Origin: Rhabditophanes sp. KR3021
Lineage: Eukaryota; Nematoda; Chromadorea; Rhabditida; Alloionematidae
Direction of reading: 5' to 3'
Length of the DNA stretch: 64,000 nucleotides
NCBI GenBank assembly: GCA_963281155.1
Contig: CAUJLY010000003.1
Location: 868,001 to 932,000, forward strand
The notes under the pieces were generated by a model. That model did not search any database. It saw only the letters and a program-made list of their open reading frames with translations, and was not told where the DNA came from. This document shows positions 1 through 64,000 of this stretch, piece by piece (position 1 is the stretch's first letter; each line of letters opens with the position of its first letter). The translations under genes were made by a program, and so were the position numbers.

Positions 1-425
1 CTTTGAGTAGCGGACTTGGCCCGTTTCATAATCTATGATGTGGACATAGTTATTACTCAACCCCACAGCTAAGTAAAGTCCATTAGGAGACCATTCAAGG
101 CATTCCACGAAACCAGCTTCTTTATTCGCCCTGTTGATAGAACCCATCTTCTCATAGTAAACTCCTTTTACTTTCGAGACATCAATCTTCCAACCTTTTC
201 GCCAACCATTTCTTCGAAGGGCCAGTTCACCTTCACGTGAAGCCAAGACGATGTTATCATGCATTGGATTCCATTTAGCTATATGGATCTACAAATGATG
301 ATTATATGTTCGAAAGTGATGATTTAACTTACTGTGAAAGGAGCTTTGAAGCTTTTTGAATCAGTTATTAGCTTTTCTGGCTTCCAATCAGCCATAGGAT
401 AAGTAGTGTTCCGAAACGATGTCAT
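1..425 (-). CDS. WD40-repeat protein, APC4/EMB-30-like, N-terminal part (runs off the window)
   Basis: Two exons on the minus strand, 333-425 and 1-288, are joined by a 44 bp intron with GTAAGT and TTGTAG ends in phase 0. I start at the ATG at 425. The 127 visible residues hold a first repeat around 'IAKWNPMHDNIVLASREGE' and a second around 'CLEWSPNGLYLAVGLSNNY'. A GE-x-LRR-x-GWRKGW segment lies between them. The order W-x-P, DxI-LA, GE-x-x-L-x-R, then CLxW-x-P-x-G-x-x-LAVG is that of the Apc4-type WD40 N-terminus of anaphase-promoting complex subunit 4. Being a WD40 protein is well supported by the sequence. The APC4 identity is my inference from motif order, and another WD40 family is possible. 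The 3' end lies outside the window. Confidence 0.5.
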
Positions 426-673
426 AATATATCTTTTGTTCCCAAATTATAAGTTAACTTGGATACAAAATGTATTACAATAAGGTAAAGCTAAAAGTTG
501 TGTTCAAAATCAGATTAGTTTCCCAAAAGTTTTCGTCATGGGATTTTGGGGTCAAAATTTAAAAGTTTGATGGGATGTCTTGTATATGTTACAACAACAT
601 TGGAGTTTGTAATACTTTTGGCATACCAATTTATTCCAAATAACGAATTAATAGTTTTTTAATTTACTTGCCT

Positions 674-1038
674 TTATATGGGGCGATTCAAATTCGCTTT
701 GAACTTCCAACAAAGAAACAATTTTGCCTCCATTAATTTAAAAAGAACTCCAAAATGAAGATATTCATAATAGAGTTTAAAATCAGACAATTGCACGTTT
801 TTGATTTCAAATTTAGCTGAAGCAACAATATGTTGCAAAATGTTTTCATAACAAACTTACTTTGGGTAGTATCTTTAATAAGTAAACCAGGTTCGGAATA
901 CACCTTTTCAAGAGGGCCATCAAAGGAATCTAATAATATTGATGAATATTCAAAACCTGGTCTTCCAAAAATGTCTAAGAATAATGAAGAAAAAACCCTT
1001 ATTTGTGTCTTCATTCTGATAATATCCAAGTATCCCAT
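674..1038 (-). CDS. small unknown two-exon gene, about 106 aa
   Basis: Exon 861-1038 (ATG at 1038) ends in GTAAGT. Exon 674-816 follows a CTTCAG acceptor across a 44 bp intron, the size seen in clear genes of this window. The phases match (1 into 2) and the joined frame stays open to a TAA at 674. The product has a basic, hydrophobic start, then 'FGRPGFEYSSILLDSFDG' and a lysine- and tyrosine-rich second half ('LSDFKLYYEYLHFGVLFKL'). I do not recognise a family. A shorter plus-strand reading frame at 830-1075 overlaps it and looks like its shadow. Transcript support would be decisive. The call rests only on consistent splicing and protein-like composition. Confidence 0.38.
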
Positions 1039-2192
1039 CAAAATGGATTCATCCGGTGCGCAAATCTACTCCTAACTTTAATCAACATACCATAAGCAAC
1101 ATTGATATTCGATTTAAAGCAGTAATAAACTATATTAATTTAATTAATTTGTATTTTCTTATATCAACACAAAACATTCTTCAATATGTGATCAAACTTA
1201 TAAAAATAAATTCAATCTTGCTTTTAACACTATTTATAGTTTTGTAGAGTGAAAATATACATGTACAAAACTCGCATTAACTTTCTACCCCATTAAAAAA
1301 GACGATATTATTATTTATTGACGATCATTGTGATCAAGGGAGCAATATTAAGGCTCATGCAAAAAAGTACCCAGATGTAAACTTTTGTCTCTGTTATTTA
1401 CTTTACTCATACCTTGCTTCATTCATTGATTTGGCTGCTTTTATATAGTAGTTTTCTTATCATACAAGATCATTTAAACTTTCTACCAACGTCATATATT
1501 TTAAGAAAAGCGTGGTTTATTAGTAAACACTTATTTTTGTATTGTTTCATAACAGAATGTTAATACTTAGTTAAAAGTGAATAATTAATATCAATGTTGA
1601 TGTGAATGTTTTGACTTGGCATATCCTAGCATTAGCCAACAAAGATTTAAATGATATACCGGTCATATTTATAGATCAAAAAAATTAAAAGCTTTGTCAA
1701 CTCTAATCTATTTATTTTGTTGCTTCTCAATCAAGAGCATGATTCATCTACCATTCGAATAAAGGAAACTTTCAATACACTCTTATCTCAATTGATCACA
1801 TTTATTCCTCGGACGCATTCAATTTTACTTACATTTATTTATCTATTTCGTACCATGTAATTATTAATCTACAAGGTGCCATCTTGACGGCATCCTTTTG
1901 CTTTGTCAAAGGACAAAGAAAACTAGTTTGCAAGGAATGAATCATTTTTTATATGCCAACTATGCTTGAATTTATTAATAAATCTATAATAACCAAAAAA
2001 AGTGTCGAAAAGCTATTTTAATTTATTCAATTTCTCATTCTCACCTATCTCCACACATATTAATCTTTTAATCCCCGCTAATCTATTCTTCTTGACCTTA
2101 ACACATCTCAATGACATGATGATATTATTTTAACTTTTATAGATTCTCTTCTAAATTATTCCAATTAAACTTTAAATGGCATAACAACAACA
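1039..2192. other. AT-rich intergenic stretch
   Basis: No reading frame with protein-like composition or matching splice sites was found. The plus-strand frame at 1056-1247 is low-complexity and starts at GTG. Confidence 0.5.
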
Positions 2193-2583
2193 ATGTTCAT
2201 CTACTCAAAAATCAAAGTATTATTTCTAAGTAAATTATTTCTTTACTTAATTATCCCTAATAATGTATATTGTCAAATGACACCCGGCGAAGAAGAATTT
2301 CGAAGAGGAGGTAAGTTCAATAAAGTGTTCAAAAGTAAAATGAAAGCCAAAAATTACACAAGACTTAATCCAAATTCTCAATCACATTTAATACATATTA
2401 TACATATAATGTATATTTATAGCACCATTATTTCACACCACCCATCTTCGACACATCAACCATCACCACAAATTTAAAACCAGTAAATTTAACCATCCAA
2501 ATGACTTTCACCGAAAAGATGGTCATAACTTATCAAGAATGAAAGGTTTGTCTGTCTATATACATGCTAATACCACTTCTTAA
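2193..2583 (+). CDS. small secreted, histidine-rich protein (candidate)
   Basis: Exon 2193-2310 encodes a basic start and a hydrophobic stretch ('FLSKLFLYLIIPNNVYCQ') typical of a signal peptide, with likely cleavage after YC, then an acidic TPGEEEFRRG segment. It ends at GTAAGT in phase 1. After a 112 bp intron ending TTTATAG, exon 2423-2583 stays in frame to TAA. The mature part is short, rich in His, Lys and Asn ('HINHHHKFKTSKFNHPN'). The total is about 92 aa. A GT at 2546 could be a further donor, so the 3' end is uncertain. No family is recognised. It could be a secreted peptide precursor, but no dibasic-flanked repeats are seen. The next gene starts about 430 bp downstream on the same strand. 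Confidence 0.4.
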
Positions 2584-3014
2584 CCCTTTGTCATATCAAA
2601 TGAGAGTGTCACCTAATTTGATATACCCTACAATTTACCTAATTATCATAAAGTCCAATCCAATTCCACCCATTTCCCATTAAAATATCCCTTCTAATGA
2701 AAGTGTAGCAACTAAACCCAATTTTTACATAAATATTTATATTCAAACCAACCAAGTATATACTCTTTCATCACTTAAAAGCATAGCTATTCCGTAAACT
2801 GATACCCCTTCTCAATTTCATGTGTATTGTCTTTATTAAAATTATTACTATACACCAATACCGTACAAATACTCCTTATCAAGTGATATCTCTAGAAGAG
2901 TGATCGACTCGGCCACTTAATAAAAAACTATTTATATTTTCATCAAAAAAGATACATTATTTATCATGTGGTATTGTCCAAACATTAAGACACACTAAAG
3001 TCCTTTATTTATAT
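2584..3014. other. upstream region of the LET-23-like gene
   Basis: AT-rich, with no coding potential seen. It probably carries the promoter and 5' UTR of the receptor gene that starts at 3015. No specific site can be named. Confidence 0.4.
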
Positions 3015-6000
3015 ATGATGATAGTAAGACATTGTTATCTGTTTCTAATAATTGTGTCACTTTCCACCTTAACCTATTGTATATTCCAACAAAAACCTAA
3101 TCAAGCTGTCCAAAAATGTATTGGGGAGACTGGGGAGTGCGGTATTGTGTTTACTTTACCAAATAAATGTCTCATTCTTCTGTTTTAGTTTGTACTGGAA
3201 CTAATGACAGAGGTACTAATTTTGCTCAACATCACTATCAAATTTTGAAGAATAGATATACGAATTGCACGAGGATTTTGGGAAATTTGGAAATTACTCA
3301 TATTGATGGGTTGAGTACTCATTTTGATGGAGAAGAACCTTTTGCTTTTTTGCATGATATTCAGGAAATTACTGGGTATCTTTTGATATTTAGTGTTGAA
3401 AATGTCAATATTAGATTGCCTAACTTAAGAATTATTTGGGGTGATCATTTGTTCGAGGGGAAAAGCTTGTATATTAGCCTACTTTTGAATGTCACTTTTT
3501 TGTCGATGCCTGTTTTGACGAAGATCGAGGCGGGAAATATTAGTATTCTAGGTGCCTCACATCTTTGTCATTTGAAGTATAAAGTGGATTGGAAACAGTT
3601 GTTGGGTGACAGGTACAAGTACTTGAAAAAATCTGACTTAATCGGAGAATACGATCAGTGTGTTCAGGAGGAAGTTCATTGCCATTCAACATGTGGAAAT
3701 AATTGTTGGGAAGATGGGCAAGAAGAATGCCAAATAGTATTTGACAAAATATGCCCCTCCGCTTGTCACGGCCACGGCTGTTACCCTCACAATGATGGTT
3801 TCAAATGCTGCGATTCGATGTGTTCAGCTGGATGTTATGGAGGTGGCAAGAAACATTGTTATGCATGTGCTAATTATACTCAAGACGGTGAATGTGTCCA
3901 AAAATGTCGAGGTGTTAATTATTTTAATACTGACAGTGGAAGGTTATCTGACTTGTCTGTGACTGATCGAAGATACACTTTCTATAGGTATTGCGTGGAC
4001 ACATGTCCTCCCGAAGCGTTGATTGAACAGGATCATTGCGTTACTAGATGCAGGAAGAATTACTTTTATAATGAAACGTTGTCGGATAGGACTTGCAAGC
4101 CGTGTGGAGATTATTGCAGCAAAATTTGCCATGTCGCAGATCCTTTGACACATTTCAATATCGGGACATTGAGCAATTGTGAATATGTTGATGGGAGTAT
4201 AATTATTAATGAAACAAATGCGCCTGCTGCTCAAAATCAAGGATTTCCTTATGCTCTCAAGTTGGAAGACTTGGATAATCTAAGAAACGTCAAATTAGTT
4301 ACTGATTATGTCTATATAATGACACGCGATTCCCAAATCTACAATCTACAATTTCTTCAAAATTTGGAAACTATCGTTGGTAGGAAGATGTACCACGACA
4401 AGGCTTCATTATTAATTGACCATAATGACAACTTGAGAACCTTATCCTTAAAAAGCTTGAAGAGTATCAAGCGAGGCCACGTCACTATCAGTAAAAATCA
4501 CAAACTATGTCTAGTGGACACTATCAAATGGCATGAAATCTTCCCCACCATTCATTTTTCAATCAGACAAAATGCAAATGCCATGTCCTGTGAAAAGAGA
4601 AATGTTCAAAGTTGCCACAGCGAATGTAGCTCGAAGGGTTGTTGGGCGTCTGATGCAGAGTCCTGTGTTTCCTGCAGTAGGTTTGTTTTCAATGGAGCTT
4701 GTACAGCCAATTGTCCAAAAAACACGTATGCCAAGGATTTTGGAAAGGGCATTTGTGATGCTTGCCACGAAGAATGTAATGGCTGTAAAGGTCCTTCCAA
4801 ATTTGAATGTGAATTTTGCAAAAATGTAGTTGTTTTTGATAAAAATGGCCAATTTCATTGTGCAGAAGAATGTCCTGCGACTCATTATCAAGTTAAGAAC
4901 GAATGCATGCCTTGCCATAGTTCGTGTTACCAGTATGGGTGTACTGGGCCATCTGATAATTTGGACAATGGAGGTTGTAATACTTGTGACTACGCAAGGG
5001 AAGAAGTCGAGCATGGGAAAGAACATAAATATATTTGCTTGGTTCATGATAAGTCTCCTGAAACTGTTTGCGAGGATGTTGGATTGGTTGGGTATTTTCG
5101 ATCTGCGACTAAGCCGAAGAATGGAAAGCATGTGGAAAAGTATATTTGCCAGAAATGTGACGAGGAGTGTGAGAGTTGTACGGGAATCGGGAGGTCCGTT
5201 GAATATCACGGATGTAAATGCAAAAATAAAATCCTTCATTTGACTGATGATCCAGAGGTTGAAAATAATGAGGAGTGTGTCAAAGATTGCCCTACTAATT
5301 CATTTATTAAGCCTGATGAAAGTGGAGCTCAAATTTGCTTCGAATGCCACAACCTGTGTGACAAGCACAAAGGATGTAGTGGGCCTTCTCTAGGTGAATG
5401 TTTTGCCTGTGAAAACGCAGGGTTCACCAATGCAGACGGTACCATAACTTGTGCCGAACAATGCAGCGAAGAATTTAAATTCTTGAATGAACACGATAGA
5501 CTATGTTATGCTGTAGATATTGCCGAACAAACTAGATTGAGAAAAAAAACGATGTGGTGGTGGTTTGGATCGAGTTTTTGTGTTGTCATGCTAATTCTGT
5601 TGATTCTTCTTTGTGTGTGTGTGAATTATAGGAAAAAATATCAGAAAGAAGTTGCTTTGAACATGCCAAGTATGCCAGATTTTGATTACAATAAGTGTAA
5701 GCCGCCAGTAATGAGGCGAATAAACCTAATTTCGCTCGATGAATTGGAACAAACCAGTAAGGTTTTGGGTGAAGGCGAATTTGGGACTGTCTATGCTGGT
5801 AAATGGAAGAACCCCATGAAAGGAACTTCGACGATTCCCGTAGCTATTAAAGTGATGAAGGCTCAAAATGCGTATGACTCAAAGGAAATTCTTGATGAAG
5901 CTGGTATGATGGCAAATGTCAGTGGAGGACACAAGCATTTGCATCCTATTGTTGGCATTTGTCTCAATGAAACTGTCCAAATTGTAACTCTACTAAGACC

Positions 6001-7153
6001 ACTCGGGAGTTTGCTATTCTTTTTGAAGAAGCATAAAGACAGATTGGGTTCATCTAAGATGTTACAATATAGTTATCAGATAGCTAGTGCGATGAATTAT
6101 TTGTATAATTTGGGAATGGTGCATCGCGATTTAGCAGGTAACTTGATTTACTAAGATAATTAATAATGAAACTTCGTTTATTAAAAATTAATTATACATT
6201 TTTTAGCGAGAAATGTCCTTGTGAAGACGATAAGTCACGTCGAAGTTACAGACTTTGGTCTTGCCAAAATGATGAAGCCAAATGAGACATTGAAAATCAG
6301 TGGAAAAGCAGCTGTAAAGTGGTTGGCTATCGAAACATTATCCGAAACAACGTATTCCCACGCAACGGACGTCTGGGCGTTTGCTGTGACTGTTTGGGAG
6401 ATTTTAACATTAGGCCAATCTCCTTATCAAGGAATCAGTATCAACGACATTAGGAAACATCTGCTATCTGGCTACAGATTAGAACAGCCAAACAATTGTA
6501 CGCCTGATTTATATCAAACTTTACTACAATGTTGGATGGTCAATCCTGAATCGAGACCTAACTTTGATACATTAAAAGAAACTTTTAATTCATTTTGTAA
6601 AGCACCACATCAATATGTGATTGACTTTCATTTTACTAATAAGATGGAGTTGATTTCAAATATGGATCAACGTAAGATGATTGCTGATATGTTGAATGAC
6701 GAAGATTTTGAGGATCCTTTGGAATATCAAGATGTGAACCAATTACCTTCTGCTAGAGTTTCAAGCGAACCTTTTTTTAATGAATCTCCAACTTCTCCAA
6801 ATAGACCTTTGCTGCCGGCAACCAAAGGTTCTTTTAAACGTTTTAGTAGTGTAAGTACACACCGTTATCATACTGACCCTTGCGGGTCAAAAGCCGGTTC
6901 TAGTAGACTTGAATCTATCGAAGATTCTGGTGACAATTATCTAATTCCAAACGATCGTCGAGATGAAGACACTGCTTCTGTGTACACGGCTGTTGTAAAT
7001 GCAGAAGAACATGAGTATTACAATGATGTTGGCAAGGATCCTGGCTTACAAAAAAGCGCTAGTGGAGATGATCAAGCTATCAAATACATCAACCAAGAAA
7101 ATAGTGAACCAAACAAGGGAAACTTAAAAGGATCCGCTGAGACTTCTGTATAA
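3015..7153 (+). CDS. let-23: EGF receptor tyrosine kinase, LET-23-like
   Basis: Three exons, 3015-3141, 3189-6137 and 6207-7153, use introns of 47 and 69 bp in matching phases and give 1340 aa, close to C. elegans LET-23. It is a plasma-membrane receptor for EGF-like ligands that signals to Ras. In order: a signal peptide (residues 1-22); receptor L domain 1, starting near 'VCTGTNDRGTN'; a furin-like Cys-rich region; L domain 2; a long second Cys-rich region; one membrane helix near 831-858 followed by basic residues; and a kinase from about 900. Catalytic elements are all present: LGEGEFG, VAIK, HRDLAARN (split by intron 2) and DFG near 1041. The tail carries YINQ near residue 1319, a Grb2/SEM-5 SH2-type site, and ends in ETSV, a class I PDZ ligand. 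I start at the first of two adjacent ATGs because it gives the signal peptide. The gene is intact. Confidence 0.95.
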
Positions 7154-7821
7154 TTTTTAGCTTTTAAGAGATTTTTATTATTAATTTGTAAAAAGAGACG
7201 TCTGGATTAAATAAATGTTTAGATATTAAATACGAATAGAAATGCATAATTCATGGAAGATTGGCTGGTTTGTTGTGTCATCATTTGTAGTTGCATATTA
7301 TTCACATATCTATTAGATAAGTAATTGTGAAGTGCTACGACGTCTAATATGTCTATTATATATTGTATTTTAATGTATTTATTTATTATATATAATTGTG
7401 ATTAGGATAATAAATCAGACTACCTCTAATTTTGTTATTATGTTTGTGGGTGTTCTTAAGGAACTAAGCGTCTCTCTCCAAGAGGTACGGGCCAGTAATA
7501 CATGTGGTCAATTTGAATTGACATATATTATGTTCTGTATTTCTGATTGTGACAGATATATTGGCCTTCCAGAAAAGTTCACACGATGTTATGCCCATAT
7601 TGGAAAAGTTTTTTGGAAATGCCGTATCATTTTATGCATATTTTTTGGGACAATTATAATGCTTAATTATTCCCGAAAACAAGTGTATGCATCTACGTCA
7701 TTGAGAAGTACAGACATTTTAAGGGGGACTTAGTTAAAAAGGAAAACTATTCATTAAGGCAAATCAAACACATTTATTAATCAATGTTGATTATCTAAAT
7801 AGATGGTATTCATTGCTATAA
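7154..7821. other. 3' flank of the receptor gene
   Basis: AT-rich with an AATAAA-like motif near 7210 that may end the receptor mRNA. A plus-strand open frame at 7398-7733 has no ATG start, no splice logic and no recognisable motif, so it is not called. Confidence 0.4.
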
Positions 7822-8588
7822 TTAGCAGAATGTAGCATTTTCCGTTAAATATGATCTCTTGTAATATTCTTTATAAAGGTCCCAATCATGAGCATTTGCA
7901 AAATAAACATAATTTATTTGATCGGATGCACATCGTTCAATTTGTACATTTTTAAGAAATAATTCATTTATGCAACACAAACATCCTCTATAGAGACGTA
8001 TTTTTTTAGTTCCTCTTTGAAGTGCTTCAGATCTTTATATCGTTGGTTGATTCTTTTTATAGAATGGCTTATATAATCATTTGACCATCAGTTATTTTGT
8101 AACAAGATTTTAAAGTGAAGAATATTTATCAATTTTTTCAATCTCACTAGAAAATTGAATCCAGTTTTTGCTGCACAATCTATAAAAAAGACTTCTAAAT
8201 GTTGAAGCGACATAAAAAAAGTGGATTGAATGTTTGTTACATTAATAAAAGGAATATATGCAAAAGTACCACTAGCACTTGTTTTTGTAAAGCCAATATA
8301 TAGCATGTAATACTCTGGATTAATGATATTTTTAATTTCAATTAATTTTTTGTTCTGCTTTTCGATATTAGCAAAAGTTATCAAACTCATGAAATGTGGG
8401 CTACATTTTTTATAGATATGGCCCACTGGTAGCGCTTTATTCATATAGATATCATTAGTAGATGCCATAATTGAAATATGGGAGAATGAATATAAAAGAA
8501 TTGTAGTAGCTGTAACTAAACAATAAGGTCTCGATATTAAAGGATGCATTGCACAAACATAAGCAACAAAAATATTTTTATTAAGCAT
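7822..8588 (-). pseudogene. broken or misassembled gene of unknown function
   Basis: From an ATG at 8588 the frame runs 166 codons to a TGA at 8088. The same frame then continues with protein-like sequence ('SIKRINQRYKDLKHFKEEL') into a run of seven A. Beyond it, the -1 frame carries on ('NELFLKNVQIERCASDQ', 'FANAHDWDLYKEYYKRSY') to TAA at 7822. Three frame-consistent pieces separated by a stop and a one-base shift suggest a single gene of about 250 codons that is decayed or carries sequence errors. The middle ('YYMLYIGFTKTSASGTFAY') faintly recalls a C-type lectin fold, but I do not claim a family. It lies 30 bp downstream of the AHCY stop on the same strand. Confidence 0.4.
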
Positions 8589-8617
8589 CAAACGACAAAG
8601 TTTTTTTAAATCAGTTT

Positions 8618-10030
8618 TTAATATCTATAATGGTCTGGCTTGAATGGTCCATGTTGTGGGATGTTAAGGTATTTAGCTTGATCTTCACTCAATTGAGTCA
8701 AATGAACTCCAAGTTTACCGAGATGGAGGGAGGCAACTTCTTCATCGAGTCTCTTTGGCAATACATAGAGTCCGAGTTTGTAAGCTTGAGCAGTATCTCT
8801 CTTGGTCCATAATTCGACTTGAGCAAGGACTTGATTGGTGAATGAGAAACTCATGATGGCAGATGGGTGGCCAGTGGCATTTCCGAGATTGCAGAGTCTT
8901 CCTTCGGAAAGGATGATGACGTGTCTTCCGTTCTTAAGTTGGTATCTGTCAACTTGTGGTTTGATGTTGTCTTTGGTGGCGTTCTTTTGCAAATATTTGA
9001 CATCAATTTCACAGTCGAAGTGACCGACGTTGCAGACAATAGCGTCATTTGGGAGTACTTCGAAATGCTCACCTCTGACGATATCCTTACATCCGGTGGT
9101 AGTGACAATAATGTTGGCTCTTGGGGCAGCAGCTTCCATTGTCGTTACTTCAAATCCTTCCATGGCGGCTTGGAGGGCATTGATTGGGTCGATTTCGGTG
9201 ATGACGACACGAGCTCCGAATCCCTTGAGGGCAGCGGCTGATCCTTTTCCTACATCTCCGTACCCGGCGACAACGGCCACCTTTCCTCCCAGCATAACAT
9301 CAGTGGCTCTCTTGATTCCATCAATGAGTGACTCTCTGATTCCGTACAAGTTGTCGAATTTAGATTTGGTGACTGAGTCGTTGACATTGATTGATGGGAT
9401 CTTGAGTTTTCCATCGTCCAACATCTTTTGAAGGTTGTGGACTCCGGTGGTGGTTTCCTCGGAAATTCCGTAGATTCCAGCCAAAAGTTCTGGATGAGAA
9501 TCGTGGACGATGTTGGTCAAATCACCGCCATCATCGAGGATCATGTTCAATGGCTTTCCATCGGCGAAGACAAGGGTTTGTTCAATACACCACAAATATT
9601 CCTCGTCAGTTTCTCCTTTCCAGGCATAAACTGGGATTCCGGCAGCGGCAATGGCGGCAGCGGCATGATCTTGAGTAGAGAAGATGTTGCATGATGACCA
9701 TTGGACTTCAGCTCCAAGTTCGACAAGAGTTTCGATCAAAACGGCAGTTTGGATGGTCATGTGAAGACATCCGGCGATTCTGGCTCCAGCAAGGGGCTTG
9801 GTCTTTCCGTGAATAGCTGAAAGGAAACGTTATTATTAATTGTGTTAACAAGTCTTTTTTGTATTATTTCAAAAGACTAAGGACATCAGTTGACTCGGAC
9901 TTTGGTTTACAAAACTCTTACATCTCATGGCCATAAGTCCTGGCATTTCATTTTCAGCCATATCAATCTCCTTTCTGCCGAATGCGGCAAGGGAAATATC
10001 GGCAACTTTATAAGTGGGCTTGGATACCAT
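8618..10030 (-). CDS. ahcy-1: S-adenosylhomocysteine hydrolase (adenosylhomocysteinase)
   Basis: Exons 9922-10030 and 8618-9816 are joined by a 105 bp intron (GTAAGA...TTTCAG) in phase 1 and give 435 aa, against 432 in human AHCY. The enzyme reversibly splits S-adenosylhomocysteine into adenosine and homocysteine in the cytosol, relieving product inhibition of methyltransferases. The sequence shows '[19 protein letters not shown]', '[19 protein letters not shown]', '[14 protein letters not shown]', the NAD-binding 'GYGDVGKG' and the C-terminal '[10 protein letters not shown]'. The C-terminal Lys/Tyr pair that closes over NAD is intact. GC content is locally higher and codon choice more biased than in the neighbours, as expected for a highly expressed gene. 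No frame problems were found. Confidence 0.98.
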
Positions 10031-13000
10031 AATGACTAGCAATCTCTATAAATAATAAACAGCCATTAAATAATTACCACCTTGATTCAACCGAAAATAG
10101 AAAAATGTCACCTATTCGAAGTGTTTGAATATTAAATTCCACCTATACGACAGGTGATTCAAAAGGGAAACTTGCAAAATCAAAAACACATGTTCTTGCT
10201 TAATGTAAAGTGAATATGGAATGTAATAATTAACACTACTTATAGAACTCTGGGATAGGAGGAGAAAGTTTAGGTAAATGTATATTAATATCAATTAAAT
10301 ATTTAATCATGATCATCAGGAGATAAGTATACTTCTTTTTTGCTTTTAATAGCTTTTCCCACTTTTGACCTGTCGAACATGGAAATTTCCATAGGAATTG
10401 CCTTTGCGGAATGGTGGAATGCGAGTAGATTGACGACTTTACCTTGTATTTACCTGCTATCTATTATACTTTAACATATTTTGTTTCATCTTATCAATTC
10501 ATCGTTTACTTAATGATGACAATTAAATTTTTTTGAATTTAACCACTTGTTGATTAGATTTGGGACAGAATTGCCTTTCGAATTTATAAAAGACAAACTT
10601 GTGGATTGCCCTTTTTTGTATTGATAACAAAAGTATATTGAAAAAGGAGCGAAAACCAGTGGGATTCACAAAAATATACACACTTTGCTGTGTCTTTTTG
10701 AACAGAAGTAATTGTATTTTGATAAAAATACATAATGTTATATGTTAAACAGGCAACGCCATCATCATAATGGAGGACATAATATATCACGTAATAACTC
10801 AAATTCATACACCACAATCTTGACGTCTGCCCTTTTTTTCTTTTTGTTATCACCACCAACCACGCTTTACAACAAAAAGCCAAACAAACAAATAAATATT
10901 TTGAATGAATATATCATTAATATTTAAACATTTTTAACACGTTTAATTAAGGATATACATTAGCTGTGATGTTTTTTTGACAACAAAAGGCAGTCGACTT
11001 ATTTTTTAAAAAGCAAGTGTCTTTTTTATATTTTTGCCTCATCTAAATGCAATCCTTTGAGAATAATCAGAGCTTCTAATAAAACTTGGCACAAATGCAT
11101 ACTTTTGTGTTGAATCTCTTTATATAATGAATATGTAAATATCCATATCTTTTCTCTTTGTTGTAAATTATGGACAATAAGTTGAACTTTAACCCTGACA
11201 AAATAAATTGGGAAGGAAAAGATTGTGAGATATAAAAAATGATTTGCAATAGTTTAAAAAATGACACAAAATGATGGCTTCAAAAAACCATTTAACAATA
11301 TAATAAATGCCATCAAGTTGTGTTTTGATGGCGCCATCATTTACTACGACTACCAATATGTACATGGCATAACAAATAAATTTGTCCCACTTCCGAGTTC
11401 CAAGGCTTACAATTAAATATATAAGCATCATCATCGTATAATTTTTGTAAATGCCACCATCTAATAAAAATTAACTTTTTTGGGAGACTCTATTTTTAAC
11501 TTTCTATCTTGATAACATACTTTTAAAATATTACGTTTTTATTTTTTATGTAATAAATGTTATTATTTTTTATATTGCTCAACATTCCATAATAAATGCT
11601 ACAAAAAATATTATTATCAGGACCATAAAAATTTGACAATTTTCGGAGATTATATTTTAATGACGTGGATATAGGACCACATAAAGAATATTTAAGAAGG
11701 AATTGTTAAAAAATTGTTTCTACTTTCACTTCCACCTTATTTTTTAAATAAAAACAACATTTTGCCCGGTTAAGTAGAAAATGGAGTTTGAGGACAAAGA
11801 TTTCTTATATTATTTATAGAATTACCATAATAAAAACAACCTTTAAATATCAAATGGACCAATAAATGTGTGTATATATTTTTGATATACTAAATATTTA
11901 TTTGAAATGCCAACAAAATACGATACAAGCAGTTTACGCTTCTTTACAAATTCAGAAGTGATCTGTCAAAAATGAGGTTAAATGTACATATTTGTGTGAT
12001 GTACTATTACTATATCTTCATAAATATATATATTTAACTAGTAAATTACATCCCTTCCTTTTTACTCACATTTCATTTGACACTTTTTTGCAGCTCTAAA
12101 AATTATTCTACATATTTAAAATCACCTTTTACTTTTTTATCGCTCTAAATACTTAGAATCAGCTTTTTCAGGTTCGCAAATCACACTTCATAATTATTAC
12201 ATCTTTTACATTAAAATATTTATTCAAACCTGTCGCTAACTATTTTTTGCGATTAGTTTATGAGTGAGTAGTTAATATTGAAATTACCACAACTGATCCA
12301 TTACATTATTGTCCAAACTTCATTTAAGTATCTGATGACGTTTAGCAATAAAAAATCCATTTTCTCTTTACAAGTGATTTTTGATATTTATCTAGATTAT
12401 TTAACAATATAACTTATTTATTTAGACAATTTTGCTTCTTTAGTTAGCAAGAATCTTCTTTATGCACTTTTTGTTTTAAAATACTTTTTTTGTACCAATA
12501 TGCATAATGTTAAATTCAAGGTGCGAGGATAGTAATAGACAAGTGCAAACAACAAATATTATATCTTCTAAATTGCCAGGTGATTTGAAACAACAACTTT
12601 AATGCACTATATACACACAATATACAACTACTACCAACTTGTGGAAGACACTCAAAAATTAACTTAAAACAATATCCATCACTAATTTTCGGAGATGATT
12701 GAGGGAACACAAAAAATTTGATATTTTTAACTTGCAAAAATCTTTCTTGTTGCTTTGTGAGGAGTTGAGTCACTTTGTTAATAAGAAGTAATGCACATTT
12801 TTTAAACTGCTTTAGGCAATGATTCATGCATTAAATGTTAACAACTTAATTAAAAGGACCTTGTGACCGGTACTTTAAATAAATTTCACAAATTGTCACT
12901 TTTTGTGTTACATGTTTAGTAGACCATTCAATTATAATGCATATATACTTTATTGCCGCTTTCCTTTTTTTGATAATTTCGACAATATTAACAACATTAA

Positions 13001-16000
13001 TCTAATGCCAAAGTGCTTAAGGTCGGTCTTTTAATTTCTTTTGGATGATATTATATACATTTTTGATAGTGTAGTCTGTCTTTTTGATAATGATGGTTGT
13101 GTGGGTCTCTGTTAAATTAATTGCCTAAATACGGTTTTGGCACAGCTTGCCCTGAAACGCTACCCGTCATCATTGTTGCGTTTGAAAATGTTGTATATAC
13201 GTCACCTCCCAACTTCTATTACATCCGTTGAACCATTTCCCCTATTTCCTGATTACATCACCTTCTGGTGAGATAATTTCTCATTAATACATATCCTCCT
13301 AATCAACCAAGTTGTTTTTCAGTTGATTTATTATCTTACATATCTACAACACTTAACAACCAACAATCATTGTTTTGGCCTACCAACTTTTGTTTTCTAC
13401 TTTTTTATTAATAATTACCAGTAAACAAATTAGAAAGTAAAAGGAAAGTCGGCATTAATTAGAAAACTTAATTTCATTCTTAGTATTGGGAGTAAATTAA
13501 AATAAATACTTGCTATCATTTTTTATAATTCATTTAGTCTATTCTTAAAAAAGGCATCCTCTGATTAAAAAAGAAACGAAAAGGAGGGTTATTTGTAAGC
13601 GGGATGAGGATGATTAATAAGATGAAAAATTAACTTAAAAATACAAATAACTTTCTTTTTTTAATCATTATGGTGTGTGTCTTGGTGCAGGCCATCATCA
13701 TCATAATAGTACATATTTAATTGTACACACATTCATACAAACATAATACTTACTATTTTCCTCAAATTCATCTACAAGATAAAGGTTCACCCATATTTGT
13801 CGACATCTAACATGTACTTTAACAATAAAGTGAATCTTTTTTTAGCTCTTTCCTCCAATTTCTTTCATGGACCGTAAAAAATATTGAACTTACCTTTTTA
13901 ATGGAAAGTTGATTCATTACAGGTAGTAAATGGGTAATGTTTCATTTGTTAAGCCAGTCGCATTAGAATGACTAAACTTTATGTTTATTAGAAAATATAA
14001 CAGTTTTTTGTACCTTACACTTAATTTGCTTTTTTATTAAGGCTCCATCAAATGATGTGAAATGATGTTCATTTGAATACGAAAATTTATATTAACATTC
14101 ACATAACCTCAATGTTCCGTGAAAATATCAAATGTACGTGTCAATAATACAGCAAGCTACTACCTCATAAAAGACTTCTATCAGTTTACGCTTACTATCA
14201 ATAAAATCCTTCAATGAATGATTCTTGTTTACGTGAGCATGTACACACACATAAATACGTATGCGTCAACTGTTTAGATGTTTATTTATATGTATACTCT
14301 TAAATATACTAACTTCACACACGTACTTTGGAAACCATCTGAGGTTATGACAAATAATAATAATATGCTTTAACATGGAAATACATCCAACTACGTGTAC
14401 CATTTAGTTAACATTATTTTTTTTGTTGCTCAAACTACACATTTTGATAAGCTTGATTTATTTTCTACATCTTCATTAAACACATTAACTATTTAATTTA
14501 GAGGAAATAAAGAATATATACTACATAAAATAGGTTGTTTTTGCTAAACAAATGAAGAATATAACACATACAGCATCATAAATGTATCATGTTGATAAAG
14601 TGTTTAAAAAGGCAAATTAAAGATGCATCATCATGTTAAGTTTTTTATTAAATGCTTTTAAATATCTTTTCTTTATTTATATGTTAACGATAACAAGCAT
14701 ATATATGGATACATAAGCTACATCATTATAATCATCATCAGCCGTTTAAAGACTTAGACATATTTTAGAATGATGAATAGGCAAAAGTATATCTTTTATT
14801 ATTCGTGAAATATAATATCAATCCCGATAGGTTTTTGAATAAATTTTATTTGAGATTATATTTGAACTTTACGTAACTTTCTGACTTCTTTACACCGAGT
14901 CAATGGCAAGGATGATATATTCGATTGACTCCTAAAAAATGAATTATTCGATTGTTTAGGTTGCTAAATTAATAGTTTGTTATAATTTATTAGATTCAAA
15001 CTTTTGATGTGATTTCAAACACGATTAGGATAAGGACCAGATGTGTTTTCTATACAGACAAATAAATATTTCTTTGTGCAGTTAATTTTTGATAAATATA
15101 TAACTATAAAAAAAATCGTGGAAAAGCCAACTTACACGACTAAATTGAAGACAAGGCTTGATGTTTTGTTGAGCCAACTTTTAAATATAATTAAATTGAG
15201 CATCCTATACAATACTATTTCGAGTTGACAAAAAACATTGATATAAAGTATGGATAGATACATATATTCATTTTTACATCTTTATCCTTCTGATATTTCT
15301 TTTTTAATTGCTCCTGGTTTCGGTTACTAGAAAGTACCATCCATAGTTATAAATAAAATACGTAGGAGAGAGACTTTCCCTGAATCAAAGTAATTTATTT
15401 TTATTATCCAAAAATATTTTCTAAGTCCATCTTATTTAAAGATTGTAGGCATGTATTGAGTTTAATAGGGGCTAAGACGAAGCGTTTTGTCTTTAAATAC
15501 CTTACTGAGGTTACGCATTTATGAAAGAAAAAGTTTATTTTACCAAAAGCTCCGTATTATGCACTATTAAAGACTCTACTACATAATAATAAAGTGCATT
15601 GTTTAGCCAGTCTCGACCAATTAAGTGGGCCCCTTTGGCTACAAAGTCATTGTCACACTTATACAATAAGAGCCACCAAAAGCAAAATCCTCTTTTTTCC
15701 TTAGCAAAACTTGTTATTTAAAATAATCTTTTTTTGTCTTCATTATCGTTTAGATCTGAAGGTTTGACTTAAAATGTTCCCGCAAATGTAAATATATCCA
15801 AACTTTTGCCGAAAGCTTTACTCATTGTTTTAAGGAAAAAGCAATCATGGTCAGAAATGTTAAAAAGACACACATCCGATGTTCTTTGATAAATTTTATC
15901 AGTTAATGTGATATATTGAAACAAGCTAAAAAATTGCTATCTAAATATAGTTTAAATTTGTAAAATCCTTTTTATATTTTTGATTTATGACCTTTTGACT

Positions 16001-17895
16001 TTTTGTGGAGAAAACCTAAAATAGTGTGTTCAGAAACAGATGGACTCACATTATTCCAAGTTAATCTTGTACTTACAAATGTTCATTTCTTCGAAACTTG
16101 TCCACTTTCTATTAATGTTTAATGGCCACCGCCAATTTAGAAAAAAAATTATTCATACACCCTGAACTAACTTTTTTTGACATGATACCGTGCTTTTTTT
16201 CTCAAATATCTAAAAACCATTTTGTCCAGCCTTTTAGACAAGTAAATATACACATTTTTATATATAATATCGGTGTCAATTATATGTGTTTAGGTGAAGT
16301 TTAAGACGTAACACCCTCCATGAACCATAATTTGTTGTATATCATATGGTACAATTAGTGCTTTTTACAAATCCCCTAGTGTTTACCCGAAAATAGGGCT
16401 AAAAATTAAGGGCTATTTATAGATTCTCTCTCCCACATTTCTTTACTATTACAACCCATTTTTTGATAATATTTTTAATCGTTACAACTTTTTTTGATAA
16501 AAAAAGAAAGTTTAACTTCAAAATAATATATCTTTAGAAGTTTCTTAAACTTAAAGTAACCCAAAAATGAATGATGCCATTGCCTTACCATGATGAAATA
16601 GGTTTAACAATTTCATTGTCAATTTCACTACTACGACCAACTAAATAAAGCTTAATATTTTGACCCGTTTATATTTATCAAAATAATGGAAACAGATTTT
16701 GCTATTCCAAACTTGATAAATATTATCATTCCTTTTTAATATTATTTTAGAATATCACACAATGATGGTAGATGAATATTTTTCACATAATGAATGAAAC
16801 AAATAATGCTATTGTGGCACAAAATTATTATTATGATATTTTAAAATATATATATTTGTATAGCAGTTACAAATTCTTACTTTCTTTTCCGAATAACTTA
16901 TTTTTTACCTACAAATGTAATTTAGTAGTATTTATTTGTGATATAGACATATATTTATTTAGCTTAACTTATTTTTTTGCACACACTTTTTTGAATGACC
17001 ACACTTCAAGGAAAGTTTATATTAAATTTTACTTCGGATTACTAAAATGTGATGGCTGGCAGTGGTGCGCATCATCAAATTAAGTTAAACTAAACTATAA
17101 TCTCGCCTTAAGTATTTCCTTATTGAGGTTCTTTCCGCAAATAGACTTAGATTGATCTTCTTTGCGTGGTTCGAAATTGTTTAATATTAAACATTGAAAG
17201 GTTCTGCTTTTTTGGTTCCGGTTATGTTTAACAGAGACACTGACTGCTCATATTTTTTTAAACAAAATGAGTGTTTTAAGTGAAATTAATGTATTACATA
17301 TCTACTACGAGACATGTTCAAAAAAGTCCTTTCACTCCCAAAATTCTCATATTCATAACTTGAATCCCAACAAAGTCCTTCACACCAAAAAAAATTGTTA
17401 TTCTAATATTTTTAATTGCATTATGAAATCGGATAGAGTATTATTACATTACATACTAGCAATTGCATATTATTTCAAAAGATAACAACAAAATATCACG
17501 TATATTCTATTCAAGCCACCCCCATCACTATTAATTATTCCTTACCCCTTAATAGGACTTATTAATCCCTGTACTTCAAATCACCACTTCCTTATTTAAA
17601 CGTAAAGGAATGGTGGGTTGTTTATAATTGTTTTGAGTTGTGTAAAGTATAGTGTGTGTATATTTTTACCCTTTAATTTAATCACTTTATCAATTATTTT
17701 AGGCTCACCCCTAATTCGTATTCGAGATAGAAAGGGATTGACTAAGAAACTCAAGAAAATATATAACACAAATTCATATTACGACTACAAAATATTTAAA
17801 GAGAAAAGACTCTATGGTCTATTAAGAATAAAAATTGATTGTCCTAACAAAAAAATATAACCCACCAATCTCAAAAATATCACTCACTTTTGGCG
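10031..17895. other. 7.9 kb gene-poor region upstream of the amine GPCR
   Basis: I read both strands and find only short, low-complexity frames (for example 12516-12827 minus and 16772-17083 plus) without splice logic or motifs. Short CAT/ATC-rich stretches recur but no tandem array was seen. The 5' flank and possible UTR exons of the receptor gene starting at 17896 probably lie at the right end. A tissue-specific receptor with long upstream control DNA would fit, but that is inference. Confidence 0.45.
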
Positions 17896-19816
17896 ATGGC
17901 TGATGAACAAACTTTCTTGAATGCATATTCCGATTTGTTAAATTCATCTACTATCCACCATCATACGGGTCACCATGGAATGTCAAACCATTTCCACCAT
18001 TCAATCACTTCTGCACTAACTCCAACTGAACTCATTCTAAATGCGACCACTGCCATACTCCAGACTTGCTCTTTCCAGGAATGGACTACTTTACCAGACA
18101 GAGCTTCCTTGTTGAAAATATGCTCTATTATTTCGGTTTTAGCTTTGTTGGATGTCATTGTCATATTTGGTAATTTTATGGTTATTGTTGCTGTTATGCT
18201 GAGAAGGAGGTTAAGAACGGCCACGGTAAGTGATCAACAACTTTTTGTTAGTTGGAAAGAAGTATTTAATAAATTAAATGGAGTTTATTCTCTCATTAAA
18301 TCTTATCTCTAATCTCTATACTCTTCAATCATTTAAACTTTCCAACCAAACAACAAATACGATTTAATGAAAACAAAAATAACATATTTACCATCTTCAT
18401 AATTACTTATTTATTTTTGTAGGGATATTTAATTTTGTCACTAGCTGTAGCAGATTTGTTAGTCGGAATGTTGATATTACCCTTTTCAATGGCCAATGAG
18501 ATATTGAATAACTTTTGGATATTCGGAGAAACGTGGTGCACGTTTTGGTTGACGGTCGACATATGGATGAGTACGGCCTCTATATGGAATTTAGTTGCGA
18601 TATCAATTGACAGGTATATCGCTATCATCAAGCCTTTGAACTATCCGATGATCGTGACCAAGTTTCGAGCTAGGTGTATAGTTGCAGCGGTTTGGATAGG
18701 ATCTTTTATTATTTGCAGTCCATCTTTTATATTGGCTAGTTCGAATAAATCGTTGCCTTGTAAATGTACGCCTGCCGATGCGGGCAACACTTATATCATA
18801 TTCTCAGCATCCAGTTCCTTTTTGTGCCCATGATTATAGTAGTTTTCGTGTATGCTAGAATTTATGTGGCAGCTTGTGCAGCTACTAGAAGTGCTTATTC
18901 AGGAACCATGGCTGTCCCTAATACGACGGCCAATGGAGCAGAAGGAAAGAATCTGAAAAGCTTGATTATGCTTAATCCAGCTTCCTTGTCAAAGGGAACT
19001 GAAGAAATGCCGATGTTGAGAGTTCATCGGGGATCAACTGTTAATGCCTTGTATTGTGGAAGAGTTGATAGCTTAAGAGTGCACAATGGTCAGTATACCA
19101 GGGATAGAACAGTTTCAGCTTCATACATATGTGAAAATGGAACCTATGCCCATGACAAACTATTAAATACCCCCAATCCGCTACAACAAATCAAAGACAT
19201 CAAGAAACAAAGGCCAAGGTCAGTATCTCCCAGAACAGCCCTGCAAAAACAAATGTCAGACATCTCCAACACCCACAACTCCGACTCCAAAAACATCGTC
19301 CGTTCGGCATCTTCAGCCATCTGCAAATTCATCAAACGCAACCCCAAGAAAAAAGCAGGTGGCATGCTTGAAAAAAGATTATCCATCGAAATCAAAGCCG
19401 CAAAGACAGTAGCCATCGTAACTGGATGTTTCATCTTTTGTTGGCTAGGATTCGCTATTTTATATGGCTTCAGTATAAAGACAAGTGATGCTGTGTGGTC
19501 GATTGTTTTCTGGTTGGGTTATGTCAACTCAGCTGCTAATCCAGTTATTTATACCGTCTTTAACAGAGAATTTAGATCCTGCTTCAAGAAGTTGTTGACT
19601 TGTCAGCATTGGACTAATAATTCAAAGGCTGATGCTTCGAAAATTATCATTAACCAAGTAAGTAATACATTTAAATCGACTTTAACTAATTGTTACTAGG
19701 CTAATTCGGTATGTTCATCTTCACGCCAAATAATAGTTACAAATGGCCAAAGACTCAAAACAGACTCCAAGGGAGTATCAAAAACGAATGCATCAAAAGA
19801 CACATGGAGATCTTAA
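17896..19816 (+). CDS. biogenic-amine G-protein-coupled receptor (dopamine/octopamine-like), with a one-base frame break
   Basis: Exons 17896-18225, 18423-19657 and 19700-19816 splice in phase 0. Helix 1 is followed by 'LAVADLL' (helix 2 Asp), then helix 3 with the amine-binding Asp (VDIWMSTAS), DRY ('ISIDRYIAI'), helix 5 with serines suited to catechol-type ligands, a long third loop of about 170 residues, helix 6, and NPVIY in helix 7. All this is typical of class A amine receptors. At a run of five T (18819-18823) the frame shifts. One extra T would restore a continuous helix 5, giving about 560 aa. Helix 6 reads CWLG where nearly all amine receptors have CWxP. The ligand cannot be told from sequence. 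I think the frame break is more likely an assembly error than decay, because everything else is conserved. Confidence 0.85.
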
Positions 19817-20011
19817 GTCAATTATTTGGCCTGACAGCCTTTAAATTAACTAACATCACAAGGCAGTTTGCATTCCAAATTAAATGTTACGATACTTGGA
19901 CATCTTAATTTAAGTTCCAAAAAAATATCATCTTTATTACGAGTACTTTATTTAAATAAAATTTAATGACACCACATTTATGAATTTGATTGAATAAAAA
20001 GGATCTGCTAA

Positions 20012-22140
20012 TTAATCAGTCCAATGTGCTTCAATGTATGGTTGAAGAGTGGGAAGCAGGATAGAACGATTGAAATAATCATTAATCAAGCCATAATTGG
20101 AGACTTGCTCTTTGAAAGGTTCCTTTATAAGCTTGTAAAAGGTTATAAAAGCACAATCTAAGTATGTAAAATTTTTTCCAATCAAAAACGTGCCTTGCTT
20201 TTCGATTAATTTGGAGAAGGCATCCAAAAAATGGACTAAAGTAGTCTGCCCGAAATCTTTCATCTTTTCAGGTCTGTTGTCAGGAACTTCTGACATTTGA
20301 ATGCGAGCTAATGCTTCTATAAAAAATCATCAAAACACATTCTATTTTTAAAGACAATAAATACTTTCCCAAACAACAAAACAATTATCTTTCTTTTACA
20401 AGTAAACAAACCTAATAAATCGAAAATCCATGCTGTATGCATATCAACTCGTGCTTGTTCTAATTTGGTTTTACCACCAAAATAGGCTTTTTCTTCGGCA
20501 ACTGCACGGCCTAAAAATATGCAAGAAGTAAGTGATGATGCAAGGATTGTTGGGATTTTTTTTGATAATTTAATTTGTGTAGATAAATATTTTGGCATCA
20601 AAGAAAGTTCCGTAAAGAATCACTTCAGAAGGTGTTGGATACTCGCAACTTTAATCTTTATTTGTTTCTTGGCATATATTAAACGTTTTTGTACTATCTT
20701 CATTCCAAATATGAATATTAGCTGGAAGCTATTTCATGTCTAATTATTTTTAAACTCAAATTTTCGTTACTTATTTTAGGTGCAACAACATCGCACTCTT
20801 ACTTGGGTTTCTATTAAACTAAAATAGACGATAGAAATAAAAAAGCAAAAGTCACTACTACACCTGATGCTAAAACCCCTCTTACTAGCCAATTAAGTTT
20901 TAAGTTTGTTCAATCAAGCTTAAAGCCAACACCAAAACAGGCACATAAGCAAGAGAAAAGTAATTCTCAATCTACTTGCATTTGATCAAATTGTTGTATG
21001 CAATTAATACTTGATGGTGGTGTTATGGGTTCAATTGAGAAGCCTCTTTATGCTGAATTTAAAGAAAATATTTTAACAATGAAACAGGTTTAAATGCAAT
21101 GAGTGTAACAAATATTTTGCAGATCAAAAGTGTCTCAGGCAACATGTAAACATGGACGTTGTGAATATCTATTTGAGAAAGCAAAAGTCTACAACCTGAG
21201 ATCTGCTGCTGACATCAAAAAAGAACTAGATGATATAAATGAAATGGGTACAAAAAAGACATGTAATGTGTATTTGTTCATGCATCTGGCTATTATTAAA
21301 GCCGAGTTGAAAGATTCTGAACTTGCCAAGAACCATGCCGTGTATACAGGTGAGACTGGTGAAAGTTAGGATGTCTGCCCATATGTTTTGTTGCGACAAA
21401 GCAGCTAAGTGGAAGTTTTTTTTGATTCTAAGAAAAAGCAATGAGCAAAGTCCTTCGTGGTGGCAAGGAAATGATTGTGTTAAAGAAGACCTATTCCTCA
21501 AAACAAATGGCTTAAAACATTAATGACATCCTAATAGACTACATTATGGATACAAACACGAATTCTGATTGTGGCAAATTGTCAAGAATATGTTTCCGGA
21601 AAGAAAAGATGGAGTAGCCAAGCTGATTCTACAAGACATTTTAAAGGGTACTAAACGTATTTCCTTGAGATCATTTCCAAAAAAAGTCTGGTTTGATTTT
21701 ATATTTTTTTATCCCATTTTTTAATTCAATAAATTTGATTCATTTCCGATTTTCTTCTGAACATACCTAAAAATAAAATATATTATTAAAATAAATTACA
21801 TGCAGATCCCACTACCTAAATGTCTGAGGATTGCTCCAGTATCAAAGATTGTGTTTTTCTTTTCATTTATTATCTCCAAGTAAGGAAGTTTGCCTGATGG
21901 TGCTTCTAAATGATTTAAATGGAGATAAACAAGGATGCTGAACTTACTTTTTTTATTCTTGCCCCACGAGTCAATTGGAATTCGATTATCATGGAAGGAT
22001 ATGTTCAGAAAATGCAAGGCAACGCGAATAATTTCTCCCTTGCCACGAGCGTCGAAATAATAAAGCTTGTACTTGGCTTTACCTTGTTGAACGTTCTCAT
22101 CACTCTCCCTAATCTCCTTAGCAACATCTTCTTCACTCAT
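20012..22140 (-). CDS. glutathione S-transferase, sigma-like class
   Basis: Four exons, 21948-22140, 21816-21905, 20412-20510 and 20012-20316, join in phase 1 throughout and give 228 aa. The enzyme conjugates glutathione to electrophiles, or isomerises prostaglandin-like substrates, in the cytosol. The thioredoxin-like half has 'KLYYFDARGKGEIIR' with the catalytic Tyr near residue 28, and the glutathione-site 'APSGKLPYLEI' and 'IFDTGAILRHLG'. The helical half ends 'LQPYIEAHW'. About 20 acidic residues precede the usual start, which is unusual. Intron 2 (20511-21815) is 1.3 kb where the others are tens of bases to 95 bp, and it contains plus-strand zinc-finger-like debris. Its donor (GTAGTG) is weak. 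Confidence 0.9.
20760..21700 (+). pseudogene. zinc-finger-like gene remnant inside the GST intron
   Basis: On the strand opposite the host gene, several short frames look like coding DNA. One reads 'FKCNECNKYFADQKCLRQH', which fits a C2H2 finger (C-x2-C-x12-H after one mismatch). A second frame, 21130-21369, is Lys/Glu-rich and ends with 'HAVYTGETGES', resembling the TGE linker between C2H2 fingers. Stops and shifts break them up and no start or full gene can be built. This is most likely a decayed insertion of a zinc-finger gene. The family call is tentative. Confidence 0.4.
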
Positions 22141-22732
22141 CTTATTAACTAAAAAACAAACAAAAATTAAATTAAAAAATCAAAAATAACCTAATTTAAA
22201 TTAAATACACCAAACAAACTTATATTACCCTTATTTATCCACAAGTCCGGCACGTCGATGCTTGATGAATCCATGGTGAGATTTGCTTTTTTATAAAAAG
22301 TTTGTCAGGTTTCTCTATTGAGGTGTTTGTATGTGCCTACCTTCTACGCAAATACACAAGTATAAAGTCAGTGCATGCTAAATTGCCATGGTTACGTAGC
22401 AGCTTATTATTGAGGTAATATATTTACTATTCATATATTTACAAGGAAAGAGGGAAAGGAACCAAACAAATTGACAAATATTGACAAGTATGCATAAATC
22501 TTTTTTTAACTAAATGTGTAGACATATGTATCTGCTTCGATAAATATAAAATTTACGAACAGGATAGTTAAAGCATAATAATAACTAAAAAGTGAATATT
22601 CATTAAAGGGTTGTTTTATTTTTCAAACAAAATAACCACCGACAATAAAGGTAAATGTCAATGGATAACAGAAAACATTATATAATTTAACAACGTCCCA
22701 ATACAAAGTCGACATGCGTTATTTTTTTTAAT

Positions 22733-25700
22733 TTATTCAGTTGTAATTTGAATTGGTGTTCCTCTTCTGATGGTTCCCCAACCGATTAAGCGCCAATGTT
22801 TCTCGATACGTCTACTCAAGGCGATCTTTTCATTTACTTCCGTGCAGATGGGGTCAGTCAAGGCTATCTTAGCAGCATCTCCTTTAACGGCAACGACTCG
22901 GCAACCTGTTGATAAAGATCCAATATTTACCATTAAAACTTCACCCTTAGTTAATTTTTCGACTTTAGCAGCTTTTTTACCTCCTTCGGTACGTACTCCG
23001 AGAAGTCTTCTCAAAACAAAGTATGAAATCTCGATTTCAGTGTAGATGTCAGGAAGAGTACCGACAGCTCCCAGAATATGACCCACTAAGCGATCTCCTC
23101 TGCATAAAGTTGGATCAATTTGAGTTCCGACACCGATAAGTCCACCTGGTACTGCATATTGTAGTTCATTCTTCTCTGCATACAAAGACACGACTCTGCT
23201 ATAAATTGGACGGCATTGAACTTTTCCATCGGATGACTTTGAGATGATACCTTAAAATGGCAAGCATTATTAATTTAGTTAGAAGTATGTGATTTTAAAT
23301 AGTTTTTCCAAGAAGAGAAAGAATCTCCTTCTGACATTATTAGATTATTTTAATTTGATTAAATTTGATTAAGATATTCAAAGTGGTGGAAAGGAAAGAC
23401 AACTCAAGTCATGAAGGGCCAAAGAAACTTCCAAATCTTGAGACAACGGCTACTTTAAGGAAGATAGAAAAATTAGTCAAAATGAAGAGGATCCAGGCAA
23501 TCAGCATATAATCATTTAAATTTTTAGTAGTCATGGTCAAATCGAGTACGCAACTTTAAGAATGACTACAGGAGAGCCAGTTGTGATGATGTCTCTTAAG
23601 GAAGAATATGATTTATGGGTCAAGAATATTATTAAGATATTAGAGAATTTAGCAGAAACTGATGAAAGTACCTCTTATGCATTTGATTCGACTATGGCAT
23701 GTCATCCATTTTTCTTAAGTCAATTTGAGAGCATTGGAATATGTGTTACTCAATTATCCTAATTAAATTATCCTATTCTAATGTTTTTTTAGAAATATAA
23801 TCAATCTGATTGTGCAAATTATTCTAATTGTGAAAGTGATTCTGATTGTGAAAGTGTTTCTAATTGTGAAAGTGATTTTGATCTTACAACAGAATCAGCT
23901 GCTCAACAATTACATCGTGTTTATATGTTGTGACGCAAACTAAAGAAAGATGCTAAGGTTAAGTCATTTAGAGAATTAGTCAAAGAAGTTATCAGTGTAA
24001 GTTTAAATTATCAAAACTTAGTAAACTTCTTTTAGTCATATTCAAATAAATACTTTCATGATGCCAAGACTGAATCTATTGACTCAAAGATAGCTCCTTT
24101 TTCAAGATTGATAGCTCTTGAAACTTCAAACAAAATGTTTAATAAATATGCGTGCCAGTTGTCGCGAAAGGAAACCGAAATTGTTGCAAGCTTTGAAGAT
24201 GGGCAAGAAGTTGAAGCTATTGAGCATTGCATTAACTCCGTCAAGACTAATTTTGTCAATGCTCCCCAAATAGACTCTCTATTTTTATACTTTTGACTGA
24301 CAAAGAAACCGTTTTAAGATTAGGAGAATACTTCTACGAGGACCTCATTGACAATCATGATGTTTACTTGATTGAAAAGACTGAAGCAGAAAGCTATGAA
24401 TACTTCAATATGAAAGGCAAATTGAAATGCATAGCAAATGGATGCAAGTTTAACACCAATAGTTATCTCAATCTAGCAAAACATTGCAATGGGCAAGAAT
24501 GTAGACAATTAAAAAGATGGCTAAGGAGATCTACCAAAAAATCAAAATTGTGATGATGTTGACTTATGGACCAATTTAATAGTCGAGTTAGAGCAATCCA
24601 GAGCTAGGGACAATATAAAAGATACTACTGGTACTTATTTGTTGTTGGATGTTCCAGATGATGTTGTCATCAACTCATTAGCATTTATTGACCTTATCAA
24701 GCTTATCTTTTATGGTGGTGTTGCATGTCATATCAACGAATCACTTGGCTTGGAATCTGATGAATCAAGTCATGTAGTTAAAACATCCAGAAATCGTTGA
24801 AAGGATAAGTCAAATTGATGCTAAAATTTGTTGTTCTAATATTAGGCCTTTTTAATTTTTATACTTTTAATAAATGTTTGATCGCGTTAAACGGACCAGG
24901 TCTAATTTCGATTGCTTGGCCAACTTTCAAGATTCCTCTCAAGATAGAACCACCAGCTACTCCTCCTTTCAAAGTTTCGACTTCACAACCGGGCTTATTT
25001 ACGTCAAAAGATCTGATAACAATCAATCTAGCGGCAGATGTAAAATCCCTAATTGGAACAGGAACCTTCTTGCAAAGATACTCACAAACAACAGAAATAT
25101 TGTATTTCAATTGGGCTGAAATTGGGATGATTGGAGCATTTTCAGCAACTGTCCCTTGGACAAAAGACTTAATTTGGTCATGTTGTTCACGAGCCTGGGA
25201 ATCTTTAATGATGTCGATTTTGTTTTGAAGGATAAGTAAGTGCTTTAACTGCATAATTTCAACGGCTGCCAAATGTTCGGAGGTTTGTGGTTGAGGACAA
25301 GGTTCGTTTCCAGCTACCATCAAGAAGGCAGCATCCATTACAGCGGCTCCATTAAGCATAGTTGCCATGAGGATGTCGTGGCCAGGGCAGTCTACGAATT
25401 GAAACGTGGCGTACACAGATAAATTGACCTCCACAGCCTTCTCTTTCGCAAGGAAGTTTGTCAGCAAGGTGAGATCCTCCAGAACGGTAACAATTAGGTC
25501 TTGGGCATTCTTCATTAGAGCAACGGTAAATCTTAGCATTAGCATAACCCAATTTGATGGTAATATTTCTTTCTAATTCATTCTTAAATTTAACGGTATG
25601 GACTCCAGAAATGGCCTTAACTAGTGTTGATTTGCCATGGGCTACGTGGCCAATAGTTCCGATGTTGATAGTGGCTTGGCGAGAGATGACTTCCTCTGTC

Positions 25701-25849
25701 AAGGGATCTAATTCTTCAGGCTTAATTGTAGAAGCGTCTTGTTTGGCAAGCCATGGTTGCCCTGTAACGGGTTCGTTTTCGGATGCTTTAGCTAAAAATA
25801 TTTCAAATTAAATTTTACCATAAAAAGTATACAACGTACCGTTTGCCAT
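22733..25849 (-). CDS. EIF2S3: translation initiation factor eIF2 subunit gamma, with a one-base frame break
   Basis: Exons 25840-25849, 24897-25791 and 22733-23250 give about 473 aa if one surplus base is ignored (human 472). eIF2-gamma binds GTP and initiator Met-tRNA and brings them to the 40S subunit. Seen in order: the GTPase P-loop 'GHVAHGKST'; the zinc-binding knuckle with Cys pairs ('[11 protein letters not shown]' and 'CEREGCGG'); 'DCPGHD'; 'NKID'; domain II ('[19 protein letters not shown]'); and domain III ending '[14 protein letters not shown]'. An extra A in the run near 25399-25400 breaks the frame between RHVS and FVDCPGHD. Conservation elsewhere is excellent, so an assembly error is likelier than a pseudogene. 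Intron 2 is 1646 bp with a poor donor (GTCCGT) and contains a separate plus-strand gene-like structure. Confidence 0.92.
23380..24800 (+). pseudogene. nested multi-exon gene of unknown function in the eIF2-gamma intron (decayed or carrying sequence errors)
   Basis: Opposite to its host, this region shows real-looking gene structure: open frames at 23402-23500 and 23562-23762, an acceptor TTTTTTTAG near 23792, a Ser/Cys/Glu-rich exon made of an 18 bp repeat (SNCESD-type), a clean GTAAGT...TTTTAG intron at about 23999-24035, and a final exon to about 24800. In the last exon the frame shifts at a TTTT run (24293) and at an A run (24537). Each is repaired by one base. One in-frame TGA near 23932 is not explained that way. 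A piece near '[20 protein letters not shown]' looks like a zinc-binding finger. The function is unknown. Either this is a young pseudogene or a live nested gene with assembly errors. Confidence 0.5.
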
Positions 25850-26629
25850 AATCAAGTAATTGAATAGATACAAAAGAATGTATATAAATAAGAATGTACT
25901 GAAATTAAAAGATTAATATTAGTCTTGCTAGTGGAATTAGCATAAATGCCATCTATTGTAAATCAAACGTTTATTTTCCAAATACACTAGCTTCCACATT
26001 TCCGAATGTTTTCGTGATGAGATTTTATGAAGATGTTCAAATATGAAAGGTACTGTAGACGGATGTTTACTAAATGGTTAATATTGTTGCCACCATCAGA
26101 TATATTGCAATTTAACATAAAAGTGTCATTAGAGGCGTATATTAATGGCATGTTATTTGTTTAAAAACAATAAAGAACAAATATTGATCAAAATATAGAC
26201 AAAACAAGCTTGATTTGAGCTAAATTTGATGGTGGATGGGATTTGAAGATAATTATAAGTTAATTGAGGGTCCCCTAATCTAACTTTAATCTTTTGTCAC
26301 AAACGAATGGCAGGCTTATCATCAAAAAAGCGAAAATCATTTGATCAGATAGCTTATTTCAAAATAACAGTTATTTAATCAATTATTTGAAGATAATGAA
26401 ATTAAAAAAAGGTTAATTAAATGTGGATCTGTTCGTTAATGAATTACGTACAATTTAATCTGCACAATTAAGCACAAAAATCAGCAAGATCAAAAGGTGA
26501 AACTCATCCTTACACCACTGTCTCTTCCAAACTATCTATATACCAAATGTTCTTTACAAGAAAAAGTGACCAATGATAATTTATTTGGAAGCAATTGGAA
26601 GTTTTTAGACTGCTGTTACAAACATAATC
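25850..26629. other. divergent intergenic region, eIF2-gamma / DNAJC11
   Basis: 780 bp between two genes transcribed away from each other. It must hold both promoters. No coding potential or recognisable repeat is seen. Confidence 0.5.
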
Positions 26630-28403
26630 ATGGATGATTCCTTTTCTGACTTATATGATTCCGACGATGCTGGTTCGGAGAATGGTTTGACAGCTGGCCA
26701 TGAGGCTGAGCTTGATTATTATGCTATATTGAACGTACAGCGAGATGCCACCATTGAGGATATCCAAAAAGCATACAAACACCGTTGCCGTATCTTCCAT
26801 CCCGACCGACACACAGACGAAGATGACAAGGCGGAAGCTGAGAAAATTTTTGTTCAGTTACAAAATGCTTATTCTAGTAAGTTGATTGATTTAATTAATT
26901 ATGATGAGTCGGATAATTATTAATAATTATTAATTTTTAGCATTGAGCGACCCAAAGAGAAGAGCTATTTACGACGCAGTAGGATCGGAGGGGTTAGACT
27001 ATCGTGGATGGGACATAATTGAAAAGTCCAGTTTTTCAGATGATATCAGAAGGCAGTTTGAGTTTCTGAAGAGACTTAGAGAGCAGGAATTGATGCTAAC
27101 TCGAGTTCATCCAGGCGGTGCATTCTCAGTCAGAGCTAATTGTACAGGAATGTTTCATCGCCTTCCAGAAGATCGATTTTGGCCGCAATTCACGGGTTTA
27201 GCTATCTCTCAAGCTGTGGACTGTTCTTTAACAACAAACGACAAAATTAGCTTAGTCGGAAGAGTAAAATCCAGCAACGGCCGAGGAGATGGAAACTTCC
27301 AAATGGCATGGAAAAAGTCGTACGATTCAACGATGCATTTTGAGAATACTTTAACCTTTCAAGGGGATTCTATACAATATAGTTTCAAAGTTTTGAGAAC
27401 TATCTTTGAAAAAGCTGCTTTAGTTTTTCAACCATCAATTCAATTTTTCCCGCTGCATGGAGTTTACAATCCTTCCATTTCAGTTGTTTTTTCCCAACAG
27501 TTAAGACCAGAAGTTCAAGGAACCTTAGCGTATACTCTTGGACCTCAGTCATCGTCTCTTACAACATCAATAATTGTGTCTGAGCTGAATCACCCTAAAA
27601 TCATCGCCAACCTGACTTTATCTCCTGTCAATCCAAATGCACGACTAGTCTACAACAAAAGATACGCTCAGCATGATTCTTCCTACGAATATGCCTGCTC
27701 CTTCTCGCCATACGGCCTCACACCATCCCTCAACTTCGAAAGAAGACTTGGCAAATTTTCAAAAATTGGCTGTGGGATCACCTTTACCTACCCATCTTTC
27801 CTTCTGCTCGTTAACTTCAAGCTAAAAACAGGATTTTCAACCTACCAAACTTCGTTGACTTTGTGTGATTGTGAGGAGGATATTTGTCGAACTTTGATTT
27901 ATGGGACAATTTTACCTTATGCAACTTTTGAGTTGTGTAAGCTTATTTTCCACAAACCAATAGACAAGTTTATGAGATTATTTAGTGATAGTACTGAGGA
28001 ATTGCAGGTGAATGCTTTTAAGAAGGAAGAGTCAGTAAAAGTCCACCACCTGATGAGACCAACAGCAGAGAGAATTGCCAAGGACGAAGATAGAAAACAA
28101 GGCCTTGTTATCATCGAGGCCAAATACGGTGAGATGGCGAACGCAGGCCCATCAGCTGCTAAATACCCTGTGGCCGGAGACAAATTAATCGACGTTACTA
28201 TCCCCCTCCAAGCAATGGTCAACGACAGTCAACTTCGCATCTACTCGAACAAATCACAATTACCCGGTTTCTACGATCCTTGCCCCGGCCAACCCAAAAT
28301 GCTGAAAGTGACCTACAAATTCCGAGGTGAAATGCATCTATGTACAGTTGCAGATGAATACCCCTTGAATATTCCCCTTAGTGGCCATAGATTGAATAAT
28401 TAA
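26630..28403 (+). CDS. DNAJC11: DnaJ homologue, subfamily C member 11 (DNAJC11)
   Basis: Exons 26630-26876 and 26941-28403 flank a 64 bp intron in phase 1 and give 569 aa (human 559). DNAJC11 is a J-domain protein of the mitochondrial outer membrane linked to the MICOS complex and cristae shape. An acidic start is followed by the J domain (residues about 28-98) with the HPD tripeptide at 57-59. The conserved 'AIYDAVGSEGLDYRGW' comes next, then a long beta-rich middle section, and the C-terminal DUF3395 region ('IDVTIPLQAMVNDSQLRI', 'LPGFYDPCPGQPKML'), which is diagnostic for this family. No frame problems were found. Confidence 0.95.
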
Positions 28404-28966
28404 AAGAATAAAAGTAGATTGTTATTGTGCGTTTATTGTAGCTTGTATCAAAGTAATTATTATGTATGGATATAGGGTTGTCTTTTTGTTGAATAAATGT
28501 TAACACAAATTTTGCTAACTTTAATAATCTTCACAATTAAGTCGTTCTGCCAAATTTTAGACAAATTGTAGATATAAGATGTAGTAGTGTAAATTTTATG
28601 GCATGTATACAAGGAAGATCAAAGAAAATAAATTAAGGAACTCATGGAAGTGCTCCAAGTGTGTCATGTAAGAAAATAAATTAAGGAACTCATGGAAGTG
28701 CTTCAAGTATGTTATACAATCGTCATAATATTAAAAACCCTTAAAAAATCTAGATGTTGATCGCTCAGAATCAAGTGTCAATAGATATATTTATTATGGC
28801 ATTATTCAAGATTGGGATGCTTATGAAAAATGCATACAACTTAAAGCAAAGCCTTTCTCATATGACAAGATTCTTAATATTGTAGATCCTTAATATAAGA
28901 ACACTTTGATTTTGTATAAATTCAATAAGCAAAAATAATAAGAGTTAATTTTAATAAATAAAAGAC
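28404..28966. other. intergenic stretch with a coding-like remnant
   Basis: After a direct repeat (28622-28717), the plus strand at about 28756-28893 reads as an open, protein-like stretch ('ESSVNRYIYYGIIQDWDAYE') that ends in a stop and has no start or splice sites. It could be the remnant of an actin-related gene, but the match is too short to claim. Confidence 0.3.
28622..28717. repeat. two-copy 48 bp tandem direct repeat
   Basis: Copies at 28622-28669 and 28670-28717 share 'aagaaaataaattaaggaac' and 'tcatggaagtgct', and differ at a few positions near their 3' ends. Noncoding. Confidence 0.85.
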
Positions 28967-29947
28967 TTAATTGAATTCAATGTTTCTTTTTTCTAGTCTT
29001 TCATCAATAAATCTCTTCAGTAAATTAGCAGCTGATGGCCGATTTCCTTTATTTACATTGATCATTTGTTCAATTAGTTCAGATTCTTTAGGAAAATGTT
29101 TTTTAAATTCATCATTTAGCTCACCATTGTCTTTTGCAAACTTATTACACGCTTTTCCTTCCTTTTCATCTAATAAACTACATAATAAATCAACATAAAC
29201 TTGTCCAAATGACACAATATCCACCGATGATCCATAAAAGCATTTCCCGCCCTTTTTATCGACTTCTGCAGCCTGATATCCTCTCGTACCAACCCCATTT
29301 CTTGAACCACACGAACTAATGCCGCAAACTGAGTCAGACATTGGATCACAATGATGTTTGGAAGTGTAACCTACTTTATTAACACATTTTATAATGCTAC
29401 TTAAGCCGAAGTCACAAACTTTGATTTCCTTGATAATACCATCATTTACATTTACCAATATATTTTGGCTTTTAAAATCACAGTGTATGAACTTCTTTTC
29501 GTGAATGTGCAATAGTCCTATTGCGGCACCAATCATAATCGTTCTAATAATGGCTCTTTTATTTTGTAGAGGCATTTCATTCTTGAACCATCGTTTCGAC
29601 AACAAATCATACACCGAATAATCCATTTTTTCCATGATAATGTATAAATCATCAGTATCTCTAGCTGTTGGTCTTGGACATATGAAATATTTTTTCAGTT
29701 TAATTACATTTTCATTATCCATTTGTGTTGTTATATCAATTTCCAATATACTTTCTTTAAAACCATCATTACTTTGTATCTCAATTATTTTGACTGCATA
29801 TTCTTGTGAATCATCATCATTAATTGATTGAACCAATACCACGATAGCAGAACCTCCATTACCAAGAACTTTTCTGTATTGAAAACCGTGGTCTTTTAGA
29901 TTCTGAATATGAATGTCTTCTAACTCTTTTAGATAAGCGTCTCCCAT
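28967..29947 (-). CDS. divergent protein kinase with HCD catalytic loop
   Basis: A single exon of 326 aa. I start at the ATG at 29947, which precedes GDAYLKELEDI. An upstream in-frame extension is hydrophobic and starts with a different ATG, so it is probably UTR. Seen: a glycine-rich loop 'LGNGGSAIVVLV', the ATP lysine in YAVKII, a helix-C Glu in SILEID, a catalytic loop HCDFKSQN, CDFG, and 'GTRGYQAAEV' in place of APE. The usual HRD Arg is Cys, so this is a non-RD kinase, but the catalytic Asp, Lys and Asn remain and activity is plausible. The subfamily is not recognised. Intronless, divergent kinases are common as lineage expansions in nematodes. A cysteine-rich insert lies in the activation segment. 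Confidence 0.8.
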   Translation of the reverse strand: MGDAYLKELEDIHIQNLKDHGFQYRKVLGNGGSAIVVLVQSINDDDSQEYAVKIIEIQSNDGFKESILEIDITTQMDNENVIKLKKYFICPRPTARDTDDLYIIMEKMDYSVYDLLSKRWFKNEMPLQNKRAIIRTIMIGAAIGLLHIHEKKFIHCDFKSQNILVNVNDGIIKEIKVCDFGLSSIIKCVNKVGYTSKHHCDPMSDSVCGISSCGSRNGVGTRGYQAAEVDKKGGKCFYGSSVDIVSFGQVYVDLLCSLLDEKEGKACNKFAKDNGELNDEFKKHFPKESELIEQMINVNKGNRPSAANLLKRFIDERLEKRNIEFN

Positions 29948-31631
29948 TAAATAAATATAACAACAAGAATAATTATATACAATGATTTGATAGATAGCAA
30001 TTTCTTTTATAGTAATATTTATTTTTCTTATCATTTAACATTTCTCCCTATAAGAAATTGTTCCAATTTTTGTTATTAAGCGTCATCATTTTAACACCCT
30101 TAACAAATTATATGTAGTATCCGTCTCTATTTATTAAAAGAAATAATATTTTTTAAACAATTAGTAAGTATAGAAGTAGTGAAAATATGAAGAAGTTTGA
30201 TTTATTATTAAATAAAGCTTGACCATTCTATGAATTTACAAATGCTGTAGTCTCTAAAATGTAGATATCTAGCAATTATATTCCTTTTAATTAAATATTT
30301 ACTCTATTTAATTGAGATAAAAAAGATGCGGTTATGCAAATTGAAAAAACACTAAACTTGACTTTGCGTTTATGGACATGATGATGAAGACGGTGATTTA
30401 CAAAACATCGGCATTCACTAAAAAAGACGATGGTCTGATTAACAAGGCAGAAACAGTCTACCGAATGATGGTTTCAATTTACGAATATCTATTAATAAAC
30501 AAGTGTTTTGATTTACTTTGTTTGTTGAATGGTTTGCTTTCTTTTTATTTGATCTGCTTGTGTTATATACGACTCAAAATAAAAAATGTACTTATTTGAC
30601 TCCTTTTTCTTATCAAAGACAAAAATCGCATCGCTTGTTGTATTATTATTACAACATTTTTGTAAATTTTTCTCGGATGTCCATCATAATATGGTTTTGA
30701 TATATATAAATTGTTATATGTAAAATATTTTGAATTTATTTAGTGTGGTTAATCATTAATACAAGTAAAAGAAATCGAATCTTAAGTCTTAGGTTTCTTA
30801 TGTTAAGAAGCAGAAGATTACAAAGAGATGGGTGGATTTGAGAGAAGTTTCGGCTACTTCTGAACATGATAAGTATCGGAAGACTAAGGAAGCATAATGA
30901 GTTAGAGATGGAATAAGAATCATCACGATTCTTGTTATTAATACGCAATTTAAGAAAAGATGGCAAAACAATTATTGCACTTGGTGAGCCCAAACTAGAG
31001 ATTACTGATAAGGAGAATAAAACTAAAAATGACACTCATTGTGTTGGATACGTTACGTGACATACTATGACTCATTATCTAATATTCATATTATTTTTAT
31101 TATATATGTGTGTTTATAGTATAATCAATTAGTCATCTTATTCTTATGCTTTAGATAAAAAAAATGGGACGATGCCTAAACGAAGTGTGGATATGGAGTT
31201 GATGCTGGTGACATCAAGACGCTCAAAGCTGATCTGTTAAGAAATGCGGTAGGCAAAGACGATTTAGTGGGGAAAAAAGATTAAGAAAGCAGGAACGACT
31301 GAAACTACTTCTATTTAAAAATGGAAGATAATGATTCTAATGGACGTAGAAAGAGACGACCCAAGTCAAGCCTGAGTTTGATTGGTGTTGTATATATTAG
31401 TTTGTTAAAATAATACTGTCCGCAATTGACAAAAGAATTTAATGTTATCAACACATATTGCATCATCGTTATTTATTGATCTGTGTAAAAATGTTCCATA
31501 AACATCGCTACGTAACATATTTGAAATTGCATTGAATTAAAGAGTTTATTTTGCTGAGTAGAGCTCCTTTTTATTAAACTATAATCAGTATTTAATAGAG
31601 TTGATCTTTTCATTATTGTTAATTTGGCAAG
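29948..31631. other. intergenic region with weak coding-like remnants
   Basis: No gene can be built. Around 30770-31045 the plus strand carries short protein-like pieces in different frames (for example 'KDGKTIIALGEPKLEITDKE') with stops between them, and a similar patch lies at 31160-31300. These may be fossils of an inserted gene. The plus-strand frame at 30372-30599 is not convincing. Confidence 0.3.
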
Positions 31632-32633
31632 ATGGTCACACTTCCTTTTAATGTGTTAATTACTCCAGAGGATCCTAAGTATCATGAGAAGTTTTACAAG
31701 AGTGTAAGTTGATAAACTTGATGACATTTTACTATCCAAATGTAGGCATTTAATGTAAGTGGATGGTCAAAACCACCCACTGATTACAATGTATGGAGGA
31801 CTGCATTTGGTGAAGATTATGTTTACCTTGTTGCTGTAGATAAAGAAACAGAAGTTCACATTGGGAGTGTTGGAGGATGTTTCTATAGAAATAATGCAGG
31901 CAAGAAAGTGATTTTCTGTATTGGAGGATATTATATATTTCCCGAATATCGCGGACAAGGCAAAGGGAAGCTTCTCTTTGATGTCATATTAGATATTGCC
32001 AAAAAAGAAGATGTCAATATTTACCTTAATTGTAATGAAAACATGAAAAATATTTATTGTTCTATCGGAATTGATATTGTCAGGAAAAATAGTATAATTG
32101 TATACAGACCTAAATTTAATCACTTTAACTTCGATGGAGCTGTTGTTAATGAAAATTCAACTTTAAAAGACGCTAAAGAATGCCTAGACTGGGATCAAGT
32201 AAAACAATTCGATCAAAAGATTGTTGGTGATATTAACAGACTTAATTACATTAAGACGAGATTAATTCAACCGTCATCCCATTCCATAATTAGTTACAAC
32301 AAAGAAACAAATAAAGTCAATGGTTTTATCAATGCACATGAAGCTGTTGGAGGGCCTCTTATCTTAGGACCATTATATGCAGATTCCGATCAAATAGCTG
32401 AACAATTATTTATTTCTTTATTCAAAAAGATGTCTGATTTGAAAGTGGATAAGGAGGATATTCTCATTTTTACCTTCCAATATAATGAATTTATGTCTAG
32501 TATGTTGAAAAAGTACACTAACGGAAGGGAAGAAAAAATAAGCGAACAGACTTCCCATTTTTCAAAGTTAGATATTCAAGTCAAAACCGAATTTGTTTAT
32601 TGTTTTTTTGAAACAGCATTGTCATTTGTCTAA
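31632..32633 (+). CDS. GNAT-fold acetyltransferase with a DUF1248-type tail
   Basis: Exons 31632-31703 and 31746-32633 with a 42 bp intron in phase 0 give 319 aa. The N-terminal half is a GNAT N-acetyltransferase fold. The acetyl-CoA loop motif is seen as 'YYIFPEYRGQGKGKLLFD' (Q/R-x-x-G-x-G/A type) at roughly residues 93-110. A second domain without clear motifs follows from about residue 140, as in the nematode DUF1248 proteins. The substrate is unknown. It is probably soluble, with no signal peptide or membrane helix. A short membrane protein starts only 127 bp downstream on the same strand, which allows co-transcription as an operon. Confidence 0.75.
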
Positions 32634-32760
32634 TTAATTTTTACAATAAATACAATCTGGAAGATATAGAAAGTGTAATGCCAAATTTAAACTTAAGTAA
32701 TTAAACAATTGTAACAAATATGATCTTGTGTTAAACATTCAAATCTATTTTTTACAAAAA

Positions 32761-33099
32761 ATGTTTTATTTCCTTATAATTAAAACACAAATTCCGTCTG
32801 TAACATTTTTATCTATTATTGCTGCTGTTGAGCCAACTAGTTTTCCTGGAAATTTTATCTATACCGCAACATTCGATAGTTTCTCTGATTTTATTGATGA
32901 AGGCAAAAAGAAATCTCAACAAATAGTGAAACTTCTCGGATCTTTTATGGCAATATTTAGTGCCTTGCTAATTTTATTGGATTTCTGGTGGACTCACACA
33001 GTAATCAAAGCTTATCGCTTTTTTGTTGACTACCAAAGAGCAAAACGCGATAATTTGAAAATGGAGCCTGAATATCATGCACAAACATTTTTTGATTAA
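32761..33099 (+). CDS. small single-pass membrane protein, unknown
   Basis: Single exon of 112 aa from the ATG at 32761. A hydrophobic start ('FYFLIIKTQIPSVTFLS') looks like a signal peptide or anchor. Then come a short exposed part ('SFPGNFIYTATFDSFSDF'), a clear membrane helix ('LLGSFMAIFSALLILLDFWW') at roughly residues 58-78, and a basic tail ('YQRAKRDNLKMEPEYH'). The polarity suggests type I topology with the tail in the cytosol. No family is recognised. It follows the GNAT gene by 127 bp on the same strand, with an AATAAA in between. Confidence 0.6.
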   Translation: MFYFLIIKTQIPSVTFLSIIAAVEPTSFPGNFIYTATFDSFSDFIDEGKKKSQQIVKLLGSFMAIFSALLILLDFWWTHTVIKAYRFFVDYQRAKRDNLKMEPEYHAQTFFD

Positions 33100-33324
33100 T
33101 CGGTTAAATGTAATAATAATTAACTATACGGATCTACCTTTTAAAAACATACTAAATTGATATGTCATCATCATCCAACATACTGGTGTTTAAACTTACT
33201 TTAGAAAAATAATTAAACCATCGCTAAACTTTACAATTGACGCAATAGACACACAATTTTAAATAAACTGTTTATTTTTCATGAATAAATAAATATATAT
33301 AGTTAATAAATACAATAAGTCTTT

Positions 33325-35483
33325 CTAATAATTAATTTTTGCCATATCGCATTTATGGTCTAAGACAGTCAAAATAATTTCTCTGCTAACAGTACCAGCT
33401 AATTTAAATTCATTTAACTTTTGGCATAACACTTCATTTGGTTGAACTTCTGCAGTGTCTTTAAGTAGTTTTGCAACGGCAGGATGCAAAGATATCAACG
33501 TCAACATGTTAATCAACTGAATATAGTCGCAATTGTTTAGAACTTGTTCTGGAGTACTTCTGTAAAGGTTATTTTGAAGGAAGATGGTGGTCATCATTGA
33601 AACAAGGCCATTTTGAACATCAAATAAAATTTGCTTCGCTCCAAATTCATTAAATGATTTGTTCAGGATAAAAGACCCGATCAAGTTTTGAAATAAGCGA
33701 TGATTCAAATAATCACAAGCTTCATCGACCCAATAAAATGGAACTAGCAAATCTAAGTTTTGATAAATCTCCTTCAATGAACAAACATATGGCCAGAATG
33801 ATTCTGTTACAGTCATTTGGAAATTAGGTTCAACTATCCGCTGAGGATTTTTCCAACTGTACCATTTTTCATTATAATAGTCATTCAATTTACTTTCTTG
33901 TTTGGCGATAATACCATCACATTGCGAATGAATCAAATTCGTCAAATCTCTCTTAAAATTTATCAAAAACACTCCGAAGTTTAACTTCTCACTGCTCTCT
34001 GTATTTACCGTAAATTCCAACTGATTGTCAAACTCGCCAACAATATATTTTTCCTTTTCTTTCAAATATCTGTACAATTGGCTGAGGATGCTGGTGACAG
34101 TAATGGTTTTTGCCGATGAAATACTGTCTTCATTTAGTCCTTCCTCAATCAAAAGATTTTTAAACTTATTAATTTGCATGAATTGTTGTTGGATGAAGCG
34201 AAATCGGATTGATATTTTCGGGATAAGTTGGTAGTATTTGAACGTATTGTTTAGTACATAGATAGCGACGCTTAGATTTTCCGCCAATTCACTGACGATC
34301 GGAGGTTTCTTGGCATTATCTTGTTCGTTTTCTCTTAAGGCTTCGATACATTTGTTCATCTCGACTGTCAGAGCTTTTTTGTCCATACACAACCATTTTT
34401 CTAATACTTCCTTCTCTTCATAGAAGATTGACAATACCTTCTCCTTCGCATATTCATTCTCATTGAATAGTGGAAGTATTTCGGTGGTAGCATTAAAAGC
34501 AGCATCCAACAAGAATCCCAATTTGATTGGATCCTCTATGATTTCTTCCTTGTATAGCCATTTCTTCATTTTCCACTGAGCTAATTCGATCAAATAAGTA
34601 CGAAACTCATAATCAACGTCCACCGTATCATCGTCATAAAAGGGACTTAGCAATTTGAATATGATATTTGAATTTGAAATGTACCAATTATTCAAAGCAG
34701 TGTAGACCAATTCAGGTTTGTTGCTGTCGTTTGTGATAGATTCACTGTTGAAATGCTTGTCGAATCTCAATTGAAACTTCTTGAATAAAATTCTCAACAC
34801 AAGAGGTTTATCTTCACACTCATACTTGTTTGATAATTGATGGACAAAGCCCAAGTTCGCTGATATGTCCGAATGATATTTTTGGAAGGATTCACTTAGA
34901 ACATCTTCATCATAAGGAAATCCTACAGCGTCCAAAAGACAGTTGCAATTTTCAACAAACTTCTTAACCAATTTATTGCTTAATTCCTCCACATTCCCCA
35001 AAGACCACGAATTTTGGTAGCTGGTGATTTTCTTCGCCAACCTCTCATAACTTCTTGATCCAAGCAGTTCATTCACCTCAAAATCAACTTCCATCCTCAC
35101 ATACTGCTGTCTCAAATTTTGCACTTTTGCATGACAAGCAACCGTCTTTTGATACTGATTTTTAATGCTTTCATCGCCTTCAGCCAATTCAAGTATCTTT
35201 GCATGCATATTCTTCATACCACCCACTTCTTCCCTAAATTGCTTGCTTAGCGAACTAAGACAACCACGCATCTCCTTGATCTCGTTCAGTTTTTCATTAA
35301 CTAATTCATTTTTTAGCAAAAGCTTTTCCTGCAAAATTTAATTACAAAAGACTAAGGGTATTTGCTTACAGAAACTTCCTCATGTTTTTTTGATAGAATA
35401 AAGTAACGCTCATTAATAAGCTCTATCAACTTTTCGACATCGACTTCTTCGTTGTATTCGAAGTGATCGGAGATTGAATCCAT
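33325..35483 (-). CDS. RINT1: RINT1/Tip20 homologue, ER-Golgi tether subunit
   Basis: Exons 35370-35483 and 33325-35328 with a 41 bp intron in phase 0 give 705 aa. RINT1 is a subunit of the Dsl1/NRZ complex (with ZW10 and NAG) that tethers Golgi-derived vesicles at the ER. The first 120 residues are coiled-coil with many Lys, Glu and Leu, and the rest is helical rods. The C-terminal third matches the family well: 'EYAKEKVLSIFYEE' with a following 'EKWLCMDKKAL'; 'LNKSFNEFGAKQILFDVQNG'; and 'NMLTLISLHPAVAKLLKD'. The protein is shorter than human RINT1 (about 790). No frame problems were found. Other CATCHR tether subunits are possible but fit the C-terminus less well. Confidence 0.8.
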
Positions 35484-36730
35484 TAGAAACTTCGATAGTT
35501 ATTTAGTGAATTACTGATGTAATATACGCTACGTATATTTTTGAACATCTCGAAAAGAATGTTGGAGTAAACTGTATTGAAAAATGGCAATGTTAAATGT
35601 ATGGTAACACAGAATTTATTTTGAACAAAAAAGGTGAAAAAAATTCATGCGATTACAACTTTGATTCAGAGATCTTTGGAAACGTTTATGTGAAAAATAA
35701 ATTTACTAGAGCTATTGTACTAACCATAAAAGTTGCCAATATTATTGCCATATAATTTATTAAGATAGTCTGTTAGCGGTTGTCCATCTTTAAATCCAGC
35801 CCAGGTCATTTTTTATTATTTACTATAAAAAGAGGTTGATTAATGAAAGATAATAATTTATAATATATCGAGTAATGTCTAAACATTAAAATATGAAATT
35901 AAATACGCAAAATATCCTAATGAATTAAGCATCTGGATAGTATCTAACATCATTGAACTTGCACTAATTGATCCAACTTTGTTATCTTCTTTAAATAGAG
36001 ATGAATTTGTGTTTGAATGTAACTATCAATTGCCAGTAGTTTAACAAATATGTAATTTATTTTGTTAAATAAATAGTAAATTATTTAATAAATGCACTTA
36101 TGTACACATATATTTACATTTGTTTTTTGTGCTTAACTATGATTCATAATATAAATGAATACCAGCTGGTGGCCCAAATCACTGATGGACAAAATATCTG
36201 GTGGCATAGATGTCTTTTGACCCAAATTACCGTTACTCAAATTTCATTGGCCACTTTTTGGGATACCGACAATTTTTACAAGTCCTTATCATTTTAGGAG
36301 ATAATCATTATTAGATGATTGACATCACTGACTTTAAGTTGCATAAATTTAAGCACTTTATGTGTACATATGATTAATTCAAGTAAACGGGAATTGCAAT
36401 ACCATCTCCAATTGTGTTTAATGTCTGTTTTGTTTTGGCGCAAACTGTGATATGTTTCTCTAATTGTGTTTAATGTCTGCTCTTGTTTTGCGCAAACTGT
36501 AATATGTTCTATTCTTGATCCAGACTAAACAATAGATTTATTAAGTCATTTATCATTTGTTTACGCGTTAGTTTGAACTATACATGTTCTGCCTAAATAA
36601 AATCTATATATCTTATAGTTTATAAATCGCATCTAAATGTTGCATTTCTAAATAAAATTAATATAACTTACTCTTATTTTTTTGAACTTTTTCAGATATT
36701 TATTTGTTCTAACATTGAAACATATTAAAA
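35484..36730. other. intergenic region with two orphan exon-like pieces
   Basis: On the minus strand, 35735-35819 reads as a 28-codon ATG exon ('MTWAGFKDGQPLTDYLNKLY') ending at GTTAGT, but no partner exon fits. On the plus strand, about 35892-36044 is an open protein-like stretch ('LSIWIVSNIIELALIDPTLL') without a start. Neither can be made into a gene. Confidence 0.3.
36411..36511. repeat. two-copy tandem repeat, about 50 bp
   Basis: Copies begin at 36411 and 36462 and share 'attgtgtttaatgtctg', a T/G-rich centre and 'gcgcaaactgt', then end 'atatgtt'. Small indels separate them. Noncoding, just upstream of the F-box-like gene. Confidence 0.8.
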
Positions 36731-38338
36731 ATGAATGAAACAAATAAAAAAGCAATGGAAGTTGCATTAAATCAACCACACATTCTTTATTCTTGTATAA
36801 AAATACTTCCAGTTCTATTAAATTTTGCAGAAACAAATGTTAACTTTTATAATATTGTCAATAATTCAAAAATATGTATTGATGAAGTATTACAAAGAAC
36901 TTCATCATTCTATTACACTTGCAATTCATTAAAACTAAAAAATGGAACAGTCAAAGGATCACTATGTGACATAGAATTTGAAAATGATGTACAATTTGAA
37001 AAATTATGCAATACAATATCTTCCAATTTATTTGAAAATTTACTTTCTTTCAAACTCATTGTAAATTTTAAGGATGTGCCTATTTTTTCAAGCCAAGTTT
37101 TCCAAATTACACAATATATCAATAATTTACTCACAAAATTAATCAATCTAAAGAATCTTTATTTATATTCATTTCCAAATATTGAAAAGGTTAAGTCTGA
37201 TGACTTCCAAACATTTATATTTGAAATGCTTTATAAGCTAAAATCAACTTCAATTACCAAGATATCCTTTGCTTATAGTGAAATTAAAGTATCAATATTT
37301 GTTTTGTCAAGTATGTTAGATGAAGATAAATTAAAGCAAAGTTTACCAAATGTTGCAGAAATTATTTTAATTCAATATTTAAATGAAGGAGATGAATTAG
37401 ATATGTCTGATTGCAAAGCTTGCTTTGATGTTTTGGAGAATTTTCAAAGTAGTCTTATAAAATTTAAAATAACATGTACTACTCATAAATCTCCAATTCA
37501 TGATATTGCTTTGAATTTTATTAAAACTATTTCTAAAAAGAAAAACAAAGAAAAAATGCAGTTTAAATTTACATGTTGGGCCACATTTTCTAAATTAAAA
37601 AATTGTCCAAACATTGAAAACTGTAATGTATCATTTTTAGGAAGATTTTATCCGTATAGTGACCGTAAACAATTAGAATCCCTATCTCAAGAAATAATGA
37701 ATATTCAAAATAATTTTAAAATTACTTTAAACGATACGTTTCTGAACAGTAATTTGACCAGTATTGCATTAGATATGTCTAATATTAAACATGATGATCC
37801 AAAAATAGAGCAATTTAAAATACTATTATGCTCATTTCCATCTATTTTAAAAAGTCTTATTTTAACATATATTCGTTTTGATGTGAGCGATATTGGTGAA
37901 CAATTATTAGCTTCATATCCATCTTTAAAAGAATTAGGTATGAGTTGTTATATTCTTGAATCTTCTCATTTTGAACCTTCTTATGAAAATTGGAATGAAA
38001 ATTATTTTAAAAACTTTAATCAACTTGAATTACTACATTTATCATGCCTTAAATTCAAACAATTTGTTTTTCCAAAATCATTACGTCTTTTAAAGTTACA
38101 TTGTGAAGCACACTTAAGTGAATCTTTTTCTGATATCTTAGCCGACATAAAAGATTATATTAAAATTGGGCCTTCTATTAATGATCAAACAATCTGTCAG
38201 TGCTATATTGCAAAAAAGGAGTTTGAAAAATGCCTTGTAAATTATACTCATAGAAATGAATTACATTGCCTTCATTTTAATAGATGTAATGATTTAAAAT
38301 TGTACACTTATCAATTTGACAAGTTTTTTTATTCTTAA
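36731..38338 (+). CDS. F-box/leucine-rich-repeat-like protein, nematode-expanded type
   Basis: Single exon of 535 aa from the ATG at 36731. The first 50 residues ('ALNQPHILYSCIKILPVLLN' onwards) resemble a degenerate F-box, the helix bundle that binds SKP1. The rest has irregular leucine-rich repeats such as 'LKNLYLYSFPNIEKV', 'LKSLILTYIRFDVSDIG' and 'LELLHLSCLKFKQF'. If the F-box reading is right, it would be a substrate adaptor of an SCF ubiquitin ligase. It is intronless and clearly more AT-rich than its neighbours, with Asn, Lys and Ile codons dominating, as in fast-evolving lineage-specific families. The LRR reading is fair. The F-box is weak. Confidence 0.65.
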   Translation: MNETNKKAMEVALNQPHILYSCIKILPVLLNFAETNVNFYNIVNNSKICIDEVLQRTSSFYYTCNSLKLKNGTVKGSLCDIEFENDVQFEKLCNTISSNLFENLLSFKLIVNFKDVPIFSSQVFQITQYINNLLTKLINLKNLYLYSFPNIEKVKSDDFQTFIFEMLYKLKSTSITKISFAYSEIKVSIFVLSSMLDEDKLKQSLPNVAEIILIQYLNEGDELDMSDCKACFDVLENFQSSLIKFKITCTTHKSPIHDIALNFIKTISKKKNKEKMQFKFTCWATFSKLKNCPNIENCNVSFLGRFYPYSDRKQLESLSQEIMNIQNNFKITLNDTFLNSNLTSIALDMSNIKHDDPKIEQFKILLCSFPSILKSLILTYIRFDVSDIGEQLLASYPSLKELGMSCYILESSHFEPSYENWNENYFKNFNQLELLHLSCLKFKQFVFPKSLRLLKLHCEAHLSESFSDILADIKDYIKIGPSINDQTICQCYIAKKEFEKCLVNYTHRNELHCLHFNRCNDLKLYTYQFDKFFYS

Positions 38339-38377
38339 ATTGTTAATAAAAAGCTATTCTTTTAAAATAAATGTTGA

Positions 38378-39647
38378 TATTGTTGAACAAGATATAAAGA
38401 ACTGACTTTATCGACAAAAATTTGTGTGGCTTTTCTCAACTACTTGAGATCTGAAGGTGATATTGCTTGGAAAGATTATCTTTCTCAACATCATATTCCT
38501 AAAGTGGTTGACTCTAAATTTATTCCGCAACTTTCAAAACTATCTGCTTATCAAGGAGCTGTCAACCAAATCAATTTGAATTCATGTATTGGGAATGTTG
38601 CTAAAGCTCTACATTTCTACTTTTACTTATGGGAATTAGCTGCTATTGTTCCTTTGGCATCGGTATCTCATTTCATTGATGGGCATATTTCTGAGTTCAA
38701 TTACAGTCTTGCCAAAAGTAGTATCAATGCGCTGATTATTGACAAAACTGATGAATTGGCTGAAAAGAAGATCAAGGGGTACATTAATGGAGATGTTGAA
38801 TTAGTCAGGAAAGTTGAAAATGTTCAAAAGATCCCAGGCATTTGTGTTGAGTTAATTGTTCTTTGTAACAAACAATTAGCAACAGATCCTCACTCTAGAA
38901 TTCTTGTTTTTGTTTCTATGAGATTTATTGCTGTGGAGCTTTGCAATTATTTTGCAAAAATTGCCGAAAAGAGTTCAAAGCTGAAGTTTAAACCAGCTTA
39001 CTTAATCGCATCTGGAAGAAGCAAGACAGCTAGGCAAAGTCAAAATGAACAAGTTCAAATCTTAAGACAATTTCATGGTGGAAATGTCAATATTCTCTTT
39101 GCAACTTCGATTGCTGAAGAAGGTCTTGGTGTCGCCAAGTGCAACTTAATTATCAAATACAACACTTTGGGAAATGAAAGGACGCTTATTCAAAGAAGAG
39201 GTCGTGCAAGAGCTGAAGCTTCCAGATCAGTCTTCTTACTATCTCAGAAATTGCCTCGCAAAACGAAATTTTGAACTTACAAAAAGAAAAGTTGATGAAA
39301 GATGTTTCTTTTGCAATGCACGGAATGGGTATTGGGAGGTTCAAGAAAATCATAAAGGAGAAATCATGATGAAACGGAGTGCGGAAAAAATGTTGACATT
39401 GCAACCAAACAAGAAAAGTAATTTTGGTTTGCATTGCAGTAAATGCAAGATTAAATTTACATACAGTCTTCATTTAAGATTTCTTGGCAACATTGTAATT
39501 TCTCTTGACCATGAAATTCACAAGAACGTACACTACAATGAACAAAGACTTGGTGCAAAAGGTCCAATTTTCACAACGGTGATGGACATTGCTTGTAAAA
39601 CATGTATCGAAGGAGATGGTCAAACGTTAGGTAGTATCGTGAAATGA
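38378..39647 (+). pseudogene. Dicer-related (RIG-I-like) helicase, 3' half only
   Basis: An open frame without a start codon (from about 38378) encodes the helical insert and the second RecA domain of a RIG-I-like helicase. Seen are motif IV near 'RILVFVSMRFIAVELCNYF', motif V 'NILFATSIAEEGLGVAKC' and motif VI 'IQRRGRARAEASR'. It is followed after one frame break by a C-terminal regulatory domain with zinc Cys pairs (CFFCNA, CSKCK, CKTC) ending at 39647. In nematodes such proteins (DRH-1/DRH-3) act in small-RNA and antiviral RNAi. The first helicase domain with the ATP-binding Lys and DExH box is absent upstream, where an unrelated gene ends at 38338. The frame break lies in an AAAA run, and dropping one A restores the frame. 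This is a 5'-truncated copy. Confidence 0.75.
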
Positions 39648-40583
39648 GGAGAAGTTATCTTTATTGATAATCATTTTTACATCAAAATTATCCTAAGGAA
39701 CATCGTACTTGTCAGAAAACTTGAACCATTTCCGTTAAACTATTGTAGATCGAGCTAAAAAATATACATGACACCTTTGCCATTTAAGCCCTGCTTTTCG
39801 AAAGTAAAGGACAGAGCTTTGCAAACTCCCCTCGACTTAGACTACATTTTTTAGCTTTTTAGTTGAGTTTTGTTGTGAAAGTAAATAACTTTCTAAGCAT
39901 CCATTTCCGTAAAATTGGAATCCTGGTCATTTCCTACTACGCGAACAGACATTACAAAGAGCTAAATTTCGAGTCATTTGCACCACAATTTCAATCAAAT
40001 AATTGTTCAAACAAAAATCTGTGCATAAAATAGTAGTTAAATTAAATGGTTTATTTCTTAGATAGTAAAATGATGAATTATATTTTTGATAATGAATAAT
40101 TATCTTCATAATGTATGTGTTTAAGTAATCTTTGGATATTTATAATAAAAAGCTTTCATTGAAAATTGGATTAAAACACTGATAAATTATTTGTATCTTT
40201 GGATTACTAATTCCAATTTTTCTTCCATAAACTTGTTCAAAAAACCATATGAGAAATTTACCTTGTGGAAGAAATAAATATGATCTTCAGACTACAGAGG
40301 TTTTCAATTCCATCAAAAAATTGTTTTTTCAAAATCCATATCGACAGAGGTATTCTGAAGAAGATTGTACAACAATGATTCATATGGAATGATTACACAT
40401 AACTGTAACCCATTTTGATTTATCTTGTAAAGAGATAGATGATATCATCTCTTTGCACATTGCCTTCCAACAATATCCTTTTAGTTTCTCATATCATACT
40501 TTGTTTATGTTTTATATATCGTAAAGGGATCTTATATCACCTTTGCCACTTTTGTTGTATAGATTAATCTTGCTATCACAACA
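39648..40583. other. intergenic stretch, nothing recognised
   Basis: AT-rich DNA without a convincing reading frame on either strand. The minus-strand frame at 39927-40109 is short and low-complexity. Confidence 0.45.
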
Positions 40584-41144
40584 TTAATGCTTGTATTTAA
40601 GCAGACACATTTGATACTTGAGGGAGATTTCTATCTTTCGTACTAAGGTACTCTTAATAAAAGTTATTGCGTATCTGTTGATATTTATAATCTTATTTAA
40701 TAACGATTCAATACCTCTGAAAAATAATTCAAATATAGTTGCTACACCATTAATCTGGCGGTTTCTATGTACATCAAAAGGTTCCGGATACTTTCCGCCT
40801 ATAATAATTACACATGTGTTACTGTTTTACACTATCAATAAACATTACCTTCTTTATTGTAACCAATTACGAACATCTTAACTTCTAAATGACGATACAT
40901 AATTAATCCAACCACAATCATTCCATTTATTTGTGCTTCCAACGAATCGTTGAGACCAATTTTGACTATTACAAGTTTCTCAATTAAAGGAACGTTGATC
41001 AATTTTGAATCCAAGGGAAAACTTTCAAGCCTAAAACATATGTCAACTAATTGTCCTGCAGCTTCAATACTTATCCCACCAGTCCTCTTTAGGACTACAA
41101 TTTCCGCTTTGTTCTCATGAATAAATTTAATATTTACTTTTTGT
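40584..41144 (-). pseudogene. fragment of an unknown gene, two spliced pieces
   Basis: Minus-strand sequence from about 41144 to 40849 is open and protein-like ('EIVVLKRTGGISIEAAG', 'DSLEAQINGMIVVGLIMY'). It meets a 50 bp intron (GTAATG...TTATAG) whose phase matches a second open piece, 40798 down to a TAA at 40584 ('GKYPEPFDVHRNRQINGV'). A stop lies just before the first piece and no ATG or good acceptor is visible there, so the 5' part is missing or broken. No family is recognised. The consistent splice and the hydrophobic pattern argue that it was once a gene. Confidence 0.4.
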
Positions 41145-41807
41145 CAATACGTTTCTTAATAATTAAAGTAATTTTTGTTATACAAACAAGTTCACATCAC
41201 ACCTGTATAACAAATGTATTGTTAAGTTACTTTGAAAAGTTAAATTAGAATTATTCAAGTTAGTTTTATGATGTTTATTTATTTAATAACATTCACGCAT
41301 ATTTTTTTTAAATTATGAAAAATCTTGGGTCAATAACAATTTCTTTTTAGATTCATCGGCACAATGTCCCATTATTGTTATTTTTGAATGGCAACTTCTA
41401 TTTTTTATTCTTTTTATTAATTTATCCATAGATTTGTTGACAGCAGATAAAATAAATCAAAATATTAAAGTTGAAACTCCAGACAACCATCTATCCTAAC
41501 AACTTTTCTCCGTCCTACCACTCTTTCGCTTCAACGACTTCTATCTGATTGTGTGTGGTTCGTATCCAAAAAAATAGAGAACATTTTATTGCAATATCAT
41601 TTAATCATGCTAAATATACTAATTTATTATACAAAATATAATTATGTACATTACAAATATAATAACAAATGAACTAACTTTTATGTACCGCTCATATATT
41701 TAAAAAAAACATATTTTAACGTAAACAAAGAAAAGTAATGGATCTTTTTATTCTCTTTTTTACATCACCTTCAATTTAATCCATCTTTGCCTTCTTAAAA
41801 AATGTAA
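41145..41807. other. intergenic stretch, nothing recognised
   Basis: Very AT-rich. No coding frames, and no repeats beyond short A/T runs. It lies downstream of the myotubularin gene and probably carries its 3' UTR. Confidence 0.45.
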
Positions 41808-44241
41808 TTAAAACCTAGCAAAGTTGATTTCATTACCTGGAGGCGATTGCACTGATGATCTAGTGACATTATAATTGACAGTAGGATTGGTTCTGGGATG
41901 TTGCCGTGATCGCATATTTGTCGGTCCCGAATCTAGAGAGGTATTAATTAGTAACTTGGTACGTGGAGGATCAGGAGCTATCCGGGAAGGTTCAATTGGA
42001 TGAGGAGTAATTGGCGCACTTGGATAGGATGCCATTCCCTGGTATGAAGAGTTGTGATGGAAAGAAGGTGAAGAATCATGATTAGCGAAGTTTGGATGAT
42101 GGTTATTTATATGGGATGGTGGAGCTATATAAAGCTTTTTGGTATAAGCGGGTGAAGTGAATTGAGACTGGGTGCGAGCAATGTCGTGTGAATTATAGCT
42201 GGTAGAAGTTGCGTCTTCGTAGTTGATTACTTCGTATGACGATTCATCACTTCCTGGAGGTAAATAGTATTTAGAGAGGCGTATATTAAGTTTAATGGGA
42301 ACAATTGTTACATTTCTTTATAAGGTAAAGGACAGACAAATATAAATGTGAAAAGATGTAGGACAAATTGGTTCAATTAAGCTGCTTTTTTATCAAATAT
42401 TAACTTGAGGGTTCGTTTGTTTGCTTACCTGCAATAGAAAGACTATGAACAAGCGAAGTATCATCATGACTCAGCGACCATTTATCCTCCGAGTATCTTG
42501 AGTAGTAGTTTTTCCAAAGAACTGGCCCGTGCCTTACATCGGATAACAACAGGACATTAGAATATTTATTTGTTTGGGTCCCATGGTCGTACTTTTCATT
42601 AGCATATTCACTTAAATTTGCAGAAATGTGACTCCAAATTGATACAGTTGTAAAGAGACATTGGTGTTCCTTCATTCTCTCCTTTTCATTGTTGAACAGA
42701 AAAGTCCCAAATCTACAAGTATACAATTCTTCTAATAGAAAGAGCAGACATTTCTCATTAAATTGAAATTGGTCTGGAAAAGCATTAATCATCTGCCATA
42801 CACAGTCGATGAATTGAATGAATATGGGAGACCTTTCCTGGTCCCCATGCTTATCTACCCCATGTCCTAATCTATGAGCAAATTTATGCCCAAAGGAGCA
42901 CCATTCCTTCTCCACCAGTATTGCGAACCCGTTGATTGACCTGTAATGAGGATCCATCATCAACATTGCCAATGCCGTTAGTTGAGCTGTCCTGTCCCAC
43001 CCATCCGAGCAATGGACCAAGACTGTTTGCGGATTTATTGGTTGTTTCATCTTGAGGACTACTGTTTCTGCTCCTGTTAAGATTGTTTGAAGGTGGCTGA
43101 GCCACTTGGTGTTTCTGATAAATTCATTCAGCATTTCATGTTTAGTGTAGACAGAACATACGTCTCGAACCTTTTTTAATGAATCTCTGATGACATGGAT
43201 GTTCTGAATATCCATAAATTCAAGAGTACACTTTTCGTAATTTTCAAACCCACCTCCCTTAGCCCGATTCATCTGGGCATTAGCTTGAGGCCTAGCATCG
43301 ATAATAGCCAAAACATCATTAGTGTTCGATTTTTGAGTGTTAATGATCATATTCAAGTACATCTCATCCTCGGACGTCTTCTTGGACGGAAACTTCAACC
43401 CAACCATCGGCTGACTGGACCTAACCAAAGCACACCCCGTATCTGAATCCAGCCACGCCAGTACCGGAATCCTCTTGGAACTCCTCATCCCAGCAACTTT
43501 ATTCAAAAAGTCTGGCCCCCTTTCAGCAGCCTCCTTCGGTATAAAAAAGACCTTGGGATAGGAAGGACAGAAGGTATAGGTGTCATTCAAGGTACACACA
43601 GCCCATTCCTGGTTAGGAACTCCCATTCTCATATACTCAGCCTCCAACTTGATTAATTCCCAAAAATTAAAATCATAACTAGCTTTGCTTTTGTACACAG
43701 TAGCAAAGAAGGGCATATTGTGAGAGACTGGAAAGGCAAATTTGTGAATTTGATCAAATAAATTTTTTCTCATATGTTTTCGAATCATCTCTAGTTGGTA
43801 GGCAATTTTGAATTTTCTTTGGTCTTTGAGACTTATTTCGATGCCGTAGGATAGTGGTTTAGTGAGGTTTGAGGAATGGCCGTACTTTTCAATCTTGGAA
43901 ATTAGGCCTAGTGGAATATGACAGGCAAAGGGACGTTTTTTGGAATCATTTGACTCGAAGCAAAATCTATAGTTGGTAATGTATACGTCACCTCTGAATT
44001 CATTTTCTAAAGAAAGGAAATTAACGTCTTTTTCTTTGAATTGTTGAGCTTCTCCGTCAAGAAACCAAGGCATTAACTAAATGTAATGTCATTAATAAGC
44101 ATTTAACTATATGATTACCTCAGTCGTTTGGTATATAGGAATAGGTGGTGGTTCAGGGAAATGATTTGCGACAGGAACATCCCAAGCTGCACTAAATCTA
44201 TTTATCAGATTCTCTTCAAACTGTTTACTAACTTTCCTCAT
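41808..44241 (-). CDS. mtm-1: myotubularin phosphoinositide 3-phosphatase (MTM1/MTMR2-like)
   Basis: Exons 44119-44241, 42429-44076 and 41808-42253 join in phases 0 and 1 and give 738 aa. Myotubularins remove the 3-phosphate of PI3P and PI(3,5)P2 on endosomes. A GRAM/PH-like region comes first ('ENEFRGDVYITNYRFCFES'), then the phosphatase domain, with the active-site loop HCSDGWDRT near residue 396. Cys, Asp and Arg are all present, so the enzyme should be active. Then 'DPHYRSINGFAILVEKEWC' and 'FGHKFAHRLGHG' follow, as in the active MTM1 subgroup. The last exon is a low-complexity tail rich in Pro, Ser, His and Asn with no known domain. I start at ATG 44241, just after a TTTTAG acceptor that could be a trans-splice site. 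Confidence 0.93.
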
Positions 44242-45197
44242 AACGGGGGCTAAAAGTAGTCAAAAAAGATGTCAATTATGGAATAAATAAATGAACTTTT
44301 ATAATTATGGTGCAAGCATGTATATGCATAAACAAATATAATCGCGTCGGGATAGTTTTGGTATCAAATGAAGGCACACAATTAATGAAAAGTGCCGCCA
44401 ACTACGGGTCATTCAATTTGTTTTATTAAATGATCTGATAAAACAAATTTACTCATGAGTTAGTTTGTTTAACAACAACTTCAACAAATACATAAATCAA
44501 AAGACAAAGCTTCTTAATATAAAAATCGATCTATTCGGAAATGCGAAAATGTTGTAGTGAGTCAGTGTGCATATGAAAAAGTATAATATAAAATGAACGA
44601 CGAGACTGTTGACAAGTTGTTCTATTTATTGTGGGGATGCTTTGTATATAATAGTGTGTAGTAAAGATTGCTTTTGAAAGTTGATCAAACTTTTCTATCT
44701 GATCAAGATGGCGGTGCTAAGGGATGATTCATAGGGTGCTTAGTTATCAGTAGAAGGAATGTAGTTATATCAAATATGATATGCAAGAAAAAAGGTGACG
44801 CGCCCATGTCCAACTTTTAATAATAATTCAAAATTAAAAAGAGATCAATGAATGAACAGCCAAAAGTTGGTGTTGTCGTCAATTGATCGCTTCTAACCAG
44901 ACGAATGACGTTTATTAAACACCAAAAAAATTATTTTTCCTTTACAAAAAGACACGCACACATACCTTTCTAATACATCTAAATTACACAAAAATACCTT
45001 TTCAATACATCAAAATTACGCACAACTACCTTTTTTATTATATGGTCATTTAAAGATATCAAAATAAATATTTCATTACAAAGATGAAATATAGGGTGCA
45101 AAATATAATACAATAGGTAGTATCAAATTGTTATTATGTAAAGTATAAATAATCACAATGATGGACGGAATGTATTTTTATATACTTAAATACATTA
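44242..45197. other. upstream region of the myotubularin gene
   Basis: AT-rich, with no coding potential seen. A short imperfect duplication, 'acacataccttt..aatacatc' then 'acaaaaataccttttcaatac', lies near 44955-45035. Confidence 0.4.
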
Positions 45198-45655
45198 TCA
45201 TTTTTGAGTGATCGAGTTGGTGAATGAGGAGTTCAGGGAAACACTGGATCCTTGTGGGAACATGTCTGGTTCGTAGCTTTGCATCATTGTGGCGAGATTG
45301 CTCATGGAGGCTGCCACTTTTTCGACGTATTTGATGTTGCTTCTCATGGCATGCAAGTCTCTGGCAGAGTTTTTTCAATCTTAGAAGGCATTTCCTTAGT
45401 CTCTTTTGCGGGAAAGCCCATGCATTGGTTGTAGGCCACCTTATTGAACTGATGTTGTCCAAATTGGCGATTCATTTTCTCAGCATTCTCACCTTCAGCC
45501 TTCAACTCCTTTTTGGTGTAAACCTCGTATTGCATATCCGCTTCGTCAAGAGTTGGATCACTGCATATTTTGAGCTTCAAAGTTTCATCAATACTAAGTT
45601 GTTTGATGTGCTTGCTCAAGGTTTGCCAGTATTTGTCGAGGTGTTGAGTTGGCAT
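45198..45655 (-). CDS. small coiled-coil protein, unknown, with a one-base frame break
   Basis: From the ATG at 45655 the frame is open to a stop at 45344, but the good coding signal leaves this frame at a run of six A (plus-strand T run 45369-45374) and continues in the next one to TGA at 45198. One more A would give a continuous 152 aa protein with a charged helical start ('TQHLDKYWQTLSKHIKQLSI'), 'RQFGQHQFNKVAYNQCMGF', and a second helical part ('RSNIKYVEKVAASMSNLATM') ending in Ser/Asn-rich sequence. No family is recognised. Helical periodicity suggests a subunit of a larger assembly. The upstream same-strand gene ends only 77 bp before this start. Confidence 0.6.
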
Positions 45656-45732
45656 AGTTAAATGAAAGAGAAATGAATCGTTTATTTATATATATTCAAT
45701 TTAAGACATAATTTAAGTAACAAATTTGGTTT

Positions 45733-46338
45733 TTAATATGATATATCATCACAAAACAGCAAAATTGTCAATGCACCAATTAACAAACACGTCACTATGA
45801 ATGCAGTTATCACTAGGCAGTATCCATAACAACTCATATTTTGCAAAATTAATTTAAATTTTTGCATAGTACGTAGTTTTGGGGGTTCATTGGAGGTTTT
45901 TTTAAATGGTAATGTTGAGATGGTAGAAAGCTCAGAAGCATCTGGCAGATCTTTGGCAAAATAGGATGCCGAGGATGAAGTTTCACTACTAGATGAAATC
46001 ATGTATCTATGAAGAATATAGCCAATTCTCCTTGTATATTTAGAAAAGGAATACGCTTCCGAAGTTGACGAAGTAGGAACCAAATAAGTAGATGGTAATG
46101 GTTGTTGTTCTAATTGAGTCTGTAACAAATAGTAGAAATTAGTTAGACACAATTAAAAAAGAATAAACAATCTTACGTATACTACACCCTTTGCACAACT
46201 AGAAGGAGCAGGTTGAAACGCATTCATAGGTTTAGCGTAACTATATCTAACGCAAACAGGTTTTTGTTCCCCATTTTTCCTGATATCCTGAAGAATCTGA
46301 GGGGTGCTTTCATCTTCGTGATTTAAATAAGTGTGCAT
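45733..46338 (-). CDS. membrane protein with one C-terminal helix, unknown
   Basis: Exons 46177-46338 and 45733-46119 join in phase 0 across a 57 bp intron (GTAAGA...TTACAG) and give 182 aa. I use the ATG at 46338; the longer frame upstream starts with TTG. Residues 1-145 are hydrophilic and Ser/Thr-rich ('ISSSSETSSSASYFAKDL'). A single membrane helix follows ('YCLVITAFIVTCLLIGALTI') with only a few residues after it, so a tail-anchored or type II-like topology is likely. No family is recognised. It is followed 77 bp later by the coiled-coil gene on the same strand. Confidence 0.6.
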
Positions 46339-47084
46339 TTGGATACTTTTAAAAAAAAGACCAATAAAAGTTTTCGCCAATAATTATAGATAAAAAATGA
46401 ATTTGCTTGAATAACAACAGCGACTGTTCAAATGATAACAAAAAATGAAGTTATTCAACCAAATGGGTAATTTTAAGTCAGGACCCATTACCTACACAAT
46501 CAATTGAACATCTTATCAATTTGTTTAGTTAAACAAAGGGCGTCTTTCATGTGATAGTAAATAGCAATAGGTGAGTGTACAACTTACTTGCCTTTACAAG
46601 AAATTAATCATCCGTTGCTACCACATAAAGGGCATAAATAGATTTGTTTGGTAATTGCGTTGGAGATGACTTATCAGGTTAGCAATTATTTGAAAATGCG
46701 GACTTGGTATCAGGGATTTGAGGTGATTAATCATAATCATCAGGATTGTTTGAATGAAGTATTACTGTTAAAATACTTATTTGTAAAGAATTTTATTGTC
46801 TTTTTTCCACTTTTCAAACAAACATGTTTTTTCCTTTGGTGTCATCATGTGTTTGTAAGGGATTATGTACTTATATGATATTTGCAAAGTTAGGAAACAA
46901 GATCATTTACCAAATGCAATAAGATGATCTTCTCCACTATCATACTAAAATTGTGACTAGTTTGAAGTCAAAAGAAGACATCATATACCACACTTTTTCA
47001 TCAAATTTCTTACAACGGCTGTTAAGGCGCTTACAATATCAACACTTCCAGTATTTTGCTTTAACTTTTTGACAATTAACAATT
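46339..47084. other. divergent intergenic region upstream of DNA2
   Basis: Lies between a minus-strand gene and the plus-strand DNA2 gene and presumably contains both promoters. A plus-strand frame at 46648-46878 has no ATG at its start and no protein-like character. Confidence 0.4.
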
Positions 47085-50000
47085 ATGAAACGTAATCATC
47101 CTGACAGTATTGCAAGAGTCAACACAGAGGACAATAAGGCCCTCGAGAATTTGCGTTTATCTGGCTCACAATCCAAGTTCAATTCACTTAGCCAACGAAA
47201 TTTAGACGATAGCGAGGCAAAACGTCACACAAAAATCCACAAAATCGAGATCGAGTATGCTAAGGAAGATGTGGAGGCATTGAAAAGTAAGTTATTATTT
47301 TAAGTTTTATTTTATTAATCAGATTTTTAGCTGATTGGGGAAGCTTTATGTTAGATGGTACGACATTTGAGGACTTCGATACATTCACATTATGCAGAGG
47401 GAGAGAAGTAATTTCAAAGACGATGGTAGAGGTTCATTTAACCGAAGAATGGGCCTATTCCTCCCCATCACATGATATCCTCGTAAAAATTATTGGGGCC
47501 GAAAAAAGTGGAGAAAACATTTTTAAAATTTCAGACACAAAAGGCCTTATGATAATAGACCCATACCTCCTTATTGCCCCAACAACCATCTCAGGAATGC
47601 ATAGTTGTGAAAGGAAATCTGTGATCAAAAACTTTTTTGCCACTCAAGTTGGAAGCTCTCTACCACTGTTAATTGGTAATAGCATGCATGAGTTGTTTCA
47701 ATATCTTTTGATGAATATGAGTGGCACTATCTCTGAAAGTTTGCCATACGTCACAGCTATGTTTAGAAGCAAAGTCTTGCCTAATTATTTTGAAACTTTG
47801 GCTCTTCTGAACTTGAGTATTCCAGGATTCATGCAACAAGTTACTCCTTATATCAAAGTGATTTACGAATGGTTCAAAAATTATATGCCTAAACCTTATG
47901 GAGAAGGCAAAGAATTGAAAATCGCTAAAGGTGCCAAGCTACTCGAAGTCTTAGACATCGAAGAATCCATCCATTTGCCTGAACTTGGTTTGAAAGGAAA
48001 AATTGATGCTACAATAAAAGTGATCGATGACAAAGGAAAAGAACATCTTTCTGCACTTGAATTGAAAACGGGTAAAACTGATAGCAATGTGGCTCATGTT
48101 ACGCAGGCTAATATGTATGCTATGATGCTAAAAGAGCTTACAAAGCAAGACATATTCCCTTCCCAATTGCTTTACTTGAAGAATGGATCGACGAAAGTTA
48201 CTAAGCCGGATGAGTATATTCAAGGAGTTATTATCAGGTGGAGAAATGAATTAGCAAGATTCATGAAATTAGGGGATGATATTATACTGCCTGAAATATT
48301 ATCTGATCCCAATTTGTGTTCATATTGCGAAGTTTCGCAAGTGTGTGCTATTCAGAATCGCTTTGAAAGTAAGAAAGAAGATAAGTCAGAGGAGGGAAAT
48401 GCTTATAAGAAAACAAGTGACTATCTCAATTTGAAATTGTCAACCGTAACGGATCAGGATTTAGCTTACTTCCAACGGTGGAAAAGTTTAGTTTTAATGG
48501 AGTGGTCCGAAGCAACTAAACAGGGCGGTATAAGTACTTTGCTGACATTGACTCCGGAAGAAAGATTTGCCAAGAAGACGTGTCTTAACAACGTGAAATT
48601 GGTGGCTTTCAAATTAGTTGATAATGGGAGTGAATTGACATTGGAAACGAGTGTGTTTGATACCGAAATTAGACGCAAATGGACTCAAAATTCGTATGTG
48701 TATGTGTCAAGTTTGACTAAAGCTGCCGTTTGCAGTGGATCCATCATTGTAGCTGACGCCAATATCACTATCAAATGTAGGAGCACTTTGAATCGCTCTT
48801 TGATAATCGGAGAAGAATATCACATCGACATGGTGGAATCCAACACATTCTTTCAAAATAACCTGATGGGAATCGGAAAGTTGATGGAAGGAACTGAATC
48901 AGCCAAGAAATTACGTTCTGTTATTATTCAAGACACTTATAGTGAACCAGTAGTTGTGGAAGAAAAGGCAAGTTTGAAGGCGGTCGATCATCTTAATACA
49001 TTGCAGAAAGAAGCTGTTGAGCTTTCTTTTAAATGCGAACAGTATCATTTGATTAGAGGTTTGCCCGGGGCAGGAAAAACTACTGTTATTGCAGCTTTGA
49101 TTAATAGATACGTAGCTGCTGGAAAGAATGTTTTGCTCGTATGTTATACCAATTCTGCAGTTGACAATTGCCTTGAAAAAGTAAAGAAAAGAAACGGAGT
49201 AAATGATTATGTGATTGAAGATGATGACATTGTCCGCTTGGGTCAAGTTAATTCTGCCAAGTTTGGCAAAGCATATTGCATTACTCAAAAAATATCTAGA
49301 CAAATTAGTAACGAAAGAAAAGTATCAGAAGCTCGAAGAATTTACGAAAAGTCAAAATTAGTCCTTTCAACTACCTCTACTGTACCAACTCATATGTTAT
49401 TTGGAGTTCACAAGATATTCGATGTGTGTATAGTTGATGAAGCTTCACTTTGCATCGAAGCCAATTTGCTTATGCCTTTATTAAATGCAAATTCATTTGT
49501 ATTAGTTGGGGATGAAAGGCAACTTCAACCTTTAGTGCAGAGTGAAGTTGCTGAGAAGATGGGCATGAATGTTTCTTTGTTTGAGAGGTTGGTGAAACGA
49601 GGCAAAGGCTTGACGAGTCTGAATCATCAATTTAGAATGAATAGAGAGATTTGCAAACTACCTAGCAAGCACTTTTATAAAATGGAAATGATTTGTGCTA
49701 ATGAGGATGTTGAGAATGCGGTGATTAAATGTAAGAGATGGGAAAAGAAGGAGTGCGATAGCAAGTTACATCCAAAATTGTGTATGAAATTGTTAAGTCA
49801 CGAAATGTGTGACTCATTGTTGTTTGTTAATTGGGATTCAAGCCAAAGCAGTGTCGATCATTCCCCTGATCTTAAGAAAGAAAATATTCTTAAAGACGAA
49901 CTTGTTAAAGCAGAGATTGATTTAAAAGTTAAAGAAGAGATTGATTTAAAAGTTAAAAAAGAGATTGATTTAAAAGTTAAAGAAGAGATTGATTCAAGTG

Positions 50001-50526
50001 TTAAAGACGAGATTCCATGTGTTAGAATGACTAAAACAATTGGACGAGCAAATCAAATCAACAAAGGAGAAGCTGATGCATGTGTTGAGATGGTGAAACT
50101 CTACATCAAAAGTGATGTTAGATTTGCAGATATGGCCATAATAACTCCTTTCCGTGAACAGGTATCTCTTATTCATGCTAAAATAGTTGCTATTCCTTAT
50201 GTCGATTGTGAACTTGAAGATAGTTCGAAAGTCGAGGTTTCCACAATTGACCAATTTCAAGGCCGAGACAAAAGCATTATCATCTTTTCAACTGTATTTA
50301 ACTCGAAATTTTCACCGGTAAGTCTATTCCTTTACCTTTATTTACAATAACTTTGTCTCAGACTTGCAAACTAGTTGAAAACCCAAGAAGATTAAACGTC
50401 GCCTTAACTCGTGCCAAACACAAGCTCATCATCATTGGTAGTTTAGATTGTCTCAAAAAATTAACTTTATTTGGCAAGGTCTTGGAAGATGTTACTAATG
50501 TAATTAATTATAAAACTATTTACTAA
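47085..50526 (+). CDS. dna-2: DNA2 nuclease/helicase
   Basis: Exons 47085-47286, 47331-50317 and 50362-50526 join in phases 1 and 0 and give 1117 aa, like C. elegans DNA-2. DNA2 trims long Okazaki flaps and resects DNA ends in the nucleus. The N-terminal nuclease domain shows 'LKGKIDATI' and the catalytic ELKTGK. Cysteines for the iron-sulfur cluster are seen at MHSCERK and CSYCEVSQVC. The superfamily 1 helicase has the ATP loop GLPGAGKTT near residue 645, the Walker B DEAS near 770, 'LVGDERQLQPLV', 'VSTIDQFQGRDKSI', and in the last exon RRLNVALTRAKHKLI. Between the two RecA domains sits a Lys/Glu repeat (residues about 926-958) not expected in the family. No frame problems. DOHH follows 171 bp downstream. 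Confidence 0.95.
49913..50008 (+). repeat. in-frame 24 bp x 4 tandem repeat within DNA2
   Basis: Four consecutive units of 'gagattgatttaaaagttaa' plus 'agaa' or a close variant encode EIDLKVKE, EIDLKVKK, EIDLKVKE and EIDSSVKD. The fourth is degenerate. Being a multiple of three, it keeps the DNA2 frame. A vaguer unit (KDELVKA) precedes the array. Confidence 0.9.
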
Positions 50527-50696
50527 CAACTGACACTTACTTTTGCTTTTTAATTAGAACGAATAAACGTTATCATTTTTATATTGGGCTTTCTAAATAA
50601 CCTTTTCCCAAGCTGATTCCTGTAACGATTGCTTTTGGGTTGACACGTACAGAATTTTTAAAGTATATTTACAAGTTTATATTTTATAATTCAAAA

Positions 50697-51718
50697 ATGG
50701 ATAATACATCTGAAGAGCATGTTGTCCAAAACGACAAAATCGGTCATTATTTTTGCGACCTCAATATGACCAATTTAACAGATCAAGAATTTTTGGATGA
50801 ATGGGGTAGAGTTTTAAACAACACGGAGTAAGTTTTAGCCATCATTTTAATTCATCCTCTTTATCCTCTTTTAGACAACCAATGAAGCGCAGATTTATGG
50901 CTTTGATGCAATTAAGAAGTGCTCCATGTAACAGAAGTGCCAATTGGATTGTGAAGGCTTTTGGTGATGAATCAGCTCTACTCAAGCATGAATTAGCCTT
51001 TTGTTTAGGGCAGATGAGAGCTACTGTTGCTATACCAACTCTATTCAGTGTCCTTGAAAAGAAGGAAGAAGACCCGATGGTCAGACACGAAGCTGCCGAA
51101 GCCCTTGGAGCGATCGGTGATTCAAGTGTTATTGCCGACTTACAAAAGTTTGCCTTCGACCCCGTTCGCGAAGTCAGGGAAACTGTTGAATTAGCTCTTG
51201 AGAGATTGAGATTCTTTAAAGAAACACCTAATGCGGCAGTTGACGGGAATGACATCCACTACAATAGCATCGACCCTGCCCCACCATTGGAAAGCAAAAA
51301 TGTATCGGAATTAGAAAATATCCTAATGAACCCTTCTGAGAAACTATTCAAAAGATACAGAGCTATGTTTGCCCTAAGAAATCTAAGCACAGATGAAGCT
51401 ATCAAAGTATTGGCTAGGGCTTTAGAATGTGACGGGGCGTTGTTTAAACATGAAATTGCTTATGTACTTGGGCAAATTCAATCTCCATTGGCAGTTGAAG
51501 AGCTAAACAAGTCATTGAAGAATCTGTCCGAACAACCAATGGTTCGTCATGAAGCTGCTGAAGCATTAGGATCTATTGGCACCAAAGAATGTGAGGCTAT
51601 TTTGACAGAGCATATTCAAGATGAAGAAAGAGTTGTTAGGGAGAGTGTGGAAGTTGCTATGTCTATTGTTGATTACAACCAAAATGGGGAACCTATTTTT
51701 GAATTTAATCATTCATAG
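50697..51718 (+). CDS. DOHH: deoxyhypusine hydroxylase (HEAT-repeat di-iron enzyme)
   Basis: Exons 50697-50827 and 50875-51718 join across a 47 bp intron in phase 2 and give 324 aa (human 302). DOHH hydroxylates deoxyhypusine on eIF5A, the last step of hypusine formation, in the cytosol. The protein is two sets of HEAT-like repeats. The four His-Glu pairs that bind the iron atoms are all visible: 'LLKHELAFCLGQ' (82-83), 'MVRHEAAEALGAIG' (115-116), 'LFKHEIAYVLGQ' (236-237) and 'MVRHEAAEALGSIG' (269-270). The extra length is N-terminal. I start at the ATG at 50697, because the longer frame upstream begins with TTG. The short gap after DNA2 suggests an operon. Confidence 0.96.
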
Positions 51719-52904
51719 GGCATTCAACACAAAACGGTACAACTGATGAGCTATATAATTTACGATGGTCGCAAGATCACCTTTCTTTCATCATTAAGTG
51801 CTTCTTTGAAATATTTTATTATGTCCAAACTATATTATTTGGGTATTCTTATAAGTTTATTAAAAAATAAATGCCTTTTAATTATCACCTGTTTTTGTTC
51901 CAACAAAATTAATAAAATAAATCATTCAAAACAAATAAGAACCGTAGCATATCATTTATTATACATTTTGGTTGGTTCGAGCAATAATTAAAAGTACATA
52001 ATATATTCATTATATCATTGGTATGTCTCCAACTAGGTAGTATGCCAGCTTATTCTTCTTTCTTGTAGTAAAATATATTTCGCTCATTCCTTTTTACTGA
52101 ATTCTTGTTTTGCCAAGATATGTGTCCTTTATAGAGAGGTGTCCCTTAAACTCGGAGTTAAATTTTGTGAATATAAAGGTGCTATTTTCACCAAATTTTT
52201 TATTAAAAGCTATAAATTCTTAATTTTTTTGTTTAAAATAATATTTGATTCTGGCACAGAAAATCAGTTTTACTTCAAATGGTCTATATAAAATATTATT
52301 TAAATGCCATAAAGTAATAGTTACACTACGTATGACTGATTTTTGATTTGCAAATTTATTTATCATACATTAAATGTTTTGCGATCAACAACTTGATCCA
52401 TGTTCACATTCTTGATCATAAAACAGCGGGTGCGATTAAAACGGTTCAAATGATAAAGATAATAAATGCTGTTCTAAAAGCAAACATGTTTGTAACAATA
52501 AAAAGCTGTAGTAGAGAATCCAAAAATATTTTGCTTGCAAGAGTTTGGATTTAATTATAATGATGTATGTTTTTGTGGAACTTATAAATGGTCTTTATAA
52601 TCAAACTTCGTCAATATTGATGTCGAACGTTTACGCCATTGCATGTAAATCATTTGAATTTTAATAAATATACTGATATCTGTACAAGGTGGATTCAACT
52701 GATTTGCAAGTACGAACCTCAAAGAACATATCAAACAAGTCAATACAGGGACAACAAAAGGATCAAATATGCTTTTGATGCATATAACTTGCTTTTTGAT
52801 AACTTAAATCTTCATTAATATGCCAAATAAACAAACTCTGGGCGTATTTAAGAAAGATGGTACTCAAATATTTCATAACATCTATTTGATTGTCTATTAC
52901 TACG
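51719..52904. other. intergenic stretch with faint coding-like debris
   Basis: No gene can be built. Short plus-strand pieces at 52348-52554 and about 52680-52800 look weakly protein-like, but stops separate them. Confidence 0.35.
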
Positions 52905-54824
52905 ATGAAAAGAAGAAATTCTATTTTGTTAACTGCTATCGTTATTGGCATTTTGTTACTATTGCCTAGACCAGGTGCGGCCGATAATACGGATGATTCT
53001 AATGAGAAAGATTGTAATAAGGAAAAAACCGGATTACTCCAATGTGTAGCTAAATGCGCAAAGGATAACGGATGCACGGGAGTTGATTGTCTTGTAAAAC
53101 ACAAAAATATTATTGCCTGTGTTCTCAAATGCGTTGCTGCAATTGACTGCACAAAAGAAGATGATAGCCACGAAAAAGATTGCAAAGATGGAAAAGCGAG
53201 CTTGCTAACTTGTATAGGCAAATGCGTTTCAAGTACAGTATGTACTGGGGCTGATTGTCTCACTAAGAACAAGAATCTAATAGATTGTGTTGTCAAATGC
53301 ATCGTAGGAATCGATTGCAAGAAACGTAAATCTAGCGAAGGCAATTCTAACGAAGACGATTGCAAAAAAGATAAAGACGGTCTTCTGAAATGTGTAGGTA
53401 AGTGTTTAACGGATAATGGATGCACAGGCGTTGATTGCCTTCTGAAGCACAAGAATATAATTGCGTGCGTTCTTAAATGCGTAGCTTCAATCGATTGTAC
53501 AAAGGAAGGTCACCATGAGCAAGATTGTAAAGATGGAAAGGCTAGCTTGTTGACTTGCGTAGGCAAATGCGTTTCAAGTACTGTATGCACGGGAGCTGAT
53601 TGCCTCACTAAAAATAAGAATCTGATCGACTGTGTTGTAAAATGCATAGTTGGGATTGATTGTGGCAAGAGAAAGTCTAGTGAAAGCAATTCTAATGAAA
53701 ACGATTGCAAAAAAGATAAAGACGGTCTTCTGAAATGTGTAGGTAAGTGTTTAAAAGATAATGGATGTACAGGCGTCGATTGTCTTTTAAAACACAAGAA
53801 TATAGTTACGTGTGTTCTTAAATGCGTAGCCTCAGTTGACTGTACTGGACAAGGTAGCCATGAAAAAGATTGTAAAGACGGAAAGGCTAGCTTGCTAACT
53901 TGTGTAGGCAAATGTGTTTCTAGTACCGTATGTACTGGAGCTAATTGTCTTACTAAGAATAAGAATCTTATCGACTGCGTTGTAAAATGTATCGTTGGAA
54001 TTGATTGTGACAAGAGAAAATCTTCCGAAGAAAATTCTAACGAAAGTGAATGTAAGCATGATAAGGATGGTCTTCTCCAATGTGTAGCTAAGTGTTTAAA
54101 AGATAATGGGTGTACAGGAGTTGACTGTCTTTTAAAACATAAAAATATAATTGCCTGTGTTCTTAAGTGCGTAGCCTCAATTGACTGCGCTGGACATGAA
54201 AGCCACGAAAAAGATTGCAAAGATGGAAAAGCGAGCTTGCTGACTTGTGTAGGCAAATGCGTTACAAGTACCGTTTGTACCGGATTGGACTGTCTTACTA
54301 AGAACAAGAATCTAATCGACTGTGTTGTAAAATGCATAGTTGGAATCGATTGTAAGAAACGTAAATCTAGCGAAGGCAATTCTAACGAAGATGATTGCAA
54401 AAAGGATAAAGACGGTCTTCTCAAATGTGTAGGTAAATGTTTAACGGATAATGGATGCACAGGCGTTGATTGCCTTCTGAAGCACAAGAATATAATTGCG
54501 TGCGTTCTTAAATGTGTAGCTTCAATTGATTGCACAAAAGAGGGAAGTCATGAAAAGGATTGTAAAGATGGAAAAGCTAGCTTGTTGACTTGCGTAGGCA
54601 AATGCGTTTCAAGTACTGTATGTACCGGAGCTGATTGTCTCACTAAAAATAAGAATCTGATCGACTGCGTTGTAAAATGCATAGTTGGAGTTGATTGTGG
54701 CAAGAGAAAGTCTTCCGAAGAAAATTGTGACGAAGAAGACAAAAAAGAAAAAGCTTGCAAAGCTAAATGTAACAAGAACAAGGCATGTGAAGATAAATGT
54801 GAAAAGGATAACAAATGCAAATAA
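52905..54824 (+). CDS. secreted protein of ten tandem 8-cysteine modules (novel)
   Basis: Single exon of 639 aa from the ATG at 52905 (the frame upstream begins with TTG). A basic start and hydrophobic core ('RRNSILLTAIVIGILLLLP') form a clear signal peptide cut near GAA-DN. The rest is ten modules of about 47 residues in five A-B pairs, joined by Ser/Asn/Asp/Lys linkers (KRKSSE...). Every module has the spacing C-x9-C-x3-C-x5-C-x4-C-x9-C-x3-C-x5-C, that is, two half-modules of the same pattern. A modules read '..DNGCTGVDCLLKHKN..'; B modules read '..SSTVCTGADCLTKNKN..'. After the tenth, a Lys/Glu-rich tail has a shorter C-x3-C-x5-C-x3-C-x5-C pattern. No membrane helix or GPI signal is seen. 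I do not recognise the family. CxxxC-paired helices suggest a disulfide-stapled helical repeat. It is probably extracellular; function unknown. Confidence 0.85.
   Translation: MKRRNSILLTAIVIGILLLLPRPGAADNTDDSNEKDCNKEKTGLLQCVAKCAKDNGCTGVDCLVKHKNIIACVLKCVAAIDCTKEDDSHEKDCKDGKASLLTCIGKCVSSTVCTGADCLTKNKNLIDCVVKCIVGIDCKKRKSSEGNSNEDDCKKDKDGLLKCVGKCLTDNGCTGVDCLLKHKNIIACVLKCVASIDCTKEGHHEQDCKDGKASLLTCVGKCVSSTVCTGADCLTKNKNLIDCVVKCIVGIDCGKRKSSESNSNENDCKKDKDGLLKCVGKCLKDNGCTGVDCLLKHKNIVTCVLKCVASVDCTGQGSHEKDCKDGKASLLTCVGKCVSSTVCTGANCLTKNKNLIDCVVKCIVGIDCDKRKSSEENSNESECKHDKDGLLQCVAKCLKDNGCTGVDCLLKHKNIIACVLKCVASIDCAGHESHEKDCKDGKASLLTCVGKCVTSTVCTGLDCLTKNKNLIDCVVKCIVGIDCKKRKSSEGNSNEDDCKKDKDGLLKCVGKCLTDNGCTGVDCLLKHKNIIACVLKCVASIDCTKEGSHEKDCKDGKASLLTCVGKCVSSTVCTGADCLTKNKNLIDCVVKCIVGVDCGKRKSSEENCDEEDKKEKACKAKCNKNKACEDKCEKDNKCK
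52997..54720 (+). repeat. 345 bp higher-order coding repeat, five copies
   Basis: One A-B module pair plus linkers repeats with a period near 345 bp: A modules start near 53000, 53352, 53700, 54045 and 54390. The first copy is the most divergent. Copies 2 and 5 share long identical tracts in the A module and the linker, more than either does with the copies between them. Confidence 0.9.
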
Positions 54825-55717
54825 AACACAAGCTATTCTAAAAAAATAACCTATTGTAATATTCTATACATAATATTATTTGTCATATATTTTTTAACGT
54901 GTGAAATAAACACAACTGCATACCATACTATTTTTGTGATATTATTTAACAACAATTTAATTCATTTCAAATCTTAGCTACAAATACAAGTTTATAGTTT
55001 AATATAAGATCTACAAATAAATTGGAGTCACCTTGCTAAACATCTTAGAAATTTACTATATTGAAGATGCATTGTCTACTGAAAATGACAAAGAAGAGAA
55101 ACTGAAGTTTGGGAAAGAAAATAGAGCCACAAATGAGAAAAGAAGTGAGGTTAAGGAAGCTAAAAAAAGTGGTCAAGAACGCTAAACACGAAGTCAAACT
55201 TGAGGTTAAACAAGATCCAGAAAATGATAAGGAGAAATATGAATTCGAAGAAAAGAAAACACAGCCTGAATAAAATTAATTTAACGTATAGACTTTAATG
55301 TGAATAAAACGCGCTTCGTTTATTTATTTTTATTGTTTTGTTAAATATTTAGCTACTTTCGTTGACAACAACTTACTTCCTGAGACATATATAAAGTGAC
55401 GTAACTTTTTGTTACTGCTAAATATGCAATATATGTACATTTACTTTGCCGGACATAAAACATCATAGTGTAAGATGATTGATATTTAGATCGTACTTTA
55501 ATCTTGAAATGTCATTTACCAATTCAGGTAACAATTTTTGTATCTTCAGACATCATAATAATATTTAGTCATACAAAACATTTTATCAACACAAATTATA
55601 CTAGATTATAGTCAGGAGAAAATGATTACAAAGGGGAAAAGATAATAGTAGAATGATTAAAAAATTAGCGTGTTTGTTGTTTAAAGTTATAGTTTAATTA
55701 GTCAATGATCAAATAGC
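54825..55717. other. intergenic stretch with a Lys/Glu-rich open piece
   Basis: An AATAAA near 54905 may end the Cys-rich gene's mRNA. At 55031-55273 the plus strand encodes a Lys/Glu-rich run ('ENDKEEKLKFGKENRATNEK', later 'KHEVKLEVKQDPENDKEKYE') ending at TAA 55271-55273. The two parts are in frames offset by one base at a run of seven A, and no ATG or upstream exon was found. It may be a 3' exon or a remnant. Confidence 0.35.
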
Positions 55718-56674
55718 TCAAATGACCATTATAGCCCAAATGTCCTCTTTGGGTGGTTCATGAATTGCGAAACTTTGTGTCTCTAAGTCTTTAGTTTCGT
55801 TTTTGTCTCTTTCAACATAATCTCTTTTGATACAATTATCAAAAAGAAATATTACTTTTTTTGGATCCATTGAAATTCCAGCAACAAAAACGGCGTAAAG
55901 AGTAACAGAATTTCGGACGAGACATATAACATTCCAAGCAACCTGGTAACACAAACCAGTAAAGCCATAAAATATAAAGGGAAATATAATAGAAGACGAG
56001 ACTTGAACAAGTAAAATCCATTTAATCAAATCCCAATTAAATTTGATGGTCTTTGCATCTTTTATCATATTGAACTTTTGATCTAGACCGGCAAAGACAC
56101 CACAAGCAAGTTTGCCTTCCCTGATTAATTCAATTCTTTTCAAATAAAGTATTCCATGCATCATTAAAGTAACCCCTTCGATTCCAGTAAAAAAGCACGA
56201 AAAAATGATTGGACTCAAATTGTAATGATGAGTCATAATACCCAGACCAAAGGACAATGAAACAGAAATTGCGCAAACCAAACCATAAAGTAGTTTACTG
56301 CTATAATCATTGTAAATTCTAAAGTATCTTATATGTAAAAGACTTTCAAATCCAATTAAAAATTCAACAAATCTCAGTGTATTATTAAGAGTGCCACGAA
56401 TCCGATCAAGTATTGCAATCACATATTCTGGTACACATTTATCTGCTGGTATGTTAGTATGGTTTAAAATTTCAGTGAAGCTGAGGACAGTATTAAGAAT
56501 CATTTTCGTAAAAATGAGGGATAAGAGGGAACACATCAGATAACAATAATTTTTGTGGTGAAAATTTGGTTTCAAGAAGTAATTGAAGATTGGGTAAGCA
56601 ACGATGATGTAAGCTACAAGATTGTAGTTGGAAGCGATGAAAGTAAAGACACTAATAAGAACCTCAAATGACAT
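55718..56674 (-). CDS. seven-helix receptor, nematode chemoreceptor-like
   Basis: Single exon of 318 aa from the ATG at 56674. About seven hydrophobic segments can be counted, including 'NLVAYIIVAYPIFNYFL', 'NYCYLMCSLLSLIFTKMIL', 'LLYGLVCAISVSLSFGLGI' and 'LIKWILLVQVSSSIIFPFI', with an acidic cytosolic tail at the end. There is no DRY or NPxxY, so it is not a class A amine or peptide receptor. The size and helix pattern resemble nematode serpentine chemoreceptors (sra/srab/sre-like groups), but I cannot assign a family. Intronless. It is probably a sensory or orphan receptor in the plasma membrane. Confidence 0.6.
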   Translation of the reverse strand: MSFEVLISVFTFIASNYNLVAYIIVAYPIFNYFLKPNFHHKNYCYLMCSLLSLIFTKMILNTVLSFTEILNHTNIPADKCVPEYVIAILDRIRGTLNNTLRFVEFLIGFESLLHIRYFRIYNDYSSKLLYGLVCAISVSLSFGLGIMTHHYNLSPIIFSCFFTGIEGVTLMMHGILYLKRIELIREGKLACGVFAGLDQKFNMIKDAKTIKFNWDLIKWILLVQVSSSIIFPFIFYGFTGLCYQVAWNVICLVRNSVTLYAVFVAGISMDPKKVIFLFDNCIKRDYVERDKNETKDLETQSFAIHEPPKEDIWAIMVI

Positions 56675-57904
56675 TGTTAAATGATGATTGATAAATATTG
56701 GATATTGCTTGTTGAATATTGAATATTTGAGGAATAGTATTTGAAAAAGTTTAAATTCGGAAATAAATAAACGCTGCTTTTGAAAAATAAATTCTTTCGG
56801 GGTAATGACAAGTTGTTATTTTTAAATCCTATGCTATAATTTCTTGGAAGCTCTAGTCTGCCGAATGTCAGAGGCGCCTAATTAAATAAATTAGAAAAAG
56901 CACTATTAATATCTTTATACACCTCCATTTATGACATTTAAAAAGACTCTATTTGTTCCTTATTTTTCATTAAACTAGAATATAGTTAATGAACTATAAT
57001 TTTTATTCGTAATTCGAAATATTCTGCCGTAAATGTTATTGTACTTTATAATAGCAAATGCTTTTGTACTTCATAATAGCAAATGCTTTTGTACTTCATA
57101 ATAGTGATTGTTTTTGCACTTCATAATAGTGATTGTTGTTGTACTTCATAATAGTGATTGTTTTATATCATAATAGAAATTATTTCTTAAGTCATATAAA
57201 AAGTTGCAAATGAATTTTTAATATGGACAAGATTAAATTGTTATTATGCGAAGTTATTGCTGTTAAAAATTGGATGTGTAAAATAAGTAAGGGGGTCTTT
57301 ATTGATGCCGGTACGATAAGACGGAAGTGATGTGTTCATCTATTAAGATAACCTATGTAAGATTATTTACGTGACAGTACTTTGTACCGAAACAATTGCA
57401 AAATTAAGTGGTTATAAGCTAATGCAAATTCGCAACAGAAGATTGTTTTGAAAAATAGGTTCCATAGAAATTTATATTGTTTCCAATTAAATTAAAAGTT
57501 TATTTTTAATATAAATGCTTTTGCATAAAATATATTGAATTTATAAAAAGTGCGTAAGCAATTGTTTGCGACTAAATTGCTTCCATAGAGGGTGATTTAT
57601 ATAAATCCTACAGGTTCATGCCAATTAAAAATATTAAAAATTACTATTAAAATTCAATAGAACGAAACATGCCATTCAAAAATGGAGTTTTCGGATATAT
57701 TCATATGCAAGATAATATGATTTGCTAGTAATTATAATTATTTCAACTTAAAAATATGACTTATGTAAGTTAGTTAGTCTAAATTTAAACATTGTAAAAA
57801 CTCGAACGTTCATTTATTTAATTATAATAATTTTATATAAGGTACATAATAAATGCACAGATTGTAGCACTATTTTAGGCAAAACAGTAAAATACAGAGT
57901 ACCA
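56675..57904. other. intergenic stretch with a minisatellite
   Basis: AT-rich with no coding frames seen. It holds the 25 bp tandem array at 57038-57175. It lies between the upstream side of the receptor and the 3' end of AMPK alpha, both on the minus strand. Confidence 0.45.
57038..57175. repeat. 25 bp tandem repeat, about 5.5 copies
   Basis: Unit 'ttgtacttcataatagcaaa' plus 'tgctt', or 'ttgtacttcataatagtgat' plus 'tgttt', repeated head to tail with two subtypes. The first two units carry 'gcaaatg' and the next three 'gtgattg'. The last unit is partial. Confidence 0.9.
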
Positions 57905-59876
57905 CTAATAAATATACCTTGGAGTCAATGCTTGGATGAACTCGTCACACATGTAAAAAAACAACATCATTTCAGGTTTTTTTACATTTCTAACCAAATT
58001 TTGAGTCAAAGGGGGAGTAAGAGGACATTGTTCGGCCTCATTAAATGCAATTTGAGGAAAAGATGATACCAATAATTTAAATTGTTCTTGATTTGACCAC
58101 GACCCATTATGTGACGACGTTAAACTGCTAATTCCTGAGTCATTCTCACTAACAATTTTTTTGAAATCGAAGATATATCTTCTATCCACAAATGTGACTG
58201 TTTCATCAATGCAAAATAATTGAACACCAACAACAGGCTGAAATTTAAATGGCTATCAAATTTAATTCAATTCTAACTTACTGATGGATTTTCTTTTGTT
58301 CGAAAAACATAATGATATTCACTCAAAATCTTCCACTCATAATCTAATTTCTTCATCTGCGTGAAGGCTATTTCCATTATGACATATGGAGTAGAAGCAA
58401 CTTCAACGCCAAGTTTATAAATTCTTGGTCCATTAATATTTGTGTTTGGTGTCAAAGGAGGTGCATTCATGTACTCCTGGCATGTTTTATAAGAAGAAGC
58501 GACTTGCTTTGAATAAGACTCTGGAGGTGCAACTTTAGTAAGTCCTGTTTTTGGGTCATACGTGTACTTGGCATTCTTTTGTTCAAAAAGCTCATCACGT
58601 GCCTTTACATTTAAATTATAAGCAATACTCAAATAATTGTGAGGGTTATTACTCAACAAAGCTGATGTAACTTCCTCTTCCTTCACGCCGTATCTTTCAC
58701 ATACTTCTTTGACAATATCAATGTCTACGATTGAACTTTCATGTTCACTTATTAAAGGAAATAAATATGGTGGGAGGTCTTTCTTGAACCAATCGTAATT
58801 ACTAAAAAGTATAAATATTAATGTTATGTATTAACTAATCCCAATATTATTGTATTCATTTGATAATCTAGATAATATCAATGCAAATTATTCTATAATA
58901 TTACTGTAATTTACTTTATGTGCTTACATTATTTCTTTGATAGTTGCTCTTTTAGTTGGATTAATAGTCAACATGTGATATATTAATTTTGCAACATTTT
59001 TGTCTACATTGTCAGGCATCTCAAACATACCACCTTTAAAATAATAAATAAATACAAAATATAAGCATACATTTGATGATGTCGTATAATTTTTTTCTGT
59101 CATGGTGATCAAAGGGCATCTTCGAGAACAACATACAAAATAATAGAACCTATAAAAGAGAAGAATGAATAAAAAATATATTTGTAAACTCACCCCAGTT
59201 GACCAAATATCGGCTTGGGGGCCAGAATAATGTGTTCCACATAAAATTTCCGGAGCCACATAATTGATGCTCCCGCAATTAGTTTTCAACTAAAAAATAA
59301 AATAACTAACTAAATATTTTATAATCTTACAAAATCTCCATCTCGAGTCTTAGTGGAAAAACCGAAATCAGCAAGCTTAACATTTATATGGATATCCAGT
59401 AAAATATTTTCACTTTTCAAGTCCCTATGAATGATATCATTCTTATGGCAATAATCAACGGCTGAGACAAGTTGTTGGAAGAAACGTCTAATCTCTTTTA
59501 TTTCCAAGTTTCCTTTAACTTGAATATATTTGAGCAATTCACCATTCGGGACAAACTCCATAAACAAAAATAAATCACTTGGGGTGCAGATGGCTTGGAA
59601 TAATTTGACGATATGTGGATGATTTAAGCTTTGAACATTAGTAATTTCTAATTTTACTCTGTGCACAACGTCTAATTCTTTCATTTTTTGGCGATTAAGA
59701 ATTTTAATGGCTACTTTGTGATTTGTTCCTGAATTGATACCTAGCTTTACTTTTCCGTAGCTACCCTCACCAATAGTTTTGGTCAAGACATAGGGTCCGA
59801 TTTGAAATTTAGGAACAGCTGCCTTTTCTTCTTTACTCAATTTAGATGATCGTTTTTTTAAGAAATACTTGAACAT
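57905..59876 (-). CDS. aak: AMP-activated protein kinase alpha (catalytic) subunit
   Basis: Six exons, 59331-59876, 59194-59289, 59071-59149, 58928-59033, 58282-58801 and 57905-58237, splice in consistent phases and give 559 aa, the size of human AMPK alpha-1. The kinase has IGEGSYGKV (36-41), the ATP lysine at 58, HRD (150-152), DFG (170-172) and an activation loop 'FLKTNCGSINYVAPEI' whose Thr185 corresponds to the LKB1 site Thr172. Next is the autoinhibitory/UBA-like region ('VKEEEVTSALLSNNPHNYL'), then the C-terminal beta-gamma binding domain ('MKKLDYEWKIL', 'DRRYIFDFKKIV', ending 'FFYMCDEFIQAL'). It senses low energy within the AMPK trimer. I start at ATG 59876. The longer frame upstream begins with GTG and follows a possible splice acceptor. 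Confidence 0.95.
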
Positions 59877-60467
59877 GGTATAAAATACTCTAAAAATGAC
59901 AAAGTTTGGTAAACACACTAATATTACAACACTAAACACATCTGCGATATACCCCCACCTAACTAAAATAATAATATTGACATGTGAAAGAACCGATTTT
60001 GATGTGTCAAAAAAACTTATAGGGATGATTTACACCACTAGACGTAAACATTTATTGGAGTTAAGTAAGAGGTAAGAGGTTGTTAAGAGCGCGAAATTTA
60101 ATATCAAAAATTGGCCGTTTCATTCCAATAAAATAAATGTACCTACATATTTAATATAAAAATATATCTAAACACACACAAAGCATGATAAAAAAAGATG
60201 TTCCTGTCTTATATAAACTAAGCATAGGTCAAACTATACATATGGAAATATGTCATGTAAAAAAAATATGATATTATTTGACTAAAAATACAAGAAATTA
60301 AAAATCAAGCATTCGAAAGAAAGAGTTCGAAAGTGAATGAATAACACAACAACATTTTTATGTTTTCTTATATTTAGTCAAATTTGTTCTATTAAAATAT
60401 GGACACATTTCTTTAATACATTACAATAATTCCTTCATCAAATATAAAGAAAAATTTAATGGGACAA

Positions 60468-60760
60468 TTAGATTAGATTAATATATGTAACTTTTTTTGA
60501 ACTTCCATTTGCAGATGCAAGGTTCCTTTTATTACCCTGTTGGAGAGTCTTTCCGGTCTCACACCGAAGTATCAACAAGAAGATATAAATAGGTATATCA
60601 AACAATGTACCTGATATCGTTTGTAGTTATTTTTAGTCATCACAGGGTCAAAAAGTGCATATGGTACTATGAGTAATTTTGCATTCTCAATATTCATAGT
60701 TATTCCAAAAAAATCACATAACAAAATACCATTAATACTTTGATTATAGCTTAGCGACAT
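60468..60760 (-). CDS. small two-exon gene, roadblock/LAMTOR5-like candidate
   Basis: Exons 60611-60760 and 60468-60536 join in phase 0 across a 74 bp intron (GTACAT...CAACAG) and give 72 aa. The start 'NQSINGILLCDFFGITMNIE' resembles the first strands of small roadblock/LC7 proteins such as LAMTOR5 (pattern I-x-G-x-L-x-x-D-x-x-G), which scaffold Rag GTPases on lysosomes. The rest is short for that family and diverges. The donor is not the usual GTAAGT. The gene model is plausible and the family only a suggestion. Confidence 0.35.
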
Positions 60761-61235
60761 ATTAAATAAATGAACCAATCATTCTTAATAATGCCCTTCA
60801 AAAAATAAATCACACCTTCTCCAATATAATAGTCCTACTTACATATTTACTGCGTATTTAAGTTCCTTCTTATCAATTTTATTGTTTTTAGTAAATAGTT
60901 TCTCTTATCTATGTCTAATATAATGTATTTTTATATATCTTGACAAAAGGTATCTCATACTTAAAATTATTGCATCATTTTTATACATTCTTTAATAATA
61001 AAAAGCAACAATAAATTTTGATATGAATTGTTTACAATAAAAATAAGATAAGTTGGAAATAATGACAAATATATCTTAATTTTAAATCAAAACAATAATA
61101 CTGCCCACGTAGAGTGATCTTTAGCAATTTATTTAAATAAAAAAGTAAGTAAAGGCCATAAGTGTATTTATTTGATTAACTTTAGTTACCCATAAATTAA
61201 TAACAATAGGGATTGATCGATGGCTTTTTGATACC
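60761..61235. other. intergenic stretch, nothing recognised
   Basis: Very AT-rich; no coding frames. The same holds for 59877-60467 on the other side of the small candidate gene, which contains the AMPK alpha promoter region. Confidence 0.45.
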
Positions 61236-62390
61236 TTAAATAATATTTAAGCCTTCCAACTGGTTGATATATTCTTTACCAACTTCCTTATCGAACACCT
61301 CAAGTTTGTGTTTGACATGTGCAGAAGACTTGTAGTTATTTGAATAATACAGCCAATTTTGGTAGTAACGACTTGTCGTGCATTTTTCAATATTGAATGT
61401 CTTCATGTGAATTGGATTAACCCAATCTCCAAAGGTGGTAGGAATCTCAAAGATATTCTTAACGATCCCACTTTCCTTCAATCCATGAATCATAAAATCA
61501 TCAACTGACCATTTAGACTCCGTAATCCACAAATCGCGCATCCATCTTCTGATCGATGTCTTGCTAAAAGCAACTACCTTCCCATCATCGAAAGATAAGT
61601 CTTTCTCAAATATGGGTTCACTTTTATTTTGACCAGAAAACAAATACCTCATACAAGCCACAAACTTGCTACAATCTCCCCAATTTTTGCTGGTCTCCCA
61701 AATTGCTTCACAATCTTTTCTATTTTCCTGCACATGGAGTGGCATTAAATCCATCAAAACAGCATGAAGAGCAACATTATCACTTCCATCGAAACTGTTT
61801 GGTTTTTTGGTATCATACAATGCCCATCTTTGCAAAAAATGTCTTGAGTAAATAGAATTTTTAAAAATAAATGTCCCAGCCATTATTTCAAAATTAAAGT
61901 GTCGCTGGACAAATAAAAATTGTTCTTCGTTTTGAGGAAGGTAATCTTCGATATATTTATTCGGATTGATGATACCTAAGTCAGCATCCACAAAAACAAC
62001 AAAATCATTTTCATTTATCGAACCCACATACAAACTAAGGAAGCAATGTCGTCGAAACATGAAATCCTTGAAGGGACACTTCATCAAAATATTAGGATAG
62101 TCCATTATATTTAACAAATGATATTTATAGCCTCTTTGCATAGCATAGCAGCGGACTGTCTTTATGGCTGTGTCATAATTTGAAACATCGTATGTGTTGA
62201 TAATTGAAATGACATGTATCTGGCTTTGGTGATGAGAATAATTGCGATGGACTGGATGATATGGAGTTGGTTGAATGACAAAAGTATTTCTTATAGATAG
62301 TTTGTAAGCATCTTTAATTAAAAATAAACAGATCACACTAATTGCTAGTAATAAAGGTAAGGCAAAACTTTGCTTTAGATTGATTTTCAT
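61236..62390 (-). CDS. DUF273-type glycosyltransferase-like type II membrane protein
   Basis: Single exon of 384 aa from the ATG at 62390. A short basic start and one membrane helix ('FALPLLLAISVICLFLI', residues 10-26) give a type II, Golgi-like topology with the catalytic part in the lumen. The core has 'IHVISIINTYDVSNYDTAIK', 'NDFVVFVDADLGIINP' with the metal-binding DxD, 'FNFEIMAGTFIFKNS', and 'FDGSDNVALHAVLMDLMP'. This arrangement is that of nematode DUF273 proteins, which have a nucleotide-diphospho-sugar transferase fold. The donor sugar and acceptor are unknown. No frame problems were found. Confidence 0.8.
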   Translation of the reverse strand: MKINLKQSFALPLLLAISVICLFLIKDAYKLSIRNTFVIQPTPYHPVHRNYSHHQSQIHVISIINTYDVSNYDTAIKTVRCYAMQRGYKYHLLNIMDYPNILMKCPFKDFMFRRHCFLSLYVGSINENDFVVFVDADLGIINPNKYIEDYLPQNEEQFLFVQRHFNFEIMAGTFIFKNSIYSRHFLQRWALYDTKKPNSFDGSDNVALHAVLMDLMPLHVQENRKDCEAIWETSKNWGDCSKFVACMRYLFSGQNKSEPIFEKDLSFDDGKVVAFSKTSIRRWMRDLWITESKWSVDDFMIHGLKESGIVKNIFEIPTTFGDWVNPIHMKTFNIEKCTTSRYYQNWLYYSNNYKSSAHVKHKLEVFDKEVGKEYINQLEGLNII

Positions 62391-64000
62391 AATTGAGTTA
62401 GGAATAGAGACTCAAACAGATCCAATCCAAATGAGTCTAAAAATGTGATCAATATACAACGTTAAAATAGATTTAAGTAACAAAGTTTAAAGAATCAAGT
62501 TACGTTAAAGGCATCACAAGACAAAACAAATCTTCTTGCAAACATAAAATGGTGTGGCTCAACAAATAATTTCGTTTGTAAGTAAAGTAATTATTCAAAA
62601 CGATTAAAACATTACATTTTAAGTAATTTGTAACAGGTTTTACAAGCGAATTTTGTCAGGTTATTGGTTGGCCAGGCACACTACAAACTGCTAAGCAGCA
62701 TGTAAATTAGCATGTTATTGTATGTAGATTTACTTAGGTTTGTAAGATATGTCATTTCTCCTATTGAATCATATTATCTTGTTTTTGTCTTTCTATCTAC
62801 TGGTCTTCATGTCCTCCTCTCATTGAGGGGGTACTGACAAAAACAAAGGGATACAACAATGACTAAACGCCGATATGAGATCAAAACCATAACTAAATAG
62901 ACTGATCAAGTGTGTAAGGAAGCACGAACAATAGTATAGATTTATTAGGTGGTAGTTAAAGCTACATCAGCTAAATATGAGAAGTTGTTAGATGAAGATA
63001 GGCTACGGATGCCATCTTTTATAAGTGAAGAATGTTGTGATTAGAACACATTCTTTATATAATAAAAGCAGCTAAAGTGTGATTTGAAGAATGTTGTGAC
63101 TAGAACACATTCTTCATACAATAAAAGCTGCTAAAGTGTGGTTTAAGATCACCATCTTATATTAAACCAAAGAGGCAAATGTAATAGTACTTTAAATGTG
63201 CTATATAACACAATATCATTAAATATTGATAATACAAAATAGATATTATGAAAAGGCTAAATGCTGTTTTATAACAACATTCAAAGAGATACATTTATAT
63301 CTCCTTATAAAATCAGATACATTGCATACTAAAATAGTAGTATCATACCAACCATCTAAAGCTACCCTCAAAAAGTGGATCAATCCTCCATTTAAAGAAG
63401 CAATGTTATTTGAAAGTATCTACTAAAATAAAACAAAGTCAACTTTTATTTAACTTACCAAGCTTGCATTTAATCTAAGATACGTCAAATATTCTTCTTG
63501 TTCATCTTCAAAAACATGTATTAAATAGGTTTCCCCAAATTGAATTTCTACACAAGCCACCACGACCAGATATGTTTTCTCTTATTTTTCAATTAAGCAA
63601 AAAGAACCACACCAAATAAGTTTTAACTTTATTAAAAGATGTACGATAGCAGAAGAATTTATTAGGGTAATTCGTATTGCTCAGCTGCACATGTATACCT
63701 CAATGTAGTTAAAGGTTAGGTATAAAAGTTTGTTGTTGCGAATGTTAATGAATTCAAAAATATTTTTACTTTAAAATAATTTGACAGTTAAAACAAATAA
63801 ATAAATATCTTATACATATTTGATAAAAATAGTTTATTTAGTGGGAATATCGGAGTGTATTTAGTGGCACATTTAACAAAATAGATGTTTAATGTTATAT
63901 ATTTGTATGTTTCAAGAATGTATATAACTAATAATAAGTTGGTGCCATGCCTAAGAGATTTGAAGGGTTGGATATAAAAATGATTAATTTATGTCATCTC
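62391..64000. other. terminal intergenic region with coding-like debris
   Basis: Plus-strand pieces at about 62950-63040 ('SAKYEKLLDEDRLRMPSF') and 63226-63426 ('YYEKAKCCFITTFKEIHLYL') look like former coding DNA, but stops separate them and no gene can be built. The dimer repeat at 63025-63143 sits between them. Confidence 0.35.
63025..63143. repeat. two-copy 59 bp tandem repeat
   Basis: Copies from about 63027 and 63086 share 'gaagaatgttgtga' and 'tagaacacattctt', then 'ataaaagc' and 'gctaaagtgtg'. Each copy contains a short inverted pair, GAATGT and ACATTC, 12 bases apart. Confidence 0.85.

Follow-up and report, generated by a model that had tools for sequence, protein, structure and literature searches.

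Polyproteins of the tandemly repetitive kind are reported to be rare in nature, the nematode polyprotein allergens (NPA) and the filaggrins being the best characterised examples, and the rationale for this organisation is said to lack a satisfactory explanation (PMC3079579). The NPA, e.g. ABA-1 of Ascaris, are nematode precursors consisting of tandem helical units with regularly spaced basic sites and are encoded by genes whose repeat region contains few or no introns (PMC3079579). A layout of comparable appearance was reported for the plant alpha-hairpinin precursors, such as Sm-AMP-X and Tk-AMP-X, in which five to twelve hairpins of the twin C-x3-C type with nested disulfides are located behind a signal peptide and are accompanied by a C-terminal prodomain, some of these precursors being encoded without introns (PMC7191063).

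The locus presented here shares parts of both layouts. It was detected in a window of 64,000 nucleotides of Rhabditophanes sp. KR3021 (GC content 32.6%) and was searched against the genome of the same nematode (44.8 Mb, six contigs). On the forward strand one intronless open reading frame extends from ATG to TAA at positions 52905-54824 of the window and encodes 639 aa with no internal stop. The comparison of its 5' flank with that of the sister genes relies on an alignment of five flanks.

52697..52904, forward strand: conserved 5' flank, 67-77% identical to the flanks of sister genes with one or two modules (DNA search of the own genome)
52845-52850, forward strand: TATTTA(A) box in the conserved 5' flank, 55-60 bases before the ATG (seen in the sequence)
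52905..54824, forward strand: coding sequence, 639 aa, single exon (open reading frame; dN/dS 0.05-0.10 among three copies)
52905..52982, forward strand: residues 1-26 (MKRRNSILLTAIVIGILLLLPRPGAA), putative signal peptide with a cut site assigned by inspection
54905..54910, forward strand: AATAAA, possible polyadenylation signal (sequence)

A preliminary description of this DNA had proposed a signal peptide and no anchor, and by inspection the protein appears to have a signal peptide and no later hydrophobic anchor. A nematode protein of secreted appearance is supported, and a hydrophobic stretch is present at the protein start of the sister genes L026 and L027 as well; the ten-module protein would presumably be secreted. 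Its mature chain of 613 aa contains 86 Cys (14%), 100 Lys (16%) and 5 Arg.

The chain is made up of ten modules with eight cysteines each, all of which match C-x9-C-x3-C-x5-C-x4-C-x9-C-x3-C-x5-C exactly in a regular expression search, and the half-module C-x9-C-x3-C-x5-C keeps its spacing in 20 of 20 cases. The preliminary description gave the count, the coordinates and the spacing correctly. The strict alternation of two module classes, A and B, is real, as the mean identity amounts to 87% between A modules and 96% between B modules versus 56% between A and B. Independently of the regular expression, Tandem Repeats Finder reported a 345-base A-B unit in 4.9 copies. The earlier view that the half-module represents the true repeat holds for the Cys spacing, which is exact, but only marginally for the other residues, since the halves share 17% identity outside the cysteines. 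In permutations the likeness of the halves beyond Cys reached p values of 0.053 (all ten modules), 0.073 (A) and 0.073 (B), and the two modules of the sister gene L022 gave 0.14 and 0.04. Two further, overlapping half-module matches, missing from the original list, are located at residues 608 and 618 in the C-terminal tail, and a similar tail is found at the end of the one-module gene L027.

The key feature of the protein, which the preliminary description had missed, is a KRK-SSE site that accounts for the A-B pairs. All five Arg of the mature chain are located in this site, which occurs once per pair, after B1 to B5, and reads C-[KGD]-K-R-K-S-S-E, while none of the five A-to-B linkers contains Arg or a basic site. 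Hypothetical cuts at these positions would leave a first unit of 113 aa, four more of 112 aa, every one of them containing 16 Cys, and a tail of 37 aa in which there are six Cys. Units 2-5 are nearly neutral with net charges of -1 to +2.

52983..53321, forward strand: unit 1 (A1-B1), 113 aa, 16 Cys (repeat analysis)
53322..53330, forward strand: KRK site 1, residues 140-142, predicted convertase cut (sequence)
53331..53666, forward strand: unit 2 (A2-B2), 112 aa, 16 Cys (repeat analysis)
53667..53675, forward strand: KRK site 2, residues 255-257 (sequence)
53676..54011, forward strand: unit 3 (A3-B3), 112 aa, 16 Cys (repeat analysis)
54012..54020, forward strand: KRK site 3, residues 370-372 (sequence)
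54021..54356, forward strand: unit 4 (A4-B4), 112 aa, 16 Cys (repeat analysis)
54357..54365, forward strand: KRK site 4, residues 485-487 (sequence)
54366..54701, forward strand: unit 5 (A5-B5), 112 aa, 16 Cys (repeat analysis)
54702..54710, forward strand: KRK site 5, residues 600-602 (sequence)
54711..54821, forward strand: C-terminal tail, 37 aa, 6 Cys, C-x9-C-x3-C-x5-C-x3-C-x5-C (sequence)

The hexapeptide KRKSSE is identical among three copies of the ten-module gene in the genome. Within the gene its Arg is encoded by CGT at sites 1 and 4 and by AGA at sites 2, 3 and 5, and its second Ser by AGC, AGT or TCC. Since the changes from CGT to AGA and from AGC or AGT to TCC require more than one base change, selection acts on these residues themselves. 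No KR, RK or RR was found in any of six sister genes (exon 2 of L022-L025, the whole of L026, exon 2 of L027). These sequences are poor in Arg as well, with none in L026 and one each in exon 2 of L022-L025 and of L027. Arg accounts for 5% of the basic residues in the ten-module protein versus 31% in twelve other frames of the window; as low Arg is common to the sister genes, the placement of Arg weighs more than its scarcity.

The gene is part of a larger duplicated segment.

52218..55030, no strand assigned: duplicated unit holding the gene, about 2.8 kb (blastn against L002/L003 and L020/L021)

Two further copies of this unit, 96.5-97.5% identical at the DNA level, were detected around C1:2597999 and C1:2795188, and in all three copies (window, C1:2795188, C1:2597999) the gene is open over 639 codons. 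The three pairwise comparisons yielded dS values of 0.058, 0.084 and 0.086, dN values of 0.005, 0.004 and 0.008 and dN/dS ratios of 0.094, 0.048 and 0.096. Among the 20 same-class module pairs within the gene dS ranged from 0.23 to saturation (not computable for three) and exceeded 0.5 or was saturated for 18, while dN ranged from 0 to 0.14. High or saturated dS combined with a dN of at most 0.14 indicates that selection at the protein level maintains the modules.

Within 53013-54698, 39 of the 47 nucleotide differences between the copies agree with the base that another same-class module carries at the corresponding position, compared with an expectation of 15.3 of 47 that assumes uniform base choice and ignores transition bias. 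Among the amino-acid differences between the copies 8 of 10 likewise match another same-class module. This is suggestive, though only suggestive, of an exchange between repeats of the ten-module genes.

Transposon cargo was considered and rejected for the three-copy unit, as a scan of 51700-55700 found no inverted-repeat pair joining its ends, and it looks like a segmental duplication. Open reading frames beside the copies resemble chemoreceptors by inspection, and one of the four scanned ones, at L021, matched the Srt family (1.3e-60). Two others, at L021 and L020, had no Pfam match and the one adjoining the window gene had only a sub-threshold match to Inovirus.

Elsewhere in the window a 24-base tandem repeat encoding copies of VK(E/K)EIDLK (49904-50014) is located inside a 1019-aa frame (47291-50350) that is helicase-like by inspection only. 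An 18-base tandem repeat was seen at 23805-23882, one frame of which reads as an acidic Cys-containing repeat. The DNA at 40431-40690 is a repeat and shows 81-87% identity to the sequence that flanks the two-module gene locus L008 on its 3' side.

The own-genome search (E up to 0.001) revealed at least 22 places related to the gene, including the three ten-module genes. A further four genes, L022-L025, have two modules and are nearly identical to one another; each has a second exon of 161 codons and a first-exon start, and L022 apparently contains a small intron. L026 is an intact intronless two-module gene, and L028 is a copy similar to it with an insertion and a stop. The insertion of about 66 bases (about 4060-4130) directly follows the signal-peptide codons, ends with TTTAG and starts without GT, so that L028 is either a pseudogene or contains an unusual intron. 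L027 (C6:729342) is a one-module gene with an apparent small intron, and its splicing as read from the DNA agrees with the UniRef entry P0003. Its protein ends with REDEL, which we take to resemble an ER-retention signal.

The remaining family places are 12 fragments, and all 11 that were fetched share the same start inside module 2; in two of the 11 (L034 and L038) the open frame continues into the promoter block. The fragments thus appear to stem from an internal deletion, and they lie in a dispersed repeat of more than 6 kb (L022-L025, L029-L039), which carries the two-module gene and whose longer aligned pieces are 93-99% identical. Pooled pN/pS amounted to 0.13 in L022-L025, the genes with two modules, and to 0.23 in six of the 11 fragments, so that the fragments, if dead, are recently so, or part of them is still in use. 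In L022 and L025 the dispersed repeat also contains open reading frames for a Thr-rich, apparently secreted protein of 509/516 aa and for a protein with YPDxxGxYP repeats, neither of which had a Pfam match in L022. The repeat may be of mobile origin. None of the seven other open reading frames of L022 and L030 that were scanned matched a transposase or polymerase; the flank of L025 contains further frames of 158 and 125 aa.

The proteins deposited for these genes come from the same species. A search of 5.8 billion proteins with the 639-aa query returned nothing at E up to 1 among 1289 candidates of 351-1118 aa. Two alignment queries against the same collection matched 2 of 1322 and 3 of 342 candidates, i.e. 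three distinct proteins all of this species, in a search that needs shared 5-residue words and that distant relatives in other nematodes may escape. The three UniRef relatives, A0AC35UF32, A0AC35TZM1 and A0AC35TYG6 (Rhabditophanes sp. KR3021), correspond to L027, to L026 (identical to UniRef P0001) and to the N-terminus of a ten-module gene, respectively. A0AC35TYG6 (P0002) is a truncated model in which module B1 is fused to a frame translated from the upstream positions 52505-52600; the misjoin is probably due to a repeat collapse, presumably in an older assembly. Of the UniRef names 'Cys-rich', 'TIL domain' and 'DB domain' protein, the latter two had no Pfam support in scans up to E 10 for the ten-module protein and ten single modules, E 1 for exon 2 of L022 and for L026, and E 0.01 for P0003.

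Small Tim (twin CX3C) and CHCH proteins consist of two antiparallel helices, between which C-x3-C or C-x9-C pairs form nested disulfides; they are mitochondrial, contain four cysteines and are not known to carry a secretory signal peptide. For the ten modules a significant profile match to CHCH/twin CX9C or small Tim proteins was absent: in the Pfam scan the best E-values were 0.057 for UCR_hinge and 0.11 for CX9C, both non-significant, and no small Tim model was among the matches listed. The sequence search of the PDB gave no convincing match either. The claim that no named domain has this Cys spacing is supported, as the Pfam matches remained below the cut-offs and were not sensible, and no strong domain match appeared. 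Searches of the literature on Rhabditophanes and on tandemly repetitive polyproteins, by title and start of abstract and covering few subscription journals, found nothing on this Cys-rich family. On the basis of sequence comparison the ten-module protein and its sisters are filed here as a putative new family without a named domain.

AlphaFold2 predicted four helices for the A-B pair at middling confidence, with a best pLDDT of 73.7 (47.2 for the lowest of five models; only nine related rows in the alignment). Helices were also predicted for the single module, at a mean pLDDT of 61.2. In these models helices are placed around the C-x3-C steps, in line with the earlier remark that such steps suit helices. 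The proposal that the A-B pair is the unit is borne out by the KRK-SSE site, which follows every pair and never occurs inside one, and by the existence of two-module sister genes; the higher pLDDT of the modelled pair adds a little to this. The module of L027 lacks exactly C1 and C8 (one gene), and the tails of the window gene and of L027 are six-Cys forms without C4 and C5, with loops of five and eight residues (two tails), a scheme from which the tail of L022 departs. The Cys pattern suggests a nested pairing C1-C8, C2-C7, C3-C6 and C4-C5, and the models suggest a four-helix fold of the unit.

A Foldseek search with one low-confidence model of a module returned four matches, two of which were 50-residue chains, the sea anemone acrorhagin I (E 6.5, TMq 0.38) and Ole e 6 of olive pollen (E 9.7). 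Both of these matches are non-significant, and both are single domains of unrelated organisms. One paper title refers to acrorhagin I as a disulfide-stabilised helical hairpin. The olive protein is a helical hairpin rich in Cys.

On balance we lean, with modest confidence, towards a secreted tandemly repetitive polyprotein that is cut by a convertase into five A-B units. Once the signal peptide has been taken off, a proprotein convertase would cleave every KR(K) directly ahead of SSE, and the basic residues would then be trimmed by a carboxypeptidase. The products would be five very similar units of 112-113 aa, each composed of one A and one B module with eight disulfides, and the 37-aa tail. 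Each module would form an antiparallel helical hairpin stapled by the four nested disulfides, and two such hairpins would pack into the four-helix unit. Five units per gene and three genes add up to fifteen units in the assembly, which suggests a bulk supply of a robust extracellular miniprotein. As to its role, a secreted defence or ligand-binding protein would be our guess.

In C. elegans FLP precursors 71% of the flanking sites are dibasic and 83% of these are Lys-Arg, which are cut chiefly by EGL-3 with subsequent trimming by a carboxypeptidase (PMC4196577). As Lys-Arg is the commonest cut site in these precursors, a ten-module precursor cut into five A-B units seems plausible. Similar repeated units with a regularly spaced predicted protease motif are present, as is a single open frame over ten modules, which agrees with the intron-poor repeat regions described for tandemly repetitive polyproteins (PMC3079579); L022 and L027 contain an apparent intron. 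Against cleavage speaks the context of the sites, with Cys at P4 and K, G or D at P3. As the KR is located only one residue past C8 of the B module, a disulfide could hinder the protease. Furthermore, the five KRK sites do not represent five independent events since the repeats share ancestry, and conservation in the linker is not confined to KRK but extends to SSE and further residues.

The conservation of the linker past KRK would also fit an uncut modular structural protein of the extracellular matrix, i.e. a stiff, Cys- and Lys-rich and maybe cross-linked rod in the cuticle, the eggshell or another matrix, in which KRK-SSE acts as a flexible charged linker. Repeats, high Cys and Lys contents, an apparent signal peptide and the lack of an anchor are all compatible with such a rod. 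However, it leaves unexplained why KR is present at every A-B boundary and nowhere else in the mature chain, why Arg survived switches between CGT and AGA, and why there are sister genes of soluble size with one or two modules and without the site. Nothing that was found specifically supports the matrix, cuticle or eggshell role initially suggested, and the regular dibasic sites favour a cut precursor, so that we regard the rod as possible but rather doubtful. A frame kept open by its repeats, or a pseudogene, without a working product is extremely improbable: broken copies do occur in the family, namely the fragments starting inside module 2 and L028 with its stop, but the three open ten-module copies with their low dN/dS, the divergence of the same-class modules at synonymous sites at low dN and the conserved 5' flank are not expected of it.

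Two further explanations accept cleavage and differ in the product. A lipid or small-ligand carrier working like the NPA, which are characterised by binding of fatty acids and retinol, as a narrower form of the cleaved polyprotein, draws on the shared layout of tandem helical units, regular basic sites and few introns in a nematode, but 16 Cys per unit stand against two conserved ones in the NPA (PMC3079579). Scanning the full-length protein against Pfam up to E 10 moreover listed no NPA model, and tightly stapled hairpins may leave scant room for a cavity; a carrier of this kind is unlikely. A precursor of small defence peptides after the plant alpha-hairpinin pattern, cut further down to single hairpin modules, is very unlikely. 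The multi-hairpin plant precursors and the twin C-x3-C helical hairpin, with acrorhagin I among the four Foldseek matches despite its E-value, point towards it, whereas the missing basic site in the A-to-B linkers, eight instead of four Cys per module and the nearly neutral units, compared with the positive charge given as general for antimicrobial peptides (PMC7191063), point away from it.

Returning to the cleaved polyprotein, its resemblance to both known systems appears to be one of layout. The NPA are cut at K/R-X-K/R-R, whereas the ten-module protein has its KRK shortly after a Cys, carries many more cysteines per unit, has no NPA domain and shows no detectable sequence relation to them. 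The alpha-hairpinins are plant peptides of helix-loop-helix fold with four Cys per hairpin that are released as single hairpins, in contrast to the modules with eight Cys and the predicted release as pairs; their pattern Xn-C-X3-C-Xn-C-X3-C-Xn with only four Cys does not apply here, as each of the ten modules has C-x3-C twice but also contains another four Cys, and no sequence relation to them was found. As the defining features of both were tested and are absent, the ten-module protein is neither an NPA nor an alpha-hairpinin.

More tentatively, and as something we hold to be quite possible rather than probable, it may represent an orphan, lineage-restricted class of nematode polyproteins with a new eight-Cys, four-rung stapled hairpin, a class that expanded from genes with one or two modules to a five-unit precursor by acquiring convertase sites at the boundaries of the pairs and whose units are kept alike by exchange between repeats. 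The module would then be a compact, heavily cross-linked helical scaffold without a named domain.

If the cleaved polyprotein is true, it would provide a further and independent nematode case of a tandemly repetitive polyprotein. Since this genome still carries simpler relatives with one or two modules, the origin of such a polyprotein could be traced step by step. Rhabditophanes diutinus KR3021 is described as a free-living parthenogenetic relative of Strongyloides (PMC7738172), and this culturable worm would, if so, offer the setting in which to trace it.
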